DNA from: Bryobacterales bacterium
GTDB lineage: Bacteria > Acidobacteriota > Terriglobia > Bryobacterales > UBA6623
NCBI GenBank assembly: GCA_026713545.1
Contig: JAPOOG010000115.1
Location: 45,951-109,950, forward strand
Length of the DNA stretch: 64,000 nucleotides
Reading direction: 5' to 3'
Each line of letters begins with the position of its first letter. Positions within the stretch are counted from its first letter, which is position 1. Positions 1 through 64,000 of the stretch are shown piece by piece. The notes under the pieces were generated by a model that saw nothing but the letters and a program-made list of their open reading frames with translations, was not told the DNA's origin and did no database searches. The translations under genes were made by a program, and so were the position numbers.

Positions 1-1
1 A

Positions 2-145
2 TACATCCCCGACGACCGCACCCTCGCACGTACCCTGCGCACCGCCCGTGAAGCCCGCCAAGACACTTTCGAGGAGGGCCAGAGCGCCAAGGTGATGCGC
101 ACCCTTCTCTTCTGGCACTATGACATCCAGCCGGGGACGCGCTAG
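2..145 (+). CDS. C-terminal end of an unidentified protein (cut by window edge)
   Basis: An open frame runs in from the left edge and ends at a TAG that directly abuts the ATG of the next gene. Only about 47 residues are visible; they are charged and end in FWHYDIQPGTR. The zero-gap junction shows co-transcription and probably translational coupling with the SH3-like membrane protein downstream. That pairing resembles the ends of Bat (aerotolerance) type operons, but the visible part is too short to assign a family. Confidence 0.55.
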   Translation, partial: YIPDDRTLARTLRTAREARQDTFEEGQSAKVMRTLLFWHYDIQPGTR

Positions 146-505
146 ATGCTTTTCGGCGGCCTTTCACTGCTGTTCTGGGGACTCGCCGCCCTTCGGCTCT
201 TTCGTCCGAAGTGGTCTCCCGGTTGGGCGCTCGGCCTGTTCGGCGGACTCTCGATTCTCTTCCTGGGCTCGCTCACCGTTGAATCCGCCACGCAGACCTC
301 GCAGCAGGCAGGTGTCCTCATCGCGCCGCAGGTCATCGCCCGCACCGGGGATGGCCAGTCCTACGAACCCTCTTTCAAGAACCCCCTCCACGCCGGCACC
401 GAGTTCGTCCTCCTCGAAGTACGCAACGAGTGGAACCATATCGAACTTCCCGACGGCCGGCAGTGCTGGATTCCCACCGACAGCGCCTCGCTCGTCGCAC
501 TTTAG
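146..505 (+). CDS. Small membrane protein with bacterial SH3-like domain
   Basis: 119 residues. Residues 1-20 and about 25-45 are two hydrophobic segments (FGGLSLLFWGLAAL, ALGLFGGLSILFLG), probably a membrane hairpin. Residues about 57-115 look like an SH3b domain: APQVIARTGDG, HAGTEFVLLEVRNEW, then ELPDGRQCWIP. SH3b domains bind peptides or cell-wall material. A two-helix plus SH3 arrangement is common at the C-terminus of BatE-like TPR proteins, so this may be a split relative; that is inference. The start ATG abuts the upstream stop. The stop codon TAG is formed at the edge of repeat A1. Confidence 0.7.
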   Translation: MLFGGLSLLFWGLAALRLFRPKWSPGWALGLFGGLSILFLGSLTVESATQTSQQAGVLIAPQVIARTGDGQSYEPSFKNPLHAGTEFVLLEVRNEWNHIELPDGRQCWIPTDSASLVAL

Positions 506-848
506 CAGCCCGTGGCGCAAGTCACGCAGGCGGCGTTACGCGCCTTGAGGCCGAGGGAGTAACGCCTGGGCACTCGAGGAATACGGCGCCGTGCTCTCCG
601 CGCAGCCGAGCCGAAATGGCGCGTAACCCTTTGGGCGACGGACATTTTTTTGTTCCAACGGCGGTTCTGAGCTTGCTGCCCAGCGCGACCACGGAGTCGA
701 CCGTCTAATGCCGTCGGCTTTATCGTTCGCTTTTCCTTCGCGAGGAGGAGATCGACCCGGATCTCCATGCTCCTCACTCCGCGCCGAATGACCGCAGAAG
801 CCCGCCACGCTTTTTCCTTCGTACCACGGGACTTCCACCACGGGCTGC
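505..848 (+). repeat. Family A repeat, copy 1 (terminal inverted repeats)
   Basis: 344 bp. The left end GCAGCCCGTGGCGCAAGTC and the reverse complement of the right end GCAGCCCGTGGTGGAAGTC match at most positions. An inner module contains an imperfect GAGGAG/CTCCTC hairpin near 750-775. The G at 505 is the last base of the TAG stop of the upstream gene. This is the longest copy; copies A2 to A4 lack or shorten internal blocks. ORFs in it (for example 536-871 minus) are shadows that recur with the repeat and are not genes. Confidence 0.85.
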
Positions 849-871
849 AAGCGCTCAGGTAATCTGTACAC

Positions 872-1690
872 ATGCTACGCCTAGCCCTCGCTCTCGTCCT
901 CAGCATCCCCCTGGCCGCCCAGCACAAGGTCTCGACCTATCAAGCCGGGCGCACGCTCGATTCCATCCGGGTCGACGGCAACCTCTCTGAGTTCACCTGG
1001 GCCGGGCTCCCTCGCGTCGGCCGCTTCACCAACATTCGCCAAGCCGACCAAATCAACGCCTCACCCACCGAAGCCGCTGTCGCATGGGACGACCGCAACC
1101 TGTACGTCGCCTTCGCCTGCATCGACCCGACTCCTTGGAGCACCATGTACAAGCGCGACAGCCGGCTCTGGGAACAGGAGGTCGTAGAGGTCTTCCTCGA
1201 TCCTGACGGCGATGGCAAGAACTACCCCGAGATCGAGGTCAGTCCTCATAATGTCGTCGTCGACCTGTTGATCCCCCAACGCGGCGTCTCGGCCAACGAC
1301 GCCATCGAATGGGACATCGAAGGCCTCCGCACGGCCGTCGGCAAGCACGCCGCAGGCTGGACGGTCGAGATCGCCATTCCGTGGACATCGCTGCGAGAAG
1401 CGGGCGTGCAGCGCAGGCCCAACGTCGGCGACAAATGGCGCGCCGGACTTTACCGCATCGAGCGGCCGGGAGGCGCTCCCGTCGGCAGGGAGGTCGCCGC
1501 CCTCCGGAGGAAACTCACTGCATCCGGAGAGGCAGAGAAGAAGACCATCCAGGCCGAAATCGAAAAGCTCACCGAAGGACGGCAGTGGCTGGCGTGGTCA
1601 CCCACCCGTGTCGAGTACGGCTTCCATGACCCCGAGCGTTTCGGGAATATCGAGTTCGTCCTCAAGCCCCACACCAAGAACGCCCGCTGA
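872..1690 (+). CDS. Exported CBM9-like carbohydrate-binding domain protein
   Basis: 272 residues. Residues 1-16 are a Sec signal peptide ending in SIPLAAQ. The rest is one carbohydrate-binding family 9 / DOMON-like domain: DSIRVDGNLSEFTWAGLP, then WDDRNLYVAFACID, EVFLDPDGDGKNYPEIEVSP and GWTVEIAIPW, the usual order of strands in this family. A charged insert (about residues 210-235, EAEKKTIQAEIEKLTEG) breaks the domain before the final WSPTRVEYGFH strand, a common feature of stand-alone acidobacterial and planctomycete copies. Probable role is binding of extracellular or periplasmic glycans; no catalytic motif is visible. Confidence 0.8.
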   Translation: MLRLALALVLSIPLAAQHKVSTYQAGRTLDSIRVDGNLSEFTWAGLPRVGRFTNIRQADQINASPTEAAVAWDDRNLYVAFACIDPTPWSTMYKRDSRLWEQEVVEVFLDPDGDGKNYPEIEVSPHNVVVDLLIPQRGVSANDAIEWDIEGLRTAVGKHAAGWTVEIAIPWTSLREAGVQRRPNVGDKWRAGLYRIERPGGAPVGREVAALRRKLTASGEAEKKTIQAEIEKLTEGRQWLAWSPTRVEYGFHDPERFGNIEFVLKPHTKNAR

Positions 1691-1812
1691 CCTACAGTTC
1701 TTTCTACCTGAAGAGGCACCGTCCGCAGGGAACGCATCGAGGAGTTCGAAGCTGCTTAGCAAAGAGACGGGAGTGGGTGAGGTTCGAACCGGCCGAGCGC
1801 GGGCCAGCCAAG

Positions 1813-3126
1813 TCACGCCTCTTCGTAGAACCATTTCAAAGGCAGAATGTGCAGCCGCCGGGGGAGCGAACTCAGCAGATGCCCAGTAGACGTTCGTCGG
1901 CTTCGGTCTTTCGTAAGATGCTTCCACTTGTCGGGCACCCGATACGTTCCCCACGGATCGACACGATACCAATAGTCATGCTCGATGAACACTTCTTCAC
2001 CGAAGATCCAGAAGTTCGGATACGAAGCGCGTAGACGTCCTCCGATCGGGTTGTCGGGGATCGGGTCGTAGGGCTTGATCGCCGAACCCGGCCGCACGAA
2101 CTGCGGTGGTTCCGGATCGGAAACGCGCGGTGACTCGTCCATTCCGGGACTGACGTGAATGTTGCGGAAATTCGTCCAGGTACGGCCGCCGTTCGTCGAA
2201 ATCGCGGCGGACAACCGGCAGCGTCCCCAAGCCTCGCGGTGTTCCTGGGCTGTCACCTGATTCCACACCACCATCAAATCGCCGGTTGAAGGAATTCGTC
2301 TCACGCGGATAGGCGCGTTCGCCGAGTTGAGCTCGCTCAACTCCGGGAGCGTCCAGTGCACACCGCCGTCGTCAGAGAAGGTCTGGACGGCGCGCACCTG
2401 CGCGCAGCGGGCCAGGCACAGGATGCGGCCGTCTTTCGTCTCAGCGGCAGTCGGTTCATGCATCGAGTCGAGGTTGCCGTAACCCTGGTCGATCCACAGC
2501 ATCAGATCGCCGTCGCTCGCCTGCCACGTTTGGCCTTCATCGTCGGAGTAGAAGAACTTGGTCGGTGAAACGTTCTCCGGGCTCCAGAGATGACCGATGC
2601 CCCGCTCCTGCCCTTCAACCAGAGGCTTGGGATGCAACTCCGCCACGCGGCTACTTCCGTAAGATGGCCAGAGCAGGCGGCCGCTGCTGAGCTGAATCAT
2701 CGTGTCATTCAGCGCGTACCAGTTGACGATGCCGGGAGCCGAGACGAGCACTTCGGGCGTCCATGTCTCGCCCTCGTCATACGACTTCCGAAAGAAAAGC
2801 CCGCGTTGAGATTGTTGAAGAAGACGGCGGGTTGTTGCCCGGCCCCGGTCCGGCAACTCATCCGCGCGGACAGGGCGGTAACTCGTGACGCCGATCGCGC
2901 CCGATTGCAGCCGCAGCACGCCTACCGGATCGGATTCAGCGATGATCTGCTCGCCATTGTCGAGCACGGGCTCCGGCTCACTCCAGGTGATGCCACGGTC
3001 CTCGGAATAGAACTTCAGCATCCCCCGGATGATGCCCATCAAGCGGCCATCCTTCAGCTCGACAAGACCACCCTTTTGCGGTGGGTATTCGAGGAAGCGC
3101 TCAGTGCGGGGTTCGATCATCCCCAT
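1813..3126 (-). CDS. Sialidase-like BNR-repeat protein (paralogue 1)
   Basis: 437 residues with Asp-box type repeats characteristic of sialidase six-bladed propellers: SEDRGITWSEP, YDEGETWTPE, SDDEGQTWQAS, SDDGGVHWTLPE and STNGGRTWTNF. Many such proteins are glycosidases or sugar-binding proteins of unknown specificity. No signal peptide is seen, unlike the next gene. The sequence shares a collinear core with that gene (RASYPN then a HDYWYR versus HDHWFR block), so the two are tandem duplicates. A GGAGG lies just upstream of 3126; the second ATG at 3120 has better spacing, so the first two residues may not be made. Confidence 0.75.
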   Translation of the reverse strand: MGMIEPRTERFLEYPPQKGGLVELKDGRLMGIIRGMLKFYSEDRGITWSEPEPVLDNGEQIIAESDPVGVLRLQSGAIGVTSYRPVRADELPDRGRATTRRLLQQSQRGLFFRKSYDEGETWTPEVLVSAPGIVNWYALNDTMIQLSSGRLLWPSYGSSRVAELHPKPLVEGQERGIGHLWSPENVSPTKFFYSDDEGQTWQASDGDLMLWIDQGYGNLDSMHEPTAAETKDGRILCLARCAQVRAVQTFSDDGGVHWTLPELSELNSANAPIRVRRIPSTGDLMVVWNQVTAQEHREAWGRCRLSAAISTNGGRTWTNFRNIHVSPGMDESPRVSDPEPPQFVRPGSAIKPYDPIPDNPIGGRLRASYPNFWIFGEEVFIEHDYWYRVDPWGTYRVPDKWKHLTKDRSRRTSTGHLLSSLPRRLHILPLKWFYEEA

Positions 3127-3328
3127 GACGCCTCCGTCAAGAATTCCGGCGCTCCTTCAGACGATCCGATGTTCAAAATAAACCGGTTCAATCGAGTTCC
3201 ACACGGCTCGGAGACTGGCTTTTTCGTCGGTCGTGCAGCTCGGGCCGCTACGAACAAGAACGCAACCCTCAGCCACAGGGAAGCCCGTTGCAGCAGCGCG
3301 CCGCACTTCTCAAGAAGGGTCATGTCGT

Positions 3329-4558
3329 TCACGAATAGAGCCAGTCCACCGGCAGCACGTGCAGCTTCTGATACACATCCCGCTTCTCGCTCGACCACAA
3401 GTTCGGCCGGAACCAATGGTCGTGGTCAATGTAGACCTTATCCCCAAAAAAGTGCACGTTCGGATACGATGCCCGGATGTATCCCTTGATCGGGTTGTTA
3501 GGCACCGTGCCGGGCGATGTGTCCGACCCTGTGCGCACGAAACGAGGCGGATCCGTGTCTTCAACGCGGCGGCTGTCATCCATGCCGGGCGAAAGCTCGA
3601 GAGTCTTGAAGTACCGCCACGACCGGCCCGAGTCTTGCGAGATCGCGGTCGACAGGCGGCTGCGTCCGTAGCCGTCGCGGTGCTCCTTGGCCGTCACCTG
3701 ATTCCACACGATCAACAGATCACCCGTCGACGGAATCCGCGCCAAGCGAACGGGTGCATTCGAGTTGTTGAGGTCGGTCATCTCGACCAGCGTCCACCTT
3801 GCGCCGCCATCGCTCGAATAACTCCGCAACACGCGCATGTTGGTCGAGCGAGCCAGCATGATCAGACGCCCGTCAGCCGTTTCTGCAACACAAGCCTCAC
3901 CGCAAGGCGCCGAACCGCCGTGGCCCAAGTCTTTCCAGTGGAAGAGCGCACCCGTCGCATTCCACGTCTCGCCCTCATCGTCGGAATAGAGCATGTGCGT
4001 GGCGTAGTACTCCGGCAGCCACGTATGCCCAATTCCCTTTGGCCGCCCTACATAGTTGTGCGAAAAGCTCGTGTACGCAGGTAGGATCAGTCGGCCGTCC
4101 GAAAGCTGCGTCAAGCTGCCATGAAAAGCGTAGAGGTCGTCGCCAGGCAGCGGCGTCACGCAGGTCTCGGCCGACCAACTGCGTCCCTCGTCCACTGATG
4201 TCCGGAAGAAGATCTCCTGGCGGCGGTCGTTGTTGACCGGCTGCCAGCGTCCGTAGCAGAGCCCCACCCTGCCCGACCGCAAGCGAAGCAAACCGAGCAC
4301 GTGGGAGTTGCTTTTGACGGGCCGGCCTTTGCCAGGAATTGACGAGTCCAACACCTCGCGGGTCTGTGACCAGCGCTGTGCCCCGTCATCAGAGACCGAA
4401 TAAACCAAGCCGCGCCCGGCCAGAACGAGCCGGCCGTCGTCACGCTGGAACATGTCCCCTTTGAACGGAATTTTCAGTGGCTTGCTCTCGTTCGCTGCGA
4501 GCAGGCCGGACCCGGCCAACACGAGAGTCCCAGTCCGTAGAAAGTCACGCCGGTTCAT
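3329..4558 (-). CDS. Tat-exported sialidase-like BNR-repeat protein (paralogue 2)
   Basis: 409 residues. The N-terminus MNRRDFLRTG followed by a short hydrophobic stretch (LVLAGSGLLAA) is a twin-arginine signal. The mature part has Asp-box repeats: VSDDGAQRWSQ, SVDEGRSWSAE, SDDEGETWNA, SSDGGARWTLV, SQDSGRSWRYF. It is predicted to be a periplasmic propeller enzyme or lectin acting on glycans. Repeat C1 fills the divergent space upstream, towards the dehydratase at 5074. It is closely related to the preceding gene; specificity cannot be read from sequence. Confidence 0.8.
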   Translation of the reverse strand: MNRRDFLRTGTLVLAGSGLLAANESKPLKIPFKGDMFQRDDGRLVLAGRGLVYSVSDDGAQRWSQTREVLDSSIPGKGRPVKSNSHVLGLLRLRSGRVGLCYGRWQPVNNDRRQEIFFRTSVDEGRSWSAETCVTPLPGDDLYAFHGSLTQLSDGRLILPAYTSFSHNYVGRPKGIGHTWLPEYYATHMLYSDDEGETWNATGALFHWKDLGHGGSAPCGEACVAETADGRLIMLARSTNMRVLRSYSSDGGARWTLVEMTDLNNSNAPVRLARIPSTGDLLIVWNQVTAKEHRDGYGRSRLSTAISQDSGRSWRYFKTLELSPGMDDSRRVEDTDPPRFVRTGSDTSPGTVPNNPIKGYIRASYPNVHFFGDKVYIDHDHWFRPNLWSSEKRDVYQKLHVLPVDWLYS

Positions 4559-4666
4559 TGAGATGCCTCTATTCTAATGGGCAACGCGCTAATGCGCATG
4601 GAGAGGATCGCACCTATCAACGCTATACAGAAAGTTCCCCTGTTCGTGCAATCCAGAACGTTCTCC

Positions 4667-5030
4667 TTTCTCAGCATGGGTTCATTTGGCGTTCGCCGCG
4701 GCGGAACGAGCCCGGAGGGGGGCGGGAGCGGCGGCGAACGGCGCTCGTCGTGAGGCCGACCGAGAACGGCGGACGGAACGGGAACACCGGCTCAGGAGCA
4801 ATGTGCCGCCCATTCCGCGCCATAGCCGCAACAAAGCAAGCAGGAAAGCAGTGACTGGGCGGCGGGCGGGCGGTCTGGGCGGGGGATTTCTGGTTGCGCG
4901 GCCCCTTCGCATGCACGGCGAACCGAACGACCATAAAGGCCGTGATTCGTGTCTCGTGATTGGTGACCCACACGGACTGCACCTCGTCACTTGGTGATAA
5001 AGGCAGGACAGGATTCCCGCCGCGTGTCGA
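4667..5030 (+). repeat. Family C intergenic repeat, copy 1
   Basis: Starts with the shared block CTTTCTCAGCATGGGTTCAT and continues with AACGAGCCCGGAGGG and CGGCGAACGGCGCT, also seen at 14128 and 56265. It ends with heptamer-like GTGATTCGTGTCTCGTG and a half-copy of the family B right arm (CACTTGGTGATAAAGGCAGG), then GGATTCCCG. On the minus strand the conserved edge reads AGAAAGGAG and lies about 110 bp upstream of the sialidase-like gene start. Short ORFs here are shadows of the repeat. Confidence 0.8.
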
Positions 5031-5073
5031 GACAAAATCCGCGTAACGGTGTCTGATACACTCCTGTCGCGCG

Positions 5074-6264
5074 ATGAAAATTCGTAATGTCCGAGTAACA
5101 GCACTGCGGTTTGTGTATCCCGAGGACGAGGCATTCCATTTTGCGGGCGGGCGGTGCACGGGACGGCTGACCTGTCTTGTTCGCGTCGAGTGCGATACCG
5201 GCGACGTTGGCCTCGGTTCGGTTTACTCTCACCCGGACCTGGTACGGGCCATCATAGAAGACCAACTCAGCGACTTCCTCATCGGAGAAGATCCGCTAGA
5301 GGTCGAAAAACTCTGGCAGCGCATGTACGGAGTAACGCGCTGGTATGGCAGAAAAGGGGCAGCGGTCTCGGCGTTGGGCGGAATCGACATGGCCCTCTGG
5401 GATCTGCGCGGCAAAGCGGAAGGCAAACCCCTCTATCAAATGCTCGGAGCGCAACGGGATTCGGTTCGCGCTTATGCAAGCGGACTGCTTTGGAAGTACG
5501 ATCCCAGAGATCTCGGTGACGAAGCCGAGCGACATCTCGCTAACGGTTTTCGTGCCATGAAGACGCGTCTCGGGCGCAACTACGAGTACGACTCAGAAGC
5601 ATTGCACATCTTCCGCAAAGTACTTTCAGGCAAAGCGCGCTTGCATGTCGATGGCAACGGGCGCTATTCACTCGAGCAGGCGCAACGCATGATCCCCGAG
5701 TTCAAAGAAACCGATGTCTTCTGGCTGGAAGAGCCGTTCCCGCCGGATGACGTAGACAACTACCTGGCGCTGAAGCCCGCAATGGGCACTATTCCCTTGG
5801 CGGCCGGCGAGAACGAATTCGGACTCCAGGGCTTTCGCGAGCTCATCGATCGCGGCATGGTGCATATCGTTCAGCCGGATTGCTGCCGCGCCGGAGGAAT
5901 CAGCGAGTCACGACGAATCGGTGAACTGGCCGTCAAGGCGGGATTGCGTGTCGCACCGCACACCTGGAGCGACGCGGTCGCGCTGGTGGGCAACATGCAT
6001 GTCGTGGCCTCGCTGCCGAACGCGATTTGCGTCGAAGTCGACCAGACGGGAAATCCGTTCATCGACAAACTGCTCGTCAACCAGCTCGTCGTTGTCGACG
6101 GCGAGATCGCCATGCCCCAGGGACCCGGGCTCGGGATCGAGCTGGATGAGGATGTTGTCGAACGTTACGCCCTACCGCCGGGCGAGCCGGTTCCCGAAGG
6201 CAACTATTCGGATATGGTGTTCGGGAGACGACACCACTCGCCGGCAGGTCCTTACGAGACATAG
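5074..6264 (+). CDS. Enolase-superfamily (mandelate racemase type) sugar-acid dehydratase or epimerase
   Basis: 396 residues, no signal peptide, hence cytoplasmic. The N-terminal capping domain (1-125) is followed by a barrel with the MR-subgroup catalytic set: Lys in AMKTRLGR, metal-binding Asp and Glu in HVDGNGRYS, WLEEPFPPDD and AAGENEF, then PDCCRAGGIS and the general base His in VAPHTWSD. Such enzymes abstract the proton alpha to a carboxylate, usually to dehydrate aldonic acids. The substrate is unknown. It lies between repeats C1 and A2; its stop TAG is formed at the edge of A2. No clear Shine-Dalgarno is visible before the ATG. Confidence 0.85.
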   Translation: MKIRNVRVTALRFVYPEDEAFHFAGGRCTGRLTCLVRVECDTGDVGLGSVYSHPDLVRAIIEDQLSDFLIGEDPLEVEKLWQRMYGVTRWYGRKGAAVSALGGIDMALWDLRGKAEGKPLYQMLGAQRDSVRAYASGLLWKYDPRDLGDEAERHLANGFRAMKTRLGRNYEYDSEALHIFRKVLSGKARLHVDGNGRYSLEQAQRMIPEFKETDVFWLEEPFPPDDVDNYLALKPAMGTIPLAAGENEFGLQGFRELIDRGMVHIVQPDCCRAGGISESRRIGELAVKAGLRVAPHTWSDAVALVGNMHVVASLPNAICVEVDQTGNPFIDKLLVNQLVVVDGEIAMPQGPGLGIELDEDVVERYALPPGEPVPEGNYSDMVFGRRHHSPAGPYET

Positions 6265-6492
6265 CAGCCCGTAATGCAAGTCACGCGTGCGGCGTTACGC
6301 GCCGGAGGCCGATTGCGTAACGCCTAGCCGTTCCAGGAACGCAGTGCCGCACTCTCCGCGCTTTTTCCTTCGCTTTTTCCTTCGCAAGGAGGAGATCGAC
6401 CCGGATCGCCATTCTCCTCACTCCGCGCCGAGCGACCACAGAAGCCCGCCGCGCTTTTTCCTTCGTACCACGGGACTTCCACCACGGGCTGC
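6264..6492 (+). repeat. Family A repeat, copy 2 (short form)
   Basis: 229 bp. The left end begins in the TAG stop of the dehydratase gene; the right end is CCACCACGGGCTGC. Compared with A1 the block containing TTCCAACGGCGGTTC is deleted and CTTTTTCCTTCG is duplicated. It sits between convergent genes and its right end is about 17 bp from the stop of the S41 protease gene, so it could act as a two-way terminator. Confidence 0.85.
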
Positions 6493-6509
6493 CCGCCGCT
6501 ACCGGCGGC

Positions 6510-8093
6510 TTATCGTTGCGCGATGAGGCGCCCGGATGACTCGAGCAGTTCCTTCGCTTCGGGTAACAGATCGAGAGCTTTCTGGACATCCGGATCAAGC
6601 GTGTGCTTGACGTACTCGCCTTCGTGGAGGTCGTAGGCCGATACGTAAACCTCGCGCTTGAGCGTGCGTTTGATATAGTCGGCGTTCTCAGAAAAGTCCG
6701 CTTCGGAGAACTCGACCTTCTCGCGGTAGAGAAATTGCCGGAACTCTTCGAGAACCGCGTCCGTAGGTTCCCAGTTCGGTTCGAGTTTGGGACGCTGGAG
6801 CGTGTATTCCTGCGCGAATGTCTGCAGTGAGTACGAACGCCAGAGCGTGACCTGAAACTCGTTGAGTTTGGTTTCCGCGATCCGCACGTCGGGAGCAATC
6901 CCGCCGCCGCCGTAGACGCGGCGGCCCTGTTCGGTCAACTTGACCTCGTCCGTCCTGGGCTCATACTTGTCGCTGCACGGATCGGAATAGTACTTCCACA
7001 GCGACACGTCATCATAGCTACGTTGAATCAACCGGCCGCTCGGGGTGTAGTATCGCGCGGTCGTAAGAGCGAGTCCGGCTGTTTTCCCCATCGGATATAC
7101 CGTTTGGACGAGGCCCTTGCCAAATGTCGGCGTCCCTACGATCAGAGCCCGGTCATGGTCCTGCAGAGCACCTGCGACGATCTCCGACGCGGAGGCGGAA
7201 TCACAATCAACCATCACCACCATGGGGAACACCTCGCCCCCATTGCCGCGCTTGGCTTTGTATTTCCGCTCGGGGGAGGATCGTCCGTAGTGGGAGACAA
7301 TCGTTTTACCCCGCTCCAAGAACTTATCGGAAACGTAGACGCCCTCGCTCAGCAAGCCGCCGCGATTTTTTCGAAGGTCGAGAACCAACCCGTTCAAGCC
7401 TTTCTCTCGGAAATCAGCAAGGGCTTTATCGAGTTCCTTGCCAGTGGTTTCATTGAAGCGGTCGATCCGGATAAAACCGATTCCCGGCTTGATGAAAAAC
7501 GATGAGGAGATGCTGGGGTAGGGGATCGATGCACGCGTAACCTCGAAGTTCAACATGTCGTCGACACCCCGCCGAACGACGCCGATCTTCACTTGCGTTC
7601 CCGCTGGACCGCGCAACCGCCTTGCCACTTCGCCGACGTTCAGGCCGTCCATCGCCTCCCCGTCGACCTCGGCGATCACGTCTCCTGGCCGCAGACCCGC
7701 CTTGTAAGCCGGTGTCTTCGGAAACGGAGCGACAACAACCGTATTTCCGTTTCGGGGCGCGATCTGCATCCCAACACCCGCGTACTGTCCCTTTTGCTCG
7801 TCGCGCAACTGCCGGAATGAATCCGGATCGAAGAACTGCGAGTGCGGGTCCAGAGTGTGGAGCAGATTGGGAATCGCCCCGCTGAAAATCGCCCTCTCCG
7901 AATCGATCTGGTCGGCGTAGTTCCGTTCGACGACGGCGAGCACGTCCGTAAAACGTTTGATCGAATCAGCGACCGCACCCTCGGAAGCGGCAGAAGCCAC
8001 TACCACATGCGAGCCGAAGACACCTCCCAGCAGCGAACAGCACAGAATGGCGGCCGGCAAAGTCAGCAGCAGCCTACGCTTCTCAGGATTCAT
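6510..8093 (-). CDS. S41-family C-terminal processing protease (CtpA/Prc-like)
   Basis: 527 residues from the second ATG (MNPEKRRLLL), chosen because it gives a compact signal peptide or anchor (residues 6-30). An S41 helical part is followed by a PDZ domain (about 85-165: GVGMQIAPRNGN, KAGLRPGDVIAEVDG) and the catalytic domain with the Ser in SASASEIVAGAL and the Lys in GTPTFGKGLVQT. The fold and Ser/Lys dyad match CtpA proteases that trim or degrade periplasmic proteins from the C-terminus. A C-terminal extension of about 120 residues follows the usual catalytic end. The longer ORF start (8120) is possible but has no better Shine-Dalgarno. Confidence 0.9.
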   Translation of the reverse strand: MNPEKRRLLLTLPAAILCCSLLGGVFGSHVVVASAASEGAVADSIKRFTDVLAVVERNYADQIDSERAIFSGAIPNLLHTLDPHSQFFDPDSFRQLRDEQKGQYAGVGMQIAPRNGNTVVVAPFPKTPAYKAGLRPGDVIAEVDGEAMDGLNVGEVARRLRGPAGTQVKIGVVRRGVDDMLNFEVTRASIPYPSISSSFFIKPGIGFIRIDRFNETTGKELDKALADFREKGLNGLVLDLRKNRGGLLSEGVYVSDKFLERGKTIVSHYGRSSPERKYKAKRGNGGEVFPMVVMVDCDSASASEIVAGALQDHDRALIVGTPTFGKGLVQTVYPMGKTAGLALTTARYYTPSGRLIQRSYDDVSLWKYYSDPCSDKYEPRTDEVKLTEQGRRVYGGGGIAPDVRIAETKLNEFQVTLWRSYSLQTFAQEYTLQRPKLEPNWEPTDAVLEEFRQFLYREKVEFSEADFSENADYIKRTLKREVYVSAYDLHEGEYVKHTLDPDVQKALDLLPEAKELLESSGRLIAQR

Positions 8094-8326
8094 ACGGATA
8101 ATGCTCGACAAGAGGAGCACGAACGGGCAACCACAAGTATATCAAGCCCTGCTCCGTGTCGAATCGGCGCCGCGCCTGCCGGCGCCTCTCGATGCCGCCA
8201 TGGAAGCAAATGTTGTGCACAGAGGGACAGTGGATCGAGTCAATATCAAGCTGGCCTTAAGAACTTCGGGGGCTTTTCCGGCCTTGCCGAACTCATGGTC
8301 AACCGCTTTGTCCCCACCCTGTTGGA

Positions 8327-10462
8327 CTAGCTTGAGACGGTCTGCATGGAGTCACGGCTCACAAGCTGTTTCTTCAGTTCTTCCGGATCCGTTGCCGGTT
8401 GCCGGCAAACGTAGTTGCGGCAGACGTAGGCAGTCGGCCTCGCGTCGATCTGGGCGCGGGCAGCCAACAGCGGGACGCGTTCGGATGTCTCGGCATCGGC
8501 GGGGTCAAGCCGGGCGACAATCTTGTTCGGCAGGTAAGCGCCATAGACAGCGTTCAGCAGTGCTCGTGTCCGCGGGTCGCCGGGAGCACCGACCACAGCG
8601 ATCTCCTGAAAACCATCGTGCCACGCCGCGATGCCGGTCAAGAGGCGCTCGTGCTGGAAGGGTTGGCGATCCGGACCAGCGCCGAACACCTCGAGCATCG
8701 CCGCCGCTCTCTCGCGGTAGTCCTTCCGATCGTGCAGGATGGCGAGTTTCTGGAGATTCAGAAGCATCACTGAATTCCCCGAGGGGATCGCGCCGTCATG
8801 GGCTGTCTTGCTGCGGACCAAGAGGTCCTCATGATCCGAGGCAGTGAAGAAAAAACCCCCGGCCTGCTTGTCCCAGTAGAACTCGATCAGGAAATCGGTC
8901 AACGACTCGGCTTCATCCAGCCAACGAACTTCGCCACTCCACTCGTACAGGCCCAGCAGCCCTTCGACAAGAAACGCATAGTCCGTGCTGTACGCCTTGA
9001 GGCGAGCCTTGCCCTTACCGTATGCGGCGAACAGACGTCCGCCGTCGCGCATTTCATGCAGTACGAACTCGGCCGCCGCCGCCGCCGCTTCGCCGTAGCG
9101 CGCCTCTTCGAGCACGGCCGCTCCTTTGGCGAGCGCGGTGATCATCAGTCCGTTCCAACCGGCCAGAATCTTATCGTCGAGGCCGGGTCGGACGCGCTGT
9201 TCCCTCACTGCGAGCAGCTTTGACCGGCCTACATCAATGACACGAGCGACCTCCTCGATGCTGAGATTCTCGGCCTTGGCGATGACTTCGATCGGGCGGC
9301 TCACGTGCAAGATATTCTTCGGGCCGTACGGAACATGCTGGTCGCCGGGATGATTCCAATTGCCGACCGTGGTAGCCCCGTAGTGCGAAGCGAAGATGTG
9401 GCCGTGCCGCTCGCCGAGAATTTCCTCGATCTGCTCCAAGGTCCAGATGAAAAACTTGCCTTCGAGACCTTCGCTGTCGGCGTCCTCACTCGAGTAGAAC
9501 GCGCCTTCCGGGCTACGCAGGTCGCGCAGCACGTACTCGAAGATGCCGCGCGCTTTCCGCTCGCACAGCTTCCGCAACTCAGGATGACCGGTCGCCTGCA
9601 GCCCATCCAGATAGATCGAGCTCACCAGCCCCTGGTCATAGAGCATCTTCTCGAAGTGCGGGACAAGCCATTTCGGGTCCGTCGAGTAGCGATGGATGCC
9701 GCCGCCGAGCTGATCGTAGATGCCGCCGTTCCCCATCTGCTGCAGTGTCAGTTCCACCTCTCTCAGGTAGGCGTGATGACCCGTGTGAGCGTATTGGCGA
9801 AGCAGCAGGTCCATCGACTGGCTTGGCGGAAACTTGTTTGTGCCGCTGGCAACGCCCCCGAGTTGGTGGTCATAGGCTTGCAGGATGCGGTCCGCGGCCG
9901 TGCTGACTTGCTCACGGTTCGGGATGCCGCTTGCTCCACCGCTCGCATGCAACTGCCGCACGGCCTGAACAACTCGTTCGCTATCCCTCGAAAGTTCCTC
10001 TCCCTTGTCTCTCCAGGACTGAGCGATATAGGCCACGATCGTCTTGAAGCCCGGACGTCCATAGGCGTTGTTCCTGGGGAAATAGGTTCCGGCGTAAACC
10101 GGCTTGAGGTCAGGCGTGAGGAAGACACTCATCGGCCAGCCACCGTGACCGCCGGTGTAAAGCATCGTGGCGCTCATATAGATTTCGTCGAGGTCCGGGC
10201 GCTCTTCGCGATCCACCTTGATCGATATGTAGTCACGGTTGAGGATCGCCGCCACCTCCTCGTCCTCGAAACTCTCGTGCTCCATGACGTGGCACCAGTG
10301 GCACGCGGCGTACCCGATGCTGAGGAAGATCAGACGGTTCTCTTGGCGCGCCCTGGCGAGTGCTTCCCCTCCCCACGGATACCAGTTCACGGGGTTGTGA
10401 GCATGCTGCAGCAGATACGGGCTGGCTTCGTTAACGAGCGCGTTGGTGTGTTGTGAGGGCAT
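8327..10462 (-). CDS. DUF255 thioredoxin-domain protein (YyaL/SPATA20-like)
   Basis: 711 residues, full family length. The N-terminal thioredoxin-like domain (DUF255) holds the signature [20 protein letters not shown] and the CHWCHVM active-site-like motif followed by [13 protein letters not shown]. Residues about 190-680 form an alpha/alpha-barrel like N-acylglucosamine epimerases and six-hairpin glycosidases ([46 protein letters not shown]). The biochemical role of the family is not settled. No signal peptide. Repeat A3 starts about 18 bp upstream of its start codon. Confidence 0.92.
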
Positions 10463-10480
10463 GGCCTAAAGGGGATCTTA

Positions 10481-10780
10481 GCAGCGCGTGCAAAAAATCA
10501 CTTGGGCGTCGTTACGCGCCTCGGGGCCGATTGCGTGACGCATGGCCGTTCCAGCAATGCGGCGCTGCCCTTTCCGCGCAGCCGAGCGGAAGCGGCGCGC
10601 AACCCTTTGAGCGACGGACTTTTTTGTTCCAACGGCGGTTCCGAGCATGCCGCCCAGCGTGACCATGGAGCCGACCGCCTAAGGTCGTCGGCTTTGCCGT
10701 TCGCTTTTTCCTTCGCAAGGAGGAGATCACCCGGATCGAAGGTCCTCCTCACTTCGGCCTGCGGGTCTTGACGGCGGCGC
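10481..10780 (+). repeat. Family A repeat, copy 3
   Basis: 300 bp. The left end is GCAGCGCGTGCAAAAAATCAC after TTA. The inner block AGCCGAGCGGAAGCGGCGCG and TTTTGTTCCAACGGCGGTTC is shared with A1. The inner hairpin AGGAGGA/TCCTCCT is perfect. The right arm is degenerate (reverse complement GCGCCGCCGTCAAGACCCGC) but ends exactly in the TAG stop codon of the minus-strand dehydratase at 10780. Confidence 0.75.
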
Positions 10781-11997
10781 TACCAGTCAACGACCGAGCC
10801 GTCATCCGGGTCGAACCGCGGCCGGTACTCTCTGGGCTCGCCCACCTGCGCCATCAGCTTTTCTTCGTCGATCGTGATCCCGAGGCCCGGATCAGTCAGC
10901 AGAGGCCGGTGGCCGTTGCGAACCGGAGGCATCGGCTTGGCGAGCAGATCCATGTACTCGTTGTCGCCGCGTTCCTGAATGAGGAAATTCGGAATGGATG
11001 CCGCCACCTGAAAACTCGCCGCCAGCGAACACGGCCCTTGCGGGTTGTGAGGCGCCAGAGGCGAGTAGTATGCCTCGGCCATACCCGCTATGATCTTCAG
11101 CTCCGTGATGCCGCCCGCGTAGCAGACATCCGGTTGAAGAAAGGTCGCCGCCCGCTTTTCAAGGATCTCCTTGAAACCCCATTTCGTGAAGATCCTCTCA
11201 CCGGTGGCGATCGGGATGTGCGTCTTGCGCGCCAGCTCCGCCATGATGTCGACGTTGAGAGCTTGGATGATCTCTTCGTAGAACCACGGGTTGCAGGGCT
11301 CGAGCGCCTTCATCAGAAGGAGCGCCGTCGGCGGCTGGACGGCGCCGTGGAAGTCCAGACCGATATCCACCTCGTCACCGTACTTGTCACGGAGAGCCTT
11401 GAAGCGTTCAACCACCTCGTCGACGAACTTCTGACCCTCGATGTACTTGATGGCCTGCCGTTCTTCGCCTCGCGGACCGGTCTTCATGGCAGTGACGCCG
11501 GTTTCTTCGCTGACGCGGCCGTACACTCGGACCCGGTCACGCGTCGGCCCGCCGAGAAGCTTGTAGACCGGGACACCGTAAACCTTCCCCTTGATATCCC
11601 ACAGCGCCTGATCGATCCCGCTCGTGATCGCTGTCTTGATCGGACCTCCGCGGTAGAACGCTCCACGGTGAATTGCCTGCCAGTGGTGAACGACACGGCA
11701 AGGGTCCTGCCCGATGAGATAGTCGCCCACTTCCAACGCTCCGGCGGCGCAGGCCTTGGCGTCGTCCTTGAGCATTTCCCCCCATCCGACAATTCCGGCG
11801 TCTGTCGAGATCTTCACGAAGACCCACGAGTTCTTCAAGACGAAGGCGTCAATCCTGGTGACCTTGATACTGTCGTTCGGGCCCACCGCAGCCGCATCGG
11901 TTCGCTCGGCGGTGAACAGGGCGTCGAGACCGACCAGCGCTCCTGCGCCCGCCAGACAGCGAAGCCAGGAACGACGGTTCATGCGAAAACGTGACAT
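10780..11997 (-). CDS. Tat-exported D-galactonate-dehydratase-like enolase-superfamily enzyme
   Basis: 405 residues from the ATG at 11997, which has AGGAGGG eight bases upstream; the ORF-track start at 12039 has none. The signal MNRRSWLRCLAGAGALVGL is twin-arginine. The barrel has the galactonate-dehydratase style acid pair in GLDFHGAV, then FYEEIIQ, ATGERIFTKWGF, QPDVCYAGGITE and the His in APHNPQGP. This signature fits DgoD-type dehydration of aldonic acids to 2-keto-3-deoxy acids. Exporting such an enzyme to the periplasm is unusual, because the classical DgoD is cytoplasmic. It is flanked by A3 and A4. Confidence 0.85.
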   Translation of the reverse strand: MSRFRMNRRSWLRCLAGAGALVGLDALFTAERTDAAAVGPNDSIKVTRIDAFVLKNSWVFVKISTDAGIVGWGEMLKDDAKACAAGALEVGDYLIGQDPCRVVHHWQAIHRGAFYRGGPIKTAITSGIDQALWDIKGKVYGVPVYKLLGGPTRDRVRVYGRVSEETGVTAMKTGPRGEERQAIKYIEGQKFVDEVVERFKALRDKYGDEVDIGLDFHGAVQPPTALLLMKALEPCNPWFYEEIIQALNVDIMAELARKTHIPIATGERIFTKWGFKEILEKRAATFLQPDVCYAGGITELKIIAGMAEAYYSPLAPHNPQGPCSLAASFQVAASIPNFLIQERGDNEYMDLLAKPMPPVRNGHRPLLTDPGLGITIDEEKLMAQVGEPREYRPRFDPDDGSVVDW

Positions 11998-12005
11998 CGG
12001 ACATA

Positions 12006-12012
12006 CCCTCCT
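12006..12012 (-). promoter_or_regulatory. Shine-Dalgarno that sets the start of the galactonate-dehydratase-like gene
   Basis: On the minus strand AGGAGGG lies eight bases before the ATG at 11997. It moves the start inward from the ORF-track start and brings the twin-arginine motif to within seven residues of the N-terminus. Confidence 0.75.
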
Positions 12013-12085
12013 GAATGCGTTATCCCCCGCCGGGGTCATCCCAGCTTACGGCACTTCGGCCGGCCGCCACCACATCCCTGCCCTA

Positions 12086-12370
12086 TCAGCCCGTGGTAAA
12101 AGTCACGCAGGCGGCGTTACGCGCCCCTGGACCGATTGCGTACTGCCCAGCCGCTTCAGGAAGGCGGCGCCTCGCTCTGCGCGTTTTTTCTTCGAAGCCG
12201 AGCGGAAGCGGCGCGTAACTCTTTGGGCGACGGACATTTGCGGTCGTCGGCTTTGTCGTTCGCTTTTCCTTCGCGAGGAGGAGATCACCCGGATCGCCAT
12301 CCTCCTCACTCCGCGCCGAGCGACCACAGGAGCCCGCCGCGCCTTCCACGGGACCTTTACCACGGACTGC
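12086..12370 (+). repeat. Family A repeat, copy 4, flanked by TA on both sides
   Basis: 285 bp. The left arm CAGCCCGTGGTAAAAGTC pairs with right arm GACCTTTACCACGGACTG; the GGTAAA/TTTACC core differs from the other copies on both arms at once, so pairing is preserved. Inner hairpin GAGGAGGA (12275) and TCCTCCTC (12300) is perfect. The element is bordered by TA at 12084-12085 and 12371-12372, as a target duplication would be. It lies between two minus-strand genes; the remaining 137 bp to 12507 hold a poly-T run but no gene I can support. Confidence 0.85.
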
Positions 12371-12507
12371 TATGCTGCCAACCCGGCCCGAATGGGGGAG
12401 CCTGCGCCGACACCTAGTTTTTTTCTTCGCTGCCAAGGTTCACATTCGAGTCAAGTTGACGCGGCGATCCGTTGACCTGCTTGTCGGTCTGAGGACTTCC
12501 TCGCTAG

Positions 12508-13923
12508 CTATGAAATCAAAAGCTTCCGTACAGCGGTCGTCAGCAGCTCGTCGACCTTCGGGTCACACCAGGCGACGCTCACTTCGTAGCCGCCTTGGGG
12601 ATAGGATTCTTTCGTGGGGATGTACCAAGGGCCGTCATCACCATAAGCCGCGGTCGCGACAAACCGCTCGGGTCGCATCTCTTGCGCCCGCAACTGGTAT
12701 TCGACGAAACATTCCCCAGGCAGGTGCAGCATGGAAACGTCGTTGACTTGAAGGCCGCTGACGACGATGGGGTCCCCGCGGGCGAACCGGCGCAGGTAAG
12801 CCAGGGTGTACGAGGGACGATTGCGCTCTACGACGCTGCGGGACGGGTCGGCAATCCGCGCGGCAAGCTCACCGGCATCGAAACGGGGATGCGGTTCCGG
12901 CAGGAACGGCACCGTGCGCCAGTCGACCGACTCGATAGGCTCCGGCCGGAGGTTCGCTTCCGAGAGGGTGATCGCCTGGTACATGCGTTCGGTCAAGACG
13001 CGGCGCATGGGCTTCGAACCGTCGTTATACTTGCCTGCCCCGACATTGCCCCCACAGCCATTGAAATAGAGGTGCAGACATTCCGGCTCTTCGCGCTGCC
13101 GCTGCCGGCGCGCCAAGCCACAGAAGTCGGCGCTGACGCGGCCGTCGCCGTAGTAACTCATCGGATGGCAGGCATAGTAGTGGCATGCGGCAACCTTCTT
13201 GCCGTTGTCGTAGAACGCCACGGTCTTCAGCCAAGGATCGATCACTCCCTCCGGCAAGCGATGATGCTCAGGGTTGCGTGAACTGCTGCCCCGCTGCGAG
13301 CCGACCTTGCCGTCCGCACCCACAATCCGACGATTGGACGCGACCTTCCCGACACGGGCTTGCCCGTGGGCGACGGCGGTGACCTGCCGCGGTTGCGTCA
13401 AGGCCTTGCTGACCGCGTCCCGGGTCCTCTCCAGGCAGCTTTGGAAGAATGCGAGGTCGAGCGTCGGCGGCAGCTCCGGGTACTGTGCGACGATCTGCTG
13501 AGCGTCCAGGCATGCAAAAGGAGCATTGTGCGGGTGCACGCTGTGAAGAGCGACCCGCTCGGGCGTCGTACCCGCCGCCTCGGCCAGCGCTTGACGCCAA
13601 GCGATGTGAGCGGCGTTCAGAATACCGGTCCAATCGACGACGCAGATCACGATGGGCTTGTCGAGACCCAACAACACGAACCCTATCGCCTCCAGAGGAT
13701 CGTCCACTCCGACAACGGGCTGAATCCATCCGCCACACAGGGAATGGCCAAGCGGCGGCGTGACGTCGAATCGGAATGGACATAGGCGCAGTGTTTTCAT
13801 AGCCGTGTCCGAGCAACGAGAGGCCACCAGGCCCGTTCCGGCCAACGTTGTCTGGAGGAATGTTCGCCGATCGACGGCGGTCGATGCAATTTCTTTTACG
13901 TAGTTGTCTCTGACTGGCTCCAT
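12508..13923 (-). CDS. Tat-exported neutral/alkaline ceramidase-like protein
   Basis: 471 residues. The N-terminus contains VDRRTFLQTTLAGTGLVAS, a twin-arginine signal set back by about 17 residues; an inner start may be used. The mature part resembles the N-terminal domain of neutral/alkaline ceramidases: FDVTPPLGHSLCGG, the metal-binding-like LHSVHPHNAPF, and ACHPMSYYGDGRVSADF. Family members with this architecture in soil bacteria are rarely characterised and may hydrolyse N-acyl amides other than ceramide. Repeat C2 begins about 200 bp upstream. Confidence 0.65.
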   Translation of the reverse strand: MEPVRDNYVKEIASTAVDRRTFLQTTLAGTGLVASRCSDTAMKTLRLCPFRFDVTPPLGHSLCGGWIQPVVGVDDPLEAIGFVLLGLDKPIVICVVDWTGILNAAHIAWRQALAEAAGTTPERVALHSVHPHNAPFACLDAQQIVAQYPELPPTLDLAFFQSCLERTRDAVSKALTQPRQVTAVAHGQARVGKVASNRRIVGADGKVGSQRGSSSRNPEHHRLPEGVIDPWLKTVAFYDNGKKVAACHYYACHPMSYYGDGRVSADFCGLARRQRQREEPECLHLYFNGCGGNVGAGKYNDGSKPMRRVLTERMYQAITLSEANLRPEPIESVDWRTVPFLPEPHPRFDAGELAARIADPSRSVVERNRPSYTLAYLRRFARGDPIVVSGLQVNDVSMLHLPGECFVEYQLRAQEMRPERFVATAAYGDDGPWYIPTKESYPQGGYEVSVAWCDPKVDELLTTAVRKLLIS

Positions 13924-14511
13924 GATGACGGATACTCCAACTGATCGAACTCCGGGACGCGCACTTAGCCTGCGGGTGCGCGGAGGTCGGATCGACTTCG
14001 CTTGACAGTTTTACGTGTCGTTCCACATGTCACTTTACACGGCCGGCTTCCACATGCTGCATCCATTGGTTCAGAAACTCCCCAGGTGCTCTTCAAGTCA
14101 ACGCAATATCGAACGTCCTCCTTTCTCAGCATGGGTTCATTTTGCGTTCGCCACAGAAGAACGAGCCCTGAGGGCGACGTGATCTGCGGCGAACGGCGCT
14201 TGTCTTGAGGCCGAATGAGAACGGCTGACGATGTGCTGACCCTGGTTGATGGGCAAATTGTTTGCCGGGAAATGGCGGGAATTGATGGGAAGGGAAGCCG
14301 TGACTTGTCGGCCGGCACGGCTGTCGGGACGGCGGGTTCTGGTTGAGCAACCCTTACGCACTCTAGGCGACCGAACGGCCGCAAAAGCCGTGACTCGTGT
14401 CTCATGATTCGTGACCCACTCGGACTTCGCTTCGCCACTTGATGAGCAATGCAGGCTGGGATTCCCGCCTGCCTGTCATCATGCTAGACAGGCCGGGGAG
14501 TCTAAAACAAG

Positions 14512-14527
14512 ACTGAAGGGCTTCAGT
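14512..14527. terminator. Perfect 7-bp hairpin, copy 1
   Basis: ACTGAAG-GG-CTTCAGT, in the repeated context GCAGGCCGGGG ... GACTGAAGGGCTTCAGTACC. Flanking A and T runs are weak here, so termination is uncertain. Confidence 0.4.
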
Positions 14528-14920
14528 ACCAAAAGGCATTAAAAAGCCGTGTTTCGTGTTTCGTGTCTCGTGTCTCGTGTTTCGTGAAAACCGTTGGTCG
14601 AAACCTCGTTCGCTCCAGAAAGAAATGTCTGCCGGCCGTTGAACCGTAAAGGCCGTGTCTCGTGTCTCGTGTTTCGTGAAAACCGTTGGTCGAGGCCTCG
14701 TTCACTCCAGAAGAAATGTCTGACGGCCGTTGAACCGTAAAGGCTGTTTCTCGTGTCTCGTGTCTCGTGAAAAACATAAAAGCCGTGTTGCTGACGCGGG
14801 CGGCTCGCCTCTCGCCCTGCCGGCCCTTTCACGCACTTCGCCTCGCCAAGTGGGAAAAAATGCAGGGCAGGATTCCCGCTTTGCTGTCGTCATGCCAAGC
14901 AGGCCGGGGCAGAAAAAAAG

Positions 14921-14936
14921 ACTGAAGGGCTTCAGT
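14921..14936. terminator. Perfect 7-bp hairpin with A-run before and T-run after, copy 2
   Basis: AAAAAAAG-ACTGAAG-GG-CTTCAGT-ACCTTTTT reads like a two-way intrinsic terminator. It lies upstream of the methyltransferase gene and could insulate it from the divergent ceramidase-like gene. Confidence 0.5.
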
Positions 14937-15182
14937 ACCTTTTTCGCCGAGGGGGATTTTTTCCTTCGACATCTGCTTGGCGCACCGGGTGAACTTCTCG
15001 CATTGCTTCGACACTCAGTCACTCTTCACTGACAGTCCCAACAGCGAGCGGTTAGAATCGGAGGTCCTTTTCGGGTTTGCCTGCTTGCACGTTCAGGAAG
15101 CCCCTGCACCGGGGATCGAAGACGTTTGCCGCGAGAGAGAATCAGATGCCGATTTCAGTTGCTTTCGTGGCCGCTCGCTCCC

Positions 15183-15920
15183 ATGGAGGACTTTCGCAAG
15201 CCGATGCAGGCTTTGCCGCTGCGAGAAGGCGCCAAGCGGACAAGATACCCTTTCCGCCTGTTGCGCTACTGGTGGGTGTATCAGGGGATCCTCGATGAGG
15301 CCCGCCGCCTGGGCCGCGGTCCGACCATTGTGGACGTCGGCTCCGAAGCCGGATTACTGAGGAGCCTTGCGCCGAACGTAGCCGGCGCTCACTGGATCGG
15401 ACTGGACCGCAACGTCGCCAATCAGCACGTCGTGGTCGCCGGGTATGACGCACTTCACGAGTGCAATCTCGAGCAGTCCATACCGCTCGCCGACGATTCG
15501 GCTGACATCATCGTTTGCTCACACATCCTCGAGCACCTCAGGAACCCGGAAAACGCACTCGGCGAAGCCATCCGTGTTCTGAAGCCCGGCGGAGTCCTGC
15601 TGGTGGGCTCTCCCGTGCTGTGGAGGCCGGTGGCGGCGTACTATCAGCGTCGATACAACCGTGAACTGCAAACGGGGAAACGGCAGCTTGGGCAACACGT
15701 CACCGCCTTCCATCCGAAAATGTGGAAGCGGCTGGCCGTCCGGCTCGGGCTCGAAGTGGAGATTTTCGCCGGCTCGCACATCCTTCGCTGGACCGGCAGC
15801 CGCCTGGAAAACCACCAGGCCTGGGTCCGCCTCAATCAGTTTCTGGCGGCCATCTTCCCGGCATTCGGCAACGAAGTCTGCATTCAGCTTCGCGCGCCGT
15901 CCGGCGAGGAGACACGTTAG
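15183..15920 (+). CDS. Class I SAM-dependent methyltransferase
   Basis: 245 residues from the internal ATG at 15183; the ORF-track extension upstream lacks family similarity. Motif I is degenerate (TIVDVGSEAGLLRSL). WIGLDRN fills the acidic strand-2 position, and ADIIVCSHILEHLRNPE and AIRVLKPGGVLLVGSP match the Methyltransf_11 pattern. The substrate is unknown; proteins of this kind often modify sugars, lipids or quinones. An alternative start is 15204. It stands alone between the repeat hub and the converging malate synthase gene. Confidence 0.8.
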   Translation: MEDFRKPMQALPLREGAKRTRYPFRLLRYWWVYQGILDEARRLGRGPTIVDVGSEAGLLRSLAPNVAGAHWIGLDRNVANQHVVVAGYDALHECNLEQSIPLADDSADIIVCSHILEHLRNPENALGEAIRVLKPGGVLLVGSPVLWRPVAAYYQRRYNRELQTGKRQLGQHVTAFHPKMWKRLAVRLGLEVEIFAGSHILRWTGSRLENHQAWVRLNQFLAAIFPAFGNEVCIQLRAPSGEETR

Positions 15921-16034
15921 CTCGCAGCGCTCTGTTTGAACAGGCCGCGGTCGGTCCCGTTTTTCTTCTTCGAAGTCTTCTACGGAACGTGAAGCCGGCA
16001 GTGCTACGCCGTGGCGCGACGAGAGAATTGAAAG

Positions 16035-17936
16035 CTACCCGGAGGCGAAATCGAGATTCTCCGTTATACGAATGCCCTCCGAGGAGAATCGTTCCAGAAA
16101 GCCGCGGGTCCGTTGCCGAGCTGTCGGTTCCTGCTCGACGCCCAGGTTGACGTTGAGCAAGTCGACCATCCAGGGCGCCTTCCGGGCGAATTGCACGTAA
16201 GCATCCACCACCACTCTCGAGACCGGGAGCGTCGTGATTTTGGAGTCGTCGTGGACATCCACGTTCCTGGCCCGCTGAAGCTTCGCGTATTCTTCGGAGA
16301 GGAGCCGCGAGAACATCTCTTCGGTAAACGGATCGCCTTCTCGTGCGCCGGTTTCCGCATCCGGCGCCGTGAGCACGGCCGTCTTGTGGAGCCACTCCCA
16401 AAGGATGCTGAGCCGGATCTCGCCGGTCGCCATGTCTTCCATGAGGTAGAGAACGTCGTCGTCGCCGAAGAAGTCCGCAGGTTTGAGGGCAGCCGCCTGG
16501 AAGCCCTGTTCGAAGGCGTTGCCGTACTGGACGGCCACGCTGATCAGGTCCCTGGCCCCGCGGATCGTCCGGGGAGCTGGTTCGAGAAGCACCAAACCGT
16601 CGGCATCGGCATCCGTGTAGGACAGAGGCGGGAACGACCGGCCGGCCTGATTCGCCTGGCCGGCCTTCTCCCAAACCGGGCGGATGATATGCACCATCTT
16701 CCAGTGGGCCACCCATTTGCCGCTGGCCCCCTCTCTCTGTTCCCGTTCGGCGCCCAGAACCGCCCTCTTCATGCTCTCGGAGACGCCCGCTTCGGATCCG
16801 ACCGGGATATTGGGCTCCATGCCGCCTTGCCAGAGCGCGCATTGCCCCTTGTTGTCGGGAGTGTTGGTCGACCGCCGGACCCGGTCTTCGTAATTCCGCA
16901 TGTAACCGTAGGTCATGACGACCGCATCGATGTTCGGGTGGATGAAATCCCGATCCCAGGCCATGGCATCCGCGACGCTGTTGATGTAATCCCAGCGGCC
17001 GGTATTGAATCCGACAAACCGGTTCCCCAAGGCCGCACGAATCTCCATCAACTGGAACGAGGCCTCGAGTTGCTCGATCAGAACGTATGTCTTGACCGCT
17101 CCGCTCGACAACCCCAGGCAGGCCTCCACGCCGCTGAGAATGTCATGCCACAGCGCGGCTTCCTCGGCCGTCTGAATCTTCGGCAGGTAGAGAACGAGGC
17201 TGGCGCCCTGTTGCAGCAATGACTCGTGGTTGCCGACGACGTAGAGGACCGCGTCGACCATCGACGCGGAAAACCCGCTGCCGCCGGCGTTGCGAATGTG
17301 ACGATCATCCAGATGCAGGCCGCGCGCTCGAAAGATTCTGGTGGTGAAGTCAAGCTGCCGGCGCCAGTCCTCAATCATCTTCCGTCCGAAGAAGCCTTCC
17401 GCCCAGGCGTTCATTTCCGCCGCCACAGCCTCGGCCGCCTGTAAGAAGACCGGGGCCTTCGCGAATGCCAGACGAAGGTTCCGCTGGTTGTCTAGAGACA
17501 TCGTCTCGATCTGACCCAGGGCGTCCTCGCCATCGAACATCCAGCCGTCAGCCCCGGAGAGCAAGGCATAGGCAACATTGCGAATGCTCCTCGCCAACGG
17601 CGCGCGCGGTTTGGCGCCGGGACCGGTCCCTTGCACCCACTGGCGCTTCAGGTCTTCGGGGATCGCGGAACCGGTGAACCGCCCGGCGCGAGCGTCGGCG
17701 ACCTTGATCCCGGCCCGGGGGATTGTGGATTCAGGGTCCAGAAAACGGATCCTTTCACCCTGCCGAGCCCGCCTCCGCCGGCGTTCCAATCGGGCCTGCA
17801 TCAGAGCCTTGCGATCGCTGTCAAGCCTGGCCAACTCGGCCAGAACCGAAAGCGCTCTCGGCGTCACCACGTCGGCGTACCGTTCTTGCACTCCCGCCCT
17901 GATCTCGAACACATCGGATATCGTCTTCATCATCAT
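16035..17936 (-). CDS. Malate synthase (divergent, about 633 residues)
   Basis: The ORF-track N-terminus overlaps the sulfatase gene in another frame; the protein proper starts at the ATG triplet 17936-17928 (MMMKTISDVF). The malate synthase barrel is clear: DGEDALGQIETMSLDNQRNL, RGLHLDD, GASLVLYLPKIQT, VLIEQLEASFQLMEI, RFVGFNTGRWDYIN, GYMRNYE, and a C-terminal YLMEDMATGEIRLSILWEWL. It condenses glyoxylate with acetyl-CoA to malate. It is longer than AceB and shorter than GlcB, and the usual GTWVAHP motif is changed to GKWVAHWKMV. No isocitrate lyase is nearby. It lies 80 bp downstream of the sulfatase gene, probably co-transcribed. Confidence 0.85.
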   Translation of the reverse strand: MMMKTISDVFEIRAGVQERYADVVTPRALSVLAELARLDSDRKALMQARLERRRRRARQGERIRFLDPESTIPRAGIKVADARAGRFTGSAIPEDLKRQWVQGTGPGAKPRAPLARSIRNVAYALLSGADGWMFDGEDALGQIETMSLDNQRNLRLAFAKAPVFLQAAEAVAAEMNAWAEGFFGRKMIEDWRRQLDFTTRIFRARGLHLDDRHIRNAGGSGFSASMVDAVLYVVGNHESLLQQGASLVLYLPKIQTAEEAALWHDILSGVEACLGLSSGAVKTYVLIEQLEASFQLMEIRAALGNRFVGFNTGRWDYINSVADAMAWDRDFIHPNIDAVVMTYGYMRNYEDRVRRSTNTPDNKGQCALWQGGMEPNIPVGSEAGVSESMKRAVLGAEREQREGASGKWVAHWKMVHIIRPVWEKAGQANQAGRSFPPLSYTDADADGLVLLEPAPRTIRGARDLISVAVQYGNAFEQGFQAAALKPADFFGDDDVLYLMEDMATGEIRLSILWEWLHKTAVLTAPDAETGAREGDPFTEEMFSRLLSEEYAKLQRARNVDVHDDSKITTLPVSRVVVDAYVQFARKAPWMVDLLNVNLGVEQEPTARQRTRGFLERFSSEGIRITENLDFASG

Positions 17937-18015
17937 CAGACTACGAAAAACTCCGTCCGGCTGCTGATCGGCTACGCCTCCGGCGGTGTTTTTGGAAACT
18001 CGCGGGGTCTCGGAA

Positions 18016-19383
18016 TCAAAGTGTTCCGACAGGCCGCACGTTTGCGCCCTTGCGGCCTGTGGCGGCGTCGCCGAGGTCTTCTCGGGCGCGCTCGGCGAGC
18101 GCCTGCAGACGCTCGACAACGCCGGGGTAGCCGGCCGCAACGTCGTTCTGCTCGCCGATGTCGTTGCCGAGATGGAAGAGCAACGGCTTGCGGTTCCCGG
18201 CGGAGTCTTTCCACTCGGGCCGGTAGAGATGCAGTTTCCATGGGCCGCTGCGGACGGCTTGCAGGCGCTCGTCCCGGTAGAAGTAGAAGGCTTGGTGGGG
18301 CGTCTTCGCACCGTCCTGGCCTGACATCAGCGGCCAAATATCCTTGCCGTCGAGGATTCGGTCCTGCGGCGGCCGGGCACCGGCGAGCCTGGCGACGGTG
18401 GGCAGTATGTCCATCGCCGTAGCCAGCTCATCTTGCACCAACCCCTCCGGAATCCTGCCGGGCCAGCGCATGATACCGGGGACGCGCATGCCGCCTTCCC
18501 AGGTCGTGTTCTTTCCCGCGCGCAGCGGGCCGTTCGAGCCCGGCCGATAGCCTCTGCGTTGCCAGGGACGCAAGGACGCGCCATTGTCCGAGCTGAAGAT
18601 GACGAGAGTGCGGCGGTCGATACCAAGCTCCTCGAGCGCGTTGAGGATCTCGCCAGCGGACCAGTCGATTTCTTCGATCGCGTCGCCGTAGATGCCGAGC
18701 TCCGATCGGCCGGCGAAACGAGCCGAGGCCGCCAGAGGCCAGTGCGGCATGCTGTGAGCCAGATAGAGGAAGAAGGGGCGGTCTTTGTTGCCGCGAATGA
18801 ACCGCAGAGCCTCTTCGGTGTAGCGACGCGTGAGCAGATTTTGATCCGGCTGCTGCTCGATGAGCCGCTCATCCCGAAAAATGGGCGTCGGAGGCGACAT
18901 GAAGTTTTCGCGGGCGTACCAATGGTTGCCCATGTCGTTGCTGTAGGGAATGCCGAAGTAGGAATCGAAGCCTTGCCGCGTCGGCAGGAACTTCCTGTGG
19001 TGTCCGAGATGCCACTTGCCTACGATGGCGGTAGCGTAGCCCTGCTCCTTGAGCAGTTCGGCGAGCGTAATTTCGCCCGGATGCAAACCCGTGTTCGAGT
19101 ACGGAAACAGGACGCGGCGCCCGAGACCCACCCGCACGGGATGGCTCCCCGTGAGGAGCGCCGCCCGCGACGGAGTGCAGACCGGCGCGGCGACGTAGAA
19201 ATTCGTGAATCGCGCTCCTTGACGGGCCATGCGGTCGAGGTGAGGCGTACGGAACTTCGCCGCCCCGTAGACACCGACATCGCCATAGCCTTGATCGTCG
19301 GTAAAGATGATGATGACGTTGGGCGGCGGCGCGGCGCTCGCCGTCAGTACGAACCCAAGAAGAACTGCCATCCGTATGAGCAT
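18016..19383 (-). CDS. Sulfatase (arylsulfatase family, exported)
   Basis: 455 residues. Residues 1-17 are a Sec signal peptide. The sulfatase core is complete: FTDDQGYGDVG metal site, CTPSRAALLTG with the Cys converted to formylglycine, GKWHLGHH, and SSDNGA metal site. The family removes sulfate from polysaccharides or small sulfate esters in the periplasm or outside. It is divergent from the SDR gene (60 bp apart) and followed by malate synthase. No maturase (FGE or anSME) is in the window. Confidence 0.92.
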   Translation of the reverse strand: MLIRMAVLLGFVLTASAAPPPNVIIIFTDDQGYGDVGVYGAAKFRTPHLDRMARQGARFTNFYVAAPVCTPSRAALLTGSHPVRVGLGRRVLFPYSNTGLHPGEITLAELLKEQGYATAIVGKWHLGHHRKFLPTRQGFDSYFGIPYSNDMGNHWYARENFMSPPTPIFRDERLIEQQPDQNLLTRRYTEEALRFIRGNKDRPFFLYLAHSMPHWPLAASARFAGRSELGIYGDAIEEIDWSAGEILNALEELGIDRRTLVIFSSDNGASLRPWQRRGYRPGSNGPLRAGKNTTWEGGMRVPGIMRWPGRIPEGLVQDELATAMDILPTVARLAGARPPQDRILDGKDIWPLMSGQDGAKTPHQAFYFYRDERLQAVRSGPWKLHLYRPEWKDSAGNRKPLLFHLGNDIGEQNDVAAGYPGVVERLQALAERAREDLGDAATGRKGANVRPVGTL

Positions 19384-19443
19384 GATTCTTTCTCAAGACG
19401 ATACCATTGAAAACCAAAGCTGATTCAGCAACACTAGGACCAC

Positions 19444-20217
19444 GTGAAACTCTCAGGGAAAACAGCAGTCATCACCGGAGGCGCGCGGGGCATCGGCAAA
19501 GCGTCCGCCTTGGCGCTGGCGAAAGAAGGCGCAGACATCGCCTTTGCGGATCTTCTGGAGCGTGAAGCCGCCGAGACCGTTTCGGAGGTCGAAGCGCTCG
19601 GCCGCCGCGCCGTCTTCACCCACGCGGACGTAGGCAAGCGGGCTGATTGCGAACGCCTGTTCGCCGATACCATCGGCACGCTCGGCCGAGTCGACATCCT
19701 GTTGAACAACGCGGCGGCCTCGGTCCGCAAGCTGCTGATCGACTTGGAAGTCGAGGACGTCGAGAAGACCTGGGGGCCGACGCTCTGGTCGGTCATTCAC
19801 TGTTCGCAGTTGGCGGCCCGGCAGATGATTGCTCAGGGCGACGGCGGCAGCATCATTTCGATCAGCTCCGTGCAAGGCGTCAGGCCGTACGCGCTGTCGA
19901 CGGCTTACAACGGCGCCAAAGCGGCCGTGATTCACATGTCGCGAACATGGGCGGTGGAGCTCGCGCAGCACGGCATCCGCGTCAACACCATCGAGCCCGG
20001 CTGGATCGATACGCCAGGCGAGCGGAATCACGCCGACGAAGACGAAATCCGAACCCTGGGGGCGAAACTCCCATTCAAGAGACTGGGGAAGCCGGATGAG
20101 ATAGCCGGCCTAGTCGTCTTTCTCGCGTCGGACGAAGACGCCGGCTACGTCACGGGAAGTTCACTGCGCATGGATGGAGGCTTCATCCTGCCGCGCATGA
20201 CGAAGCTCGAATACTGA
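19444..20217 (+). CDS. Short-chain dehydrogenase/reductase, sugar or sugar-acid type
   Basis: 257 residues, GTG start with AGGA five bases before. Classical SDR features: TGGARGIGKA nucleotide-binding motif, NNAAAS, the Ser of ISISSVQG, YNGAKAAV active-site Tyr and Lys, and the C-terminal GSSLRMDGGF. The Ala-rich D-to-ADL segment after strand 2 (IAFADLLE) leaves NAD versus NADP preference open. It converges on the IlvD/Edd dehydratase gene, a pairing often seen in non-phosphorylative sugar oxidation, where an SDR makes the lactone or aldonate and the dehydratase removes water; that link is inference. Confidence 0.85.
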   Translation: MKLSGKTAVITGGARGIGKASALALAKEGADIAFADLLEREAAETVSEVEALGRRAVFTHADVGKRADCERLFADTIGTLGRVDILLNNAAASVRKLLIDLEVEDVEKTWGPTLWSVIHCSQLAARQMIAQGDGGSIISISSVQGVRPYALSTAYNGAKAAVIHMSRTWAVELAQHGIRVNTIEPGWIDTPGERNHADEDEIRTLGAKLPFKRLGKPDEIAGLVVFLASDEDAGYVTGSSLRMDGGFILPRMTKLEY

Positions 20218-20451
20218 ACTGCCGCAGGCGTGCAGGCCGGTCTCGTTGCTGAAACGTCGACTGCCGGGCGCACATCGGGGCGCAATCAGCCACGAGCCTC
20301 TACCCTGCCGGCTCGACGAGTTCTCTCAACGGAGCGCCGCTTCGGTAGGAGGCTGGCGGCACCGGCGCCCAAAACGCTGAAACCGCCGGAGCCGGCCTGA
20401 TCCCGGCCGCGGAAAGCACCGTCCATCATCAGCCAGCGTCGAGACGGAGTT

Positions 20452-22188
20452 TCAGGGCAGCCTTCCTGCATCGAAAGCGCCGGGGGCTTCGCCCTCGGGA
20501 AGTCTCTCCAGGAAGCGGAAGTCACACCCTTCGTGCGCTTGGGTGACTTCGCGAAGAAAGAGCCGACCGTAACCGCGGCGATAAGGAGCCGGGGGCGGTT
20601 GGTAGGCGGCGAGGCGTCTGAGAATCTCGTTGTCCTCGACCAGGAGCTGAATGCGCCGAGCCGGGACGTCGAGCTCGATCACGTCGCCCGTCCGGACGGC
20701 GGCGAGCGGGCCGCCCACCGCGGCTTCCGGCGAAACATGCAGGACGTCCGTCCCGAAGCTCGTACCGCTCATGCGGGCATCGCTGATGCGAACGATGTCG
20801 TCAATCCCCTGCTTGAGCAGCCTGGCGGGAATCGGCAGATGGCCCCACTCGGGAAAGCCCGGCCCGCCGGTGGGGCCGGCATGCTTCAGCACGAGGACGG
20901 AGTTTTCGTCGATCTCCAAGTCATCGTCGTCGATGCGCGCCCGCAACTCTTCGTAGCGATCGAAGACGACTGCTTTGCCGCGGTGTTGGAGCAAGTGCGG
21001 CGAGGCAGCCGTCTGTTTGATGACAGCGCCGTCGGGAGCGAGATTGCCGTAAAGAATCGCGGTGCCCCCTTCGTCGTTGAGAGGCAGGTCGAGGGGACGG
21101 ATCACGTCGGTGTTCGAACACGCCGCATCCGCTACGTTTTCGGCGATGGTCCGGCCGTTTGCCGTCAATGACGAGCCGTCCAGCAAAGGCAGGATCTCTT
21201 TCATGACTACGGGCAGACCGCCGGCGTAATAGAAGTCCTCCATGAGATAGCGGCCGGACGGCTTGATGTTGGCCAGGAAGGGCGTCTCGCGGGAAAGGCG
21301 GTCGAAGTCGCTCAGGCGCAGGTCGACCCCGGCGCGGCCCGCGATGGCGAGCAGGTGGACGACGGCATTGGTCGAGCCGCCGATCGCCATGTCGGTCCGA
21401 ACAGCGTTCTCGAATGCGGCGCGGGTAAGAATCTTCGAGGGCCGCAGGTCTTCCCAAACCATGTCCACGATGCGCCGGCCGGCGTCCTCGGCGAGCTGGA
21501 AGCGGCGCGCATCGGCGGCGGGAATCGCGGCGGCTCCCGGCAGCGTGAGGCCCAGGGATTCCGCCATCGACGCCATGGTCGAAGCGGTTCCCATGACCAT
21601 GCAATGACCATTGCTTCGCGCGATGCAGCCTTCGACTTCGGCGAGCTGTTCGTCGGTCAGCCGGCCGGCCCGATACTCCTGAAAGAGCAGCCGGCCGTCG
21701 GTACCCGAACCGATCTCCTTCCGCCCCCAATGACCGCTGAGCTGCGGTCCGCCGGTGACCATGACGGCGGGCAGGTCGGCGCTGGCGGCGCCCATCAGTT
21801 GGGCGGGCGTGGTCTTGTCGCAACCGCTGAGCAACACGACGCCGTCGATGGGGTTGGCGGTGATGCACTCCTCGACGTCCATCGCCATGAGGTTGCGGAA
21901 GAGCATCGTCGTGGGCTTCATGAAGAGTTCGCCGAGCGAGATGGTCGGGAACTCGAGAGGCACCCCGCCAGCCGCCCAGACACCGCGCTTGACCGCTTCG
22001 GCGACACGCCTGAGATGCACGTTGCAGTGCGTGAGCTCGCTCCAGGAGTTGCAGATGCCGATGACCGGCTTGCCCTCGAACCCGGCCGGCCCCAAGCCCT
22101 CGGAACGAAGGGCGGCGCGGCGAACGAGGGCTTCATATTCCGGTCCGCCGAACCAGCGGGCACTGCGAAGTTTTTGGGGATCGCGCAT
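20452..22188 (-). CDS. IlvD/Edd family dehydratase, probably sugar-acid (arabonate/xylonate-like)
   Basis: 578 residues from MRDPQKLRSARWFGG, which matches where sugar-acid dehydratases of this family begin. Three Cys expected to bind the FeS cluster are present in GICNSWSELTHCN, LLSGCDKTTPA and NGHCMVMGTA; C-terminal motifs are HAGPTGGPGFPEWGH and SDARMSGTSFGT. The IlvD/Edd family contains dihydroxyacid, phosphogluconate and pentonate dehydratases; the ARWFGG start and GPEYE context resemble the pentonate group rather than IlvD. It dehydrates aldonates to 2-keto-3-deoxy acids. The 234 bp to the SDR stop hold nothing recognised. Confidence 0.87.
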   Translation of the reverse strand: MRDPQKLRSARWFGGPEYEALVRRAALRSEGLGPAGFEGKPVIGICNSWSELTHCNVHLRRVAEAVKRGVWAAGGVPLEFPTISLGELFMKPTTMLFRNLMAMDVEECITANPIDGVVLLSGCDKTTPAQLMGAASADLPAVMVTGGPQLSGHWGRKEIGSGTDGRLLFQEYRAGRLTDEQLAEVEGCIARSNGHCMVMGTASTMASMAESLGLTLPGAAAIPAADARRFQLAEDAGRRIVDMVWEDLRPSKILTRAAFENAVRTDMAIGGSTNAVVHLLAIAGRAGVDLRLSDFDRLSRETPFLANIKPSGRYLMEDFYYAGGLPVVMKEILPLLDGSSLTANGRTIAENVADAACSNTDVIRPLDLPLNDEGGTAILYGNLAPDGAVIKQTAASPHLLQHRGKAVVFDRYEELRARIDDDDLEIDENSVLVLKHAGPTGGPGFPEWGHLPIPARLLKQGIDDIVRISDARMSGTSFGTDVLHVSPEAAVGGPLAAVRTGDVIELDVPARRIQLLVEDNEILRRLAAYQPPPAPYRRGYGRLFLREVTQAHEGCDFRFLERLPEGEAPGAFDAGRLP

Positions 22189-22326
22189 GCCGCATACGAT
22201 AACAAGCCACTGGCGGCGGAGACGTGAAGGTTGGCCGGGAGACGCCGCGACGCCGATCAATGCGCCGAGTCGTGGTCAGGGCCTCTCCTGAAGACTTCCG
22301 GCATTCGAGATTCGGGGCTCGCCGTT

Positions 22327-22809
22327 TCAGGTGACCTTGCCATGGGGACGCCGGGGCAGCCAACGGCCGACCTGAGAAATGTAAGCTGCATAGTCGCTGC
22401 CGAACTCGCGCTCAAGACGCGGCTCCTCGTAGAGTCGTATGAACAGGGAGAAAAACACGAACAGCAGCGCCGCGTAGGCCACAAGGATGAAAGCTCCGAA
22501 GAAGGCGGCCCACCCGACGACCACCGTCAGCGACGCTACGTACATCGGGTTTCGCGTGTAGCGGTAGAACCCCCGCGTCACGAGCCGCTTGGGGGCGTCG
22601 ATCGGCGCGGGTGTTCCGCTCCCAAAGGCGGCGAAGTCCCACGCCGAGCGCAGATACAAGACGATGCCGAACGCGAAGAGAGACAGGGCCAACCCCAGCG
22701 CCGCGCCGCCGGCGGCCGTTTGATCTCCCGCAATCAAGATTGGAAGGAGAACCGCAAACGTACCGGGCATCACCACCGTGAACAGCGCTGTCTTCAGGAA
22801 GAGCTTCAT
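22327..22809 (-). CDS. ICMT/PEMT-like integral membrane methyltransferase
   Basis: 160 residues with four predicted membrane segments (about 5-27, 35-53, 92-115, and a short pair). The C-terminal half carries the signature of isoprenylcysteine and phospholipid methyltransferases: GFYRYTRNPMYVASL and EEPRLEREFGSDYAAYISQVGRWLP. Bacterial members methylate unknown lipids or membrane-associated small molecules. It is followed downstream by the dehydratase gene. Confidence 0.85.
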   Translation of the reverse strand: MKLFLKTALFTVVMPGTFAVLLPILIAGDQTAAGGAALGLALSLFAFGIVLYLRSAWDFAAFGSGTPAPIDAPKRLVTRGFYRYTRNPMYVASLTVVVGWAAFFGAFILVAYAALLFVFFSLFIRLYEEPRLEREFGSDYAAYISQVGRWLPRRPHGKVT

Positions 22810-23154
22810 GTTTCGTCATCTTACACGGTCAAGAATCGAGCATCTCTGAACCATCTGTGGAGGCAGGACCTGGCGGGTTCCTCAAGGCCAGCCACGCGGT
22901 GCATGCAAATCAGTGGGAGATACGGAACGGCTATGGGCGGAGCATGCCGCGATGACGACCGCCGATCAGCTTGGCATCAGGCACGAGCTGCAGGCGCCGA
23001 TGAGCAACGGGTCTCCGCCAGGCTGACGGCGCCTGAACGCGTGCGGAGCCTGTACGACGAGCCGACTGAACACGAGCGGCAGGACGCGAGCGTCCGCCGA
23101 GCACTGCCGCATGACAAACCCGGGTGCAACCGTATTCGCGAAACAAACTGTTCA
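22810..23154. other. Intergenic stretch without a supported gene
   Basis: 345 bp between the ICMT-like gene start and repeat B2. Open frames here show no family motif or Shine-Dalgarno, and codon use is unlike the neighbours. It may be a decayed gene, but nothing is recognisable. Confidence 0.4.
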
Positions 23155-23332
23155 GCCTGCCTTTCTCACCACGTGACGGCCGAAGCACGCGATAAGACCG
23201 CCATGACTTCGTTGCGCTTGCTCGCCGTGCTCAATGTACAGCCAAGTACACCTGCGCGCGCCAAGCGGCGCGCGCCTCGTCTTGACGGCCCTCTCACCCA
23301 CTTCGCCTCGCCACGTGGTGAGAAAGGCAGGC
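23155..23332 (+). repeat. Family B repeat, copy 2, with 21-bp perfect terminal inverted repeats
   Basis: 178 bp. Left GCCTGCCTTTCTCACCACGT and right ACGTGGTGAGAAAGGCAGGC are exact reverse complements. Other copies have GCATTTC where this one has GCCTTTC; both arms changed together. The centre contains GACCGCCATGACTTCGTTGC, the type I core. On the minus strand the element begins immediately after the TGA stop of the DoxX-like gene. Confidence 0.9.
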
Positions 23333-24520
23333 TCAGCGGTTGAACGGCGCTTCGTTGATCCAGTGGAAGCCGCGGTTGATCAGCCGGAACTCGCTTTCGT
23401 CGACACGGCGCATCGTGACGCTGAGGGCGCGGCCGTTATAGCTGCCATCCAGTCGTAGTGTTTCCGGTGTGGGCATTCTGTAGGCAAACTCACTATCCAA
23501 GAACAGCTTCTTGGCAGCAGGGTCCAGGTCCAGAGAGTAGCCGCGGCGCTTACCGTCCATGCGTTCAAGGAATGCAAACTGTTCGGAATGGCCGATGATC
23601 AATCTCCGCCAGCGAACGTTGTCAGGACCCTGAGGCGGGCGGGCCTCGCCGTCCAGGTCATATTCGTCTACCTCCCAGATTCCATACAGCGGAGACTTTG
23701 GCGACATCGCTTGCCGTCTCGAATGGGATTGGTAGAGAGTCGAAACCGTAACCCCGGCCAGCAGGAGCAGCTTCAACACGAATGCAGCGCGCAGAAAAGC
23801 GGGCCGCCGCAACACGGTCTCCGCCGAAGCGGGGTCGGCAGTGCGGTTCAAGACGAACAGGTTGAGCAGCCTCCTGGCGTCCGGGGCCGCCAGAAAGATC
23901 GCCAGCGCCAGAAGGTGCAAGGAGAATAACTTCACCGGCACGTCGTAGCAGAAATTGAGAACCACGACATGGCTCATGACTCCGATCGAGACAAGCGCTC
24001 CGAGTGTGGTGGTGCGGGGAAAAAAGAGCAGCAGTCCCGCCAGCATCTCCACAGCGCCGCTGAATACGGTGTAAGGGGCGGACGCACCCATGAAGGACCA
24101 TAACAGTCCCATGGGAGAGGCGTCGCCGAACGGCTGCACCAGCCGGTGCAGCGCCAACGGGGGAAACTGCGATGGAATCACCTTCGCCGCTCCATAACCG
24201 ATCAGCGCCATGCCGAGCGACAGGCGGACCAGCACACGGAGCCCCAGGTACAGGCGGTGATAGTGGGCGCGTTTGTAGTCAGCGAGAGACCAGACGAGCG
24301 CGGCGGCCAGAGCCGTCAGGACGAAGCAGAGGACCTGGACGTAGTGAAAGGTCGTGTCTCCGCTGCCGTTGAATCGCCAAGTAGTATCGACACCGAGAAT
24401 GTTGCCCATCCAGGGTACGAACCGGTTCCAGAGCCAATCAGGCGGCAGTTGAATGCAATACAGCATCAGATAGGCGAACAACCACCGAAAGGCGATCTTC
24501 TTGAGATGAGGCCATTGCAT
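23333..24520 (-). CDS. DoxX-like multi-pass membrane protein with C-terminal soluble domain
   Basis: 395 residues. About eight hydrophobic segments span residues 8-265, with a DoxX-like block (RLSLGMALIGYGAAKVIP, GAVEMLAGLLLFFPRTTTLGA). Residues about 275-395 are soluble and lipocalin-like in pattern (YGIWEVDEYDLDGE, RWRRLIIGHSEQFAF, RRGYSLDLD). DoxX-like proteins serve in respiratory or redox membrane complexes; the fusion with this beta-rich tail is common in uncharacterised homologues. Its stop TGA abuts repeat B2. Function unknown. Confidence 0.7.
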   Translation of the reverse strand: MQWPHLKKIAFRWLFAYLMLYCIQLPPDWLWNRFVPWMGNILGVDTTWRFNGSGDTTFHYVQVLCFVLTALAAALVWSLADYKRAHYHRLYLGLRVLVRLSLGMALIGYGAAKVIPSQFPPLALHRLVQPFGDASPMGLLWSFMGASAPYTVFSGAVEMLAGLLLFFPRTTTLGALVSIGVMSHVVVLNFCYDVPVKLFSLHLLALAIFLAAPDARRLLNLFVLNRTADPASAETVLRRPAFLRAAFVLKLLLLAGVTVSTLYQSHSRRQAMSPKSPLYGIWEVDEYDLDGEARPPQGPDNVRWRRLIIGHSEQFAFLERMDGKRRGYSLDLDPAAKKLFLDSEFAYRMPTPETLRLDGSYNGRALSVTMRRVDESEFRLINRGFHWINEAPFNR

Positions 24521-25092
24521 GGGGCTTCACTGTATCTCAAAGGCCGAATCCGGCTGGACTATTCGAGGAAATGGAAGAATGTAGAGGCAGCCTTGCCAAG
24601 CCTCGGCTATTTGACGGGCAATGAACTGCCGATCCTCTCGCCCTCTAAGCCCGCCTTGTCCCGACGCGAAAGCTTCAGCTCGTGGAATAGCCTTACTATG
24701 TCCTGGATTTCCTGAGGTTTCTACAGTGTGTGATTGGCTCCAGGGGCCGACGACCTATCCAGCAGACCTACCGCTAAGCTTTTTGGAATCAATCATTCAC
24801 CATATAATCCTCAATCCTGCCATCGGATTCCAAGAACTTCTTCCCCGCCTGAGCCCCGTATACAGGCTGGAACACTTGATCGCGACGCGTGCTTCAACCA
24901 CTGATCCAGGGCAGAGGTCATCGTCGCCGCCGTGTCAATCGCGCGGAGCAAGGCGAGGGCATCCCGGCGCCAATGCCGCTTCCGGCACTGAGCCATGACC
25001 TTCCCAGTAGCGATGTCTGGTCGGTCACCTGGACAGGCACCTCTGCTGGCGAGTGGACCCGGCATTCCCGAAATGCTAGTCTCATCACCGCT
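24521..25092. other. Divergent intergenic region with possible transposase remnant
   Basis: 572 bp without an intact gene. On the minus strand, near 24620-24720, a frame without a start codon reads QEIQDIVRLFHELKLSRR, similar in style to the helix-turn-helix N-terminus of IS21-type transposases, then runs into an unrelated tail and stop. A second minus frame (24811-25000) reads CRKRHWRRDALALLRAI and is also unsupported. Together they suggest a decayed mobile element; confidence is low. Confidence 0.3.
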
Positions 25093-26679
25093 ATGGGATC
25101 TACCGAGGGCTACACCAAAAATCGCTTCCTGCGAGCCAGCTTCGCGCTGGTCTGCGCATCGCTGCTTGCGCCTGTCGCTTCAGCTCAGCTACCGAGCAGG
25201 GAACAACTCAAGAACCAAGCGATGGAAGGTGTCGAAGCCCGCAGAAAGCTGGTTCAGGAGATCACCGACTCATTGTTCAGTTTCTCGGAGTTGGGCTACC
25301 ACGAAGTCGAATCGGCGAAATACGTCACGGATCTGCTCAAGAAAGACGGCTTCCATGTCAAGCTCGGCGTAGCGGGCATGCCGACGGCGTTCGTTGCGGA
25401 ATGGGGTTCGGGCAAACCGGTCATCGGGTTCATGGCGGATATCGACGGGCTGCCAGAAACATCACAAACTCCCGGCGTGGCCTATCACCGACCCTTGATC
25501 GAAGGCGGTCCCGGCCATGGCGAAGGACACAACGGCGGCCAAGCCGTGAACGTGACGGCGGCTCTCGCGGTCAAGGAACTCCTCGAAAAACACAACATGC
25601 AGGGAACGATCCGCGTCTATCCCGGCATTGCCGAAGAGTTGCTCGGGAGCCGTACCTACATGGCCCGCGAGGGGTTGTTCAACGAACTCGACGTGATGCT
25701 CTGCGCGCACGTGTCGACGAGATTCTCGACGAACTATGGGATTCGCGGCCTGGCGCTCGTCTCGACCCAGTACACTTTTCGAGGCCGCAGCGCGCATGGC
25801 GCCGGATCACCCTGGATGGGCCGCAGCGCGCTTGACGCCGTCGAGTTGATGAACACGGGCTGGAACTACCGCCGCGAGCACCTGCGGCTCCAGCAGCGGT
25901 CGCACTACGTCATCACGCACGGAGGAGACCAGCCGAACGTCGTCCCACCGGTGGCGACCGTGTGGTACTTCTTTCGCGAACTCGACTATCCGAACGTGAA
26001 GCAGTTGCATGCTCTCGGCACCAGAATCGCCACAGGCGCGGCGATGATGACCGACACGACGGTCAGCGAACGAGTTCTGGGGGCTACGTGGCAAGGACAT
26101 TTCAACAAGCCGGTGGCCGAGTTGCTCCACGCCAACATCAAGAAAGTGGGCATGCCGCGCTGGAGCGAAGCGGACTTGACGCTCGCCCGGGCCGTGCAAA
26201 AGGAACTCGACGCCGAGGTGACGGGACTCGAGACGGAAGTGTCAGAACTGCAAGGCTCTTTAGCCGCTTCAACGGGGTCCGACGACATCGCCGAAGTCAG
26301 TTGGAACGTGCCCACTGTCGTCTTGCGTTACCCATCGAACATACCCAACCTGATCGGGCATCACTGGTCCCGAGCGATTTCGATGGCCACGCCGCTCGCG
26401 CACAAGGGAGCCACCGCCGGCGCGAAAGCACAGGCGATGACAGCGATCGAGATGTTCGCCGATCCTGAACTCGTCGCCCGGGCCTGGGAGTACTTCCGTG
26501 AGCAGACCAAGGACACCACGTGGGAATCGTTGATTCCGGCCGACGTGCAACCGCCGATCCATCTCAATGCCGACAAGATGAAGCGCTTTCGGCCTGAACT
26601 CGAAAAACTTCGCTACGACCCCAGCCGTTACGAAACCTACCTCGAACAGTTGGGAATCGAGTACCCCACCGTGCGCTGA
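25093..26679 (+). CDS. Exported M20-family amidohydrolase (AbgB-like)
   Basis: 528 residues from the ATG at 25093, which gives a clean signal peptide (FLRASFALVCASLLAPVASAQ). The M20 catalytic domain shows ADIDGLPET, GEGHNGGQAVN and GIAEELLGSRTY, and the dimerisation domain starts near YTFRGRSAHGA. The length and motifs resemble the p-aminobenzoyl-glutamate hydrolase subunit B group, which cleaves N-acyl amino acids. A periplasmic location would allow scavenging of amides or peptides. The ORF-track extension to 24889 is rejected. Its stop TGA overlaps the start of repeat B3. Confidence 0.85.
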   Translation: MGSTEGYTKNRFLRASFALVCASLLAPVASAQLPSREQLKNQAMEGVEARRKLVQEITDSLFSFSELGYHEVESAKYVTDLLKKDGFHVKLGVAGMPTAFVAEWGSGKPVIGFMADIDGLPETSQTPGVAYHRPLIEGGPGHGEGHNGGQAVNVTAALAVKELLEKHNMQGTIRVYPGIAEELLGSRTYMAREGLFNELDVMLCAHVSTRFSTNYGIRGLALVSTQYTFRGRSAHGAGSPWMGRSALDAVELMNTGWNYRREHLRLQQRSHYVITHGGDQPNVVPPVATVWYFFRELDYPNVKQLHALGTRIATGAAMMTDTTVSERVLGATWQGHFNKPVAELLHANIKKVGMPRWSEADLTLARAVQKELDAEVTGLETEVSELQGSLAASTGSDDIAEVSWNVPTVVLRYPSNIPNLIGHHWSRAISMATPLAHKGATAGAKAQAMTAIEMFADPELVARAWEYFREQTKDTTWESLIPADVQPPIHLNADKMKRFRPELEKLRYDPSRYETYLEQLGIEYPTVR

Positions 26680-26900
26680 CCCGCATTTCTCACCACATGA
26701 CGGCCAGAGCACGCGATAAAAAGGCCGTGATTCGTGGTTAGTTATTAGTGAAAACCATTGGCGGGCTTGGTTCGCTCTCGAACGAAATCTCTGACGGCCG
26801 GTGAACCGTAAAGGCCGTGTTTTGCGCGCCAAGCGGCTCGCGCCTCGTCCTGACGCCTCTGTCAAGAACTTCGCCTCGCCACCTGGTGAGAAAAGCAGGT
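26679..26900 (+). repeat. Family B repeat, copy 3 (type II core)
   Basis: 222 bp. Ends ACCCGCATTTCTCACCACAT and ACCTGGTGAGAAAAGCAGGT form an imperfect inverted repeat. The core has AAAGGCCGTGATTCGTGGTT, a GTTATTAGTG run, TTGGTTCGCTC, TCTCTGACGGCCGGTGAACC. The element's first base is the A of the upstream TGA stop. Confidence 0.8.
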
Positions 26901-26968
26901 CGGCAGCCCGGCGCAGGCCGGCCTCCGTCAATCGGTTCGGCCAGGACCCTGTGCTATGATCGGCGGCG

Positions 26969-28174
26969 ATGAGTGCCGATAGATTCAGCCGAAGAGAGTA
27001 CTTTCGGCGCGCCGGCGCGATGGCGATGAGCGCCGCCTCCTACTCGCGAGTGGCGGGAGCGGCAAACCGGGTGCGGCTCGGCCTAATCGGCTGCGGAGGC
27101 CGCGGGCTCAGCGTCATGCGCTCCTTCCAGAAAAACGCTACGGTTGACGTGACCGCGGTCTGCGACGTCTACAGTGCCCGCATCGACCGGGCTCAGGAGC
27201 AAGCCCCGCACGCCAAGGGTTTTTCCGATCACCGCGAATTGCTCGACCAACAGAACGTCGACGCCGTGATTGTCGCGACGCCCGATCACTGGCACTCCGA
27301 CATCGTGATCGATGCCGCCCGCGCCGGCAAGGACATTTATGTCGAGAAGCCCCTGACCCTCCATATCGAGGAGGGTCCGAAGATCGTCAAGGAAGTTCGT
27401 GTCCATGAACGGGTCTGCCAGGTGGGCATGCAGCAGCGTTCCGCACGCCATTACCAGCGGGCCAAAGAGGAGTATTTCGACAGCGGCCGAATCGGCAAGG
27501 TCACGCTGGCGCGCACCTGGTGGCACGGCAATTCCGCACATCTCCGACTGGCGCCAGACACGCTCAAAACGCAGCCGTCGAATCTCGACTGGGCGCGCTA
27601 TCTGGGCCCCGTCAAGTGGCGGGAATACGATCCTCAGCAGTACTTCAATTTCCGCGCCTACCTCGATTTCGGCGGCGGCCAGATCACCGACCTGTTCACG
27701 CACTGGATCGATGCCGTCCACATGCTGCTCGAAGAGGACGATCCGATTTCCGCGGTGGCGGCCGGAGGCGTTTACCACTACAAGGACGGACGGACCGCCC
27801 CCGACACCATCAGCACCCTGCTGGAATACAGGAGCGAGTGGACCGCGACGTTCGACGCGACTCTAGCTCCCGGCAAGAGCGGCGCGGGCGTCGAGATCAT
27901 CGGCACCGAGGGGCGATTGTTCATCGACCGCAGCAAGTACGAGTTTCATCCGCCGGGCCGCGATGCGAAGCCGACCGTTGTCGAGGCCGAAGGCAACATG
28001 ACCGTCGCCCACGTCAACAACTTCCTGGACTGCGTCCGGACTCGCAAGCGACCCAACGGCGACGTGTGGGTCGGGCATCGCTCGGCCCAGGCTTCGCACC
28101 TGGGCAATATCGCTTACCTTCAAAAGCGCCGGCTGAAGTTCGACCCGGATCGTGAAGAGATTTTGCCGCTCTAA
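26969..28174 (+). CDS. Tat-exported Gfo/Idh/MocA oxidoreductase
   Basis: 401 residues. Residues 1-30 hold FSRREYFRRAGAMAMSAAS, a twin-arginine signal. The Rossmann domain starts RVRLGLIGCGGRGLSVMR, followed by IVATPDHWHSD and the catalytic Lys motif YVEKPLTL; the C-terminal domain has FGGGQITDLFTHWIDAVH. Family members oxidise or reduce sugars with tightly bound NAD(P), which explains export with cofactor by Tat. The substrate is unknown; homologues are abundant in polysaccharide-degrading soil and marine bacteria. Its stop TAA is joined to a solo family B arm. Confidence 0.9.
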   Translation: MSADRFSRREYFRRAGAMAMSAASYSRVAGAANRVRLGLIGCGGRGLSVMRSFQKNATVDVTAVCDVYSARIDRAQEQAPHAKGFSDHRELLDQQNVDAVIVATPDHWHSDIVIDAARAGKDIYVEKPLTLHIEEGPKIVKEVRVHERVCQVGMQQRSARHYQRAKEEYFDSGRIGKVTLARTWWHGNSAHLRLAPDTLKTQPSNLDWARYLGPVKWREYDPQQYFNFRAYLDFGGGQITDLFTHWIDAVHMLLEEDDPISAVAAGGVYHYKDGRTAPDTISTLLEYRSEWTATFDATLAPGKSGAGVEIIGTEGRLFIDRSKYEFHPPGRDAKPTVVEAEGNMTVAHVNNFLDCVRTRKRPNGDVWVGHRSAQASHLGNIAYLQKRRLKFDPDREEILPL

Positions 28175-28200
28175 CCTGCATTTCTGAGCCACCCGATCCG
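28174..28200 (+). repeat. Solo left arm of a family B repeat
   Basis: ACCTGCATTTCTGAGCCACC directly after TA of the stop codon TAA. No right arm follows; the rest of the element appears to be lost. Confidence 0.55.
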
Positions 28201-28207
28201 GTTCGCT

Positions 28208-28318
28208 TCATGCGTTTTGAACCAAGGCTGCGAGATCGGCAGCACCGATCACTTCGATGCCTTCCGCGATAGGATAGCGGTCCTCACCGGAACACACGAT
28301 ATAAGCGCGGGTTGGATG
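28208..28318 (-). pseudogene. C-terminal remnant of a DUF4143-type ATPase gene
   Basis: A minus-strand frame ends with stop at 28208 and reads RAYIVCSGEDRYPIAEGI then EVIGAADLAALVQNA. That pattern (Tyr-rich strand, GEDRYP, then short helix and stop) is what I associate with the C-terminus of AAA ATPases with DUF4143. No upstream ATPase domain exists; the frame degenerates by 28340. It is probably a leftover from a deleted gene. The family assignment is from memory of the pattern only. Confidence 0.4.
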
Positions 28319-28403
28319 TAGACAGAAAACAGAGATCCAACAATAGTGCCCGCCTTGGGCGAACCTCACAGGGGGGCGCGCCTGCCGGGTCTTTTGCCGG
28401 AGA

Positions 28404-29339
28404 TCAGAATTCGGTGCCCGTGTACATCTCGGCCACGAACTCCTCGTAGCCGTTGTAGGGCAGCGTCGGGACGAGCGTCATGTGGGGAATCAGCTTTTCC
28501 CGAGCCTGTGACCAGCGCGGATGGGGTTTTGCCGGATTTACATTGGAGTACCATCCGTACTCCATACCGGCGACTTCATTCCACAACGTCGGCGGGCGTT
28601 TGGCGGTGAACTCGATCTTGACGATCGACTTGATCGACTTCAAACCGTACTTCCACGGCGTGATCAGGCGGATCGGGGCGCCGTTCTGCTTCGGCAGCGG
28701 CTTGCCGTAGATGCCGGTTACGAACAAGGACAGCTCGTTCATCGCTTCATCCAGGCGCAAAGCCTCGAAGTAGGGCCAGGGATAGTGAGGCTGGCTCCGG
28801 ATCCCAGGCATCTCGCGAGGCCGGTAGGCCGTCACCATTCGAATGAACCTGGCCTTCGGCTTGGGATCGACCTCTTTGATCAAGGCCGAGATCGGGAAAC
28901 CCGTCCACGGCACCGCCATCGCCCAAGCTTCGACGCAACGGAATCGATAGAGCCTCTCCTCGAGGGGAAACCTCCGGACCAGATCGTCGAAATCGTATTT
29001 CTTCGGGTTGTTGACCAAGCCCTTGACCTCGATGGTCCAGGGGTCGATCCTGAAGCCGCCAACCTTGTCCTTGACCCGTTGTTTATCAAGGGTGAACTCG
29101 TAGAAGTTGTTGATGCCGATGGCCGCTGCTTCCGGCGTCAGCTCGCGGTCGAGGATGTACTTCGTGTTCCGCTTGGCGGGATACAGCCCGGTATTCGCGG
29201 ATAACGGTTTACGGGCAAGCAGTCCTGTCAGACCAGTAAAGCCAAGTCCTTGCAGCACTTCACGTCGACGCAAGTAGACCGACTCCGGGGCCGCTTCCCG
29301 CTCCGGAATCTCCCATCCACGCGGAACCTTGATCAACAT
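28404..29339 (-). CDS. msrP: MsrP-like periplasmic molybdoenzyme (methionine sulfoxide reductase catalytic subunit)
   Basis: 311 residues from MLIKVPRGWEIPERE, the usual start of the family. Residues about 22-45 carry the Tat motif YLRRREVLQGLGFTGLTGLL. The molybdopterin domain has NNFYEFTLDK, DPWTIEVKGLVNNPKK and the Mo-ligand Cys in YRFRCVEAWAM, then QNGAPIRLITPWKYGLKSIK. MsrP with its heme membrane partner MsrQ repairs oxidised methionine in periplasmic proteins. No msrQ is adjacent. Repair capacity would suit a cell with many exported enzymes. Confidence 0.9.
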   Translation of the reverse strand: MLIKVPRGWEIPEREAAPESVYLRRREVLQGLGFTGLTGLLARKPLSANTGLYPAKRNTKYILDRELTPEAAAIGINNFYEFTLDKQRVKDKVGGFRIDPWTIEVKGLVNNPKKYDFDDLVRRFPLEERLYRFRCVEAWAMAVPWTGFPISALIKEVDPKPKARFIRMVTAYRPREMPGIRSQPHYPWPYFEALRLDEAMNELSLFVTGIYGKPLPKQNGAPIRLITPWKYGLKSIKSIVKIEFTAKRPPTLWNEVAGMEYGWYSNVNPAKPHPRWSQAREKLIPHMTLVPTLPYNGYEEFVAEMYTGTEF

Positions 29340-29682
29340 GATCCCAACCTCCGACCCTGCCGATTTCACAGCCAGCATATCATAGACATGCAGCTCTTTC
29401 GGGCCGCAGACGGATCGGTCAGCCGATCATGATCGCGCTTGCTTTCAAGCGGCGCCCGATAGCCGGAAACAACCTCTCGACCGTGCCGAGTGTTCAGCGC
29501 TCCTCGTCCGGAGCGGCAGCCGTAATCCGCCGATCGACAAATTGAAATCCAACGGAAATATCTGATAAGGTTTGTTGGCGGGAATGAAGCCGCTCAAGAG
29601 TTCAAGCCGGGTTGCTGATGCCGGTCCGCGCTGTCAGGTTCAACCGCTGAGCAATGCGATCCCACGACATAGGAGCCATGCC
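29340..29682. other. Divergent intergenic region
   Basis: 343 bp between msrP and the DUF465 gene. Apart from ATAGGAG, the ribosome-binding site of the DUF465 gene (AGGAG at 29671, seven bases before its ATG), I see no gene, repeat or RNA in it. Confidence 0.5.
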
Positions 29683-29916
29683 ATGGAAACAGTTCCGCCA
29701 GAGGACATATCTGCTCGTCTGATGGAGAGCAACGAAGAGTATCGGACACTCGCGCGGAAGCACTCGAACTACGATCGTCGACTTGAAGAGCTTAGCGCAC
29801 GACGGTTCCCCTCCACGGACGAGCAGGTTGAAGAACAGCGTTTGAAGAAACTGAAACTACAACTTAAAGACCGCATGCACGCCATCCTGCGGGAACATCA
29901 GGCCCGCGCGAGCTAA
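29683..29916 (+). CDS. DUF465/YdcH-family small coiled-coil protein
   Basis: 77 residues, start fixed by AGGAG seven bases before ATG; the ORF-track start at 29572 is not needed. The sequence is a helical hairpin: ESNEEYRTLARKHSNYDRRL, then EEQRLKKLKLQLKDRMHAIL. This is the conserved pattern of the DUF465 (YdcH) family, small proteins of unknown function. The stop TAA is formed at the edge of repeat B4. Confidence 0.85.
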   Translation: METVPPEDISARLMESNEEYRTLARKHSNYDRRLEELSARRFPSTDEQVEEQRLKKLKLQLKDRMHAILREHQARAS

Positions 29917-30197
29917 CCTGCATTACTCACCTCATGACGGCCGGAGCACGCGATAAAAGGCCGTGATTCGTGTTTCGTATCTCGTGATTCGTGAAAACAA
30001 TGGGAGGGGACTTGGTTCGCTCCAGAAGAAATGTCTGACGGCCAGTGAACCGGAAAGGCCGTGTTTCTTGACCCGAGGGGTGAAGGAGGCGATTTGGCAA
30101 GTACGCCTGCGCGTGCCTTTTTCCTCCGCCCGGCTCGCGCCTCGTCCTGACAGCCCTCTCACGCACTTCGCCTCGCCACATGGTGAGACATGCAGGC
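29916..30197 (+). repeat. Family B repeat, copy 4 (type II core), flanked by TA
   Basis: 282 bp. Ends ACCTGCATTACTCACCTCAT and ATGGTGAGACATGCAGGC. The core holds the heptamer run GTGATTCGTGTTTCGTATC, TTGGTTCGCTCC, AGAAGAAATGTCTGACGGCC and a private insert GGGGTGAAGGAGGCGATTTG. TA flanks both sides (29914-29915, 30198-30199). The left TA supplies the TAA stop of the DUF465 gene. Confidence 0.88.
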
Positions 30198-30254
30198 TAA
30201 CGGACTCCGTGCTCCGGCTGCACGCCAAACGACTGATATGATGGAGCTTCGGTT

Positions 30255-30881
30255 ATGCTCTCTCTCGCAGCAAAGGACGGTCTTTACTACGCACTCGCCT
30301 TTTCCGCGGCCGGGGTGCTGGTCGGTTTGTCGTTTTCCCTTGTTTGGTCCCTTCCGCTGTTTCTGGCCACAGCGTTCTGCCTGTACTTCTTCCGGGACCC
30401 CGAGAGGGCTATCCCCGACGGACCCGTTGCCGTATCGCCCGCCGACGGCCGGGTGGTGCAGGTTCGAACCTATGTTGATGAGACACGCCGAGTGAGCATC
30501 TTCCTCAACATTTTCGATGTCCACGTGAACCGTAGTCCCATTGAGGGCACGGTCACGGAGAGGGAGTACCGGGCCGGGCGCTTCATGATGGCGCATCGAG
30601 ACGAAGCTTCGTTGGAAAACGAGCAGAACACGTTGGCGATCGAAGGCCAGGGCAGCCGAGTGATCGTGAGACAGATCGCGGGCCTCGTCGCGCGCCGCAT
30701 CGTGTGCAACAAGCAAATCGGCGATCCCGTCGGAAAAGGCGAGCGCTTCGGCTTGATCAAGTTCGGTTCACGAACGGATGTCTTTCTGGGGCCGGAGTGG
30801 GAACTCAGCGTGCGGGAAGGTGATCGTGTACGCGGCGGCAGCTCGATCCTTGCGCGGAGGCGGCCGGAGCAAACTGCATGA
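30255..30881 (+). CDS. psd: Phosphatidylserine decarboxylase, short (PSD-A) type
   Basis: 208 residues. Makes phosphatidylethanolamine from phosphatidylserine. Two membrane segments (about 10-45) precede the catalytic part: FFRDPERAIPD, VSPADGRVVQV, FLNIFDVHVNRSPI, and the self-cleavage site in IKFGSRTDVFLG, where the Ser becomes the pyruvoyl group. Length and motifs match the short decarboxylase often paired with pssA. GGAG lies eight bases before the ATG. Its stop overlaps the pssA start by four bases. Confidence 0.95.
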   Translation: MLSLAAKDGLYYALAFSAAGVLVGLSFSLVWSLPLFLATAFCLYFFRDPERAIPDGPVAVSPADGRVVQVRTYVDETRRVSIFLNIFDVHVNRSPIEGTVTEREYRAGRFMMAHRDEASLENEQNTLAIEGQGSRVIVRQIAGLVARRIVCNKQIGDPVGKGERFGLIKFGSRTDVFLGPEWELSVREGDRVRGGSSILARRRPEQTA

Positions 30882-31756
30882 AGGGAAAAAAGGGGCTTCC
30901 GGGGCGACGCACCTATGCTCTGCCCACGATCTTCACCGTGGGCACATTGTTCTGCGGCTACTACTGCCTCATGAAGACCCTGCAGGCACTGTCGTTGCCG
31001 ACGGACCGCTTGGATGAAGCAGCGCGTCTCTACAACCACGCAGCTATTGCGATCGGCGTGGGCATGTTCACGGACGGCATGGACGGCCGCATCGCGAGAC
31101 TGACCAATGCCGTCAGCGAGTTCGGACGCGAGATCGACTCTCTCGCCGATGTGATCACCTTTGGAGTGGCTCCCGCCATGTTGGCCGTAGCCTGGGGCAT
31201 CCGAACGCCGGAGTTGACAGGCCACCCGTTTTTTGCCAACATCCTGCCGGCGGTGGGCTATCTCGTCACGTTCCTCTACGTGACCTGCGGAGCGGCCCGT
31301 CTGGCGCGTTTCAACGTTCAGAAGAATCCCCGCCCGAAGAATCCCGGACTTCCCGGACGCAAGTATTTTGTCGGTCTGCCGATACCTCCCGCCGCCGGTA
31401 TGCTCGCCGCCGTTGTGCACTTCAACGGCGGCTACCCCCTCGTGAGTTGGTGGCCGGAGGGCATTCTCTGGCTTCTGCTCATCGGCTTCCTGGCGTTTCT
31501 GATGGTGTCGACCTGGCGCTATGCGAGTCTGAAGGATGTCAGCGTCTTTCGGCTCCCTTCGCTGGTGATGGTGATCTTCTTCGCGACCTTGATCTTCCTG
31601 ATCTGGAACTTCTCCGAGCCGGTTCTGCTGGCGATGGCGACTACGTTCGTCGCAAGCGGCTTTGTTACGCGCATTGCAGGCCTTTGGCGCCGCCGTACTT
31701 TGCTGCCGGAAGAAAACACACCACAGCCGGAAGAGTCACCGTCGAGCGGGCTCTAA
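30878..31756 (+). CDS. pssA: CDP-diacylglycerol-serine O-phosphatidyltransferase
   Basis: 292 residues, integral membrane. The CDP-alcohol phosphatidyltransferase signature is present: DGMDGRIAR, eight residues, G, then REIDSLADV. It makes phosphatidylserine for the Psd reaction; the ATGA overlap with psd shows translational coupling. About eight hydrophobic segments follow the family pattern, and the C-terminus is a short charged tail. Confidence 0.95.
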   Translation: MKGKKGLPGRRTYALPTIFTVGTLFCGYYCLMKTLQALSLPTDRLDEAARLYNHAAIAIGVGMFTDGMDGRIARLTNAVSEFGREIDSLADVITFGVAPAMLAVAWGIRTPELTGHPFFANILPAVGYLVTFLYVTCGAARLARFNVQKNPRPKNPGLPGRKYFVGLPIPPAAGMLAAVVHFNGGYPLVSWWPEGILWLLLIGFLAFLMVSTWRYASLKDVSVFRLPSLVMVIFFATLIFLIWNFSEPVLLAMATTFVASGFVTRIAGLWRRRTLLPEENTPQPEESPSSGL

Positions 31757-31768
31757 CCAAACCTCGCC

Positions 31769-32308
31769 ATGGGCCCTTGCCGCCGCAGCCGTGCTTCGGC
31801 TGCAGTCACTCTGCTCGTCCTTCTGTCAACGTGCACCTCTTGCGGCTACCGGCTTGCGGGAAAGGCTGACACCTTGCCGGACACCATCGGGGTCATCGCA
31901 ATCCCCCCGTTTCAAAACCAGACCGTAGAGTTCAAGATCGAGCAACACCTCACCCGTGCGGTCACTCGCGAGTTCATCAGCCGTACACGCTATGACGTTG
32001 TAACCAACGAAGCCCTCGCCGATGCCGTCCTCACAGGCACGGTGGTGAACGTACTGGTATTCCCACTTGTCATCGATCCCAGACTGGGGCGCGCCACGAG
32101 CGTCGGGACCATCACGCAGATCCGTATCTCGCTGCGAGACCGAAAGACGGGCACAGTGCTATATGACAACCCGAATCTCGAACATCGCGAGCGCTACGAA
32201 GTCAGCACGGATCCGGACGCGTATTTGGAAGAGCGGGAGCTCGCCTTGATGCGCACCAGCGAGGCAACGGCTCGCAGCATCGTGTCGGCGGTGCTCGAAA
32301 GGTTCTAA
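31769..32308 (+). CDS. lptE: LptE-like LPS-assembly lipoprotein
   Basis: 179 residues. A lipoprotein signal ends at CTSCGYRLAGKADTLP, where the Cys is the lipidation site and the GYRL start is typical of LptE. Then IGVIAIPPFQNQT, EFKIEQHLTRAVTREF and a beta-rich middle. LptE plugs the LptD barrel and helps deliver lipopolysaccharide to the outer membrane. It is 12 bp after pssA and upstream of holA, a common position in Gram-negative genomes. No clear Shine-Dalgarno. The repeat B5 begins just after its stop. Confidence 0.85.
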   Translation: MGPCRRSRASAAVTLLVLLSTCTSCGYRLAGKADTLPDTIGVIAIPPFQNQTVEFKIEQHLTRAVTREFISRTRYDVVTNEALADAVLTGTVVNVLVFPLVIDPRLGRATSVGTITQIRISLRDRKTGTVLYDNPNLEHRERYEVSTDPDAYLEERELALMRTSEATARSIVSAVLERF

Positions 32309-32309
32309 A

Positions 32310-32487
32310 GCCTGAATGGCTCACCACCCGATGGCCTCAGCATGCGATACGACCGCCATGACTTCATTGCGCTTGCTTGACGTGCTCGATGTGATTTCAA
32401 GTACACCTACGCGCGCCAAGAGGCTCGCGCCTCGTCCCGGAGGCCTTTTCAGGCACTTCTTCTCTCCACGTGACGAGACATGCAGGC
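32310..32487 (+). repeat. Family B repeat, copy 5 (type I core)
   Basis: 178 bp. Ends GCCTGAATGGCTCACCACCC and CGTGACGAGACATGCAGGC. The core GACCGCCATGACTTCATTGC, then GCGCTTGCTTGACGTGCTC, matches B2 closely. It lies between lptE and holA; the start region of holA is within eight bases of its right end. Confidence 0.85.
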
Positions 32488-32494
32488 TATACCG

Positions 32495-33541
32495 ATGAAG
32501 CCGCGGCAAGCACTACAAGCCTTGAGGAAGTCAACGCCGGCCGAGGGCTACCTTTTCCTGGGCAACGAACAGTACTACCGCGACCGTTGCCGCCAGGCGC
32601 TCCACGAAGCGGTTCTCGGCGATGCGGGCGCGGAAAGTGACGGCGCGACGGAGTTCGATTTGAATGAGCGGACCATCGAAGAGTTGATCGACGACGCCCG
32701 CACCTTGACTCTGTTCGGCGGCAATCGCTTGATCATCGGGTGGAATGCCGAGGGGGCCTTGCCTCGCCGCACGGGAGCCAAGGCTGTGGGGCCAGCGGTA
32801 CTCGAAAGCTACTTCGAGAACCCGACCCACGGGGTGACGATACTGCTCGAAGCAGGCCGCTACGACTGGTCGACCCGCGACGACAAACCAAAAATCGAGC
32901 GCGTGGCGCAGTTCTTTGCAGCCGTGCCTGTTCGAATCGATTTCGAGCAGCCGTCGTCGGGAGAAGCGCTGTCGGAGGCGCAAAGCATAGCCAGAGGCCT
33001 CGGGCTTGCAATTGCGCCAGACACGCTGGCGGAACTCGTCGAGATCCTGGGAAACGACCTTGCCCGCATCGCCAATGACCTCGAGAAGCTCTCGCTCTAC
33101 GCCGGTCAGCAACAGGAAGTCGGACACGAGGATATCGAGCTGCTCGTTCCCGAAGCGCGCCGCCGCGGAATATACGAGTTCTCCGACGCACTGGCCCGTA
33201 AGGATCGGGGCCGGGCGCTCGAAGTGCTCGACACTCTTGTCCAGAGCGGCGAGTACTGGCCGATGCAGATCAACATGCTCGCCGGATTGTTTCGGCAAGC
33301 TCTGATCGTGAAAGAGGGCGAGCTCAGGAATCCGAATCAGATCAGCGGCTTTTTTCAACAACGGGGTTTACGCATCTGGCCTGCACGCGCCCGCCAGATC
33401 CTCGGAGTGGCGAGACAGTTCAGCCTCGCCGAGTTGGAGAGGGCTCTTGTTGCGCTCTTTCAGGCAGACTGCGACCTGCGCCGCGAGCGGCCGGACGATC
33501 GTATCATCGTCGAACAACTCGTACTCCGGCTCACGAACTGA
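32495..33541 (+). CDS. holA: DNA polymerase III delta subunit
   Basis: 348 residues from MKPRQALQAL; the ORF-track start (32480) lies inside repeat B5 and is less likely. HolA opens the beta clamp in the clamp-loader complex. Family features are YLFLGNEQYYRDRC, LTLFGGNRLIIGW in domain I, LAELVEILGNDLARIANDLEKLSLY, and a C-terminal helical domain ending in a conserved pattern (DLRRERPDDRIIVEQLVLRL). It is next to rpsT as in many bacteria, here converging. Confidence 0.88.
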   Translation: MKPRQALQALRKSTPAEGYLFLGNEQYYRDRCRQALHEAVLGDAGAESDGATEFDLNERTIEELIDDARTLTLFGGNRLIIGWNAEGALPRRTGAKAVGPAVLESYFENPTHGVTILLEAGRYDWSTRDDKPKIERVAQFFAAVPVRIDFEQPSSGEALSEAQSIARGLGLAIAPDTLAELVEILGNDLARIANDLEKLSLYAGQQQEVGHEDIELLVPEARRRGIYEFSDALARKDRGRALEVLDTLVQSGEYWPMQINMLAGLFRQALIVKEGELRNPNQISGFFQQRGLRIWPARARQILGVARQFSLAELERALVALFQADCDLRRERPDDRIIVEQLVLRLTN

Positions 33542-33576
33542 AACCGGGTTACAGGACAGCGGACAGGAGAAGCGAA

Positions 33577-33864
33577 CTACTCGGAGGACTCTGAGGCGGC
33601 CTTCGAGAGAAGGTTGACCTTACGCGTCAGCCGAGACTTCATTCGGGATGCCTTGTTCTTCTTGATAACGCCCTTCTGCACAGCGCGGTCGATGCTGCTG
33701 ACCGTCGCAGGCAGTACATTCTGCGCGTTCTCGCCGTTGCTGCCGGCGATGGTTTCAGTGAGTTTCTTGACTTGCGTACGAAGGCGTGCCCGGTTGCGGC
33801 GGTTGACGTTGGTCTGCCGCTTGGTCTGGCGAATACGCTTGATCGCGGATTTGATGTTGGCCAT
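33577..33864 (-). CDS. rpsT: 30S ribosomal protein S20
   Basis: 95 residues from MANIKSAIKRIRQTKRQ, the standard S20 start. It is basic and helical, ends RMKSRLTRKVNLLSKA, and binds 16S rRNA in the small subunit. The ORF-track start at 33906 is rejected. The bases before ATG (CCTTCTCCCC) contain no Shine-Dalgarno, which is unusual for a highly expressed gene. Confidence 0.96.
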   Translation of the reverse strand: MANIKSAIKRIRQTKRQTNVNRRNRARLRTQVKKLTETIAGSNGENAQNVLPATVSSIDRAVQKGVIKKNKASRMKSRLTRKVNLLSKAASESSE

Positions 33865-33964
33865 GGGGAGAAGGACAAAAGAGCACACGCTCCCTAGGGC
33901 GCGCACTCTCTATTCAGCATAATGACCGCACCAATGGCTGTCAACGAACGCGGCTGGCAGCGGG

Positions 33965-34834
33965 CTAGCGGAGACTCGTTGTATCCGCGCCGGGAAAATC
34001 TTTCGGGACGGCTTGCGTGACGTTTCCAGTGGCCGCCCATTCGGCGCCGCGCTGCAGCGTCGTGATGAAACCGACGCACTGCATCGCCAGAGTGTGATGG
34101 CCCAGCGTGGTATGGAAGACACGTCCCTTGCCGTACTGAACCGTCATCAAAATCGGCTCGTGCTCTCCCGTGCCGCGAGTCGATGGATCAGAATACGCGG
34201 TAGCGAGAACCGTCAAATTCTCGGCCGGGCCCCGGAGACGGTCGTAGAGTTCATCTTCCGCATGCATCCATTTCAAAGGGAGTCCCTGCGTGATGGGATG
34301 CTCGGTGTCGCGTACGATGATCTGGAACGCGTGCCTCGTTCCGTGGCTGCCGCCGCGTCCCGGCTTGGCGTCCTGTACGATCTCCCCGTCGCGATAGCGC
34401 ACATAGGGTCCCCAGGCTTCGTTGCGCCCGCCCCAGCCGCCCAGACCGATCATGCGGTTGTATTCCTTCCATTCGGGGAAAGTGTTGTTGGCGGCGTGGA
34501 CGGAAACGAATCCACCGCCCCCGCGGACATAGGCCTCCAAGGCGGCCTTGGCCTCGCGCGGCCAGGGTTCGCCGTTGTAATTCGAGACAACTACCTCGTA
34601 GGCGTCGAAGTCAGGCTCGAAGGCGCTCAGGTCCTCGCCCTGCGGGGGTGAAGTGACGATCTCAACGGCAAATAGCCCGCTGAGTTCCAGAGCCTGCTTG
34701 ATGCGGGGCGAGGTTTCCCGCCATTGGTGATTGTTCTGGCCGTCGATTAACAGAGCCTTGTGCTGGGCGAGGCCGGCCGGCGAGGAAACGAGCAACGCGA
34801 GAGCGATCCAGAAGCCTGATGAAACGTTGCGCAC
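33965..34834 (-). CDS. Exported ThuA-domain protein
   Basis: 289 residues, GTG start. Residues 1-23 are a Sec signal ending in GLAQ. The ThuA (trehalose utilisation, glutamine-amidotransferase-like) fold is visible in HKALLIDGQNNHQWRETSP, VVSNYNGEPWP, GGGGFVSVHAANNTFPEW, GTRHAFQIIVRDTEHPI and GKGRVFHTTLGHH. ThuA proteins in this setting act on or bind sugars, but the chemistry is unknown. It is divergent from the dehydratase pair at 34967. Confidence 0.88.
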   Translation of the reverse strand: MRNVSSGFWIALALLVSSPAGLAQHKALLIDGQNNHQWRETSPRIKQALELSGLFAVEIVTSPPQGEDLSAFEPDFDAYEVVVSNYNGEPWPREAKAALEAYVRGGGGFVSVHAANNTFPEWKEYNRMIGLGGWGGRNEAWGPYVRYRDGEIVQDAKPGRGGSHGTRHAFQIIVRDTEHPITQGLPLKWMHAEDELYDRLRGPAENLTVLATAYSDPSTRGTGEHEPILMTVQYGKGRVFHTTLGHHTLAMQCVGFITTLQRGAEWAATGNVTQAVPKDFPGADTTSLR

Positions 34835-34966
34835 GGCCGTATTCTATCGCGGCGTGTCCTCTAGTTTGGGAACCATGGCTCCCGTCGAACGCTTCAGACA
34901 GGAAGATAGCTGTCTTGACTCAGCAGCGGCTGTCGGCATGCTAGCATTGCGGGGCATATCAATACC

Positions 34967-36043
34967 ATGAAGATCGAGACCTACAGCAGCCAAGTTGTGA
35001 GCTTTCCGCGCGCAGTCGGCGCTCTGGACGAGGCGCCCGTGCAGGTCTCGGTCGATTTCGTCACTCTACGGCTCAAGACGGATGAGGGGGCCGAGGGCAT
35101 CGGGTACGCAGGCTTTGCGGCTCCTGTAATGACGAAAGCGCTCAAGGAAGCGGTGGACGCGCTGGCGGAGCAAGTCATCGGCGATGACCCAATGCGCACG
35201 GAGGCAATCGCCGAGAAGCTACTCGAGATCGGCGGCCGCGGCGCCGCCGCCGGCCTGGTGACACGAGCGGTGTCGGCGATCGACGTCGCTCTGTGGGATC
35301 TCAAAGGCAAGATTCTGGGGCAACCGGTCTGGAAGCTGCTCGGCGGCTTCCGCAACCGAGTTCCCGCTTATTCCAGCGGCCACCTCTGGCGGACCTACGA
35401 TGCCGACGCGCTGGCCCGCAAAGGAGCGGAACTCGTCGAGCAGGGCTTCCGTGCGATGAAATTCCGCATGGGCGCCGAGCCTTCGAACAGCGCCGAGATG
35501 GAACGCATGCATGCTCTGTGCGACGCGGTCGGCGACGAGATCGACATCATGGTCGACATCAACCAGGGCTGGGATGTCAACCGCTCGATCACCATGGGGC
35601 GCGAGATGGAGATCTGCGGCCTTTATTGGTTGGAGGATCCGGTCAACTACCAGGATTTCGACGGCTTGGCCCGCATCGCCGATGCCCTCGACACTCCAAT
35701 CGCCGCGGGCGAGTATTTGTGGGGCGTCGAACCGTTCCGGTCGTTCCTCGAGCGTCACTCGGTCGACATCGTGATGGTCGACATCATGCGCGTCGGCGGG
35801 TTGACGCAGTGGATGAAGGTGGCCCACATGGCGCAGGCCTGGAATCTGCCGATCGTGAGCCACTTGGCACCGGACATCCTCGCGCCGGCGGTGGCCGCCG
35901 TCCCTAACGGCCTGTTCGTCGAGCATATGCCCTGGTCACTGCCCCTGTTCCGCGAAGAGTTACGGTTGGAAAACGGCGAGATCGTACTCGACGACGCGCC
36001 GGGGTTGGGACTGGAGTTCGATGAGCGTTGGCTGACTTCTTGA
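34967..36043 (+). CDS. Enolase-superfamily dehydratase or epimerase (MR subgroup)
   Basis: 358 residues, no signal, cytoplasmic. Catalytic residues: Lys in AMKFRMG, metal ligands in VDINQGWD, WLEDPVNYQD and AAGEYLWG, then DIMRVGGLTQW and the base His in IVSHLAPD. It has the compact length of mandelate racemase and lacks the HN-P signature of galactonate dehydratases, so another hydroxyacid is likely. It lies 33 bp before the rhamnonate-type gene, probably in one transcript. Confidence 0.85.
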   Translation: MKIETYSSQVVSFPRAVGALDEAPVQVSVDFVTLRLKTDEGAEGIGYAGFAAPVMTKALKEAVDALAEQVIGDDPMRTEAIAEKLLEIGGRGAAAGLVTRAVSAIDVALWDLKGKILGQPVWKLLGGFRNRVPAYSSGHLWRTYDADALARKGAELVEQGFRAMKFRMGAEPSNSAEMERMHALCDAVGDEIDIMVDINQGWDVNRSITMGREMEICGLYWLEDPVNYQDFDGLARIADALDTPIAAGEYLWGVEPFRSFLERHSVDIVMVDIMRVGGLTQWMKVAHMAQAWNLPIVSHLAPDILAPAVAAVPNGLFVEHMPWSLPLFREELRLENGEIVLDDAPGLGLEFDERWLTS

Positions 36044-36076
36044 CCTGATCCCCTCCGCTGCGTTACAACGCTCGCC

Positions 36077-37324
36077 ATGAAACGCAGACAGCTTTTCAAG
36101 ACACTCGGCTTGGGCGCCGCGGCAGCACTGTTGCCGCCGGATCTGAGGTCTTCTCCACCGGAGACCGATCTAAAAATTACTTCGGTTCGCGTCGTGAGGG
36201 TGAGGCCGAAGCGTCCGGTGCCGCGATATGAGCCCGCGCCGGGTTCTTGGTCGACAGGCCGGGTGGAGGTGGCGAACCCTGTCTCGATCTATCCCGAGTA
36301 CAAGCCGATGCGGAGCCTGTTCATGCCTGACCCGGGCGGCGTGTCAAGCTTCTGGGTCGAAATCGGAACGAACAAGGGTCTCACCGGCCTTGGCCGGGGA
36401 GGCCCCGGCGGCGGACCGATCATCGAGGGCCATCTGACCAAACTTCTACTCGGTGAGAACGCACTCAATATCGAGCGCATCTGGGACCTGCTCTGGCGGG
36501 CCACAATGTACTACGGCCGCAAGGGTATCGTGCCGAATGCGCTCAGCGGCATTGACCTGGCGCTCTGGGATATCGCCGGCAAGGCCTGGGGGCTTCCCGT
36601 CTATCGCCTGCTCGGCGGCGAAACGAAGCCACGTATCCCTTCCTACTGCACCGGCAACGACATCGAGCAGCACGTCGAGTTCGGCTACGCGAAACTGAAG
36701 CTCGCGCTGCCGCACGGCCCGGCCGACGGACGCGAAGGCATTCGCAAGAACGTGGCGCTCGTCAAACGCGCTCGCAAAGCCGTGGGGAAAGACGGCATTG
36801 TGGCCATGGATTGCTGGATGGCTCTGACCGAACGGTATACGATCGAACTGTGCGAGGCCTTCGAACCCTACCGCGTGTACTGGATGGAAGAGTGCCTCCC
36901 ACCTGACGACTATGAGGGCTTCGGGCGGCTTCGGGAACAAATCAAGTCAACCCGTATCGTGACCGGCGAACACGTCTACACCCGCTACGGGTTCCGGCAG
37001 TTGCTTCGAACGAACGGCGCGGAGATCTGGCAGCCGGACATCCACTGGTGCGGAGGCTTGACGGAGATCCGGCGCATCGGCGCTTTGGCAGCGGCCTATG
37101 ATATTCCGGTGATTCCGCACGGCGGCGGTCAGCGCGACGCGATCCACTATGTGATGGCGACGCCGAACAGTCCCTGGGCAGAAATGTTCATGCCAGCGCC
37201 CGGCGGCCCCGATGAGGTCTACGAACGCTACGAACAAGACAACAACCTGACCCGCGGACCTGAGGGCATCTACACGCGCCCGTCGGACGAGCCGGGGTTC
37301 GGATGGGATGTCGAAGTGGTTTGA
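36077..37324 (+). CDS. L-rhamnonate-dehydratase-like enzyme with Tat-type signal
   Basis: 415 residues. The N-terminus MKRRQLFKTLGLGAAAALLP is a twin-arginine signal. The barrel fits the RhmD group: KLALPHGPADG, AMDCWMALT, WMEECLPPDDY, TGEHVYTRYGFR, QPDIHWCGGLTE and the PHGGG segment near the general base. RhmD enzymes dehydrate L-rhamnonate and related 6-deoxy or six-carbon acids. Together with the upstream gene it suggests two linked acid substrates, one processed outside the cytoplasm. Confidence 0.85.
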   Translation: MKRRQLFKTLGLGAAAALLPPDLRSSPPETDLKITSVRVVRVRPKRPVPRYEPAPGSWSTGRVEVANPVSIYPEYKPMRSLFMPDPGGVSSFWVEIGTNKGLTGLGRGGPGGGPIIEGHLTKLLLGENALNIERIWDLLWRATMYYGRKGIVPNALSGIDLALWDIAGKAWGLPVYRLLGGETKPRIPSYCTGNDIEQHVEFGYAKLKLALPHGPADGREGIRKNVALVKRARKAVGKDGIVAMDCWMALTERYTIELCEAFEPYRVYWMEECLPPDDYEGFGRLREQIKSTRIVTGEHVYTRYGFRQLLRTNGAEIWQPDIHWCGGLTEIRRIGALAAAYDIPVIPHGGGQRDAIHYVMATPNSPWAEMFMPAPGGPDEVYERYEQDNNLTRGPEGIYTRPSDEPGFGWDVEVV

Positions 37325-37341
37325 ATACGGCCGGCGTGCTA

Positions 37342-37475
37342 GCCTGCATTTCTCACCACCCGACGGCCGCCGAAGCACGCGAAAAAAGGCCGTGTTGTGC
37401 GCGTCAAGCGGCTCGCGCCTCGTACTGACGGCCCTCTCACGCACATCGCCTCGCCACGTGGTGAGACATGCAGGC
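37342..37475 (+). repeat. Family B repeat, copy 6 (minimal form), flanked by TA
   Basis: 134 bp, the shortest intact copy. Ends GCCTGCATTTCTCACCAC and GTGGTGAGACATGCAGGC differ by one base as inverted repeats. The core is only CGAAAAAAGGCCGTGTTGTG and the shared GCGGCTCGCGCCTCGT. TA flanks both sides. The right TA forms the TAG stop of the minus-strand RidA gene. It sits between convergent genes. Confidence 0.92.
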
Positions 37476-37936
37476 TAATCCCGTACTTCGGCGAAGACGC
37501 TTAACTGCACTGCGGCGTTCAGCGGCATGTCGCGGATGCCGAGCGCGGTGCGCGTATGCTTGCCTCGTTCCTCGAAGACCTCGACGAACAGGTCGGATGC
37601 ACCGTTGAGAACCTGAGGATGCTCGGAGAAACCTTCGTCGCAGAACACGTTGCCTTCGAGCCGAACCAGGTTTGCGATCTTCTCGAGGTCTCCTGCGGCG
37701 TCTTTGAGTTGGGCGATGGCATTGATGGCGGCGAGGCGCGCCGCCGCATAGCCTTGTTCCGTCAAGAGATCGCGGCCCAACCGGCCCGCGTACTTCATCA
37801 CCGAACCTTCCCACGGCAACTGGCCGGATGTCATCACGAGCGAGCCGGTGCGAATCCACGGCACGTACTTGCCGACCGCCTGCGGCGGTGAAGGCAAGAC
37901 GATGCCAAGTCGTTTCAAGTTCTCTTCAGCGGTCAT
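37475..37936 (-). CDS. RidA-family protein
   Basis: 153 residues from MTAEENLKRLG; the 39-residue ORF-track extension is not family-like. Motifs: GKYVPWIRTGSLVMTSGQLP, EQGYAAARLAAINAIAQLK, CDEGFSEHPQVLNGASDLF, then GKHTRTALGIRDMPLNAAVQ with the Arg that binds substrate carboxylates in RidA. RidA enzymes hydrolyse reactive enamines and imines produced by PLP enzymes, which fits the two PLP enzymes further right. This longer subgroup (about 150 residues) is less studied than classic RidA. Confidence 0.9.
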   Translation of the reverse strand: MTAEENLKRLGIVLPSPPQAVGKYVPWIRTGSLVMTSGQLPWEGSVMKYAGRLGRDLLTEQGYAAARLAAINAIAQLKDAAGDLEKIANLVRLEGNVFCDEGFSEHPQVLNGASDLFVEVFEERGKHTRTALGIRDMPLNAAVQLSVFAEVRD

Positions 37937-38102
37937 TGCAGAGTCGCTCCCAGGAATTTCGTCACTGAGATCGTACCCTAGTTCTGCCGGGAACGCACCT
38001 GTATCGGAGAGCTCCGTAACTGGTTCCGATATTGTTGTTGATCCGGCAAACACCCTTCAGCGGGCTGATCAGAGACATGTTACGCCCGCTGTCGGTCGCT
38101 CT

Positions 38103-39434
38103 TCAGAACGACACGTCCCACTGGAGCCGCACCTGGGTGTCCAGCAGGTCGTCCGCTCCGTGCCGGGCGAGAGAATAGCGCGACGTGTCAAACGTCAGCT
38201 TGTTCGCGTGGCCGTAGAAGAACCAGTTGACGACGAATGCCAACTCCTTCTGCAGATCGTCCGGTCTTACACGGTTCGGGTCCACCAGAGCGTAGCGGGC
38301 ACCAAGCTCGAGCTGCTTGGGGATGCGCGGGAACAAATAGTAAAAAAAGTATCCCGCCTGGACGTAGCTGCCCCGCATGAAGGTCGTTTGAACATTCACG
38401 TTGTCCTGGATGCGTTTCCAGTGCAGCTCGTGTTGCAGAGAGAAGCCGCGGTACTTCAGCGCCGTCTCCTCCATGAACTGGCGAAGCGAATACTGCCCCA
38501 GCAGGCCGGTTTCGAAACCGTCAAGCCAGCCACCGCCAGAGGACGAAAAACGTGTGTAGCGGCTTCGATTGCGAGCCGCCCCAAACGACAGGGCAGCCGC
38601 CGGTTTCTCATGATATTTCAGGTCGCTTTGGGAATATCCGACATCGCGACCCAGAAAGTTCCACTGGTAGCGCGCCACTACCATCGGCGAGCCATCGCCG
38701 TGATCGAGTTCGGGCTTGCCCGGCACCGTGCGAAACCCTCGCCCATTGCCGGTGAATACGCCGACATAATAGCGCGAATCACCCAGCGTCCCGTTCATGA
38801 CTCGGCCCAATACCGCCGCACCCTTCTGCCGATCCACAGTGAAAGCCCTGTTCACGATCGACCGGTCGGCGAACTGCTGCTTGCCCGACGAGTCCGATCG
38901 CTCGCGGCTGTAATCAACCTTCCACTGTCCGAAGCGAAACTGCAGCCACTCCCATTTCTCGACGGTCACAAACGCGTTCAGATTGCGCGTGTCAACCAGG
39001 TCATACTCGTAGTTGTATTTGATCCAACGAGTGAAGGCGTGACCACTGATCTTGAAGCGCGCCCTTCTGAAACGGAGATCGTTCTCATCGGCGCCTGTGA
39101 AATGACTCTCCTTCCGCGGTGCACTCTTAAACGGCGAAGAGAAGCGCTTCTGCGAACGGATGTTGACCTTCCCGCTAAACCGCCCCTCGCTTTTCTCACC
39201 GATCTGCAGTCCCTTGCGGGTGTACCGGAAGAAGCTCCTTTTCTTCTTTGACTCCTTGAACTCTCGTTCCTGCAAGCTCTCGCTGATGGGGTTCACCGCT
39301 ATCGGCCGAGTCGCCGACGCCGAGCTGCCGGAAGCAGAGACGCCAGAGGCGAGAACCTCGCCGTTCTCGTCCGCTGCGAACGCCGTTCGCAAGACGATCA
39401 AAAAGACGGGGACTGCGAAAAACCGCCGAAACAT
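38103..39434 (-). CDS. OprP/OprO-like outer-membrane porin
   Basis: 443 residues from MFRRFFAVPVFLIVL, which gives a signal peptide ending AFAADE. The sequence is a beta-barrel pattern ending in an aromatic residue (RLQWDVSF), as outer-membrane proteins do. Features of the phosphate-selective porin family are FRRARFKISGHAFTRWIKYN, WLQFRFGQWKVDYSRERSD and a C-terminal VVNWFFYGHANKLTFD. Family members pass phosphate or other anions. The upstream AT-rich region has Pho-box-like repeats. Confidence 0.82.
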   Translation of the reverse strand: MFRRFFAVPVFLIVLRTAFAADENGEVLASGVSASGSSASATRPIAVNPISESLQEREFKESKKKRSFFRYTRKGLQIGEKSEGRFSGKVNIRSQKRFSSPFKSAPRKESHFTGADENDLRFRRARFKISGHAFTRWIKYNYEYDLVDTRNLNAFVTVEKWEWLQFRFGQWKVDYSRERSDSSGKQQFADRSIVNRAFTVDRQKGAAVLGRVMNGTLGDSRYYVGVFTGNGRGFRTVPGKPELDHGDGSPMVVARYQWNFLGRDVGYSQSDLKYHEKPAAALSFGAARNRSRYTRFSSSGGGWLDGFETGLLGQYSLRQFMEETALKYRGFSLQHELHWKRIQDNVNVQTTFMRGSYVQAGYFFYYLFPRIPKQLELGARYALVDPNRVRPDDLQKELAFVVNWFFYGHANKLTFDTSRYSLARHGADDLLDTQVRLQWDVSF

Positions 39435-39934
39435 GATTGACTTCAAATGGTTCAGAAAACCGATGTGGAAGGTCAAGCATAGCGACTCGGGCGCAGTATA
39501 AAGTCATATAAGAGTTACAGTTCAGTGAATGTCTTGTTAATCTATTGTTAATATTACGTTTCAGTAAATTACTGGTTAATATTGTCGCGATCTGCCCCGC
39601 TGCGCTAAACCAGACTGGCCTTCAGGAGGCAACGGCCTTCTGACCTACGAGAAAGACGCAGACAACCGCTGCCGAAGGCCACGCAACGCGCCAGCGGCTG
39701 TCAAGGAGCGGGTCCCGGGCCATTCCCCGCGGGCCTCAAAATGAGATCCACCGCTGTGGGGTTACCGGCCAAAGACCGGAATGAGTGTCTACTTGAGTGA
39801 ATCATCATCTCGACTCGGCAAACCGCAAACTCTGAACCATGAAACCGCGTATCGAACTGGTTCCCTGTTCCTTACACGGGTAGACTATGCGGTTGTGGAT
39901 GCCATTGATCTTATAGTTCTGCTGGGAGGGTTTC
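39435..39934. other. AT-rich divergent intergenic region
   Basis: 500 bp. The stretch 39497-39590 is AT-rich and contains an imperfect direct repeat (TTACAGTTCAGTGAATGTCT at 39515 and TTACGTTTCAGTAAATTACT at 39554). The remainder to 39934 contains no gene I can support; GGGAGG just before 39935 is the ribosome-binding site of the nitrilase gene. Confidence 0.5.
39533..39552 (-). promoter_or_regulatory. Possible Pho-box: two ATTAACAA repeats 11 bp apart
   Basis: On the minus strand ATTAACAATAG ATTAACAAG gives two direct repeats with 11-bp spacing, the spacing of PhoB half-sites, about 100 bp before the porin start. A third ATTAACC lies at 39574-39580. The motif resembles the TTAAC-type Pho-box described in cyanobacteria more than the E. 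coli CTGTCAT type. Confidence 0.35.
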
Positions 39935-40780
39935 ATGAAACTTGCCTTGGTGCAGATGGAAAGCCGCATAGGCGAGATCGAGTCCAACGTGGCCACAGCC
40001 TGTGCCTACATCGATCAGGGGGCCCAGGGCGGCGCGGACTGCATCGTCCTGCCGGAGTTTTTCAGCACCGGCTACTTTCCGGTTTATCGCGACTACGACT
40101 ACTACGACCTCGCGTCGAACGAGTCCGGCCACGCGATCAGCTCCGTCAAAGCCAAAGCGCGCGAGCATGGCGTTCACATCATCGCCACATACTACGAGCA
40201 GGACGGCAGCGATCTCTACTACAACACCAGCATGCTCATCGACTCCGGCGGAGAGGTAGTCGGCAAATACCGAAAAGTGCAGATTCCCGCCTTTCGCGGG
40301 ATCGAGAAACTGTTCTTCCGTCCCGGATCGAAATTTCCCGTCTTCCCAATGAACGGTTGGAGCGCCGGCATCATGCTCTGCTACGACACCTTCTTCCCCG
40401 AGTCGGCCCGCTGTCTGGCGCTGGGCGGCGCCGAACTGATTCTGATTCCGTTCGGAGCCTCCGACACAGAGAAGTCCGTCTGGCGCGAGATGATGGTCAC
40501 CCGAGCCTTCGAGAACTGCGCGTACGTGGTGGCCTGCAACAGCGTCGGCGCCGTGCCGATGACTGACGGGGACACCTTCGTCATGGGCGGCCGGAGCGTG
40601 ATCGTCGACCCGCTCGGCCAAGTCGTGAGTGAGGCCGGACGCACCGAGAGCGAAATCGTCTATGGCGAGATCGACCGCAGCCAAGTCGAAGCTGCCCGAA
40701 AACGCTACTTCATGTTCCGCGACCGGCGCCCCGAAGCGTATGGCATCATCAGCACCCAGACCGAAGACATCGCACGCTGA
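39935..40780 (+). CDS. Nitrilase-superfamily carbon-nitrogen hydrolase
   Basis: 281 residues with a strong GGGAGG five bases before ATG. The Glu-Lys-Cys catalytic triad is in VLPEFFST, GKYRKVQIP and MLCYDTFFPE. The family hydrolyses nitriles or, more often, amides such as N-carbamoyl amines. Motifs RAFENCAYVVACN and the absence of a signal peptide point to the cytoplasmic amidase group. Substrate unknown. Confidence 0.92.
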   Translation: MKLALVQMESRIGEIESNVATACAYIDQGAQGGADCIVLPEFFSTGYFPVYRDYDYYDLASNESGHAISSVKAKAREHGVHIIATYYEQDGSDLYYNTSMLIDSGGEVVGKYRKVQIPAFRGIEKLFFRPGSKFPVFPMNGWSAGIMLCYDTFFPESARCLALGGAELILIPFGASDTEKSVWREMMVTRAFENCAYVVACNSVGAVPMTDGDTFVMGGRSVIVDPLGQVVSEAGRTESEIVYGEIDRSQVEAARKRYFMFRDRRPEAYGIISTQTEDIAR

Positions 40781-40914
40781 AACAGTATCGGCCGAGTGCC
40801 GGTTCCGTTGGGCCAGCCGGGAATGACCTCGAAGACACCGCCGGCTGCGCAGAGAAGCGCAGGACCCTTACCCCACAGGTTGCCTGCCAGGCCGGAACTG
40901 CCCGTCAGGCTCCG

Positions 40915-42153
40915 CTAAATGAAAGCGATCGAGCCGTCGGCCCGGTAACCAGTACCGCGCTTCCAGGGTCTCGGCGGCATGCTGGGGAAGGCCTCTTCGT
41001 TCAACTCGACGCCCCAGCCGGGTTTGGTGGGGATGTCGACATAGCCGTCCTTTACCATGATCGGCTCTTTAAGAACGTCTTTTGACGCTCCGGAAACGGG
41101 CGCGCGGTATTCCAGAATCAGGAAGTTCGGCGTGGACGCGGCGAAATGGACGTTCACGGCAGTGGCGAGCGGGCTCATGGGGTTGTGCGGCGCGACCATG
41201 ATGTATTGGGCCTCGGCCATGGCAGCGATCTTTTTCATCTCCATGATGCCGCCGCAGACACAGATGTCGGGCTGCACAATGTCGAGCGCCTGGATGTTGA
41301 TCAAATCGCGGAATTCGTACTTGGTGTAGTTGCACTCGCCGCTTGCCAACGGGATGTTGACATGGTCGGCTAGCTTCTTCATCGCATCGAAGTTCTCGGG
41401 GCGGATGGGTTCTTCGAGCCAGAACGGGTAGAAGGGCTCGATTTCCTTCGCGACGCGAATCGCTCTCTGGACCTCGAAATAGCGGGCGTGGATATCAACT
41501 CCAATATCCACATCCGGGCCCACGGCCTCACGCACGGCGCCGACCCTTTGACCGGCAATGCGCGTGACCATGTTGTACGGCATCTGATTATCGCCGCGAT
41601 TGTGAGGTGACATCTTCACGGCGGTGTAGCCGTGCTGCTCGATCAAACGCTCGGCGTTTTCAGCGGCCTCCTGCGGACTGCTGCCGCCGATACTCTGATA
41701 AACACGGACTTTCTGGCGGACACGCCCGCCGAGAAGAGCCCAGCAGGGCAGCCCCGCCGCCTTGGCCGTGATGTCCCAGAGCGCGTGCTCGATGCCGCTG
41801 AGGGCCGAGTTGACGACAGAGCCGCCAGGGAAGCGCGTGGTGTTGTACATCAGGTCCCACAGGTATTGGATGTTTCGAGGGTCCTGGCCAACCAACCAGA
41901 GCTTGTAATCTTCGATGACTTTGACAGTTGCTTCATCAGGGCCGCAGGAATAAGCCTCGCCGATGCCTTCGATTCCCTGGTCGGTGAGCACCTTGACGTA
42001 GATCCAGTTTCGGCCGCCGTTCCAGACCATGAACGTCTTGATGTCGGTGATCTTGATCGCAGGCTTGTCGCCCATCGGAGCGGGCGCCTGGAAAGGCGCC
42101 GCCGCCAGTGGAGCCGCTACGGCGGCATTGCCGAGAAACTGTCTTCGCCTCAT
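40915..42153 (-). CDS. Tat-exported galactonate/mannonate-dehydratase-like enolase-superfamily enzyme
   Basis: 412 residues. MRRRQFLGNAAVAAPLAAAP is a twin-arginine signal. The enzyme has GVDIHARYFEVQ, an Asp-x-His pair as in DgoD, then WLEEPIRPEN, ASGECNYTKYEF, QPDICVCGGIMEM and APHNPMSP with the His base. It resembles the gene at 10780 in motif set but the active-site loop differs (VKMSPHNRGDNQ). Only 35 bp separate it from the Gfo/Idh/MocA gene upstream, so both are likely in one operon and act in one periplasmic route; the route is inferred. Confidence 0.87.
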   Translation of the reverse strand: MRRRQFLGNAAVAAPLAAAPFQAPAPMGDKPAIKITDIKTFMVWNGGRNWIYVKVLTDQGIEGIGEAYSCGPDEATVKVIEDYKLWLVGQDPRNIQYLWDLMYNTTRFPGGSVVNSALSGIEHALWDITAKAAGLPCWALLGGRVRQKVRVYQSIGGSSPQEAAENAERLIEQHGYTAVKMSPHNRGDNQMPYNMVTRIAGQRVGAVREAVGPDVDIGVDIHARYFEVQRAIRVAKEIEPFYPFWLEEPIRPENFDAMKKLADHVNIPLASGECNYTKYEFRDLINIQALDIVQPDICVCGGIMEMKKIAAMAEAQYIMVAPHNPMSPLATAVNVHFAASTPNFLILEYRAPVSGASKDVLKEPIMVKDGYVDIPTKPGWGVELNEEAFPSMPPRPWKRGTGYRADGSIAFI

Positions 42154-42188
42154 GACTCTTAACTTCCTTCAAGTGGGACGCTGTGGAT

Positions 42189-43352
42189 CTACAGCATGTG
42201 CAGCATGTGCTTGCGTTGGGACAGGGGCAAATCAATCCGTGCAGCGGCCTTTTGCGAAGCATACACGGACGTGATCATCTCGACCGTCCAGCGGCCGTCG
42301 TGCTCACTGCAAACGGGTTTGCGGTCTTTTTCGACGGCCTGGAACAAATCGTCGACGAGCAGCGCGTTAGCCATCATGCGGCCCTCAGCATGAAAGTCGC
42401 CGCCGACGGGACTGGTCAGCTTGATGGCCTCCCAATCACTCCCCGTACCCGGCGCCCAACCGGGTGACCGCAGAATATACGGCTGGCCGTTGGGATAAAT
42501 CTGGTTCGGCAAATAGATCACACCCTTGTTTCCATATATCGTCGTTCCAAAGCGCCGGGGGTGTGTCTGGTCGCTGGCTTTCGATCCGAAATAGCTATGG
42601 ACACCGTTGTCGAACGCGAACATCGCCGCAATCTGATTGCCGGCGATGGGTCCGATCGGCTCACTCGGGGTCCGCACATCGGCAGCTCCGATCTCACGGC
42701 CGTCATGCGTGACATGCGCAAACACCCACTTGGGATCGCCCAAGTAGTAGCGCATCATGTCACAGATGTGCGATCCGAGAACGACAAGGTCTTCGCCTCC
42801 GGCGCGGCGGTCTTCCTTGCCGCGCCCGCGGACTTCCTGGATCGTCCCAATCTCGCCCGCCTCAATCATGTCGCGTACCCGCTCGACGAACGGAGACTTA
42901 CGCATCTGGTGCGCCATTTGTACTTTGACGCCATTATGCTCGATCGCTGCGACCATCTTGTCGGCGTCGGCAAGGTCTTGGGCAAAGGGTTTTTCCAAGA
43001 AGATGTGACACCCGGCGTTCGCGGCGGCTGTGACCATCGCGACTCGCTGGTCAAGCCAACGAGGCCCGATGGCCACGAAGTCCGGTTTCTCTTTCTCGAG
43101 CATCTCGTGGTAGTCGGCGTAGGCCTTGCGGGCTCCTGTGCGTTCGACGGCCTTGGCCCGGCCTGCCGCGTCCGCATCGGAGACCGCCGCGACTTCCACG
43201 AAATCAAATGCCTGCCAGACGGTATCGAGCCCGTGTCCATAGTTGCCATGACCGGTGTGACCGATGATGCCGACGCGATACTTTTTCGGCTTGGCGGCGG
43301 CGGTAGCCGCTAATCCCGCGAGACTACCGTGAAGGAAGGATCGTCTGTTCAC
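42189..43352 (-). CDS. Tat-exported Gfo/Idh/MocA oxidoreductase
   Basis: 387 residues from a GTG at 43352 with AGGAG seven bases upstream; the ORF-track start is further out and has no site. The N-terminus reads VNRRSFLHGSLAGLAATAAA, a twin-arginine signal. The Rossmann part is RVGIIGHTGHGNYGHG, then the EKP motif FLEKPFAQD and the C-terminal HDGREIGAADVRTP. It is the first gene of a two-gene unit with the dehydratase downstream and probably oxidises a sugar or its derivative in the periplasm. Confidence 0.88.
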   Translation of the reverse strand: MNRRSFLHGSLAGLAATAAAKPKKYRVGIIGHTGHGNYGHGLDTVWQAFDFVEVAAVSDADAAGRAKAVERTGARKAYADYHEMLEKEKPDFVAIGPRWLDQRVAMVTAAANAGCHIFLEKPFAQDLADADKMVAAIEHNGVKVQMAHQMRKSPFVERVRDMIEAGEIGTIQEVRGRGKEDRRAGGEDLVVLGSHICDMMRYYLGDPKWVFAHVTHDGREIGAADVRTPSEPIGPIAGNQIAAMFAFDNGVHSYFGSKASDQTHPRRFGTTIYGNKGVIYLPNQIYPNGQPYILRSPGWAPGTGSDWEAIKLTSPVGGDFHAEGRMMANALLVDDLFQAVEKDRKPVCSEHDGRWTVEMITSVYASQKAAARIDLPLSQRKHMLHML

Positions 43353-43470
43353 AGCGCAACTCCTGGAACCGCTGGTCACCGGGCAGAGTCTCAACTCCGA
43401 CCCGAAGCTGCCAGTAGATTCTAGCAGCATGCGGCGTGGGTCAAAATGCGGGCATCGAGGAAGCTCCTGG

Positions 43471-44382
43471 TCAGCGCCCTCGCACGGCGCGCAATCGACT
43501 CTCGAGAATCATTCCCGAATCGAAACATCGAATCAGCAGGTCCTTCGTGTCGGCGGGACCGAGAGCACTTTGGGGCACAAGACCGATAATCTCGCTCTCG
43601 ACGACATCAACACCCAGCGACGCCGCTTCCCGCCGCACGGCTTCGAAGGCGGCTCGCGGCGGGGTGCGCTCGAAGTCAACAAGGTTCATCGAAACTTGCG
43701 TCAATCCTCGCCCCGCGAGTGAAAGGCCCAACGCTTTCACCGCCGGCAAACCACCCGACGACTCTCGCACACGCCGTGCGACTTCCCGGGCGATCGTCCG
43801 GTCCGTCGTATCCAGATTCACGTTGAAAGCAATCAATAACGGTCGAACACCAAGCGCTGTTGCGCCGGCTGTCTCATGCAAGAAGGGTCCGCCTACATCA
43901 GGCCGACGTTTCTCATCGGCGGAAAGCGCAATTCGCAAGCCTTCGAACTGTCCCCGGCGCACGTTTTCGAGGGGCTTTCGCTGCTCATGTCGAGCCGCGG
44001 CCCCGTAAAAGTAGATCGGGATTCGCAGCTCAGTCCACAGACGCTCGCCCAAGCGGTGCGCTGCAGCGACGCATTCGTTCACTCCGACACCTTCGAGCGG
44101 AATGAGCGGGACCACGTCCAGGGCGCCCATGCGGGGGTGCATGCCCTGATGTCGGCGCAGGTCGACCGAACTGACCACTACCGCAGCCAGCCTAACAACG
44201 GCCTCCGTCACTGCCGCCAGACGGCCGGCGAATGTGAACACGGACCGGTGGTGATCGGCATCAGCAGAATCATCAAGGAGATAGACTCCCGGCGCGCGCT
44301 CGATCGCCGAGCGCATCCGGGCCAGCACGTTCGTATCCCGGCCCTCGGATACATTAGGAACGCACTCGATCCATTTGTCCAT
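43471..44382 (-). CDS. ftcD: Glutamate formimidoyltransferase
   Basis: 303 residues, formiminotransferase part only, no cyclodeaminase domain. It starts WIECVPNVSEGRD, the family signature, with DADHHRSVFTFAG, HQGMHPRMGALDVVP and FNVNLDTTD. The enzyme moves the formimino group from N-formiminoglutamate to tetrahydrofolate in histidine breakdown, or, in short forms, the formyl group. No hut genes are in the window. GGAG lies eight bases before ATG. Confidence 0.92.
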   Translation of the reverse strand: MDKWIECVPNVSEGRDTNVLARMRSAIERAPGVYLLDDSADADHHRSVFTFAGRLAAVTEAVVRLAAVVVSSVDLRRHQGMHPRMGALDVVPLIPLEGVGVNECVAAAHRLGERLWTELRIPIYFYGAAARHEQRKPLENVRRGQFEGLRIALSADEKRRPDVGGPFLHETAGATALGVRPLLIAFNVNLDTTDRTIAREVARRVRESSGGLPAVKALGLSLAGRGLTQVSMNLVDFERTPPRAAFEAVRREAASLGVDVVESEIIGLVPQSALGPADTKDLLIRCFDSGMILESRLRAVRGR

Positions 44383-44575
44383 GAGGGGTTCTCCACCCGA
44401 GCCCGCCGGGCTACTTGTTCGCAGACCGCGAGGGCCTAAGGCGCTCGGGGTCCAGCGAATCGCTGTCGGTCAGGGTGCCTGTAGATCCGGCCGGCTGTAT
44501 CGGCGCTGCGACGATCCCGAACGAATGTCCGGCCTGGAGAACTCTCTCCTTCTTGACTGCGAGCGCGCAAGGTTA

Positions 44576-44747
44576 GCCTGCATTTCCATTTCTCACCGCC
44601 AGAGCGCCGAAGCACGCGATACGACCGCCCTGACTTCGATGCGCTTGCTTGCCGAGATCGAAGTAAGGTCAATCACCAAGCGGCTCGCGCCTCGTCCTGA
44701 CGGCCCTCTCATGCATTTCACCTCGTCAAGTGGTGTGAAATGCAGGC
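44576..44747 (+). repeat. Family B repeat, copy 7 (type I core), flanked by TA
   Basis: 172 bp. Ends GCCTGCATTTC and GAAATGCAGGC pair perfectly over 11 bp; a small insert (CATTTC) shifts the rest of the left arm. The core GACCGCCCTGACTTCGATGC matches B2 and B5. It lies in the 560-bp divergent gap between ftcD (ends 44382) and the RRM gene; nothing else is recognised in that gap. Confidence 0.88.
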
Positions 44748-44942
44748 TAGGGATTATATCCCAAAGCGACCAAATCCCCTGACATCCTTTGGCATTCTCC
44801 CCTTTGGTCAAGTCGGCAGCATCGCCTGTAAACGAGCGTGCTATAATCCCTTGGTTTCAGTCTGTCCCTTCCCCATGCGTGGCTCTGCTGCCTGCAGATG
44901 AGCTCGCAAATAAACCAAAAGGCAGGAAAGATTCTCAGTAGA

Positions 44943-45368
44943 ATGGCTCATAACATTTATCTCGGCAATCTCCCCGAGTGGGTAACCGCCGCCGACATCA
45001 AGTCTTGGCTGGACAGCAGCGATCTGGTGTGCGATTCGGTACGCGTGATTCGAGATTTCGAAACACAGGAATCGAAGGGCTACGCCTTCGTAGAAGCTCC
45101 GAATCAGGAGGAGATGGAGGCCATCATTCAACGCTTCAATCGTGCACCGATTGACGGCAAGCTGTTGCGCGCAAAGACTGCCCATCCCAAGGGCGACCGC
45201 CCGGCCCAGAACCGCTCCCTCCGCAAGAGGCGGCGCAGGCGGGAAGCAGGCGACGACCAAGCGTTGCCGAGCGAGTCGAAATCGATGCAAGCCGGTTCCG
45301 AAGACAAGAAGGCCCTCCAGGACGAATCGGTGGGCACACTCGGCGAAGCGTTGCAGAAAGCTCTCTAA
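44943..45368 (+). CDS. RRM-domain RNA-binding protein
   Basis: 141 residues from MAHNIYLGNLP; the longer ORF start at 44898 is possible. One RNA recognition motif spans about residues 3-78: RNP2 is IYLGNLP and RNP1 is SKGYAFVEA. The tail (80-141) begins with a basic patch (SLRKRRRRREAG) and ends acidic, so likely disordered. Bacterial RRM proteins of this kind are often cold- or stress-responsive and bind single-stranded RNA; regulation is not visible here. Confidence 0.9.
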   Translation: MAHNIYLGNLPEWVTAADIKSWLDSSDLVCDSVRVIRDFETQESKGYAFVEAPNQEEMEAIIQRFNRAPIDGKLLRAKTAHPKGDRPAQNRSLRKRRRRREAGDDQALPSESKSMQAGSEDKKALQDESVGTLGEALQKAL

Positions 45369-45399
45369 AGAGCAAGCGCCCTCTTCAGCTCAGCCTTGG

Positions 45400-46431
45400 T
45401 CAGTTACGTTGCTCGGGAACGTTCGTGACCCAGTCCAGGATGCGGTCCATCGGTTGAGCTTGTTCTGTAATCCCGGTGGCTATCTTGACCGGTGCGGCCC
45501 GGCTGTCGTCGGTTCGGATTCTGCCTTCTTCGGCGCCGGTCGTCACTACACGAAGTGACTTCTTTTCGAACCGCAGGCCCTCGGGATGCAATAGGGCCAG
45601 AACCGACGCCCCATCCCAGAGGTAATAGCGGCCGGTTTGGATCAGATGCTCGACCGCCCCGAGGATTCCTGCGGCCAGACGAGCTCCGTGAGAACGGTTA
45701 CGCTTCAAGCGGTCCAACCACGCTTGATTCAAGGGCAGTTCATTCGTTACGTCCAACGGCACGATCGTGATGTCGAGCCCTTGAGCGGCCATCGCGATCA
45801 CCCGGTCCGCTCCGACCGGGTCCACAAAGAAGTTGTACTCGGCGGTCGCCAGCACTTCGGGTATCTCTGGGTCCCGCACGTTTCCCGGTACTCGCAACGC
45901 CCCGCCCATCACGACAAGCCGCTGGACGTTGCCGAGCAGATCCGGGCGCCGATCAAAAACAGCCGAGATGTTCGTCAACGGTCCCGTCGCCAGGACCGTT
46001 ACCGGTTGCTCGGCGTTCTCGAGCAAATCTACCAGCAACGCAACGGCGGCGCGGCGATCCGATCGCACATCCAGACCGTGGAGCATGGGAAGAGCCCTTA
46101 TGTAACTGCTCGTATCCCGCCATGTCTCGGGGAAGCTGTTCCGTCCGCGCAAGGCAGGATCGTGCCCCGCCACGGGCACATCGAATCCCATGGCCTCCAA
46201 CAACAGGCCGGACGTTTCGACAGCGCTGTCGCGGTATCCCAGCCCGTAGCTGACTGTCACGCCACGCAAGTCACAACAGCGTGAACCCGCCAGCATCAGC
46301 AGCGCGATGTAGTCGTCCGGCGCCCCGTCGTGGTCCAGGATGAGCGGAATCAAACCACGCTCGTCAACGCAGCTATTGAGCATCAGGACGACTGTCACGA
46401 GCGCACTTACAAGCCACGTTCGAGGTCTCAT
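45400..46431 (-). CDS. Inosine/uridine-preferring nucleoside hydrolase, lipoprotein
   Basis: 343 residues from MRPRTWLVSALV, giving a lipobox VLMLNSC. The calcium-binding cluster is LDHDGAPDDYIAL in place of the usual DTDxGxDD. Other motifs are LATGPLTNIS, VVMGGALRVPGN, EYNFFVDPVGADRV and the Asp in YLWDGASVL. The enzyme splits the N-glycosidic bond of nucleosides or related N-ribosides; as a lipoprotein it would do so in the periplasm. A GTG 15 codons upstream overlaps the stop of the PLP gene by one base (TAGTG), so the two are coupled whatever the exact start. Confidence 0.85.
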   Translation of the reverse strand: MRPRTWLVSALVTVVLMLNSCVDERGLIPLILDHDGAPDDYIALLMLAGSRCCDLRGVTVSYGLGYRDSAVETSGLLLEAMGFDVPVAGHDPALRGRNSFPETWRDTSSYIRALPMLHGLDVRSDRRAAVALLVDLLENAEQPVTVLATGPLTNISAVFDRRPDLLGNVQRLVVMGGALRVPGNVRDPEIPEVLATAEYNFFVDPVGADRVIAMAAQGLDITIVPLDVTNELPLNQAWLDRLKRNRSHGARLAAGILGAVEHLIQTGRYYLWDGASVLALLHPEGLRFEKKSLRVVTTGAEEGRIRTDDSRAAPVKIATGITEQAQPMDRILDWVTNVPEQRN

Positions 46432-46475
46432 TCCCTTTGCAACAACCTTGGCGAACTGTAGACGGTGGCGGACCA

Positions 46476-47672
46476 CTAGGCGCTCTGCGTCATGATCTCA
46501 GCGAGCCGCGAGGCTACGATTTGGTCTTCCCCTTCCCGCAGCATCCAGACGCCCAACTCGATCCGGTCGGGAGGGCTTGACCGTACTTCGATCGACGGCG
46601 TGCCCATGCGCAGTTGCTCCTTGACCTCGGCCGCCGTGAACCCCAGCTTTGCCTCGTCCCAAAGAATCCGAAGGTGGGGGACATGGTAGTGGAGCGGAGG
46701 CGCAAACATCTCCGTCTTGATGCCGTCGATCTTTGAGACTTCGTCCGCGATGAATTTTACACGGCGCTCCCACTCCTGCCAGTCGGCGTCGTGGTCACGC
46801 TGCAGGTAGACCTCGACAGCAACGAGCATCGCAAGTAACGTCTCTTTACTCACCTTCATCCCACGGCCGATGCCACGGCTGTTCGGTGGAGCATTCACTC
46901 GGGCCGCCTTGATGAGATCCTTGCGACCCAGCAGGAGGCCGGCGTTCTGCGGGCCACAAATTCCCTTCCCTCCCGAGACGGTTACCAAGTCGAACCCCAT
47001 GTTCAGGTATTCCCAAAGATGCTCTTTCGGCGGTACGTCCGCGGCGCAATCGTCGAATGTCGGCACATTGTGTTTCTTGCCCAGTTCCGCGAACTCGGCG
47101 ACCTTGATCCGGCCATCCGGATCGTTAGTGTTGTTGAACAGCATCATGGCCGTGTTCTCGTTGATCGCGCCTTCGAGTTCTTCGCGTGTTTCAACCTCCA
47201 CGAACCGAACACCGCAATTCAGCACCGCCCGTTCATATCCGTAGCGGTGCGCTTTCTGGATAATCACTTCGTTCTTCAGACCTGTGGTATCCGGTAGTTG
47301 CTGAACGGCCTTGGACTCACCACGGGTAACGCACGCGGCCGTGCCCAGCGTCAGTCCTGACGCGGCGCCCGCCGTGACCATCGCCGCTTCGCAACCGGTC
47401 ATCTCCGCCAGCTTCTTGCCGACGGCATCGTGCAGGTCGTTGAGACGGACATAACGTGATGAAGCATAGACGTAGGCCTCGACGGCCTCGCGAGGCATCA
47501 GCGCCCCGGTGAGCATCGTGTACGGTTCTGCCGCGTTGATGAACTCGGTCAGTCCCAACTCGGCGAAATAATCGCGTGAGGCCGCCTTGGGAGGCGACAA
47601 CGTACATCCCGAACCACCCACGCCCAGCAGCGCGCCCGAGACACCGCATAAAAACCCTCTACGATTCGTCAT
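46476..47672 (-). CDS. Exported PLP-dependent SelA-like enzyme (Tat signal plus lipobox)
   Basis: 398 residues from MTNRRGFLCGVSGALL with AGGAG six bases upstream. The signal has the Tat motif and ends in GSGC, a lipobox, so a Tat-exported lipoprotein is likely. The fold is the selenocysteine synthase/cystathionine type: TAGAASGLTLGTAA, DDCAADVPP and the PLP Lys in VSGGKGICGPQNAGLL. Relatives act on D-glucosaminate phosphate or seryl-tRNA; this group is largely uncharacterised. The nucleoside hydrolase follows without a gap. Confidence 0.8.
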   Translation of the reverse strand: MTNRRGFLCGVSGALLGVGGSGCTLSPPKAASRDYFAELGLTEFINAAEPYTMLTGALMPREAVEAYVYASSRYVRLNDLHDAVGKKLAEMTGCEAAMVTAGAASGLTLGTAACVTRGESKAVQQLPDTTGLKNEVIIQKAHRYGYERAVLNCGVRFVEVETREELEGAINENTAMMLFNNTNDPDGRIKVAEFAELGKKHNVPTFDDCAADVPPKEHLWEYLNMGFDLVTVSGGKGICGPQNAGLLLGRKDLIKAARVNAPPNSRGIGRGMKVSKETLLAMLVAVEVYLQRDHDADWQEWERRVKFIADEVSKIDGIKTEMFAPPLHYHVPHLRILWDEAKLGFTAAEVKEQLRMGTPSIEVRSSPPDRIELGVWMLREGEDQIVASRLAEIMTQSA

Positions 47673-47729
47673 GGAAATCTCCTGTAGGAAGAAACTCAAT
47701 GGGCGCAGCAGGCGGGCGCCGCCACCAGA

Positions 47730-49220
47730 CTAAGGAGCGTCGACCCGTACATAGACTTGCGCAATCGCTTTCTCGCCACGCTCATTCGAGCGCTCGACAC
47801 GAGCGATGTAGTCGCCCGGCTTCTCATAGACGTGGGTTGTCACGGCGTAGCCGTCCTTGGCGTGCTTGTTGACGTTGCCGTCGGATTGCACCGTCACCGG
47901 CGGGCTGCCGTCACCGAAGCTCCACGTTTCCTTGCCGTGCGTAGTGCGGAACGCTCGGACCTTGAACGTCACCGTGTCGCCGGCTTTCAACCCCATCGTG
48001 GGGGAGTAGACCGCATGCAAGGTGGGCGGCACTTTCTCATCGCCCGGTGCGTCTGACGTCTTCGCTACGACTTGCACGATCCCGAAGTCATAGTCGGTGT
48101 TCCCCTGGCCGTCAGTAACTTTGAGAACCTCGCTGTAGACGCCCGGTTCTTGATAAGTGCGTTCGACCCTGGGTCCGGCGGCATCGGACCCATCGGTAAA
48201 CCGCCACGAAAAGCTCGCGATCCTTCCGCTCTTGGCCCAAGACTTGCTGCCGTCCAAAGCGACACTCTCTCCGGCCACAACAAAATGATGAGGCCGGGCT
48301 ACGGCGATCACCGACGGCTTGTGCTCCCAATGGTAGGCATTCCAAAGAAATGCGTATCCCTCCTGCGTGCCCCACTTGCCCGAAGGCTGCTTGCTCTTGA
48401 TTTCAAAATGCAAGTGCGACCAACCGCCGCTGCCGCCTTCCTTGCCCAGTAAGCCCAGCCGCTGACCAAGCCTGACACGCTTCCCCAATTCGACTTCTTC
48501 ATCAAACGAGTGCAGATGGCTGTAACGGTAGTACCAGCCGCGGCGATCACGGATGTAGATCACGTCATAGCGCGGCTGAACAGGCGTGCCTTCGTCCTGC
48601 CCGGAGAGCACTTCGTCGCCTAGCGAGACGACGAGACCGTCCGTCGCCGCGACAACCTCGATCCTCTCCTCTGCCCCACCGATATCCAGTCCACTGTGGT
48701 AATAGATCGCTCGGCTCGACGGCCTCTCCCCACCGTCCACAAAGACCGGCTCGTTCGACATCTGCGTATCGCTCGCGAACCAACGTTGCTTCACGGGATA
48801 GGCGAACGTACCCGGCTTGATGTAGGGATACCCCTTGGGCCAAAAGCGCAGCCGCGCATCCTTTTCGAGACCCCAGGGCCCGCCCTGGCGATGGCTGTTC
48901 GAACGATAGCCGCCCGTCACCGGGCAATCGACCTCGACCGTGCCTACCACCACCGGCAACTGATAGTTGCCGCAGTTCAGTGTGGTTCGGATGCCATCGA
49001 TCCGGACATCCACTTCGGCTTTTCGGATTGCGTCGCGGATGGGGTCCCCTATCTCGTTGACGCCAAGCAGCTTCACGGTCGTCGTGAAGCGATTGCTCAA
49101 CTCGACTTCCTGCGTCTCACCGACATCCAGGTCCGCCACACGGACCAGTTCGTAGATTACGCTGCGTTGACCAAATGCGGGGAGCGACAGCGCAAGGAGC
49201 AGCGGCACAAGACACTGCAT
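47730..49220 (-). CDS. Exported M23-family metallopeptidase with C-terminal PKD domains
   Basis: 496 residues from MQCLVPLLLALSLPAFGQ, a signal peptide. Residues about 190-310 are the LytM/M23 domain: YYHSGLDIGG supplies His and Asp, YSHLHSF and WSHLHFEI the other metal His. Two PKD-like domains follow (GESVALDGSKSW to VTDGQGNTDYDF, and KAGDTVTFKVRAF to ANERGEKA-type end). M23 enzymes cut peptidoglycan peptides; PKD domains suggest surface interaction. Substrate not predictable. Confidence 0.88.
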   Translation of the reverse strand: MQCLVPLLLALSLPAFGQRSVIYELVRVADLDVGETQEVELSNRFTTTVKLLGVNEIGDPIRDAIRKAEVDVRIDGIRTTLNCGNYQLPVVVGTVEVDCPVTGGYRSNSHRQGGPWGLEKDARLRFWPKGYPYIKPGTFAYPVKQRWFASDTQMSNEPVFVDGGERPSSRAIYYHSGLDIGGAEERIEVVAATDGLVVSLGDEVLSGQDEGTPVQPRYDVIYIRDRRGWYYRYSHLHSFDEEVELGKRVRLGQRLGLLGKEGGSGGWSHLHFEIKSKQPSGKWGTQEGYAFLWNAYHWEHKPSVIAVARPHHFVVAGESVALDGSKSWAKSGRIASFSWRFTDGSDAAGPRVERTYQEPGVYSEVLKVTDGQGNTDYDFGIVQVVAKTSDAPGDEKVPPTLHAVYSPTMGLKAGDTVTFKVRAFRTTHGKETWSFGDGSPPVTVQSDGNVNKHAKDGYAVTTHVYEKPGDYIARVERSNERGEKAIAQVYVRVDAP

Positions 49221-49499
49221 CCGCGGGAGCTTCAGCACCCTAGCTGCAAAGCACTGTGTTGGCATACCTCAGATCCGAATGTTGCAGACGCAGCCAGAAA
49301 TGCGGACAGGAGTCACTGCTATGGGAACAACTCGAGGCCAATATTCCCTCCTGTCCGGCCACCGACGCTGAGCATCGGAACCAGCCGCCCCAAGCGATGA
49401 AATTATAGCGATTTCAATCGCTAAAACCTATCGACCAAAACAAGACAGACAAAGTTTGCATGCAAAGTTCCGCAAACAAGTTCCCCGCGCAAGCCCGCA

Positions 49500-49889
49500 T
49501 TAAACCAGGATCGGCAACTCGATCAACAGCTCGTCCTGCGCGGCAAAATGTGCGCCGCAGTGCGGGCAGTTGAGGAACGGATAGAGCGTCGGTTGTTCGT
49601 ATTCGCCGCCGCACTCTCCGCACTGGATTTCGTCGTTGCCGCAGCGCACATGTTGAATGATCTTGCGCGACTCGTCGATGCGGGGTTCACGTCCCCGAAT
49701 CGAGAGAGAGCACCACGGGCAGAAATCGTACGCCTCGTACTCCCCTTCGGGATAGGGGAGCAGACAACGACGGCAGCACGGCGTGTTGCCAGTCGTGCGG
49801 CCGAGGTGCGCCAGCATCTCGTCACGCAGGCGGATCAGAGTCCGGCGGGCGTTGGGCTGTAGCTCGTCGAAATCCAACAATTTCGTCAC
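49500..49889 (-). CDS. Small protein with two zinc-ribbon motifs
   Basis: 129 residues, GTG start. Cys pairs CCRRC/CPWC (about residues 38-59) and CGEC/CPHC (about 90-112) form two putative zinc ribbons; the first half (MTKLLDFDELQPNARRTLIR) is helical. The ORF has good codon use and lies between repeats-free spaces. No family recognised; a role in protein or nucleic-acid binding is only a guess. The 279 bp from the M23 gene to here hold no other gene. Confidence 0.65.
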   Translation of the reverse strand: MTKLLDFDELQPNARRTLIRLRDEMLAHLGRTTGNTPCCRRCLLPYPEGEYEAYDFCPWCSLSIRGREPRIDESRKIIQHVRCGNDEIQCGECGGEYEQPTLYPFLNCPHCGAHFAAQDELLIELPILV

Positions 49890-49943
49890 TCACCCGCCCC
49901 CGCTGTTGGACAGCCGTAGAGCCGCCCACGCTACAGCGTCAAC

Positions 49944-51212
49944 TCAGGCGAGCCGATTCTTCAAGTCCGTTACACCGGCGATGGCGCGCTCGACGTGCTC
50001 CATCGTGTTGTAGAGGTGCGGGCAGAGCCGCAACCCTCCGGTCGCAGATCCCGCAATGCCGTATTTGTCATACATCGCGTTGACCAAGTCTCTGCGATTC
50101 TGATCAGGCACCTCGACGATGCACACGCCGCCGCTGACCTTCTCATCCATCGGCGTCACGAGCTTCGCGCCGACATCCCGCAAACCCTTCTTGAGAGTCT
50201 GGACCAGGGCGTAGAGGCGACCTTCGACCGCGGCAGGGCCGAGCATGGCGTGCATGTCGGCCATGGTGCCGACCGCGGCTAATCGTGAGTCGTCCCTCTG
50301 GCCGAAAGACTCGAACTTCCGTGCTCCCTGGAGAGCGGTTTCGGCTTTTTTCCCCCAACTGGGAGCCACAATGTTCGGCCACACTTCGCCGATGCGGTCT
50401 TTCTTGATGTACAGCAGTCCTACTTCGCGTGGGCCGCAAAACCACTTGTGCGAGCTGGCCGTGTAGGAATCGCAACCTATGTCATGGACATCGAGCGCTA
50501 CCGCGCCCCAGGACTGAGCGCCGTCGAGGTGATAGTAGATGCCTCGCCGCTTCGCCACAGCTCCGATCGCCATGACGGGGAGCCGGATCCCGCTGACGTT
50601 CGAGATGTGGGTGATCGACAGCAGCCGCGTGCGATCGGAGAGCTCGGCCTCGATGGCGTCGACGAGCGCTTGCTCGTTTTCAGGCTGTTTCGGGACAGCG
50701 ATACGCCTGACCGAGAAGCCTCGACGCGCGGATCGGACATCCCAAGCGACGTTGTTGGTGGGATGGTTCTGTTCCCAGATGACGACTTCATCTCCCTTGC
50801 CGAGCGAGAGGCCATTGTTGATGACGTTGTTGGCCTCGCTTGTGTTGCGGACCAGGGCAACCTCGTCCGGGTCGGCTCCGATGCCTTCGGCGACCTTGCG
50901 GCGCGACTCTTCCAGCAGCTTGCCGAACTTGCCGCGGTTGTTGAACGAGCAGTCATGATCGATGTCCCGCGTGAAGCGGACCACCTGTTCGGTCACGACC
51001 CGCGGCGAAGGACAGAGGTTCGCGGCGTTCATCGGCACCTTGGAGTCGTCGAACGGAAACTGCTGACGCACGAGCTCCCAACGCGACTCGATGCCGGCGG
51101 TAGCCGCGAGAGCGGGGCGGAGTTCCGCAAGGGAGGCAACGGCGGAGGGCAAGAACGCGGTGCTGCCAGCCAAGCTCTGCAAGAACGAACGGCGGGACGG
51201 GACGGTGGGCAT
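49944..51212 (-). CDS. Tat-exported class V aminotransferase-fold PLP enzyme
   Basis: 422 residues from MPTVPSRRSFLQSLAGSTAF, with AAGGAG five bases upstream; the ORF-track start at 51314 is in another region without a site. SRRSFLQ and the hydrophobic stretch form a twin-arginine signal. The fold is cysteine-desulfurase or kynureninase-like: VRNTSEANNVINNGL, HHLDGAQSWGA-type motif (YYHLDGAQSW) and the PLP Lys in SSHKWFCGP. The family covers isopenicillin-N-epimerase-like enzymes. Exported, cofactor-loaded PLP enzymes like this one are usually uncharacterised. Confidence 0.87.
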   Translation of the reverse strand: MPTVPSRRSFLQSLAGSTAFLPSAVASLAELRPALAATAGIESRWELVRQQFPFDDSKVPMNAANLCPSPRVVTEQVVRFTRDIDHDCSFNNRGKFGKLLEESRRKVAEGIGADPDEVALVRNTSEANNVINNGLSLGKGDEVVIWEQNHPTNNVAWDVRSARRGFSVRRIAVPKQPENEQALVDAIEAELSDRTRLLSITHISNVSGIRLPVMAIGAVAKRRGIYYHLDGAQSWGAVALDVHDIGCDSYTASSHKWFCGPREVGLLYIKKDRIGEVWPNIVAPSWGKKAETALQGARKFESFGQRDDSRLAAVGTMADMHAMLGPAAVEGRLYALVQTLKKGLRDVGAKLVTPMDEKVSGGVCIVEVPDQNRRDLVNAMYDKYGIAGSATGGLRLCPHLYNTMEHVERAIAGVTDLKNRLA

Positions 51213-51344
51213 GACTACTCCTTTGGCGCGGCTATTGTGGCTGCTGTTGCTGCCAATGATAACGCGTCGCGGGCGTTGCCGGGGAGATCGGCCCCGGGGA
51301 GGTAGAGGGCTCAAGATGCCGCACCCTGCGCTTCATCGTGAAAT

Positions 51345-52172
51345 TCAGGCGTGTGCTTCCACCTGCCGGCCACGGCGGGCGAAGACGAGGTAGGCGCCGG
51401 CGAGAATCAGCACAACCGCGACCCACTGCGTTGTGCTGAGAGGTCCGTCGAAGGGAAAGGCGCGGACGGAGGCGTCCCGGAAGAACTCGACGACGAGCCG
51501 GAAGGTGGAATACAACATCAGATACCAGCCGAGCACGGTTCCGGGCCGGTGCGGGCGTTCGAGCAGCCGCCAAAGGATGAGACCTACCGCCAGGGCGCCC
51601 GCCGCCTCGTAAAGCTGGGTCGGGTGCAAGTGAACGTTCAGCGGCACACCGACCAATCGGTGGGCATTCGGGTCGGTGAAGGCCAGTCCCCAGGGGACGT
51701 CCGTCGGCTTGCCCCAGCAGCAACCCGCAGCGAAGCAGCCCAAGCGGCCGACGGAATGTCCGATGGCTACGGCTGGGGCGAACAGGTCGGCGGTGGCCAG
51801 GCCGGGCAGTCCTTCTCGGCGCGCATACCAGAACGCGGTCGCCATGGCGGCGAGAAGTCCTCCGTAGAAGATGCCTCCCGCTTGCAGCGCGCTCAACGAG
51901 AACAGACGGCTGGGGTCATTCAAATAGATGTCAATGTCCACCAGCATCATGAACAGCTTGGCCCCGACAATCGCCGCCAAGGCGACGTAGACGCCGAGGT
52001 TCATCATCTTGTCGGCGTCGAAGCCGTGCCGCTTCGCCAGCCGCGCGAGCAGGTAGAGTCCGACGAGGAAGCCTGAGGCAACAAGCACGCCGTAGGTCGG
52101 CAGTGAAAACGGACCTATTTCTCCCAGTAACGGAAGGGACAGCGGCCCGAGCGTGAAGAGTGTGGGACACAT
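51345..52172 (-). CDS. lgt: Prolipoprotein diacylglyceryl transferase
   Basis: 275 residues, about seven membrane segments. The Lgt signature is HSVGRLGCFAAGCCWGKPTD with the preceding RREGLPGL region; HLHPTQLYEA is also conserved. Lgt adds the diacylglyceryl group to lipoprotein Cys residues. It lies six bases after the stop of lspA on the same strand, so the two lipoprotein-processing genes form an operon. Confidence 0.96.
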   Translation of the reverse strand: MCPTLFTLGPLSLPLLGEIGPFSLPTYGVLVASGFLVGLYLLARLAKRHGFDADKMMNLGVYVALAAIVGAKLFMMLVDIDIYLNDPSRLFSLSALQAGGIFYGGLLAAMATAFWYARREGLPGLATADLFAPAVAIGHSVGRLGCFAAGCCWGKPTDVPWGLAFTDPNAHRLVGVPLNVHLHPTQLYEAAGALAVGLILWRLLERPHRPGTVLGWYLMLYSTFRLVVEFFRDASVRAFPFDGPLSTTQWVAVVLILAGAYLVFARRGRQVEAHA

Positions 52173-52178
52173 GGCGGG

Positions 52179-52685
52179 TTAAGCCGATTCGGGTTCTTGA
52201 CCGGGCCGTTGTCGGGGACGGAAGGATTCAAGCAATAAGAGTCCGGCGCCGACGGTGATGCAGCTATCGGCCACATTGAATGCCGGCCAGTGGTACGCAC
52301 CTACATAGAAATCCAGAAAGTCGACCACGTAGCCGTATGCGAAGCGGTCATAGAGATTGCCGGCCGCGCCGGCCAGTATCATCGTCAAGCCGAGGGTCGT
52401 CCGCAGGCCGGCGGACTCGGTCTTCGAGAAGATGTAGACAATAAACACCAGGGCGGCGATTGAGAACAGGGGAATGACGTAGTCCTTCACGAATGGTTGA
52501 GCGTCAGCAAAAAGACTGAACGCGATGCCGGTATTCCGCGTGTGGACCAAGTTGAAGAAACTGTCGATGACGGGCTTGCTGTCGTAGAGGAGCATTTTCT
52601 CGGCGACAGCGAGTTTGGTGATACGGTCGAGGGCAATGAGAAACGCCGCCAGCAGGACATAAGGCATTCGCGACCGAATTGTCAT
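52179..52685 (-). CDS. lspA: Lipoprotein signal peptidase
   Basis: 168 residues with four membrane segments. Conserved LspA motifs: TRNTGIAFSL, then the first catalytic Asp in GAAGNLYDRFAYGYVVDF and the second in FNVADSCI. It removes the lipoprotein signal after Lgt. The start chosen, MTIRSRMPYVLL, avoids a TTG upstream in the ORF track. It is cotranscribed with lgt and serves the lipoproteins seen here (LptE, nucleoside hydrolase, PLP enzyme). Confidence 0.95.
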   Translation of the reverse strand: MTIRSRMPYVLLAAFLIALDRITKLAVAEKMLLYDSKPVIDSFFNLVHTRNTGIAFSLFADAQPFVKDYVIPLFSIAALVFIVYIFSKTESAGLRTTLGLTMILAGAAGNLYDRFAYGYVVDFLDFYVGAYHWPAFNVADSCITVGAGLLLLESFRPRQRPGQEPESA

Positions 52686-53141
52686 GAAAGGCAACGACGG
52701 CTCGTTGCAATCGGACCGCAACGAGCCCTAAGTCTAGCAACGTGCCGAGCCGCGCCGTGAACGTTGCCCGTTCACTGTTAATCCCTGTCGACTGGCCCCG
52801 TCTTGCGTAGATGCGGTTGCAGGACGCATCTGGCCTGGGATCCGTGGGAAACCTTTCTCGACTCAACTGGATCCTGGTCAGCACGGCCGGCGACATCAAT
52901 CTGCGTGAGTACGATATGCTGTTCATCCGCCCCGGTTCATGGTGGGGCCTGGCGGACATCTCCCTGATGGCAACCTCGCCTACGAAGGGATTACCTTTGA
53001 CTGATCTGACCGTGATGCTCCCACCGGTTGCCTGCGAACTTGTTTTTCTGAAGGCTTAACCTGCGGATATGGCGCAATGTCCTCAGAAGCAAACAATAAA
53101 GCAGTGAAACCCTCAGACGTATTCTTGCGTCCAAGCTGCCC
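52686..53141. other. Divergent intergenic region with one doubtful short ORF
   Basis: 456 bp. An 82-residue plus-strand frame (52811-53059) has no ribosome-binding site and no family motif and was not called as a gene. Nothing else is recognised. Confidence 0.4.
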
Positions 53142-54038
53142 GTGAGAGGTTACCTGTTCCTCCGGTGGTTCACCGTCAGCGCCATGGCTCTGTCAGCAGG
53201 ATTCCCTCAGGGCCAACCCCGAACCACAACAGAGGAGCGACAGGAGCTGGATCGGGAACAGGATCGGGCCGCCTACGAGTATCGACAAACCGAGCGGGCG
53301 CGGGATCAGTTTTATCAGCGGAATGTGCCGGGCCACGAGCGGAGAGACAGGACTTTTGGCAGACTTTATCGAAAATACTCTCGGGAGACGAAGCCGTCGT
53401 TCGAAAGCATTACAAACCTGGCGGCCCCCAAAGCAGCCCGCAGAGCCTACCAGAAGGCTCTGAGAGCTCTGGACCGCGAGCCGCCCGAATACGTCGGCGC
53501 CATGAACAGCGTCAAGGAAGCGCTCGAACTCTATCGTGACTATGCCGCTGCATGGGTACTGCTTGGGAGAATCCAGTTGCATCGAGGCAATCGGGAAGAA
53601 GCCGTCGCGGGCTTCCAGAGGTCGATCGAGATCGATCCGAAGTATCTGGAACCCTATCCTGATCTTGCTTATCTGACAGTTGCCGAAAAGAAGTGGCCGG
53701 ATGTGATACGGCTCGGCGACGAGATGATCAAGATCAATCCGTATTTCACACTCGGCTACTACTATCGGGGCCTCGGCCTCCTTCAGCGGGATCAACTCAA
53801 AACGGCCGAAAAGGCCTTCCTCGTTGCCCTGGCCACCCCCGACATCGCCTTGTTTCCCGACGTGCACTACATGTTGGGAGAGGTCTACCGGCAGCAAGGA
53901 AGCTATCGTCTGGCGGCCCGGGAGTACCGCCTTTATCTAGCCGCTATGCCCGGAGGCTTCTGGTCAGGGTCAGCGACTCGCCGGCTCTACGAATGGGAAA
54001 CCCTCGGCGTCATCCGTACAAGAAGCGCGAACAGATAG
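53142..54038 (+). CDS. Exported TPR-repeat protein
   Basis: 298 residues, GTG start. The N-terminus (LFLRWFTVSAMALSAG) is a signal peptide. Residues about 120-280 form TPR helices: AAAWVLLGRIQLHRGNREEAVAGFQRSI, YLEPYPDLAYLTVAEKKW, LGYYYRGLGLLQRDQLKTAEKAFLVAL, VHYMLGEVYRQQGSYRLAAREY. Between signal and TPRs there is a charged, Arg-rich stretch. Such proteins mediate periplasmic protein interactions. Between 54039 and 54277 there is an AT-rich tract and no gene. Confidence 0.8.
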   Translation: MRGYLFLRWFTVSAMALSAGFPQGQPRTTTEERQELDREQDRAAYEYRQTERARDQFYQRNVPGHERRDRTFGRLYRKYSRETKPSFESITNLAAPKAARRAYQKALRALDREPPEYVGAMNSVKEALELYRDYAAAWVLLGRIQLHRGNREEAVAGFQRSIEIDPKYLEPYPDLAYLTVAEKKWPDVIRLGDEMIKINPYFTLGYYYRGLGLLQRDQLKTAEKAFLVALATPDIALFPDVHYMLGEVYRQQGSYRLAAREYRLYLAAMPGGFWSGSATRRLYEWETLGVIRTRSANR

Positions 54039-54277
54039 AGGAGAACCGCCCTATTTGCTGCGGGGCAGGTCGGCCTCAAGCCCGTATCCGCGTAGAGTTC
54101 GCCGCTGCGTCCGAACGCTGACTTCTGCCGGTCATGGGTGTCCCAGTCATTTCCCTCTCTATCTCACGTCATAGCTTTCTCATTTAAATTCTTTTTTATA
54201 AGTCATATCAGAATAAAATCTCAGGTAATAGTTCAGGAATTGCCGGCGCGGCTTCGCATGCTGCATCAACACAACGT

Positions 54278-56155
54278 CTACCGTTTGATCATCCAGCCGC
54301 GATCCCAGGGATGTGCGAGGGTCGGCTGATTGGCATAACGCTTCATCTTGAACACCATCTGCGCGCCGGAGCCGGGCTCCAAGCGGACATTCAAGATCGG
54401 CGAATCGATTTCCGTGGTCTTGCCGTTGATCGTCGCCGAAAGAAACTGGTGCTCTCCATAGCCGCCGGCCTGAACGGTGACGGGCCGTGCTTCGGTCTGG
54501 CTCACGTTGACCAGAGTGAGCGTGAGCGAGTCGTCGGTCATCTTCTCGACCAGCGACGCCACGTCCTCGGGAGGGCCGGCCCGGCGATTCGCGGGGTCGA
54601 AGTAGCGGACGCGGCTATGCAGGGTCCAGAGCTTACCCGCAAAATAGCCGCCGAGCATCAGGTTCGTCAACGTATCCGTCTGCGCGGGCGAGAAACCGAG
54701 CAGATAGTCGGCCAGCCGCGTGTCGGGGGAGGTATCGTCCTCATCAATCCGCCGGATCTGCCTCCGGATCGTTTCGAAGTCACGTTGGAGCGCCTGTTCC
54801 GGGTAATCGGGATTCTTGCCCTCCAGAAATCCGACCCAGCCGTCCATCGGGACATGCTCCAGATCGTCGCGGTCCATCGACCACAGGTACACCTCCGTGG
54901 CGCGGCCAAGGTGCGGCTTGCCGCCGAAGCGGTACCACTCGGGCTTGCCGTTCTTGGTGTGATGGCGCGGATCGCCGTACATCGAAGGATAGACTTCCTT
55001 GCCATCGACGATCTTCTTCTGGGCATAGACAAGATCAAGCTGCTTGCGGAGAACGCCGACGTAGGCCTGATCGCCGGTCAGCAGGAATGCATTGCTGAAT
55101 CCAGGCCAACTCCCGGACGTTACGGTGTTGCGGTGCGCGATCCGGTCGATTTCACCGTCGTAGATCGTGAAGTTCCAGCCGTAGGTGCCTTTCCACCACT
55201 GGCCGTCGTACTCGCCGCCGATCTTGCCGTTGAGCCCGATATTGGTCGGTATCATCCCGCCGGCTTCGGCCACCCGGCCTTTCCAGGCGTTGACATACTC
55301 GAGCACCCAGTCGCGGTACTTGTCTTCGTGGGTAAGCATGTAGGCGCGCAGAGCCAGATTCGTAGCCCCGAGATTGAGCGGATGGTCGCCGACGCTGTCG
55401 AGATACTCGGCGCAGTGGGACAGCATCTTGTCATAGACGGACATGAGATCAACGAGCTTGTTGCGTCCATGAGGCCCGTGCAGTATGTGAAACATCCCCG
55501 GGACCGGATCGCCGACCCAATCGTAGGTCGTCGCCTTGTGCATCATCGGTCCCTTGCTGCCGTTCCAAATGCTGCGGATGATCTTGTGCTTGGGATCGTA
55601 GTTGGGTGCGGACGGATCTTCGTTCATGTACAGCCCGGCGAAGCGTTTCATGCGGGTGCGAAACGTCGTGTTCGCAGGTTCGGAGAGGCCCTGGAACATG
55701 ATGCCCCGCATCCCCTCGCCGGTATGGAACCAGTCGGACTGCGTGATGAACTCCTGGTGGTAGGAGCCGTTTTCCGACAGCTTGGTCAGGGTCGTTTTCA
55801 ACTCACCGTACTGCTTGTAGTGGCCTTCGAGCCCTTTCTTGAAAAGCTCCAGGACTTCATCGGAGCCGCCGAGGGCGTGGAGCAGAGTCCAGTTGTAGTA
55901 GGTCTCGATCGCGTCGTCGGGGCCGTCGAGCGTCCCCCAGCGAGGAGTATGCAGCAGATAGCCTCGGTCGTCGATGTAACGGTCACCGAAGTGAAGGACG
56001 GCCCGGGAGTTGGCGTCAAGCAGAGCGCGCTCCATCAGCGCCCAGCCGGGGGGAGGCATGGGAGTGTCGATAACGATGGTATTCTCAGCCACCGCCGGGG
56101 ACAGGGCGACGAGCGCGATGAGCGCGGATGCAAGCAGGGTTCGATAAGACGACAT
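54278..56155 (-). CDS. Large exported protein, possibly six-hairpin glycosidase-like
   Basis: 625 residues from MSSYRTLLASALIALVALSPAVA, a signal peptide with GGAG ten bases before ATG; the ORF-track extension to 56578 runs through repeat C3 and is spurious. The protein is rich in aromatic and hairpin-like segments (YNWTLLHALGGSDEVLELF, HQEFITQSDWFHTGEGMRGI, WKGTYGWNFTIYDGEID, YLWSMDRDDLEHVP), suggesting an alpha/alpha-barrel of glycan-active type, with a C-terminal beta domain (LTLTLVNVSQTEARP). No catalytic motif was identified; function unknown. Confidence 0.55.
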   Translation of the reverse strand: MSSYRTLLASALIALVALSPAVAENTIVIDTPMPPPGWALMERALLDANSRAVLHFGDRYIDDRGYLLHTPRWGTLDGPDDAIETYYNWTLLHALGGSDEVLELFKKGLEGHYKQYGELKTTLTKLSENGSYHQEFITQSDWFHTGEGMRGIMFQGLSEPANTTFRTRMKRFAGLYMNEDPSAPNYDPKHKIIRSIWNGSKGPMMHKATTYDWVGDPVPGMFHILHGPHGRNKLVDLMSVYDKMLSHCAEYLDSVGDHPLNLGATNLALRAYMLTHEDKYRDWVLEYVNAWKGRVAEAGGMIPTNIGLNGKIGGEYDGQWWKGTYGWNFTIYDGEIDRIAHRNTVTSGSWPGFSNAFLLTGDQAYVGVLRKQLDLVYAQKKIVDGKEVYPSMYGDPRHHTKNGKPEWYRFGGKPHLGRATEVYLWSMDRDDLEHVPMDGWVGFLEGKNPDYPEQALQRDFETIRRQIRRIDEDDTSPDTRLADYLLGFSPAQTDTLTNLMLGGYFAGKLWTLHSRVRYFDPANRRAGPPEDVASLVEKMTDDSLTLTLVNVSQTEARPVTVQAGGYGEHQFLSATINGKTTEIDSPILNVRLEPGSGAQMVFKMKRYANQPTLAHPWDRGWMIKR

Positions 56156-56368
56156 GGGTGGGATTCTCCGTTTGGACAGCTCTGAAACGTAGGGGTTCAT
56201 CGTGGCACCAGCTTGGAGGGTTGTCAAGGCGCCGTGAAGTTGTGTCCACGGGGTATAGAACACCTCCTTTCTCAGCATGGGTTCATTCGGCGTTCGCCGC
56301 AGCCGAACGAGCCCGGAGGGCGGCGGGAGCGGCAGCGGACGGAGCGCGGACAGCGGCTCGGGGGGTAT

Positions 56369-56398
56369 CCGAAGAATTCCGAAGAATTCCGAAGAATT
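56369..56398 (+). repeat. Tandem repeat, three 10-bp units
   Basis: CCGAAGAATT three times without interruption, inside family C copy 3; absent from C1 and C2. Confidence 0.9.
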
Positions 56399-56443
56399 GT
56401 GGGATATTGACCCGTTAGGATTCGGTAAAAAGTCGTCATCAGG

Positions 56444-56506
56444 CGGCAAAAACCCGTTCTCACGCGGCAAAGACCCGTTCTCCAGCGGCAATAACCCAGA
56501 ATATCG
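56444..56506 (+). repeat. Tandem repeat, three 21-bp units
   Basis: Units CGGCAAAAACCCGTTCTCAC(G), CGGCAAAGACCCGTTCTCCA(G) and a divergent third CGGCAATAACCCAGAATATC(G). Private to this copy of the repeat. Confidence 0.8.
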
Positions 56507-56791
56507 AGGAATGGCCCCGTCAAGATTCGCAGCGAAGTCGTCAGGGGGCGGCGGGCGCGGGGATCCGGGCGGCGGCAAAGTCCGTAATTCGTAAAAAGCA
56601 TAAAGGCCGTGTCTCGTGTCTCGTGTCTCGTGTTTCGTGAAAACCTGAAAAGCGGTGGTTTGTGACTAGTGGCTAGTGAAAGCCTTGATTCGTGACCCGC
56701 ACGGACTGCGCCTCACCAGTTGGTGAGACATGCAGGGCAAGATTTCCGTCTCTCTGTCCTCATGCTACGCAGGCCGGGGCGGAAAAAAAAG

Positions 56792-56807
56792 ACTGAAGGG
56801 CTTCAGT
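56792..56807. terminator. Perfect 7-bp hairpin, copy 3
   Basis: ACTGAAG-GG-CTTCAGT after AAAAAAAAG; same sequence and context as at 14921, but the downstream T-run is lost here. Confidence 0.4.
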
Positions 56808-57087
56808 ACCCAAAGGTACTGATTCGTCACTCGTGGAAACGTAAAAGCCGTGTTTCGTGTCTCGTGAAAACCATTGGCGGGGGCCTGGTTCGCTCCAGAA
56901 AGAAATGTCTGACGGCCAGTGAACCTTAAAGGCCGTGTTTCGTGATTCGTGACCCGCACGGACTTCGCCTCGCCTCGTGGTGAAAAATGCAGGCTAGGGG
57001 TTTGGCGGACTTGCCCCAACCGTTCCGACGGGGGGACAGGCGGCAGGCGCCGGAAGCAGGGCGGCGAATCTCCCTACACTGGAGGGC

Positions 57088-57918
57088 ATGCCGCCCCGCA
57101 AGGCGCGCCCCCCGCTCGGACAGCACTTCCTGCGCGACGCGTCCGTATGCGCCCGGATCGCTGACGCCATCGTTTCGCCGCCGGAGGCTCATGTGATCGA
57201 AGTCGGGCCGGGGCGCGGCGCACTGACCGGACACCTGGCGGCCAAAGGGGTTCCGCTCACGGTCGTCGAGGTTGACGAGGCGCTGGCCGACGGGCTGCGA
57301 CAGAAGTACGAAGGGCAAGCGCGGGTCGAGGTAATTTGCGCGGACATCCTCGATATCGACTTGCCGGACCTGATCGTACAGAGAACAACGGGCCGCGCCG
57401 TCATCGCCGGGAATCTGCCGTACTACATCACGTCGCCCATAGTGCGTACAGTATTCTCGGCCGCGGCCCGAATCGAGCAGTCAGTCTTTCTGATCCAGAA
57501 GGAAGTCGCTCTGCGGCTCGTCGCCCGCAAAGACTCGCGCGACTACGGCTTCCTCTCCGTTCTGTGCCGGCTTCATGCCGAGCCGGAGTTGTTGTTCAGC
57601 GTGCCACCGGAGGCTTTTCAACCCTCACCCGAGGTCACTTCCGCAGTAGTGCGGCTCAGGATACGGCGTGACATACACGCCGCCCCCCGTTTCATCGACT
57701 TTCTCCAACGCTGTTTTGCTCATCCGCGCAAGAAGCTGCTGAACAACCTCTGTGGGATCTATCCGAGGGAAACCCTGCGGCGGAGCCCCGAGACCGAACT
57801 AAGGGCGCAGCAACTCGATCTCGAAGAATTGCGGACGCTTTGGACCACGCTGGAGGAAGCTTCGCCGCCCCGCATCGCGAGGTCGCGACTGCCGCCGCAT
57901 GGTATGATTGACCGCTGA
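57088..57918 (+). CDS. rsmA: 16S rRNA dimethyladenosine transferase
   Basis: 276 residues, GGAGGG just before ATG. It dimethylates the two adjacent adenosines in the last helix of 16S rRNA. Conserved motifs: PLGQHFLRDASV, VIEVGPGRGALTGHLA (SAM site), the target-base motif AGNLPYYITSP and FLIQKEVALRLVA, and the C-terminal PPEAFQPSPEVTSAVV. It is the first gene after the repeat hub and stands in front of the aldolase gene. Confidence 0.96.
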   Translation: MPPRKARPPLGQHFLRDASVCARIADAIVSPPEAHVIEVGPGRGALTGHLAAKGVPLTVVEVDEALADGLRQKYEGQARVEVICADILDIDLPDLIVQRTTGRAVIAGNLPYYITSPIVRTVFSAAARIEQSVFLIQKEVALRLVARKDSRDYGFLSVLCRLHAEPELLFSVPPEAFQPSPEVTSAVVRLRIRRDIHAAPRFIDFLQRCFAHPRKKLLNNLCGIYPRETLRRSPETELRAQQLDLEELRTLWTTLEEASPPRIARSRLPPHGMIDR

Positions 57919-58001
57919 ATCCCGGCCCCAATACGGCATTGACCAGAGGTCCCTGTCCGTTTCTCGGTGCAAACGAACTACCGGTCCCAATGGAGGGAAA
58001 C

Positions 58002-58964
58002 ATGAAGAGGTTCCTGTTACTCGTTGCTGTCTTCGCCGCCGCCGGCTTAGTCAACTTGTCCATCGTCGAGTCGGCGGCGCCGCCCGCCGACAAGCGGATC
58101 AACCGCGCGATCGAACTGCTTGAGAAAGACCAGCCCATCTACTACACCCAGATCGCGGCGACCGACATCGACTACGAAAAAGGCAAGGAGATGGTGAACA
58201 CCTGGGCCGACTACATCAGCGTCGAGATGGAGCACGGCGCCTACAACATTCCCGGTCTGCGGGCCTTCATGCGGGGCCTGGTCGATGCCGGCCCGACGAA
58301 GAGCGGCCACCGCACGCCCACCGTGATCTGCACGCTCCCCGTGGGCGGCATCAGCGCCGAAGTCATGCGGGCGAACTACTGGATGGTCGAGCAGGTGCTG
58401 GGATCGGGCGTTCATGGCATTCTTCTGTGCCATGCCCGTTCACCCGAGGCCGTTCGGGTGTTGGTGGAATCCTCGCGATTCGTGACCAATAAACGTGCTG
58501 TGGGATCAGGCGGTCTCGGCGAGGGCATGCGAGGCGCCGGCGGACAAGGTTTCGCTTCCCGCATATGGGGCATCAGCGGCGACGAATACACCAGAAAGGC
58601 CGAGCCTTGGCCGCTGGATCCCGAGGGCGAGATTCTGCTCGGCCTGAAGATCGAAGACCGTCATGCTCTGCAGAATGCCGAGGCGAGCGCCGCTGTTCCC
58701 GGCATCGGATTCGCCGAATGGGGTCCGGGTGACATGGGCATGTCCCTGGGCATACCCGGACCGGAGGGCCGCAGCTCACCGATCATGCAGCAGGCCAGGA
58801 AGAAGGTCTTCGATGCGACCAAGAAGGCCAAGATCGCGTTCCTGAACGGCGTCACCCCGGAAAACGTCAAGCAGATGATCGACGAGGGTGTGCGAATCGG
58901 CTCGGGCGGTCAGGAAGCGGCGGAGATCGGCCGCAAGTACACGAAGCGCAAGATGCCCTGGTAG
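58002..58964 (+). CDS. Exported HpcH/HpaI-like aldolase
   Basis: 320 residues from MKRFLLLVAVFAAAGLVNLS with GGAGG five bases before ATG. Residues 1-26 are a Sec signal, which is unusual because HpcH/HpaI aldolases normally work in the cytoplasm on 2-keto-3-deoxy acids and 4-hydroxy-2-ketoacids. Core motifs: YISVEMEHGAYN and GISAEVMRANYWMVEQVLGSG match strands of the class II aldolase barrel, with GIGFAEWGPGDMGMSLGIPG near the active site and a C-terminal INGVTPENVKQM-like helix (FLNGVTPENVKQ). It could split the keto-deoxy acids made by the exported dehydratases; that is an inference. Confidence 0.8.
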   Translation: MKRFLLLVAVFAAAGLVNLSIVESAAPPADKRINRAIELLEKDQPIYYTQIAATDIDYEKGKEMVNTWADYISVEMEHGAYNIPGLRAFMRGLVDAGPTKSGHRTPTVICTLPVGGISAEVMRANYWMVEQVLGSGVHGILLCHARSPEAVRVLVESSRFVTNKRAVGSGGLGEGMRGAGGQGFASRIWGISGDEYTRKAEPWPLDPEGEILLGLKIEDRHALQNAEASAAVPGIGFAEWGPGDMGMSLGIPGPEGRSSPIMQQARKKVFDATKKAKIAFLNGVTPENVKQMIDEGVRIGSGGQEAAEIGRKYTKRKMPW

Positions 58965-58972
58965 CGGCCCGA

Positions 58973-60034
58973 TCAATACAGCCGCACACCCCGCGGACCC
59001 GGCGGCAACTCCATGTGGACCGAGTCGACGAAGCGAACTTTCCGCGACGCCTTCGTCATGACCATCGTCTGACTCCGGCAGCCTTCGCCAAAGAACCGGA
59101 TGCCCTGCAAGATCCCCCCACCGCTGAGGCCGCCCGTCACGCCGGTGGCGGCGAAGATGATCGTCTTGCCGGGGGCAAGGTCTTCCGAGCTGTAGACACG
59201 ATGGGGGTCGGTGATCCCCATGCGCTTGACGCGCTCTTCGAGTTCCGGCGTATCGATCACAAGCCGGCCCAGCATCTCTCCGTGAAGACAGCGCATCGCA
59301 GCCGCCGAGATCACACCTTCCGGCGCGCCGCCAATGCCCATGACCGCATGAACGCCCGTCCCCCGAATGGCGACGGATACACCCGCCGACAGGTCGCCAT
59401 CGCCGATCAGTCGAATGCGGGCGCCCGCCTCGCGAATCTCCCGGATCAGCTTCTCGTGGCGCGGCCGGTTCAGGACGACGATGGCGAGGTCGTCCACGTC
59501 GCGGTCGAGAGCACGGGCGATACGCTTCAGGTTTTCCGACACCGGCAGGTCAAGATCAACCTTGCCGCGGCAGGCCGGGCCGACGATGATCTTTTCCATG
59601 TAGCAGTCGGGGGCGTGCAGGAGACCGCCCTTTTCCGATGCGGCCAAAACGGCGAGCGCGCCCGGTGTGCCCGTGGCGCAAAGGTTCGTCCCTTCAAGGG
59701 GGTCCACCGCGATATCGACTGCGCGGTATTCTCCTTCATTCCCCGAGCCCGGCCCGACCTTCTCCCCGATATAGAGCATCGGCGCTTCGTCGCGCTCGCC
59801 CTCGCCGATGACGATCGTGCCGTCAATCGGGACGTCCTCGAAGGCCGTGCGCATTGCTTCGGTGGCCACGCGGTCGGATTCCTTGCGATCGCCATTGCCC
59901 ATGGTGCGGGCGGCAGCGATGGCCGCTTTTTCGACCACGCGGATGAGTTGCAAGGAGAGTTCTTCTTCCTCCTGCACGGTCATGCTGCCGAACTTGGTTT
60001 CCCCGCCCGGCCAGAGGCCGATTGTGTCATTCAT
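58973..60034 (-). CDS. glpX: Fructose-1,6-bisphosphatase class II
   Basis: 353 residues, no signal. GlpX motifs: [48 protein letters not shown] with the metal-binding Asp-Glu pair, and a C-terminal [16 protein letters not shown]. It makes fructose 6-phosphate for gluconeogenesis, fitting a cell that lives on sugar acids and acetate (malate synthase). Converges with the aldolase gene eight bases away. Confidence 0.95.
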
Positions 60035-60057
60035 GGCGCATCATGCCTTTCTTGTCG

Positions 60058-61563
60058 TCAGCCTCTCTCTTGATACTGTCCCTGGAGGCGCCGCAACTCC
60101 TGCGTCAATTCCGCTTTGAGATCGTCGTGACCGGGCTCGGCATAGAGATTGTTCAGCTCATTCGGATCCGCGTGCAGGTCGAAGAGCTCCCAATAGCCAT
60201 CTTCGTTGTAGTATTCGATCAACTTGTAGCGCTCGGTGCGCACCCCGCGGTGGGGGCTGACGCGGTGGGCCGTGAAGTACCGGAACGAAGGGTCTGTGCG
60301 AGCTTCCGGCGGCAAGTCTTTCATTGCCCAGGAGTTATCGTAGTAGGCATAGAAGATCGATTGGCGCCAATCGTCGGGCGGGCTTCCGCGAAGGAGGGGC
60401 GCCAGACTCTCGCCCTGCATTCGTTCCGGAACATCAATGCCCGCCAGATCGAGAATCGTCGGCGCGATGTCGACATTGAGGACCATGCGATCCTCGACGT
60501 GTCCGTTCAAAGGCAGCCGAGGATAGCGGACCAGGAAAGGAATGCGCAGAGACGGCTCGTACATGAAGCGTTTGTCATACCAGCCATGCTCGCCAAGGAA
60601 GTAGCCGTTGTCGGTGGTATAGATGATGACCGTGTCCTCGGCGAGGCCGCTGTCATCGAGGTACTTCAGGAGCACGCCGAGGTTTTCGTCGACGCCGTAA
60701 ACCGCGCGGTGGTGATCCTTGACGAAACGGTCGAAGATCCAATCCTTTTTCGCGGCGGCGCTGAGACCATTCGGCAGGTCTTCGTAGTCGCCGGCGAGGC
60801 TGATCTCGAACTTCATGTCCTCCGCTTCCCTGGCGAGAGGACGAGTGGCGTAATCATCGTCGTACGTCTCCGGTTTGGGCCACGCGATGTCGTCGTACAG
60901 GTTGGCGTGGCGTGGCGCGGGCGTGAAGGGCCGATGCGGCGCCTTGTGCTGATAGACAAGGCAGAACGGTTCGTCACCGCGCCGCCGCAGGAAATCCAGC
61001 GCGAAATCGGTTGTGAGATCCGTCGCGTAGCCGCGCTCCTGGCGGCGCACGCCGTTCCGGATGAAATCCGGATCGAAGTAGACTCCCTGCCCCGGCAGCA
61101 CCTTCCATTCATCGAAGTCGTTCGGGTCTTGACGGATATGCCACTTCCCGAACAGGCCGGTTCGATAACCGGCCTCGCGAAGCAGCCGGGGGAACGTAGG
61201 GAGGTTGGGATCAAGCGCCTCGACCTCGTCGCGCTTTTCGGAATTGCCACGAATCCCATGAACGTGGGAATAGCAGCCCGTCAGCACCGACGCCCGACCC
61301 GGCGCGCACAGCGAGTTGGTGCAGAAGGCGTTCTCGAACCGTACACCCTCGTTGGCAAGCCGGTCCATGTTGGGCGTCCGGAGGATCGGGTGCCCCGCGC
61401 AGCTCATCTGTTGCGCTTGCTGGTCGTCGGTCATGACGAACAGAATGTTGGGGCGAGGGTAATCGGGTCCGGAGCTGCAGCGCGTCACGAAAGCCGCTCC
61501 GACCGCTCCCAGGCTCTGCAAAGCCTCGCGGCGGGTTGGTCTCAAGGCTCTCGTGTCGGGCAT
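60058..61563 (-). CDS. Tat-exported sulfatase, probable lipoprotein
   Basis: 501 residues. The signal [23 protein letters not shown] combines a twin-arginine motif with a lipobox-like end. The sulfatase core is [32 protein letters not shown] and [16 protein letters not shown]. The formylglycine motif has Gly where Ser or Ala is usual (CxPGR), still within the minimal CxPxR recognised by the maturase. It would act on sulfated glycans from the periplasm or cell surface. It lies 23 bp upstream of the glpX start. Confidence 0.88.
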
Positions 61564-61728
61564 TACCGAACCAGTGTACCGAATGACACACTGTGCTCCG
61601 TGTTGAACCCAGCTTCAAGACAGCCGCGAGGACACCAGCAACTCACTCAGTGAATGACCGGTCCACACTGGGATGAAGATCACGTCATCCAGACGCCATG
61701 CCCGTATCTGGCCGTGAACTGGGAAGCA

Positions 61729-61912
61729 GCCTGCATTACTCACCACCCGACGGTCGAAGCACGCGAAAAAAGGCGGTGGCTGGTGGATAGTTTTTAGTTG
61801 ATAGTTGTCAGTGAAAAACCTTGCAGGCCGTGCTGCTGGCGCGGGCGGCTCGCGCCTCGTCCTGGCGGCCCTCTCACGCACTTCACCTCGCCGCGTGGCG
61901 AAAAATGCAGGT
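61729..61912 (+). repeat. Family B repeat, copy 9
   Basis: 184 bp. Left GCCTGCATTACTCACCACCC, right CGTGGCGAAAAATGCAGG. The core has AAAAAAGGCGGTGGCTGGTG, a GTTTTTAGTTGATAGTTGTC run (decayed heptamers) and the shared GCGGCTCGCGCCTCGTC. It lies between two minus-strand genes; the right end is 21 bp from the stop of the FeS oxidoreductase gene. The other 165 bp between 61564 and 61728 contain nothing recognisable. Confidence 0.85.
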
Positions 61913-61933
61913 CAGAACGTTCTCCAGGGTTGG

Positions 61934-63820
61934 TCAACGCCCGGCATCAGCGATCCGGCCGGCGACCACCTCGGCTACATCGGCCACAACGAAGTCCTCG
62001 CGCCCGGCGTGACGGGCAGCGTCGTTGAGCATGATCGGACAGTACGGGCAGGCCACGGCAACCTTGGACACGCCGGTCGCGCTTACCTCGGCAAAGCGCC
62101 TATGATTGATGCGCCCCTTGGGCGGGTCCGCCTTGTCATCGGCAATGAAGAGCTGGGCGCCGCCGGCTCCGCAGCAGAACGTCCGGGAACGGCTGCGTTT
62201 CATCTCGACCACCTCGACACCAGCAGCCGCAAGCGCATGACGAGGTTCGTTGACGACTCCCCGCCCTCGGGCCAAATAGCAAGGGTCGTGGAATGTGATC
62301 GTTTCACTCCTCTTCTGAAGTTTTCCCTCAAGCCGGGGGAGCAGCTCTGCGAGCAACTCCGTATGGTGCACAACCGTTATGCCCAACTCTTGATAGGCAG
62401 GGTTCTGACGATAGTCCATATCGAGCATCCGCGTGCAGTGCGGGCAGCAGGTCACGAGCTTCCTGACGCTTGCGGCTCGAAACGAATCGATGACCTTTTC
62501 GGAAAGGTCGAAATAGAGATATTCGTTGCCCGCGCGGCGCGCCGGCTCACCGCAACAGGTCTCCCGCTCGAGGACACCCCACTCGACGCCCGCCTCATCG
62601 AGAACCTTTCTCATCGCTCGAGCTACGTCCTGGCCGTGCGGATCGTAACTCACGCCGCAACCCAACCAGAAAAGCCACTCCTGACTACCATCGAAAATGG
62701 GAAAGCCTTCGGTTTGTATGAGCTTTCGCCGCGTTTCGTGCGCCACGCCCCAGGGGTTGTGCGGCGAACGCTCCATGGTTGTAAACAGCGCGTTCAACTT
62801 GTCGTTGTTGGTGCGGCCTTCGCTGACGAGCCCCCGGCGCATGTCCAGGATCTTGGGGCCTACATGCTCGATGCCTACCGGGCAGGCATCTTCGCAAGCG
62901 CCGCACGAAAGGCACTGGAACAAGTCGACTTCGCTGATCCAGCACTCGCCGGCCTGGACCTGGCGGGGCGTTCCCGCGACGGCCCGGCCCCCGGCCAGCA
63001 GGCCACGCTGCAGTTGCAGAACGATCTCTTTGGGGTCGAGACTCTGACCGACGGTATTCGCAGGGCAGACATCCGTGCAGCGTCCGCATTCCACGCAGGA
63101 GTTGACATCGAGGATGTCCTTGGCGGACAACCGGTTGAATTGCCAGAGCCCGAAATCTTCATCGTCGTCCTCTCGCAAAGCCCGCATGCCGCTCGTCGTC
63201 TCGGACCGAAAGAAGACCGCGACCGGCCCCAGCATCAAGTGGAGATGTTTCGAGTTCGGAATCACCCAGAGCATGCCGAGAAGCGACAGGGTGTGCACCC
63301 ACCAGTTCAGCCGCCAAGCAGCGCTGCCCGCTTCCAAGGCCCGCCATCCAAGCAGATAGGTGATCATCAGCGCCGCGATCAGCACCGCAACGATCCCCGA
63401 GGAGAGCGACGGCTCACCCAGCACTTGCGGCCGCAAGACAAAACGCCTGATGCTGAGCCCAACGATCCCAACGAGCACGGCCACGGCCCAGGCGGCTGCG
63501 AACCAGCCATACCAACTGCGATCCGGACGCGCGCCGTCGAGCCCTTGAAAGCCCTGCATCATGTGCTCCAAACTGACCCAAGCGAAGGCAAAAAAACCCC
63601 ACATCACGAGCGCATGGAGCATGCCGGCAACGGGACGGGCGCGGATCACTTTCGTCTGCAGCACGACTTCGAGAAATACACGACGCAGCCGCCGAGCAAC
63701 GCCGTCCCAGGGCAGCGGTTGCCGCGGCGACTCTCCGAGCTTCAGCCGATTCCTCACGACAAACAGGAAATAGCCGCAACTGGCCAACGTCAGAAGCGTC
63801 AGAACGAGGGAAGTCAGCAT
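61934..63820 (-). CDS. Membrane FeS oxidoreductase of the GlpC/HdrD type
   Basis: 628 residues from MLTSLVLTLL. Five to six membrane helices (1-215) resemble a heme-b or quinone-reacting NarI-like part, followed by two 4Fe-4S sites (SCVECGRCTDVCPAN and CLSCGACEDACPVG) and two CCG domains (ETCCGEPARR and TFCCGAGGAQ). Such proteins transfer electrons between soluble donors and the quinone pool, as in GlpC, DsrMK and HdrDE. In this family the electron donor is often an FAD-linked dehydrogenase encoded next door; here the upstream gene lies outside the window, so the partner is unknown. Confidence 0.9.
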   Translation of the reverse strand: MLTSLVLTLLTLASCGYFLFVVRNRLKLGESPRQPLPWDGVARRLRRVFLEVVLQTKVIRARPVAGMLHALVMWGFFAFAWVSLEHMMQGFQGLDGARPDRSWYGWFAAAWAVAVLVGIVGLSIRRFVLRPQVLGEPSLSSGIVAVLIAALMITYLLGWRALEAGSAAWRLNWWVHTLSLLGMLWVIPNSKHLHLMLGPVAVFFRSETTSGMRALREDDDEDFGLWQFNRLSAKDILDVNSCVECGRCTDVCPANTVGQSLDPKEIVLQLQRGLLAGGRAVAGTPRQVQAGECWISEVDLFQCLSCGACEDACPVGIEHVGPKILDMRRGLVSEGRTNNDKLNALFTTMERSPHNPWGVAHETRRKLIQTEGFPIFDGSQEWLFWLGCGVSYDPHGQDVARAMRKVLDEAGVEWGVLERETCCGEPARRAGNEYLYFDLSEKVIDSFRAASVRKLVTCCPHCTRMLDMDYRQNPAYQELGITVVHHTELLAELLPRLEGKLQKRSETITFHDPCYLARGRGVVNEPRHALAAAGVEVVEMKRSRSRTFCCGAGGAQLFIADDKADPPKGRINHRRFAEVSATGVSKVAVACPYCPIMLNDAARHAGREDFVVADVAEVVAGRIADAGR

Positions 63821-63848
63821 GGAGAAAGCCCAAAGACAAGTAAACCTA

Positions 63849-64000
63849 ACAGCCCGTGTCAAAAGCCCCGCTGCATTCAAGCGGCGATGCATCCCGGCTG
63901 AACTGCGTTGCTCCTCGGTCGAATATGTCCAATATGCTCCCTCGTCGCGCCTTGTCAGCCAGGCGCCTCGCCGCTCTCGGTGCTACGCGGGGTTTCAACA
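63849..64000 (+). repeat. Family D inverted-repeat element (cut by window edge)
   Basis: After TA the left arm ACAGCCCGTGTCAAAAGCCC pairs with the right arm GCGGGGTTTCAACA at the window edge (reverse complement TGTTGAAACCCCGC). Its first ten bases resemble the family A end (AGCAGCCCGTG), so D may be a related type with a different core. It lies upstream of the FeS oxidoreductase gene start. Confidence 0.6.

Follow-up and report, generated by a model that had tools for sequence, protein, structure and literature searches.

A leader-bearing HpcH/HpaI-like protein with an altered active site in a Bryobacterales bacterium, and its possible exported dehydrogenase partner

The gene, its start and its surroundings

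The stretch of DNA analyzed here (64 kb, referred to as the window) belongs to a 5.6-Mb genome in 170 contigs, assigned to the order Bryobacterales of the Acidobacteriota. An aldolase-like open reading frame on its forward strand (58002-58964) encodes a product of 320 amino acids (Table 1), the nearest named record of which is from Bryobacterales bacterium RHO3_bin_12 (97% identity). The flanking genes are of housekeeping type, and a functional rsmA/aldolase/glpX operon was considered and rejected, as the arrangement is seen within the genus only.

Table 1. Features of the aldolase-like gene and its immediate neighbors. Residue counts refer to 115 subfamily members.
Feature	Position	Strand	Basis or conservation
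RsmA/KsgA-type rRNA methyltransferase, upstream neighbor	57088..57918	+	Named by eye; synteny kept in genus
Ribosome-binding site GGAGGG	57992..57997	+	Sequence; about 5 nt ahead of ATG 58002; also at starts of same-genus relatives
Sec-type leader, residues 1-25 (cleavage approximate)	58002..58076	+	Kept in same genus and in 38 acidobacterial tree members
Mature HpcH/HpaI-like barrel, residues 26-320	58077..58961	+	Pfam PF03328, AlphaFold2, Foldseek
H78, equivalent of catalytic His (GarL H50, HpaI H45)	58233..58235	+	His in 97/115
T111, at position of enolate-stabilizing Arg (GarL R75, HpaI R70)	58332..58334	+	T 77, V 22, D 5, E 5, N 3
G134, at position of GarL D89	58401..58403	+	A 84, L 12, G 11
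K216, at position of GarL Q151, two residues ahead of metal Glu	58647..58649	+	Lys 115/115
E218, metal ligand (GarL E153)	58653..58655	+	115/115
D244, metal ligand in GPGDMG (GarL D179)	58731..58733	+	115/115
GlpX-type fructose bisphosphatase, convergent neighbor	58973..60034	-	Named by eye; synteny kept in genus

The N-terminus reads MKRFLLLVAVFAAAGLVNLSIVES|AAPP, with a KR n-region, an 11-residue core of mean Kyte-Doolittle value 3.0 and small residues at its end; by our reading, cleavage would fall near residues 24-26. On sequence criteria, these n-, h- and c-regions at a supported start are those of a Sec-exported protein. The next in-frame start codons are a TTG at codon 19, which lacks a ribosome-binding site, and an ATG at codon 64, which lies within the fold. 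Leaderless relatives begin two to three residues ahead of the equivalent of R32, and the 58002-58964 gene has no start codon at that position, so that a start downstream of the leader appears in practice to be excluded. In comparison with the same-genus genome G002, identity is 44% over the leader and 87% over the mature part, the pattern expected for a signal sequence. Codon changes in the mature part between the two genomes number 102 synonymous vs 38 nonsynonymous, and this part of the protein is evidently under constraint. The preliminary description of this DNA had proposed a Sec signal peptide with a strong ribosome-binding site at its start, and had allowed that translation might instead begin beyond it; the n- and h-regions, same-genus conservation, leaders in acidobacterial relatives and the GGAGGG site bear out the proposal, and the TTG and ATG codons are the next in-frame starts. 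We infer that the protein is exported through Sec.

Other products of the window also carry leaders. These include a SelA-like protein (46479-47672, -), a class-V aminotransferase-like protein (49947-51212, -) and a nucleoside hydrolase (45403-46431, -), which look like further members of normally cytoplasmic families that are seemingly exported. A 625-aa leader-bearing protein (54281-56155, -) has no Pfam or NCBIfam match; a homologue (E 3.5e-174) at L081:2643-4409 is two genes from a SAR202 member of the aldolase subfamily. A link between this protein and the aldolase was considered for the L081 homologue and set aside, the same-genus locus L010 being without it nearby.

Fold and active site

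Pfam PF03328 (HpcH_HpaI) matches at 34.3 bits against a cut-off of 25, over residues 130-303 only (profile positions 79-212 of 221), while the scores for the NCBIfam HpaI equivalog (25.9 bits vs a cut-off of 368.8) and further HpaI-type equivalogs (17.7-22 bits vs 393-441; 22 vs 441 and 17.7 vs 406.75) fall well short. The AlphaFold2 model, built on 72 relatives, has a pLDDT of 96.0 and a pTM of 0.94. Its top Foldseek matches in the PDB are all HpcH/HpaI aldolases, the first including 4mf4, AbHpaI, GarL, HpaI, SbnG, YfaU and SwHKA, and a profile search of PDB sequences returned the same families. The family and fold originally proposed are thus upheld, and the predicted class II HpcH/HpaI aldolase barrel is firm; a specific enzyme name is not. 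The protein is a member of a distinct, uncharacterized subfamily.

The nearest structure by both profile (3.5e-24) and fold (6.1e-16) is 4mf4, an HpcH/HpaI-family protein of Burkholderia cenocepacia whose entry title gives no function; it is 18% identical, keeps the Arg (VVRVP) and has a chain without a leader. The 4-hydroxy-2-oxoheptanedioate aldolase HpaI/HpcH, a class II pyruvate aldolase (4b5s, 2v5k, 7et8), has the same barrel (TM by target length about 0.75-0.80) and shares the Glu/Asp metal ligands and catalytic His at 16-19% identity. It differs in that HpaI Arg70 is replaced by Thr in the window's protein, Gln147 (which, from database annotation, we take to be a substrate ligand) is replaced by Lys, and the Asp partner of His (presumably HpaI Asp84) is lost; the window's protein also has a longer core with a WPLNPxGE loop, as well as its leader. 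The metal site is likewise common to the E. coli aldolases of the superfamily, for which GarL serves as yardstick, but unlike these the window's protein is leadered and has no linked dehydratase operon. SbnG citrate synthase (4tv5; 18% identity), part of siderophore synthesis, employs the same fold for a reaction other than aldol cleavage.

Residue equivalences were drawn from E. coli GarL and YfaU and the 115 subfamily members, with geometry taken from the alignment only. In HpaI, Arg70/72 and His45/47, together with the metal water, have been linked to substrate specificity, C-C cleavage and enolate stabilization (PMC8560999; PMC7610986). The preliminary description had advised that metal and substrate residues be checked for loss. 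The metal ligands E218 and D244 are intact and H78 is kept; the Arg has become Thr, the Asp partner of His is gone and Gln has become Lys. With all three replaced, the ordinary cleavage of 2-keto-3-deoxy acids, including 2-keto-3-deoxygalactonate, cannot be assumed. The catalytic His is itself replaced by Phe in 14 of the 115 members, and H138, H144, W203-P-L and E239-W240 are further subfamily-specific invariants. Among 23 other sequences compared (GarL and YfaU included), 21 keep the Arg, none of these 21 having Lys at the Gln position, and one (L091) has Lys in place of the Arg. The remaining one, an HpaI paralogue of canonical length in the window's own genome (L003, G000:C80:24236-24829), has the same pair of changes, Arg to Thr and Gln to Lys; the pair being found on two separate branches, Lys (K216 here) seems to take over the charge of the lost Arg. 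The genome's second leadered member (L090, G000:C120:7027-7953) is among those with Phe at the catalytic His position. Loss of the Arg as a consequence of secretion was rejected, as leaderless members are also without it; the Arg, Asp and Gln changes, being common to these members, are a mark of the subfamily and not of decay after secretion.

Distribution of leaders and gene neighborhoods

Across a tree of 96 rows, outgroup included, a leader is present in 38 of 40 acidobacterial ingroup rows (the other two, L099 and L112, could not be scored); all 53 ingroup members from outside the phylum (Chloroflexota, Latescibacterota, Poribacteria, Gemmatimonadota, Pseudomonadota, Campylobacterota, Bacillota, Abditibacteriota, and Rokuibacteriota) lack one. 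Over the full tree, with the outgroup counted, the leader label has to change twice; the ingroup is basally leaderless and may have gained the leader only once, the two leadered clades sitting in an unresolved fork. Since leaders in the tree are confined to Acidobacteriota, export looks like an old, kept trait of that phylum. In a wider sample, the subfamily is present in 21 of 297 acidobacterial genomes and its non-fused members with a readable start are mostly leadered. None of the eight canonical HpcH/HpaI paralogues with a readable start in the window's own genome has a leader. Leaders also occur on some acidobacterial HpaI-like proteins that are more distantly related and retain the Arg (L138, L139, L117), so that export has originated on at least two branches. 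One clade has MTRKQFL-type leaders, which look Tat-like but carry RK, not RR.

Fused forms were found in eight genomes (family f49), where the aldolase domain ends a long open frame (L164:2656-5268 (+), L165, L166, L169, and others). In the two that were scanned, a right-handed beta-helix (PF13229, DUF1565) forms the N-terminal part and itself has a leader-like N-terminus; most frames read have no start codon at the junction with the aldolase part, in which GPRDL stands in place of GPGDM. In this family, the leader is probably carried by the beta-helix domain.

Neighborhoods were clustered on called genes (seven loci had no target call). A D-2-hydroxyacid dehydrogenase recurs near the aldolase in Poribacteria, Caldilineaceae, Geminicoccaceae, another Chloroflexota member, Campylobacterota and Bryobacteraceae. 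Latescibacterota have an Ldh_2 gene and, two genes from the subfamily member, a canonical aldolase that retains the Arg, and 2-oxo-acid dehydrogenase genes occur in Caldilineaceae (E1 and E2) and in a Dehalococcoidia (E1). These recurrent neighbors point to 2-oxo-acid metabolism as the context of the subfamily. The window's genome holds about 15 strong 2-hydroxyacid dehydrogenase matches, from which a chance neighbor within ten genes would be expected, as a rough estimate, in only a few per cent of loci. Two of these matches (on C147 and C134) are within about 0.3 kb of canonical aldolase matches, so that the pairing is general in the superfamily. By eye, leaderless members in a Peptococcaceae (L074:5250-11961) and a campylobacterote (L087:3657-11225) lie in similar surface-glycan-like clusters with a CMP-sugar synthetase, epimerase, HAD phosphatase, cyclase and 2-hydroxyacid dehydrogenase.

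In two acidobacterial lineages, the D-2-hydroxyacid dehydrogenase adjacent to the aldolase also has a leader. Genomes G064 and G090 (family f22) have a leadered aldolase head-to-head with a leadered dehydrogenase that has its own ribosome-binding site (the G064 dehydrogenase leader is MHTRFALRTVIWCLLLIVAQGQSRVLAAK); at L020, the dehydrogenase downstream of the aldolase is leadered from a GTG start. The leadered dehydrogenases include that of L167 (L167:7362-8408, +). At the poribacterial loci L049 and L050, a dehydrogenase of the same subfamily (45-46% identity) is encoded near the aldolase, and neither enzyme has a leader. The window's genome encodes a leader-bearing dehydrogenase of this subfamily (L188, G000:C48; leader MTRTLLILFAFVWTLGAQ), unlinked to 58002-58964. 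D-2-hydroxyacid dehydrogenases with a leader of Sec type are found widely across acidobacteria, Bryobacteraceae among them, with GxGxxG and most catalytic motifs kept.

A possible extracytoplasmic 2-oxo-acid enzyme

Both class II pyruvate aldolases and NAD-dependent 2-hydroxyacid dehydrogenases ordinarily work in the cytoplasm, and an exported bacterial aldolase of this kind was not found by title or abstract in the open-access literature, coverage of which is incomplete. The reading we put forward, to which we give about an even chance, is that the 58002-58964 protein is an extracytoplasmic metal-dependent 2-oxoacid lyase or aldolase acting with an exported D-2-hydroxyacid dehydrogenase. The leader would deliver the enzyme through Sec; E218 and D244 would hold a divalent metal, and H78 with the metal water would serve as acid/base. 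K216 would play the part of HpaI Arg70, placing a positive charge close to the carboxylate or enolate of the substrate, and the enzyme would make or break a C-C bond next to the carboxylate of a 2-oxo acid outside the cytoplasm. In sequence with it, the dehydrogenase would convert the 2-oxo acid to the 2-hydroxy acid and back. The lyase chemistry and the role of K216 are presumptive, as is the pairing in the window's genome, where the leadered dehydrogenase is unlinked. NAD(H) is normally not available outside the cytoplasm, and a dehydrogenase exported through Sec crosses unfolded and cannot carry a bound cofactor. This supply problem weakens the two-enzyme route and is the main reason that confidence in the mechanism is only moderate; either the cofactor is present outside, or the enzyme binds it once exported, or the two proteins have another function. 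Also counting against the proposed function are the housekeeping-type neighbors in the window, the substitution of Phe for the catalytic His in L090, and loss of an Arg that matters in HpaI by mutagenesis (PMC8560999; PMC7610986).

Several other explanations were weighed. That the protein is not exported at all, its supposed leader being either an artifact of the start call or a cytoplasmic helix at the N-terminus, is highly improbable given that an alternative start codon is absent and the ribosome-binding site sits at the leader start, that the leaders of 38 acidobacterial relatives vary in sequence yet share one design, and that both the partner dehydrogenase and the fusion behind a beta-helix have leaders or leader-like N-termini of their own. 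Little probability attaches to a secreted pseudo-enzyme with a binding or structural role: loss of the Arg and Asp, and Phe for His in some members including L090, would suit lost activity, but the metal ligands and K216 are invariant, leaderless members have the same changes, which therefore do not follow export, and the synonymous excess indicates constraint on the mature part.

The preliminary description had envisaged exported dehydratases and the aldolase completing a periplasmic dehydrate-and-cleave path. Two leadered enolase-superfamily proteins do occur in the window: a Tat-type protein (40918-42153, -) that passes the NCBIfam galactonate dehydratase cut-off (330.9 vs 311) and an L-rhamnonate-dehydratase-like protein (36077-37321, +) under cut-off. 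The fold and metal ligands of the aldolase-like protein fit cleavage of 2-keto-3-deoxygalactonate or a similar compound, and in three leaderless relatives (L042, L046, L081) a gene of the enolase superfamily lies no more than five genes away. However, the dehydratases are about 16 kb or more from the aldolase and absent among the recurrent neighbors of leader-bearing members, whose recurrent partner is a 2-hydroxyacid dehydrogenase and not a dehydratase; with the active-site Arg, Asp and Gln all replaced as well, such a route is possible but unlinked, and we judge it distinctly unlikely. That the barrel catalyzes some other reaction outside the cytoplasm (isomerase, hydrolase, decarboxylase, or an SbnG-like citrate-synthase condensation) also seems rather unlikely, the closest structures being aldolases and the context 2-oxo-acid metabolism. 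Such a reaction would be in keeping with the subfamily-wide change of three catalytic positions and the additional invariant residues, a rebuilding that would mark new chemistry, and with the canonical aldolase two genes away in Latescibacterota, the two enzymes there probably not being redundant.

On the preferred reading of a lyase acting with an exported dehydrogenase, Acidobacteriota may, tentatively, possess an extracytoplasmic 2-oxo-acid module in which an exported aldolase subfamily with a novel active-site arrangement (Arg to Thr with Gln to Lys) and an exported D-2-hydroxyacid dehydrogenase moved out jointly from a cytoplasmic pair still found in other phyla. That both enzymes seem to be exported, and are encoded next to each other in two lineages, poses the question of what carbon chemistry takes place outside the membrane, and the exported dehydrogenase that of where its cofactor would come from. 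The exchange of Arg and Lys represents a natural experiment on enolate stabilization by the HpcH/HpaI barrel, for which the invariant Lys offers a single mutation for testing.
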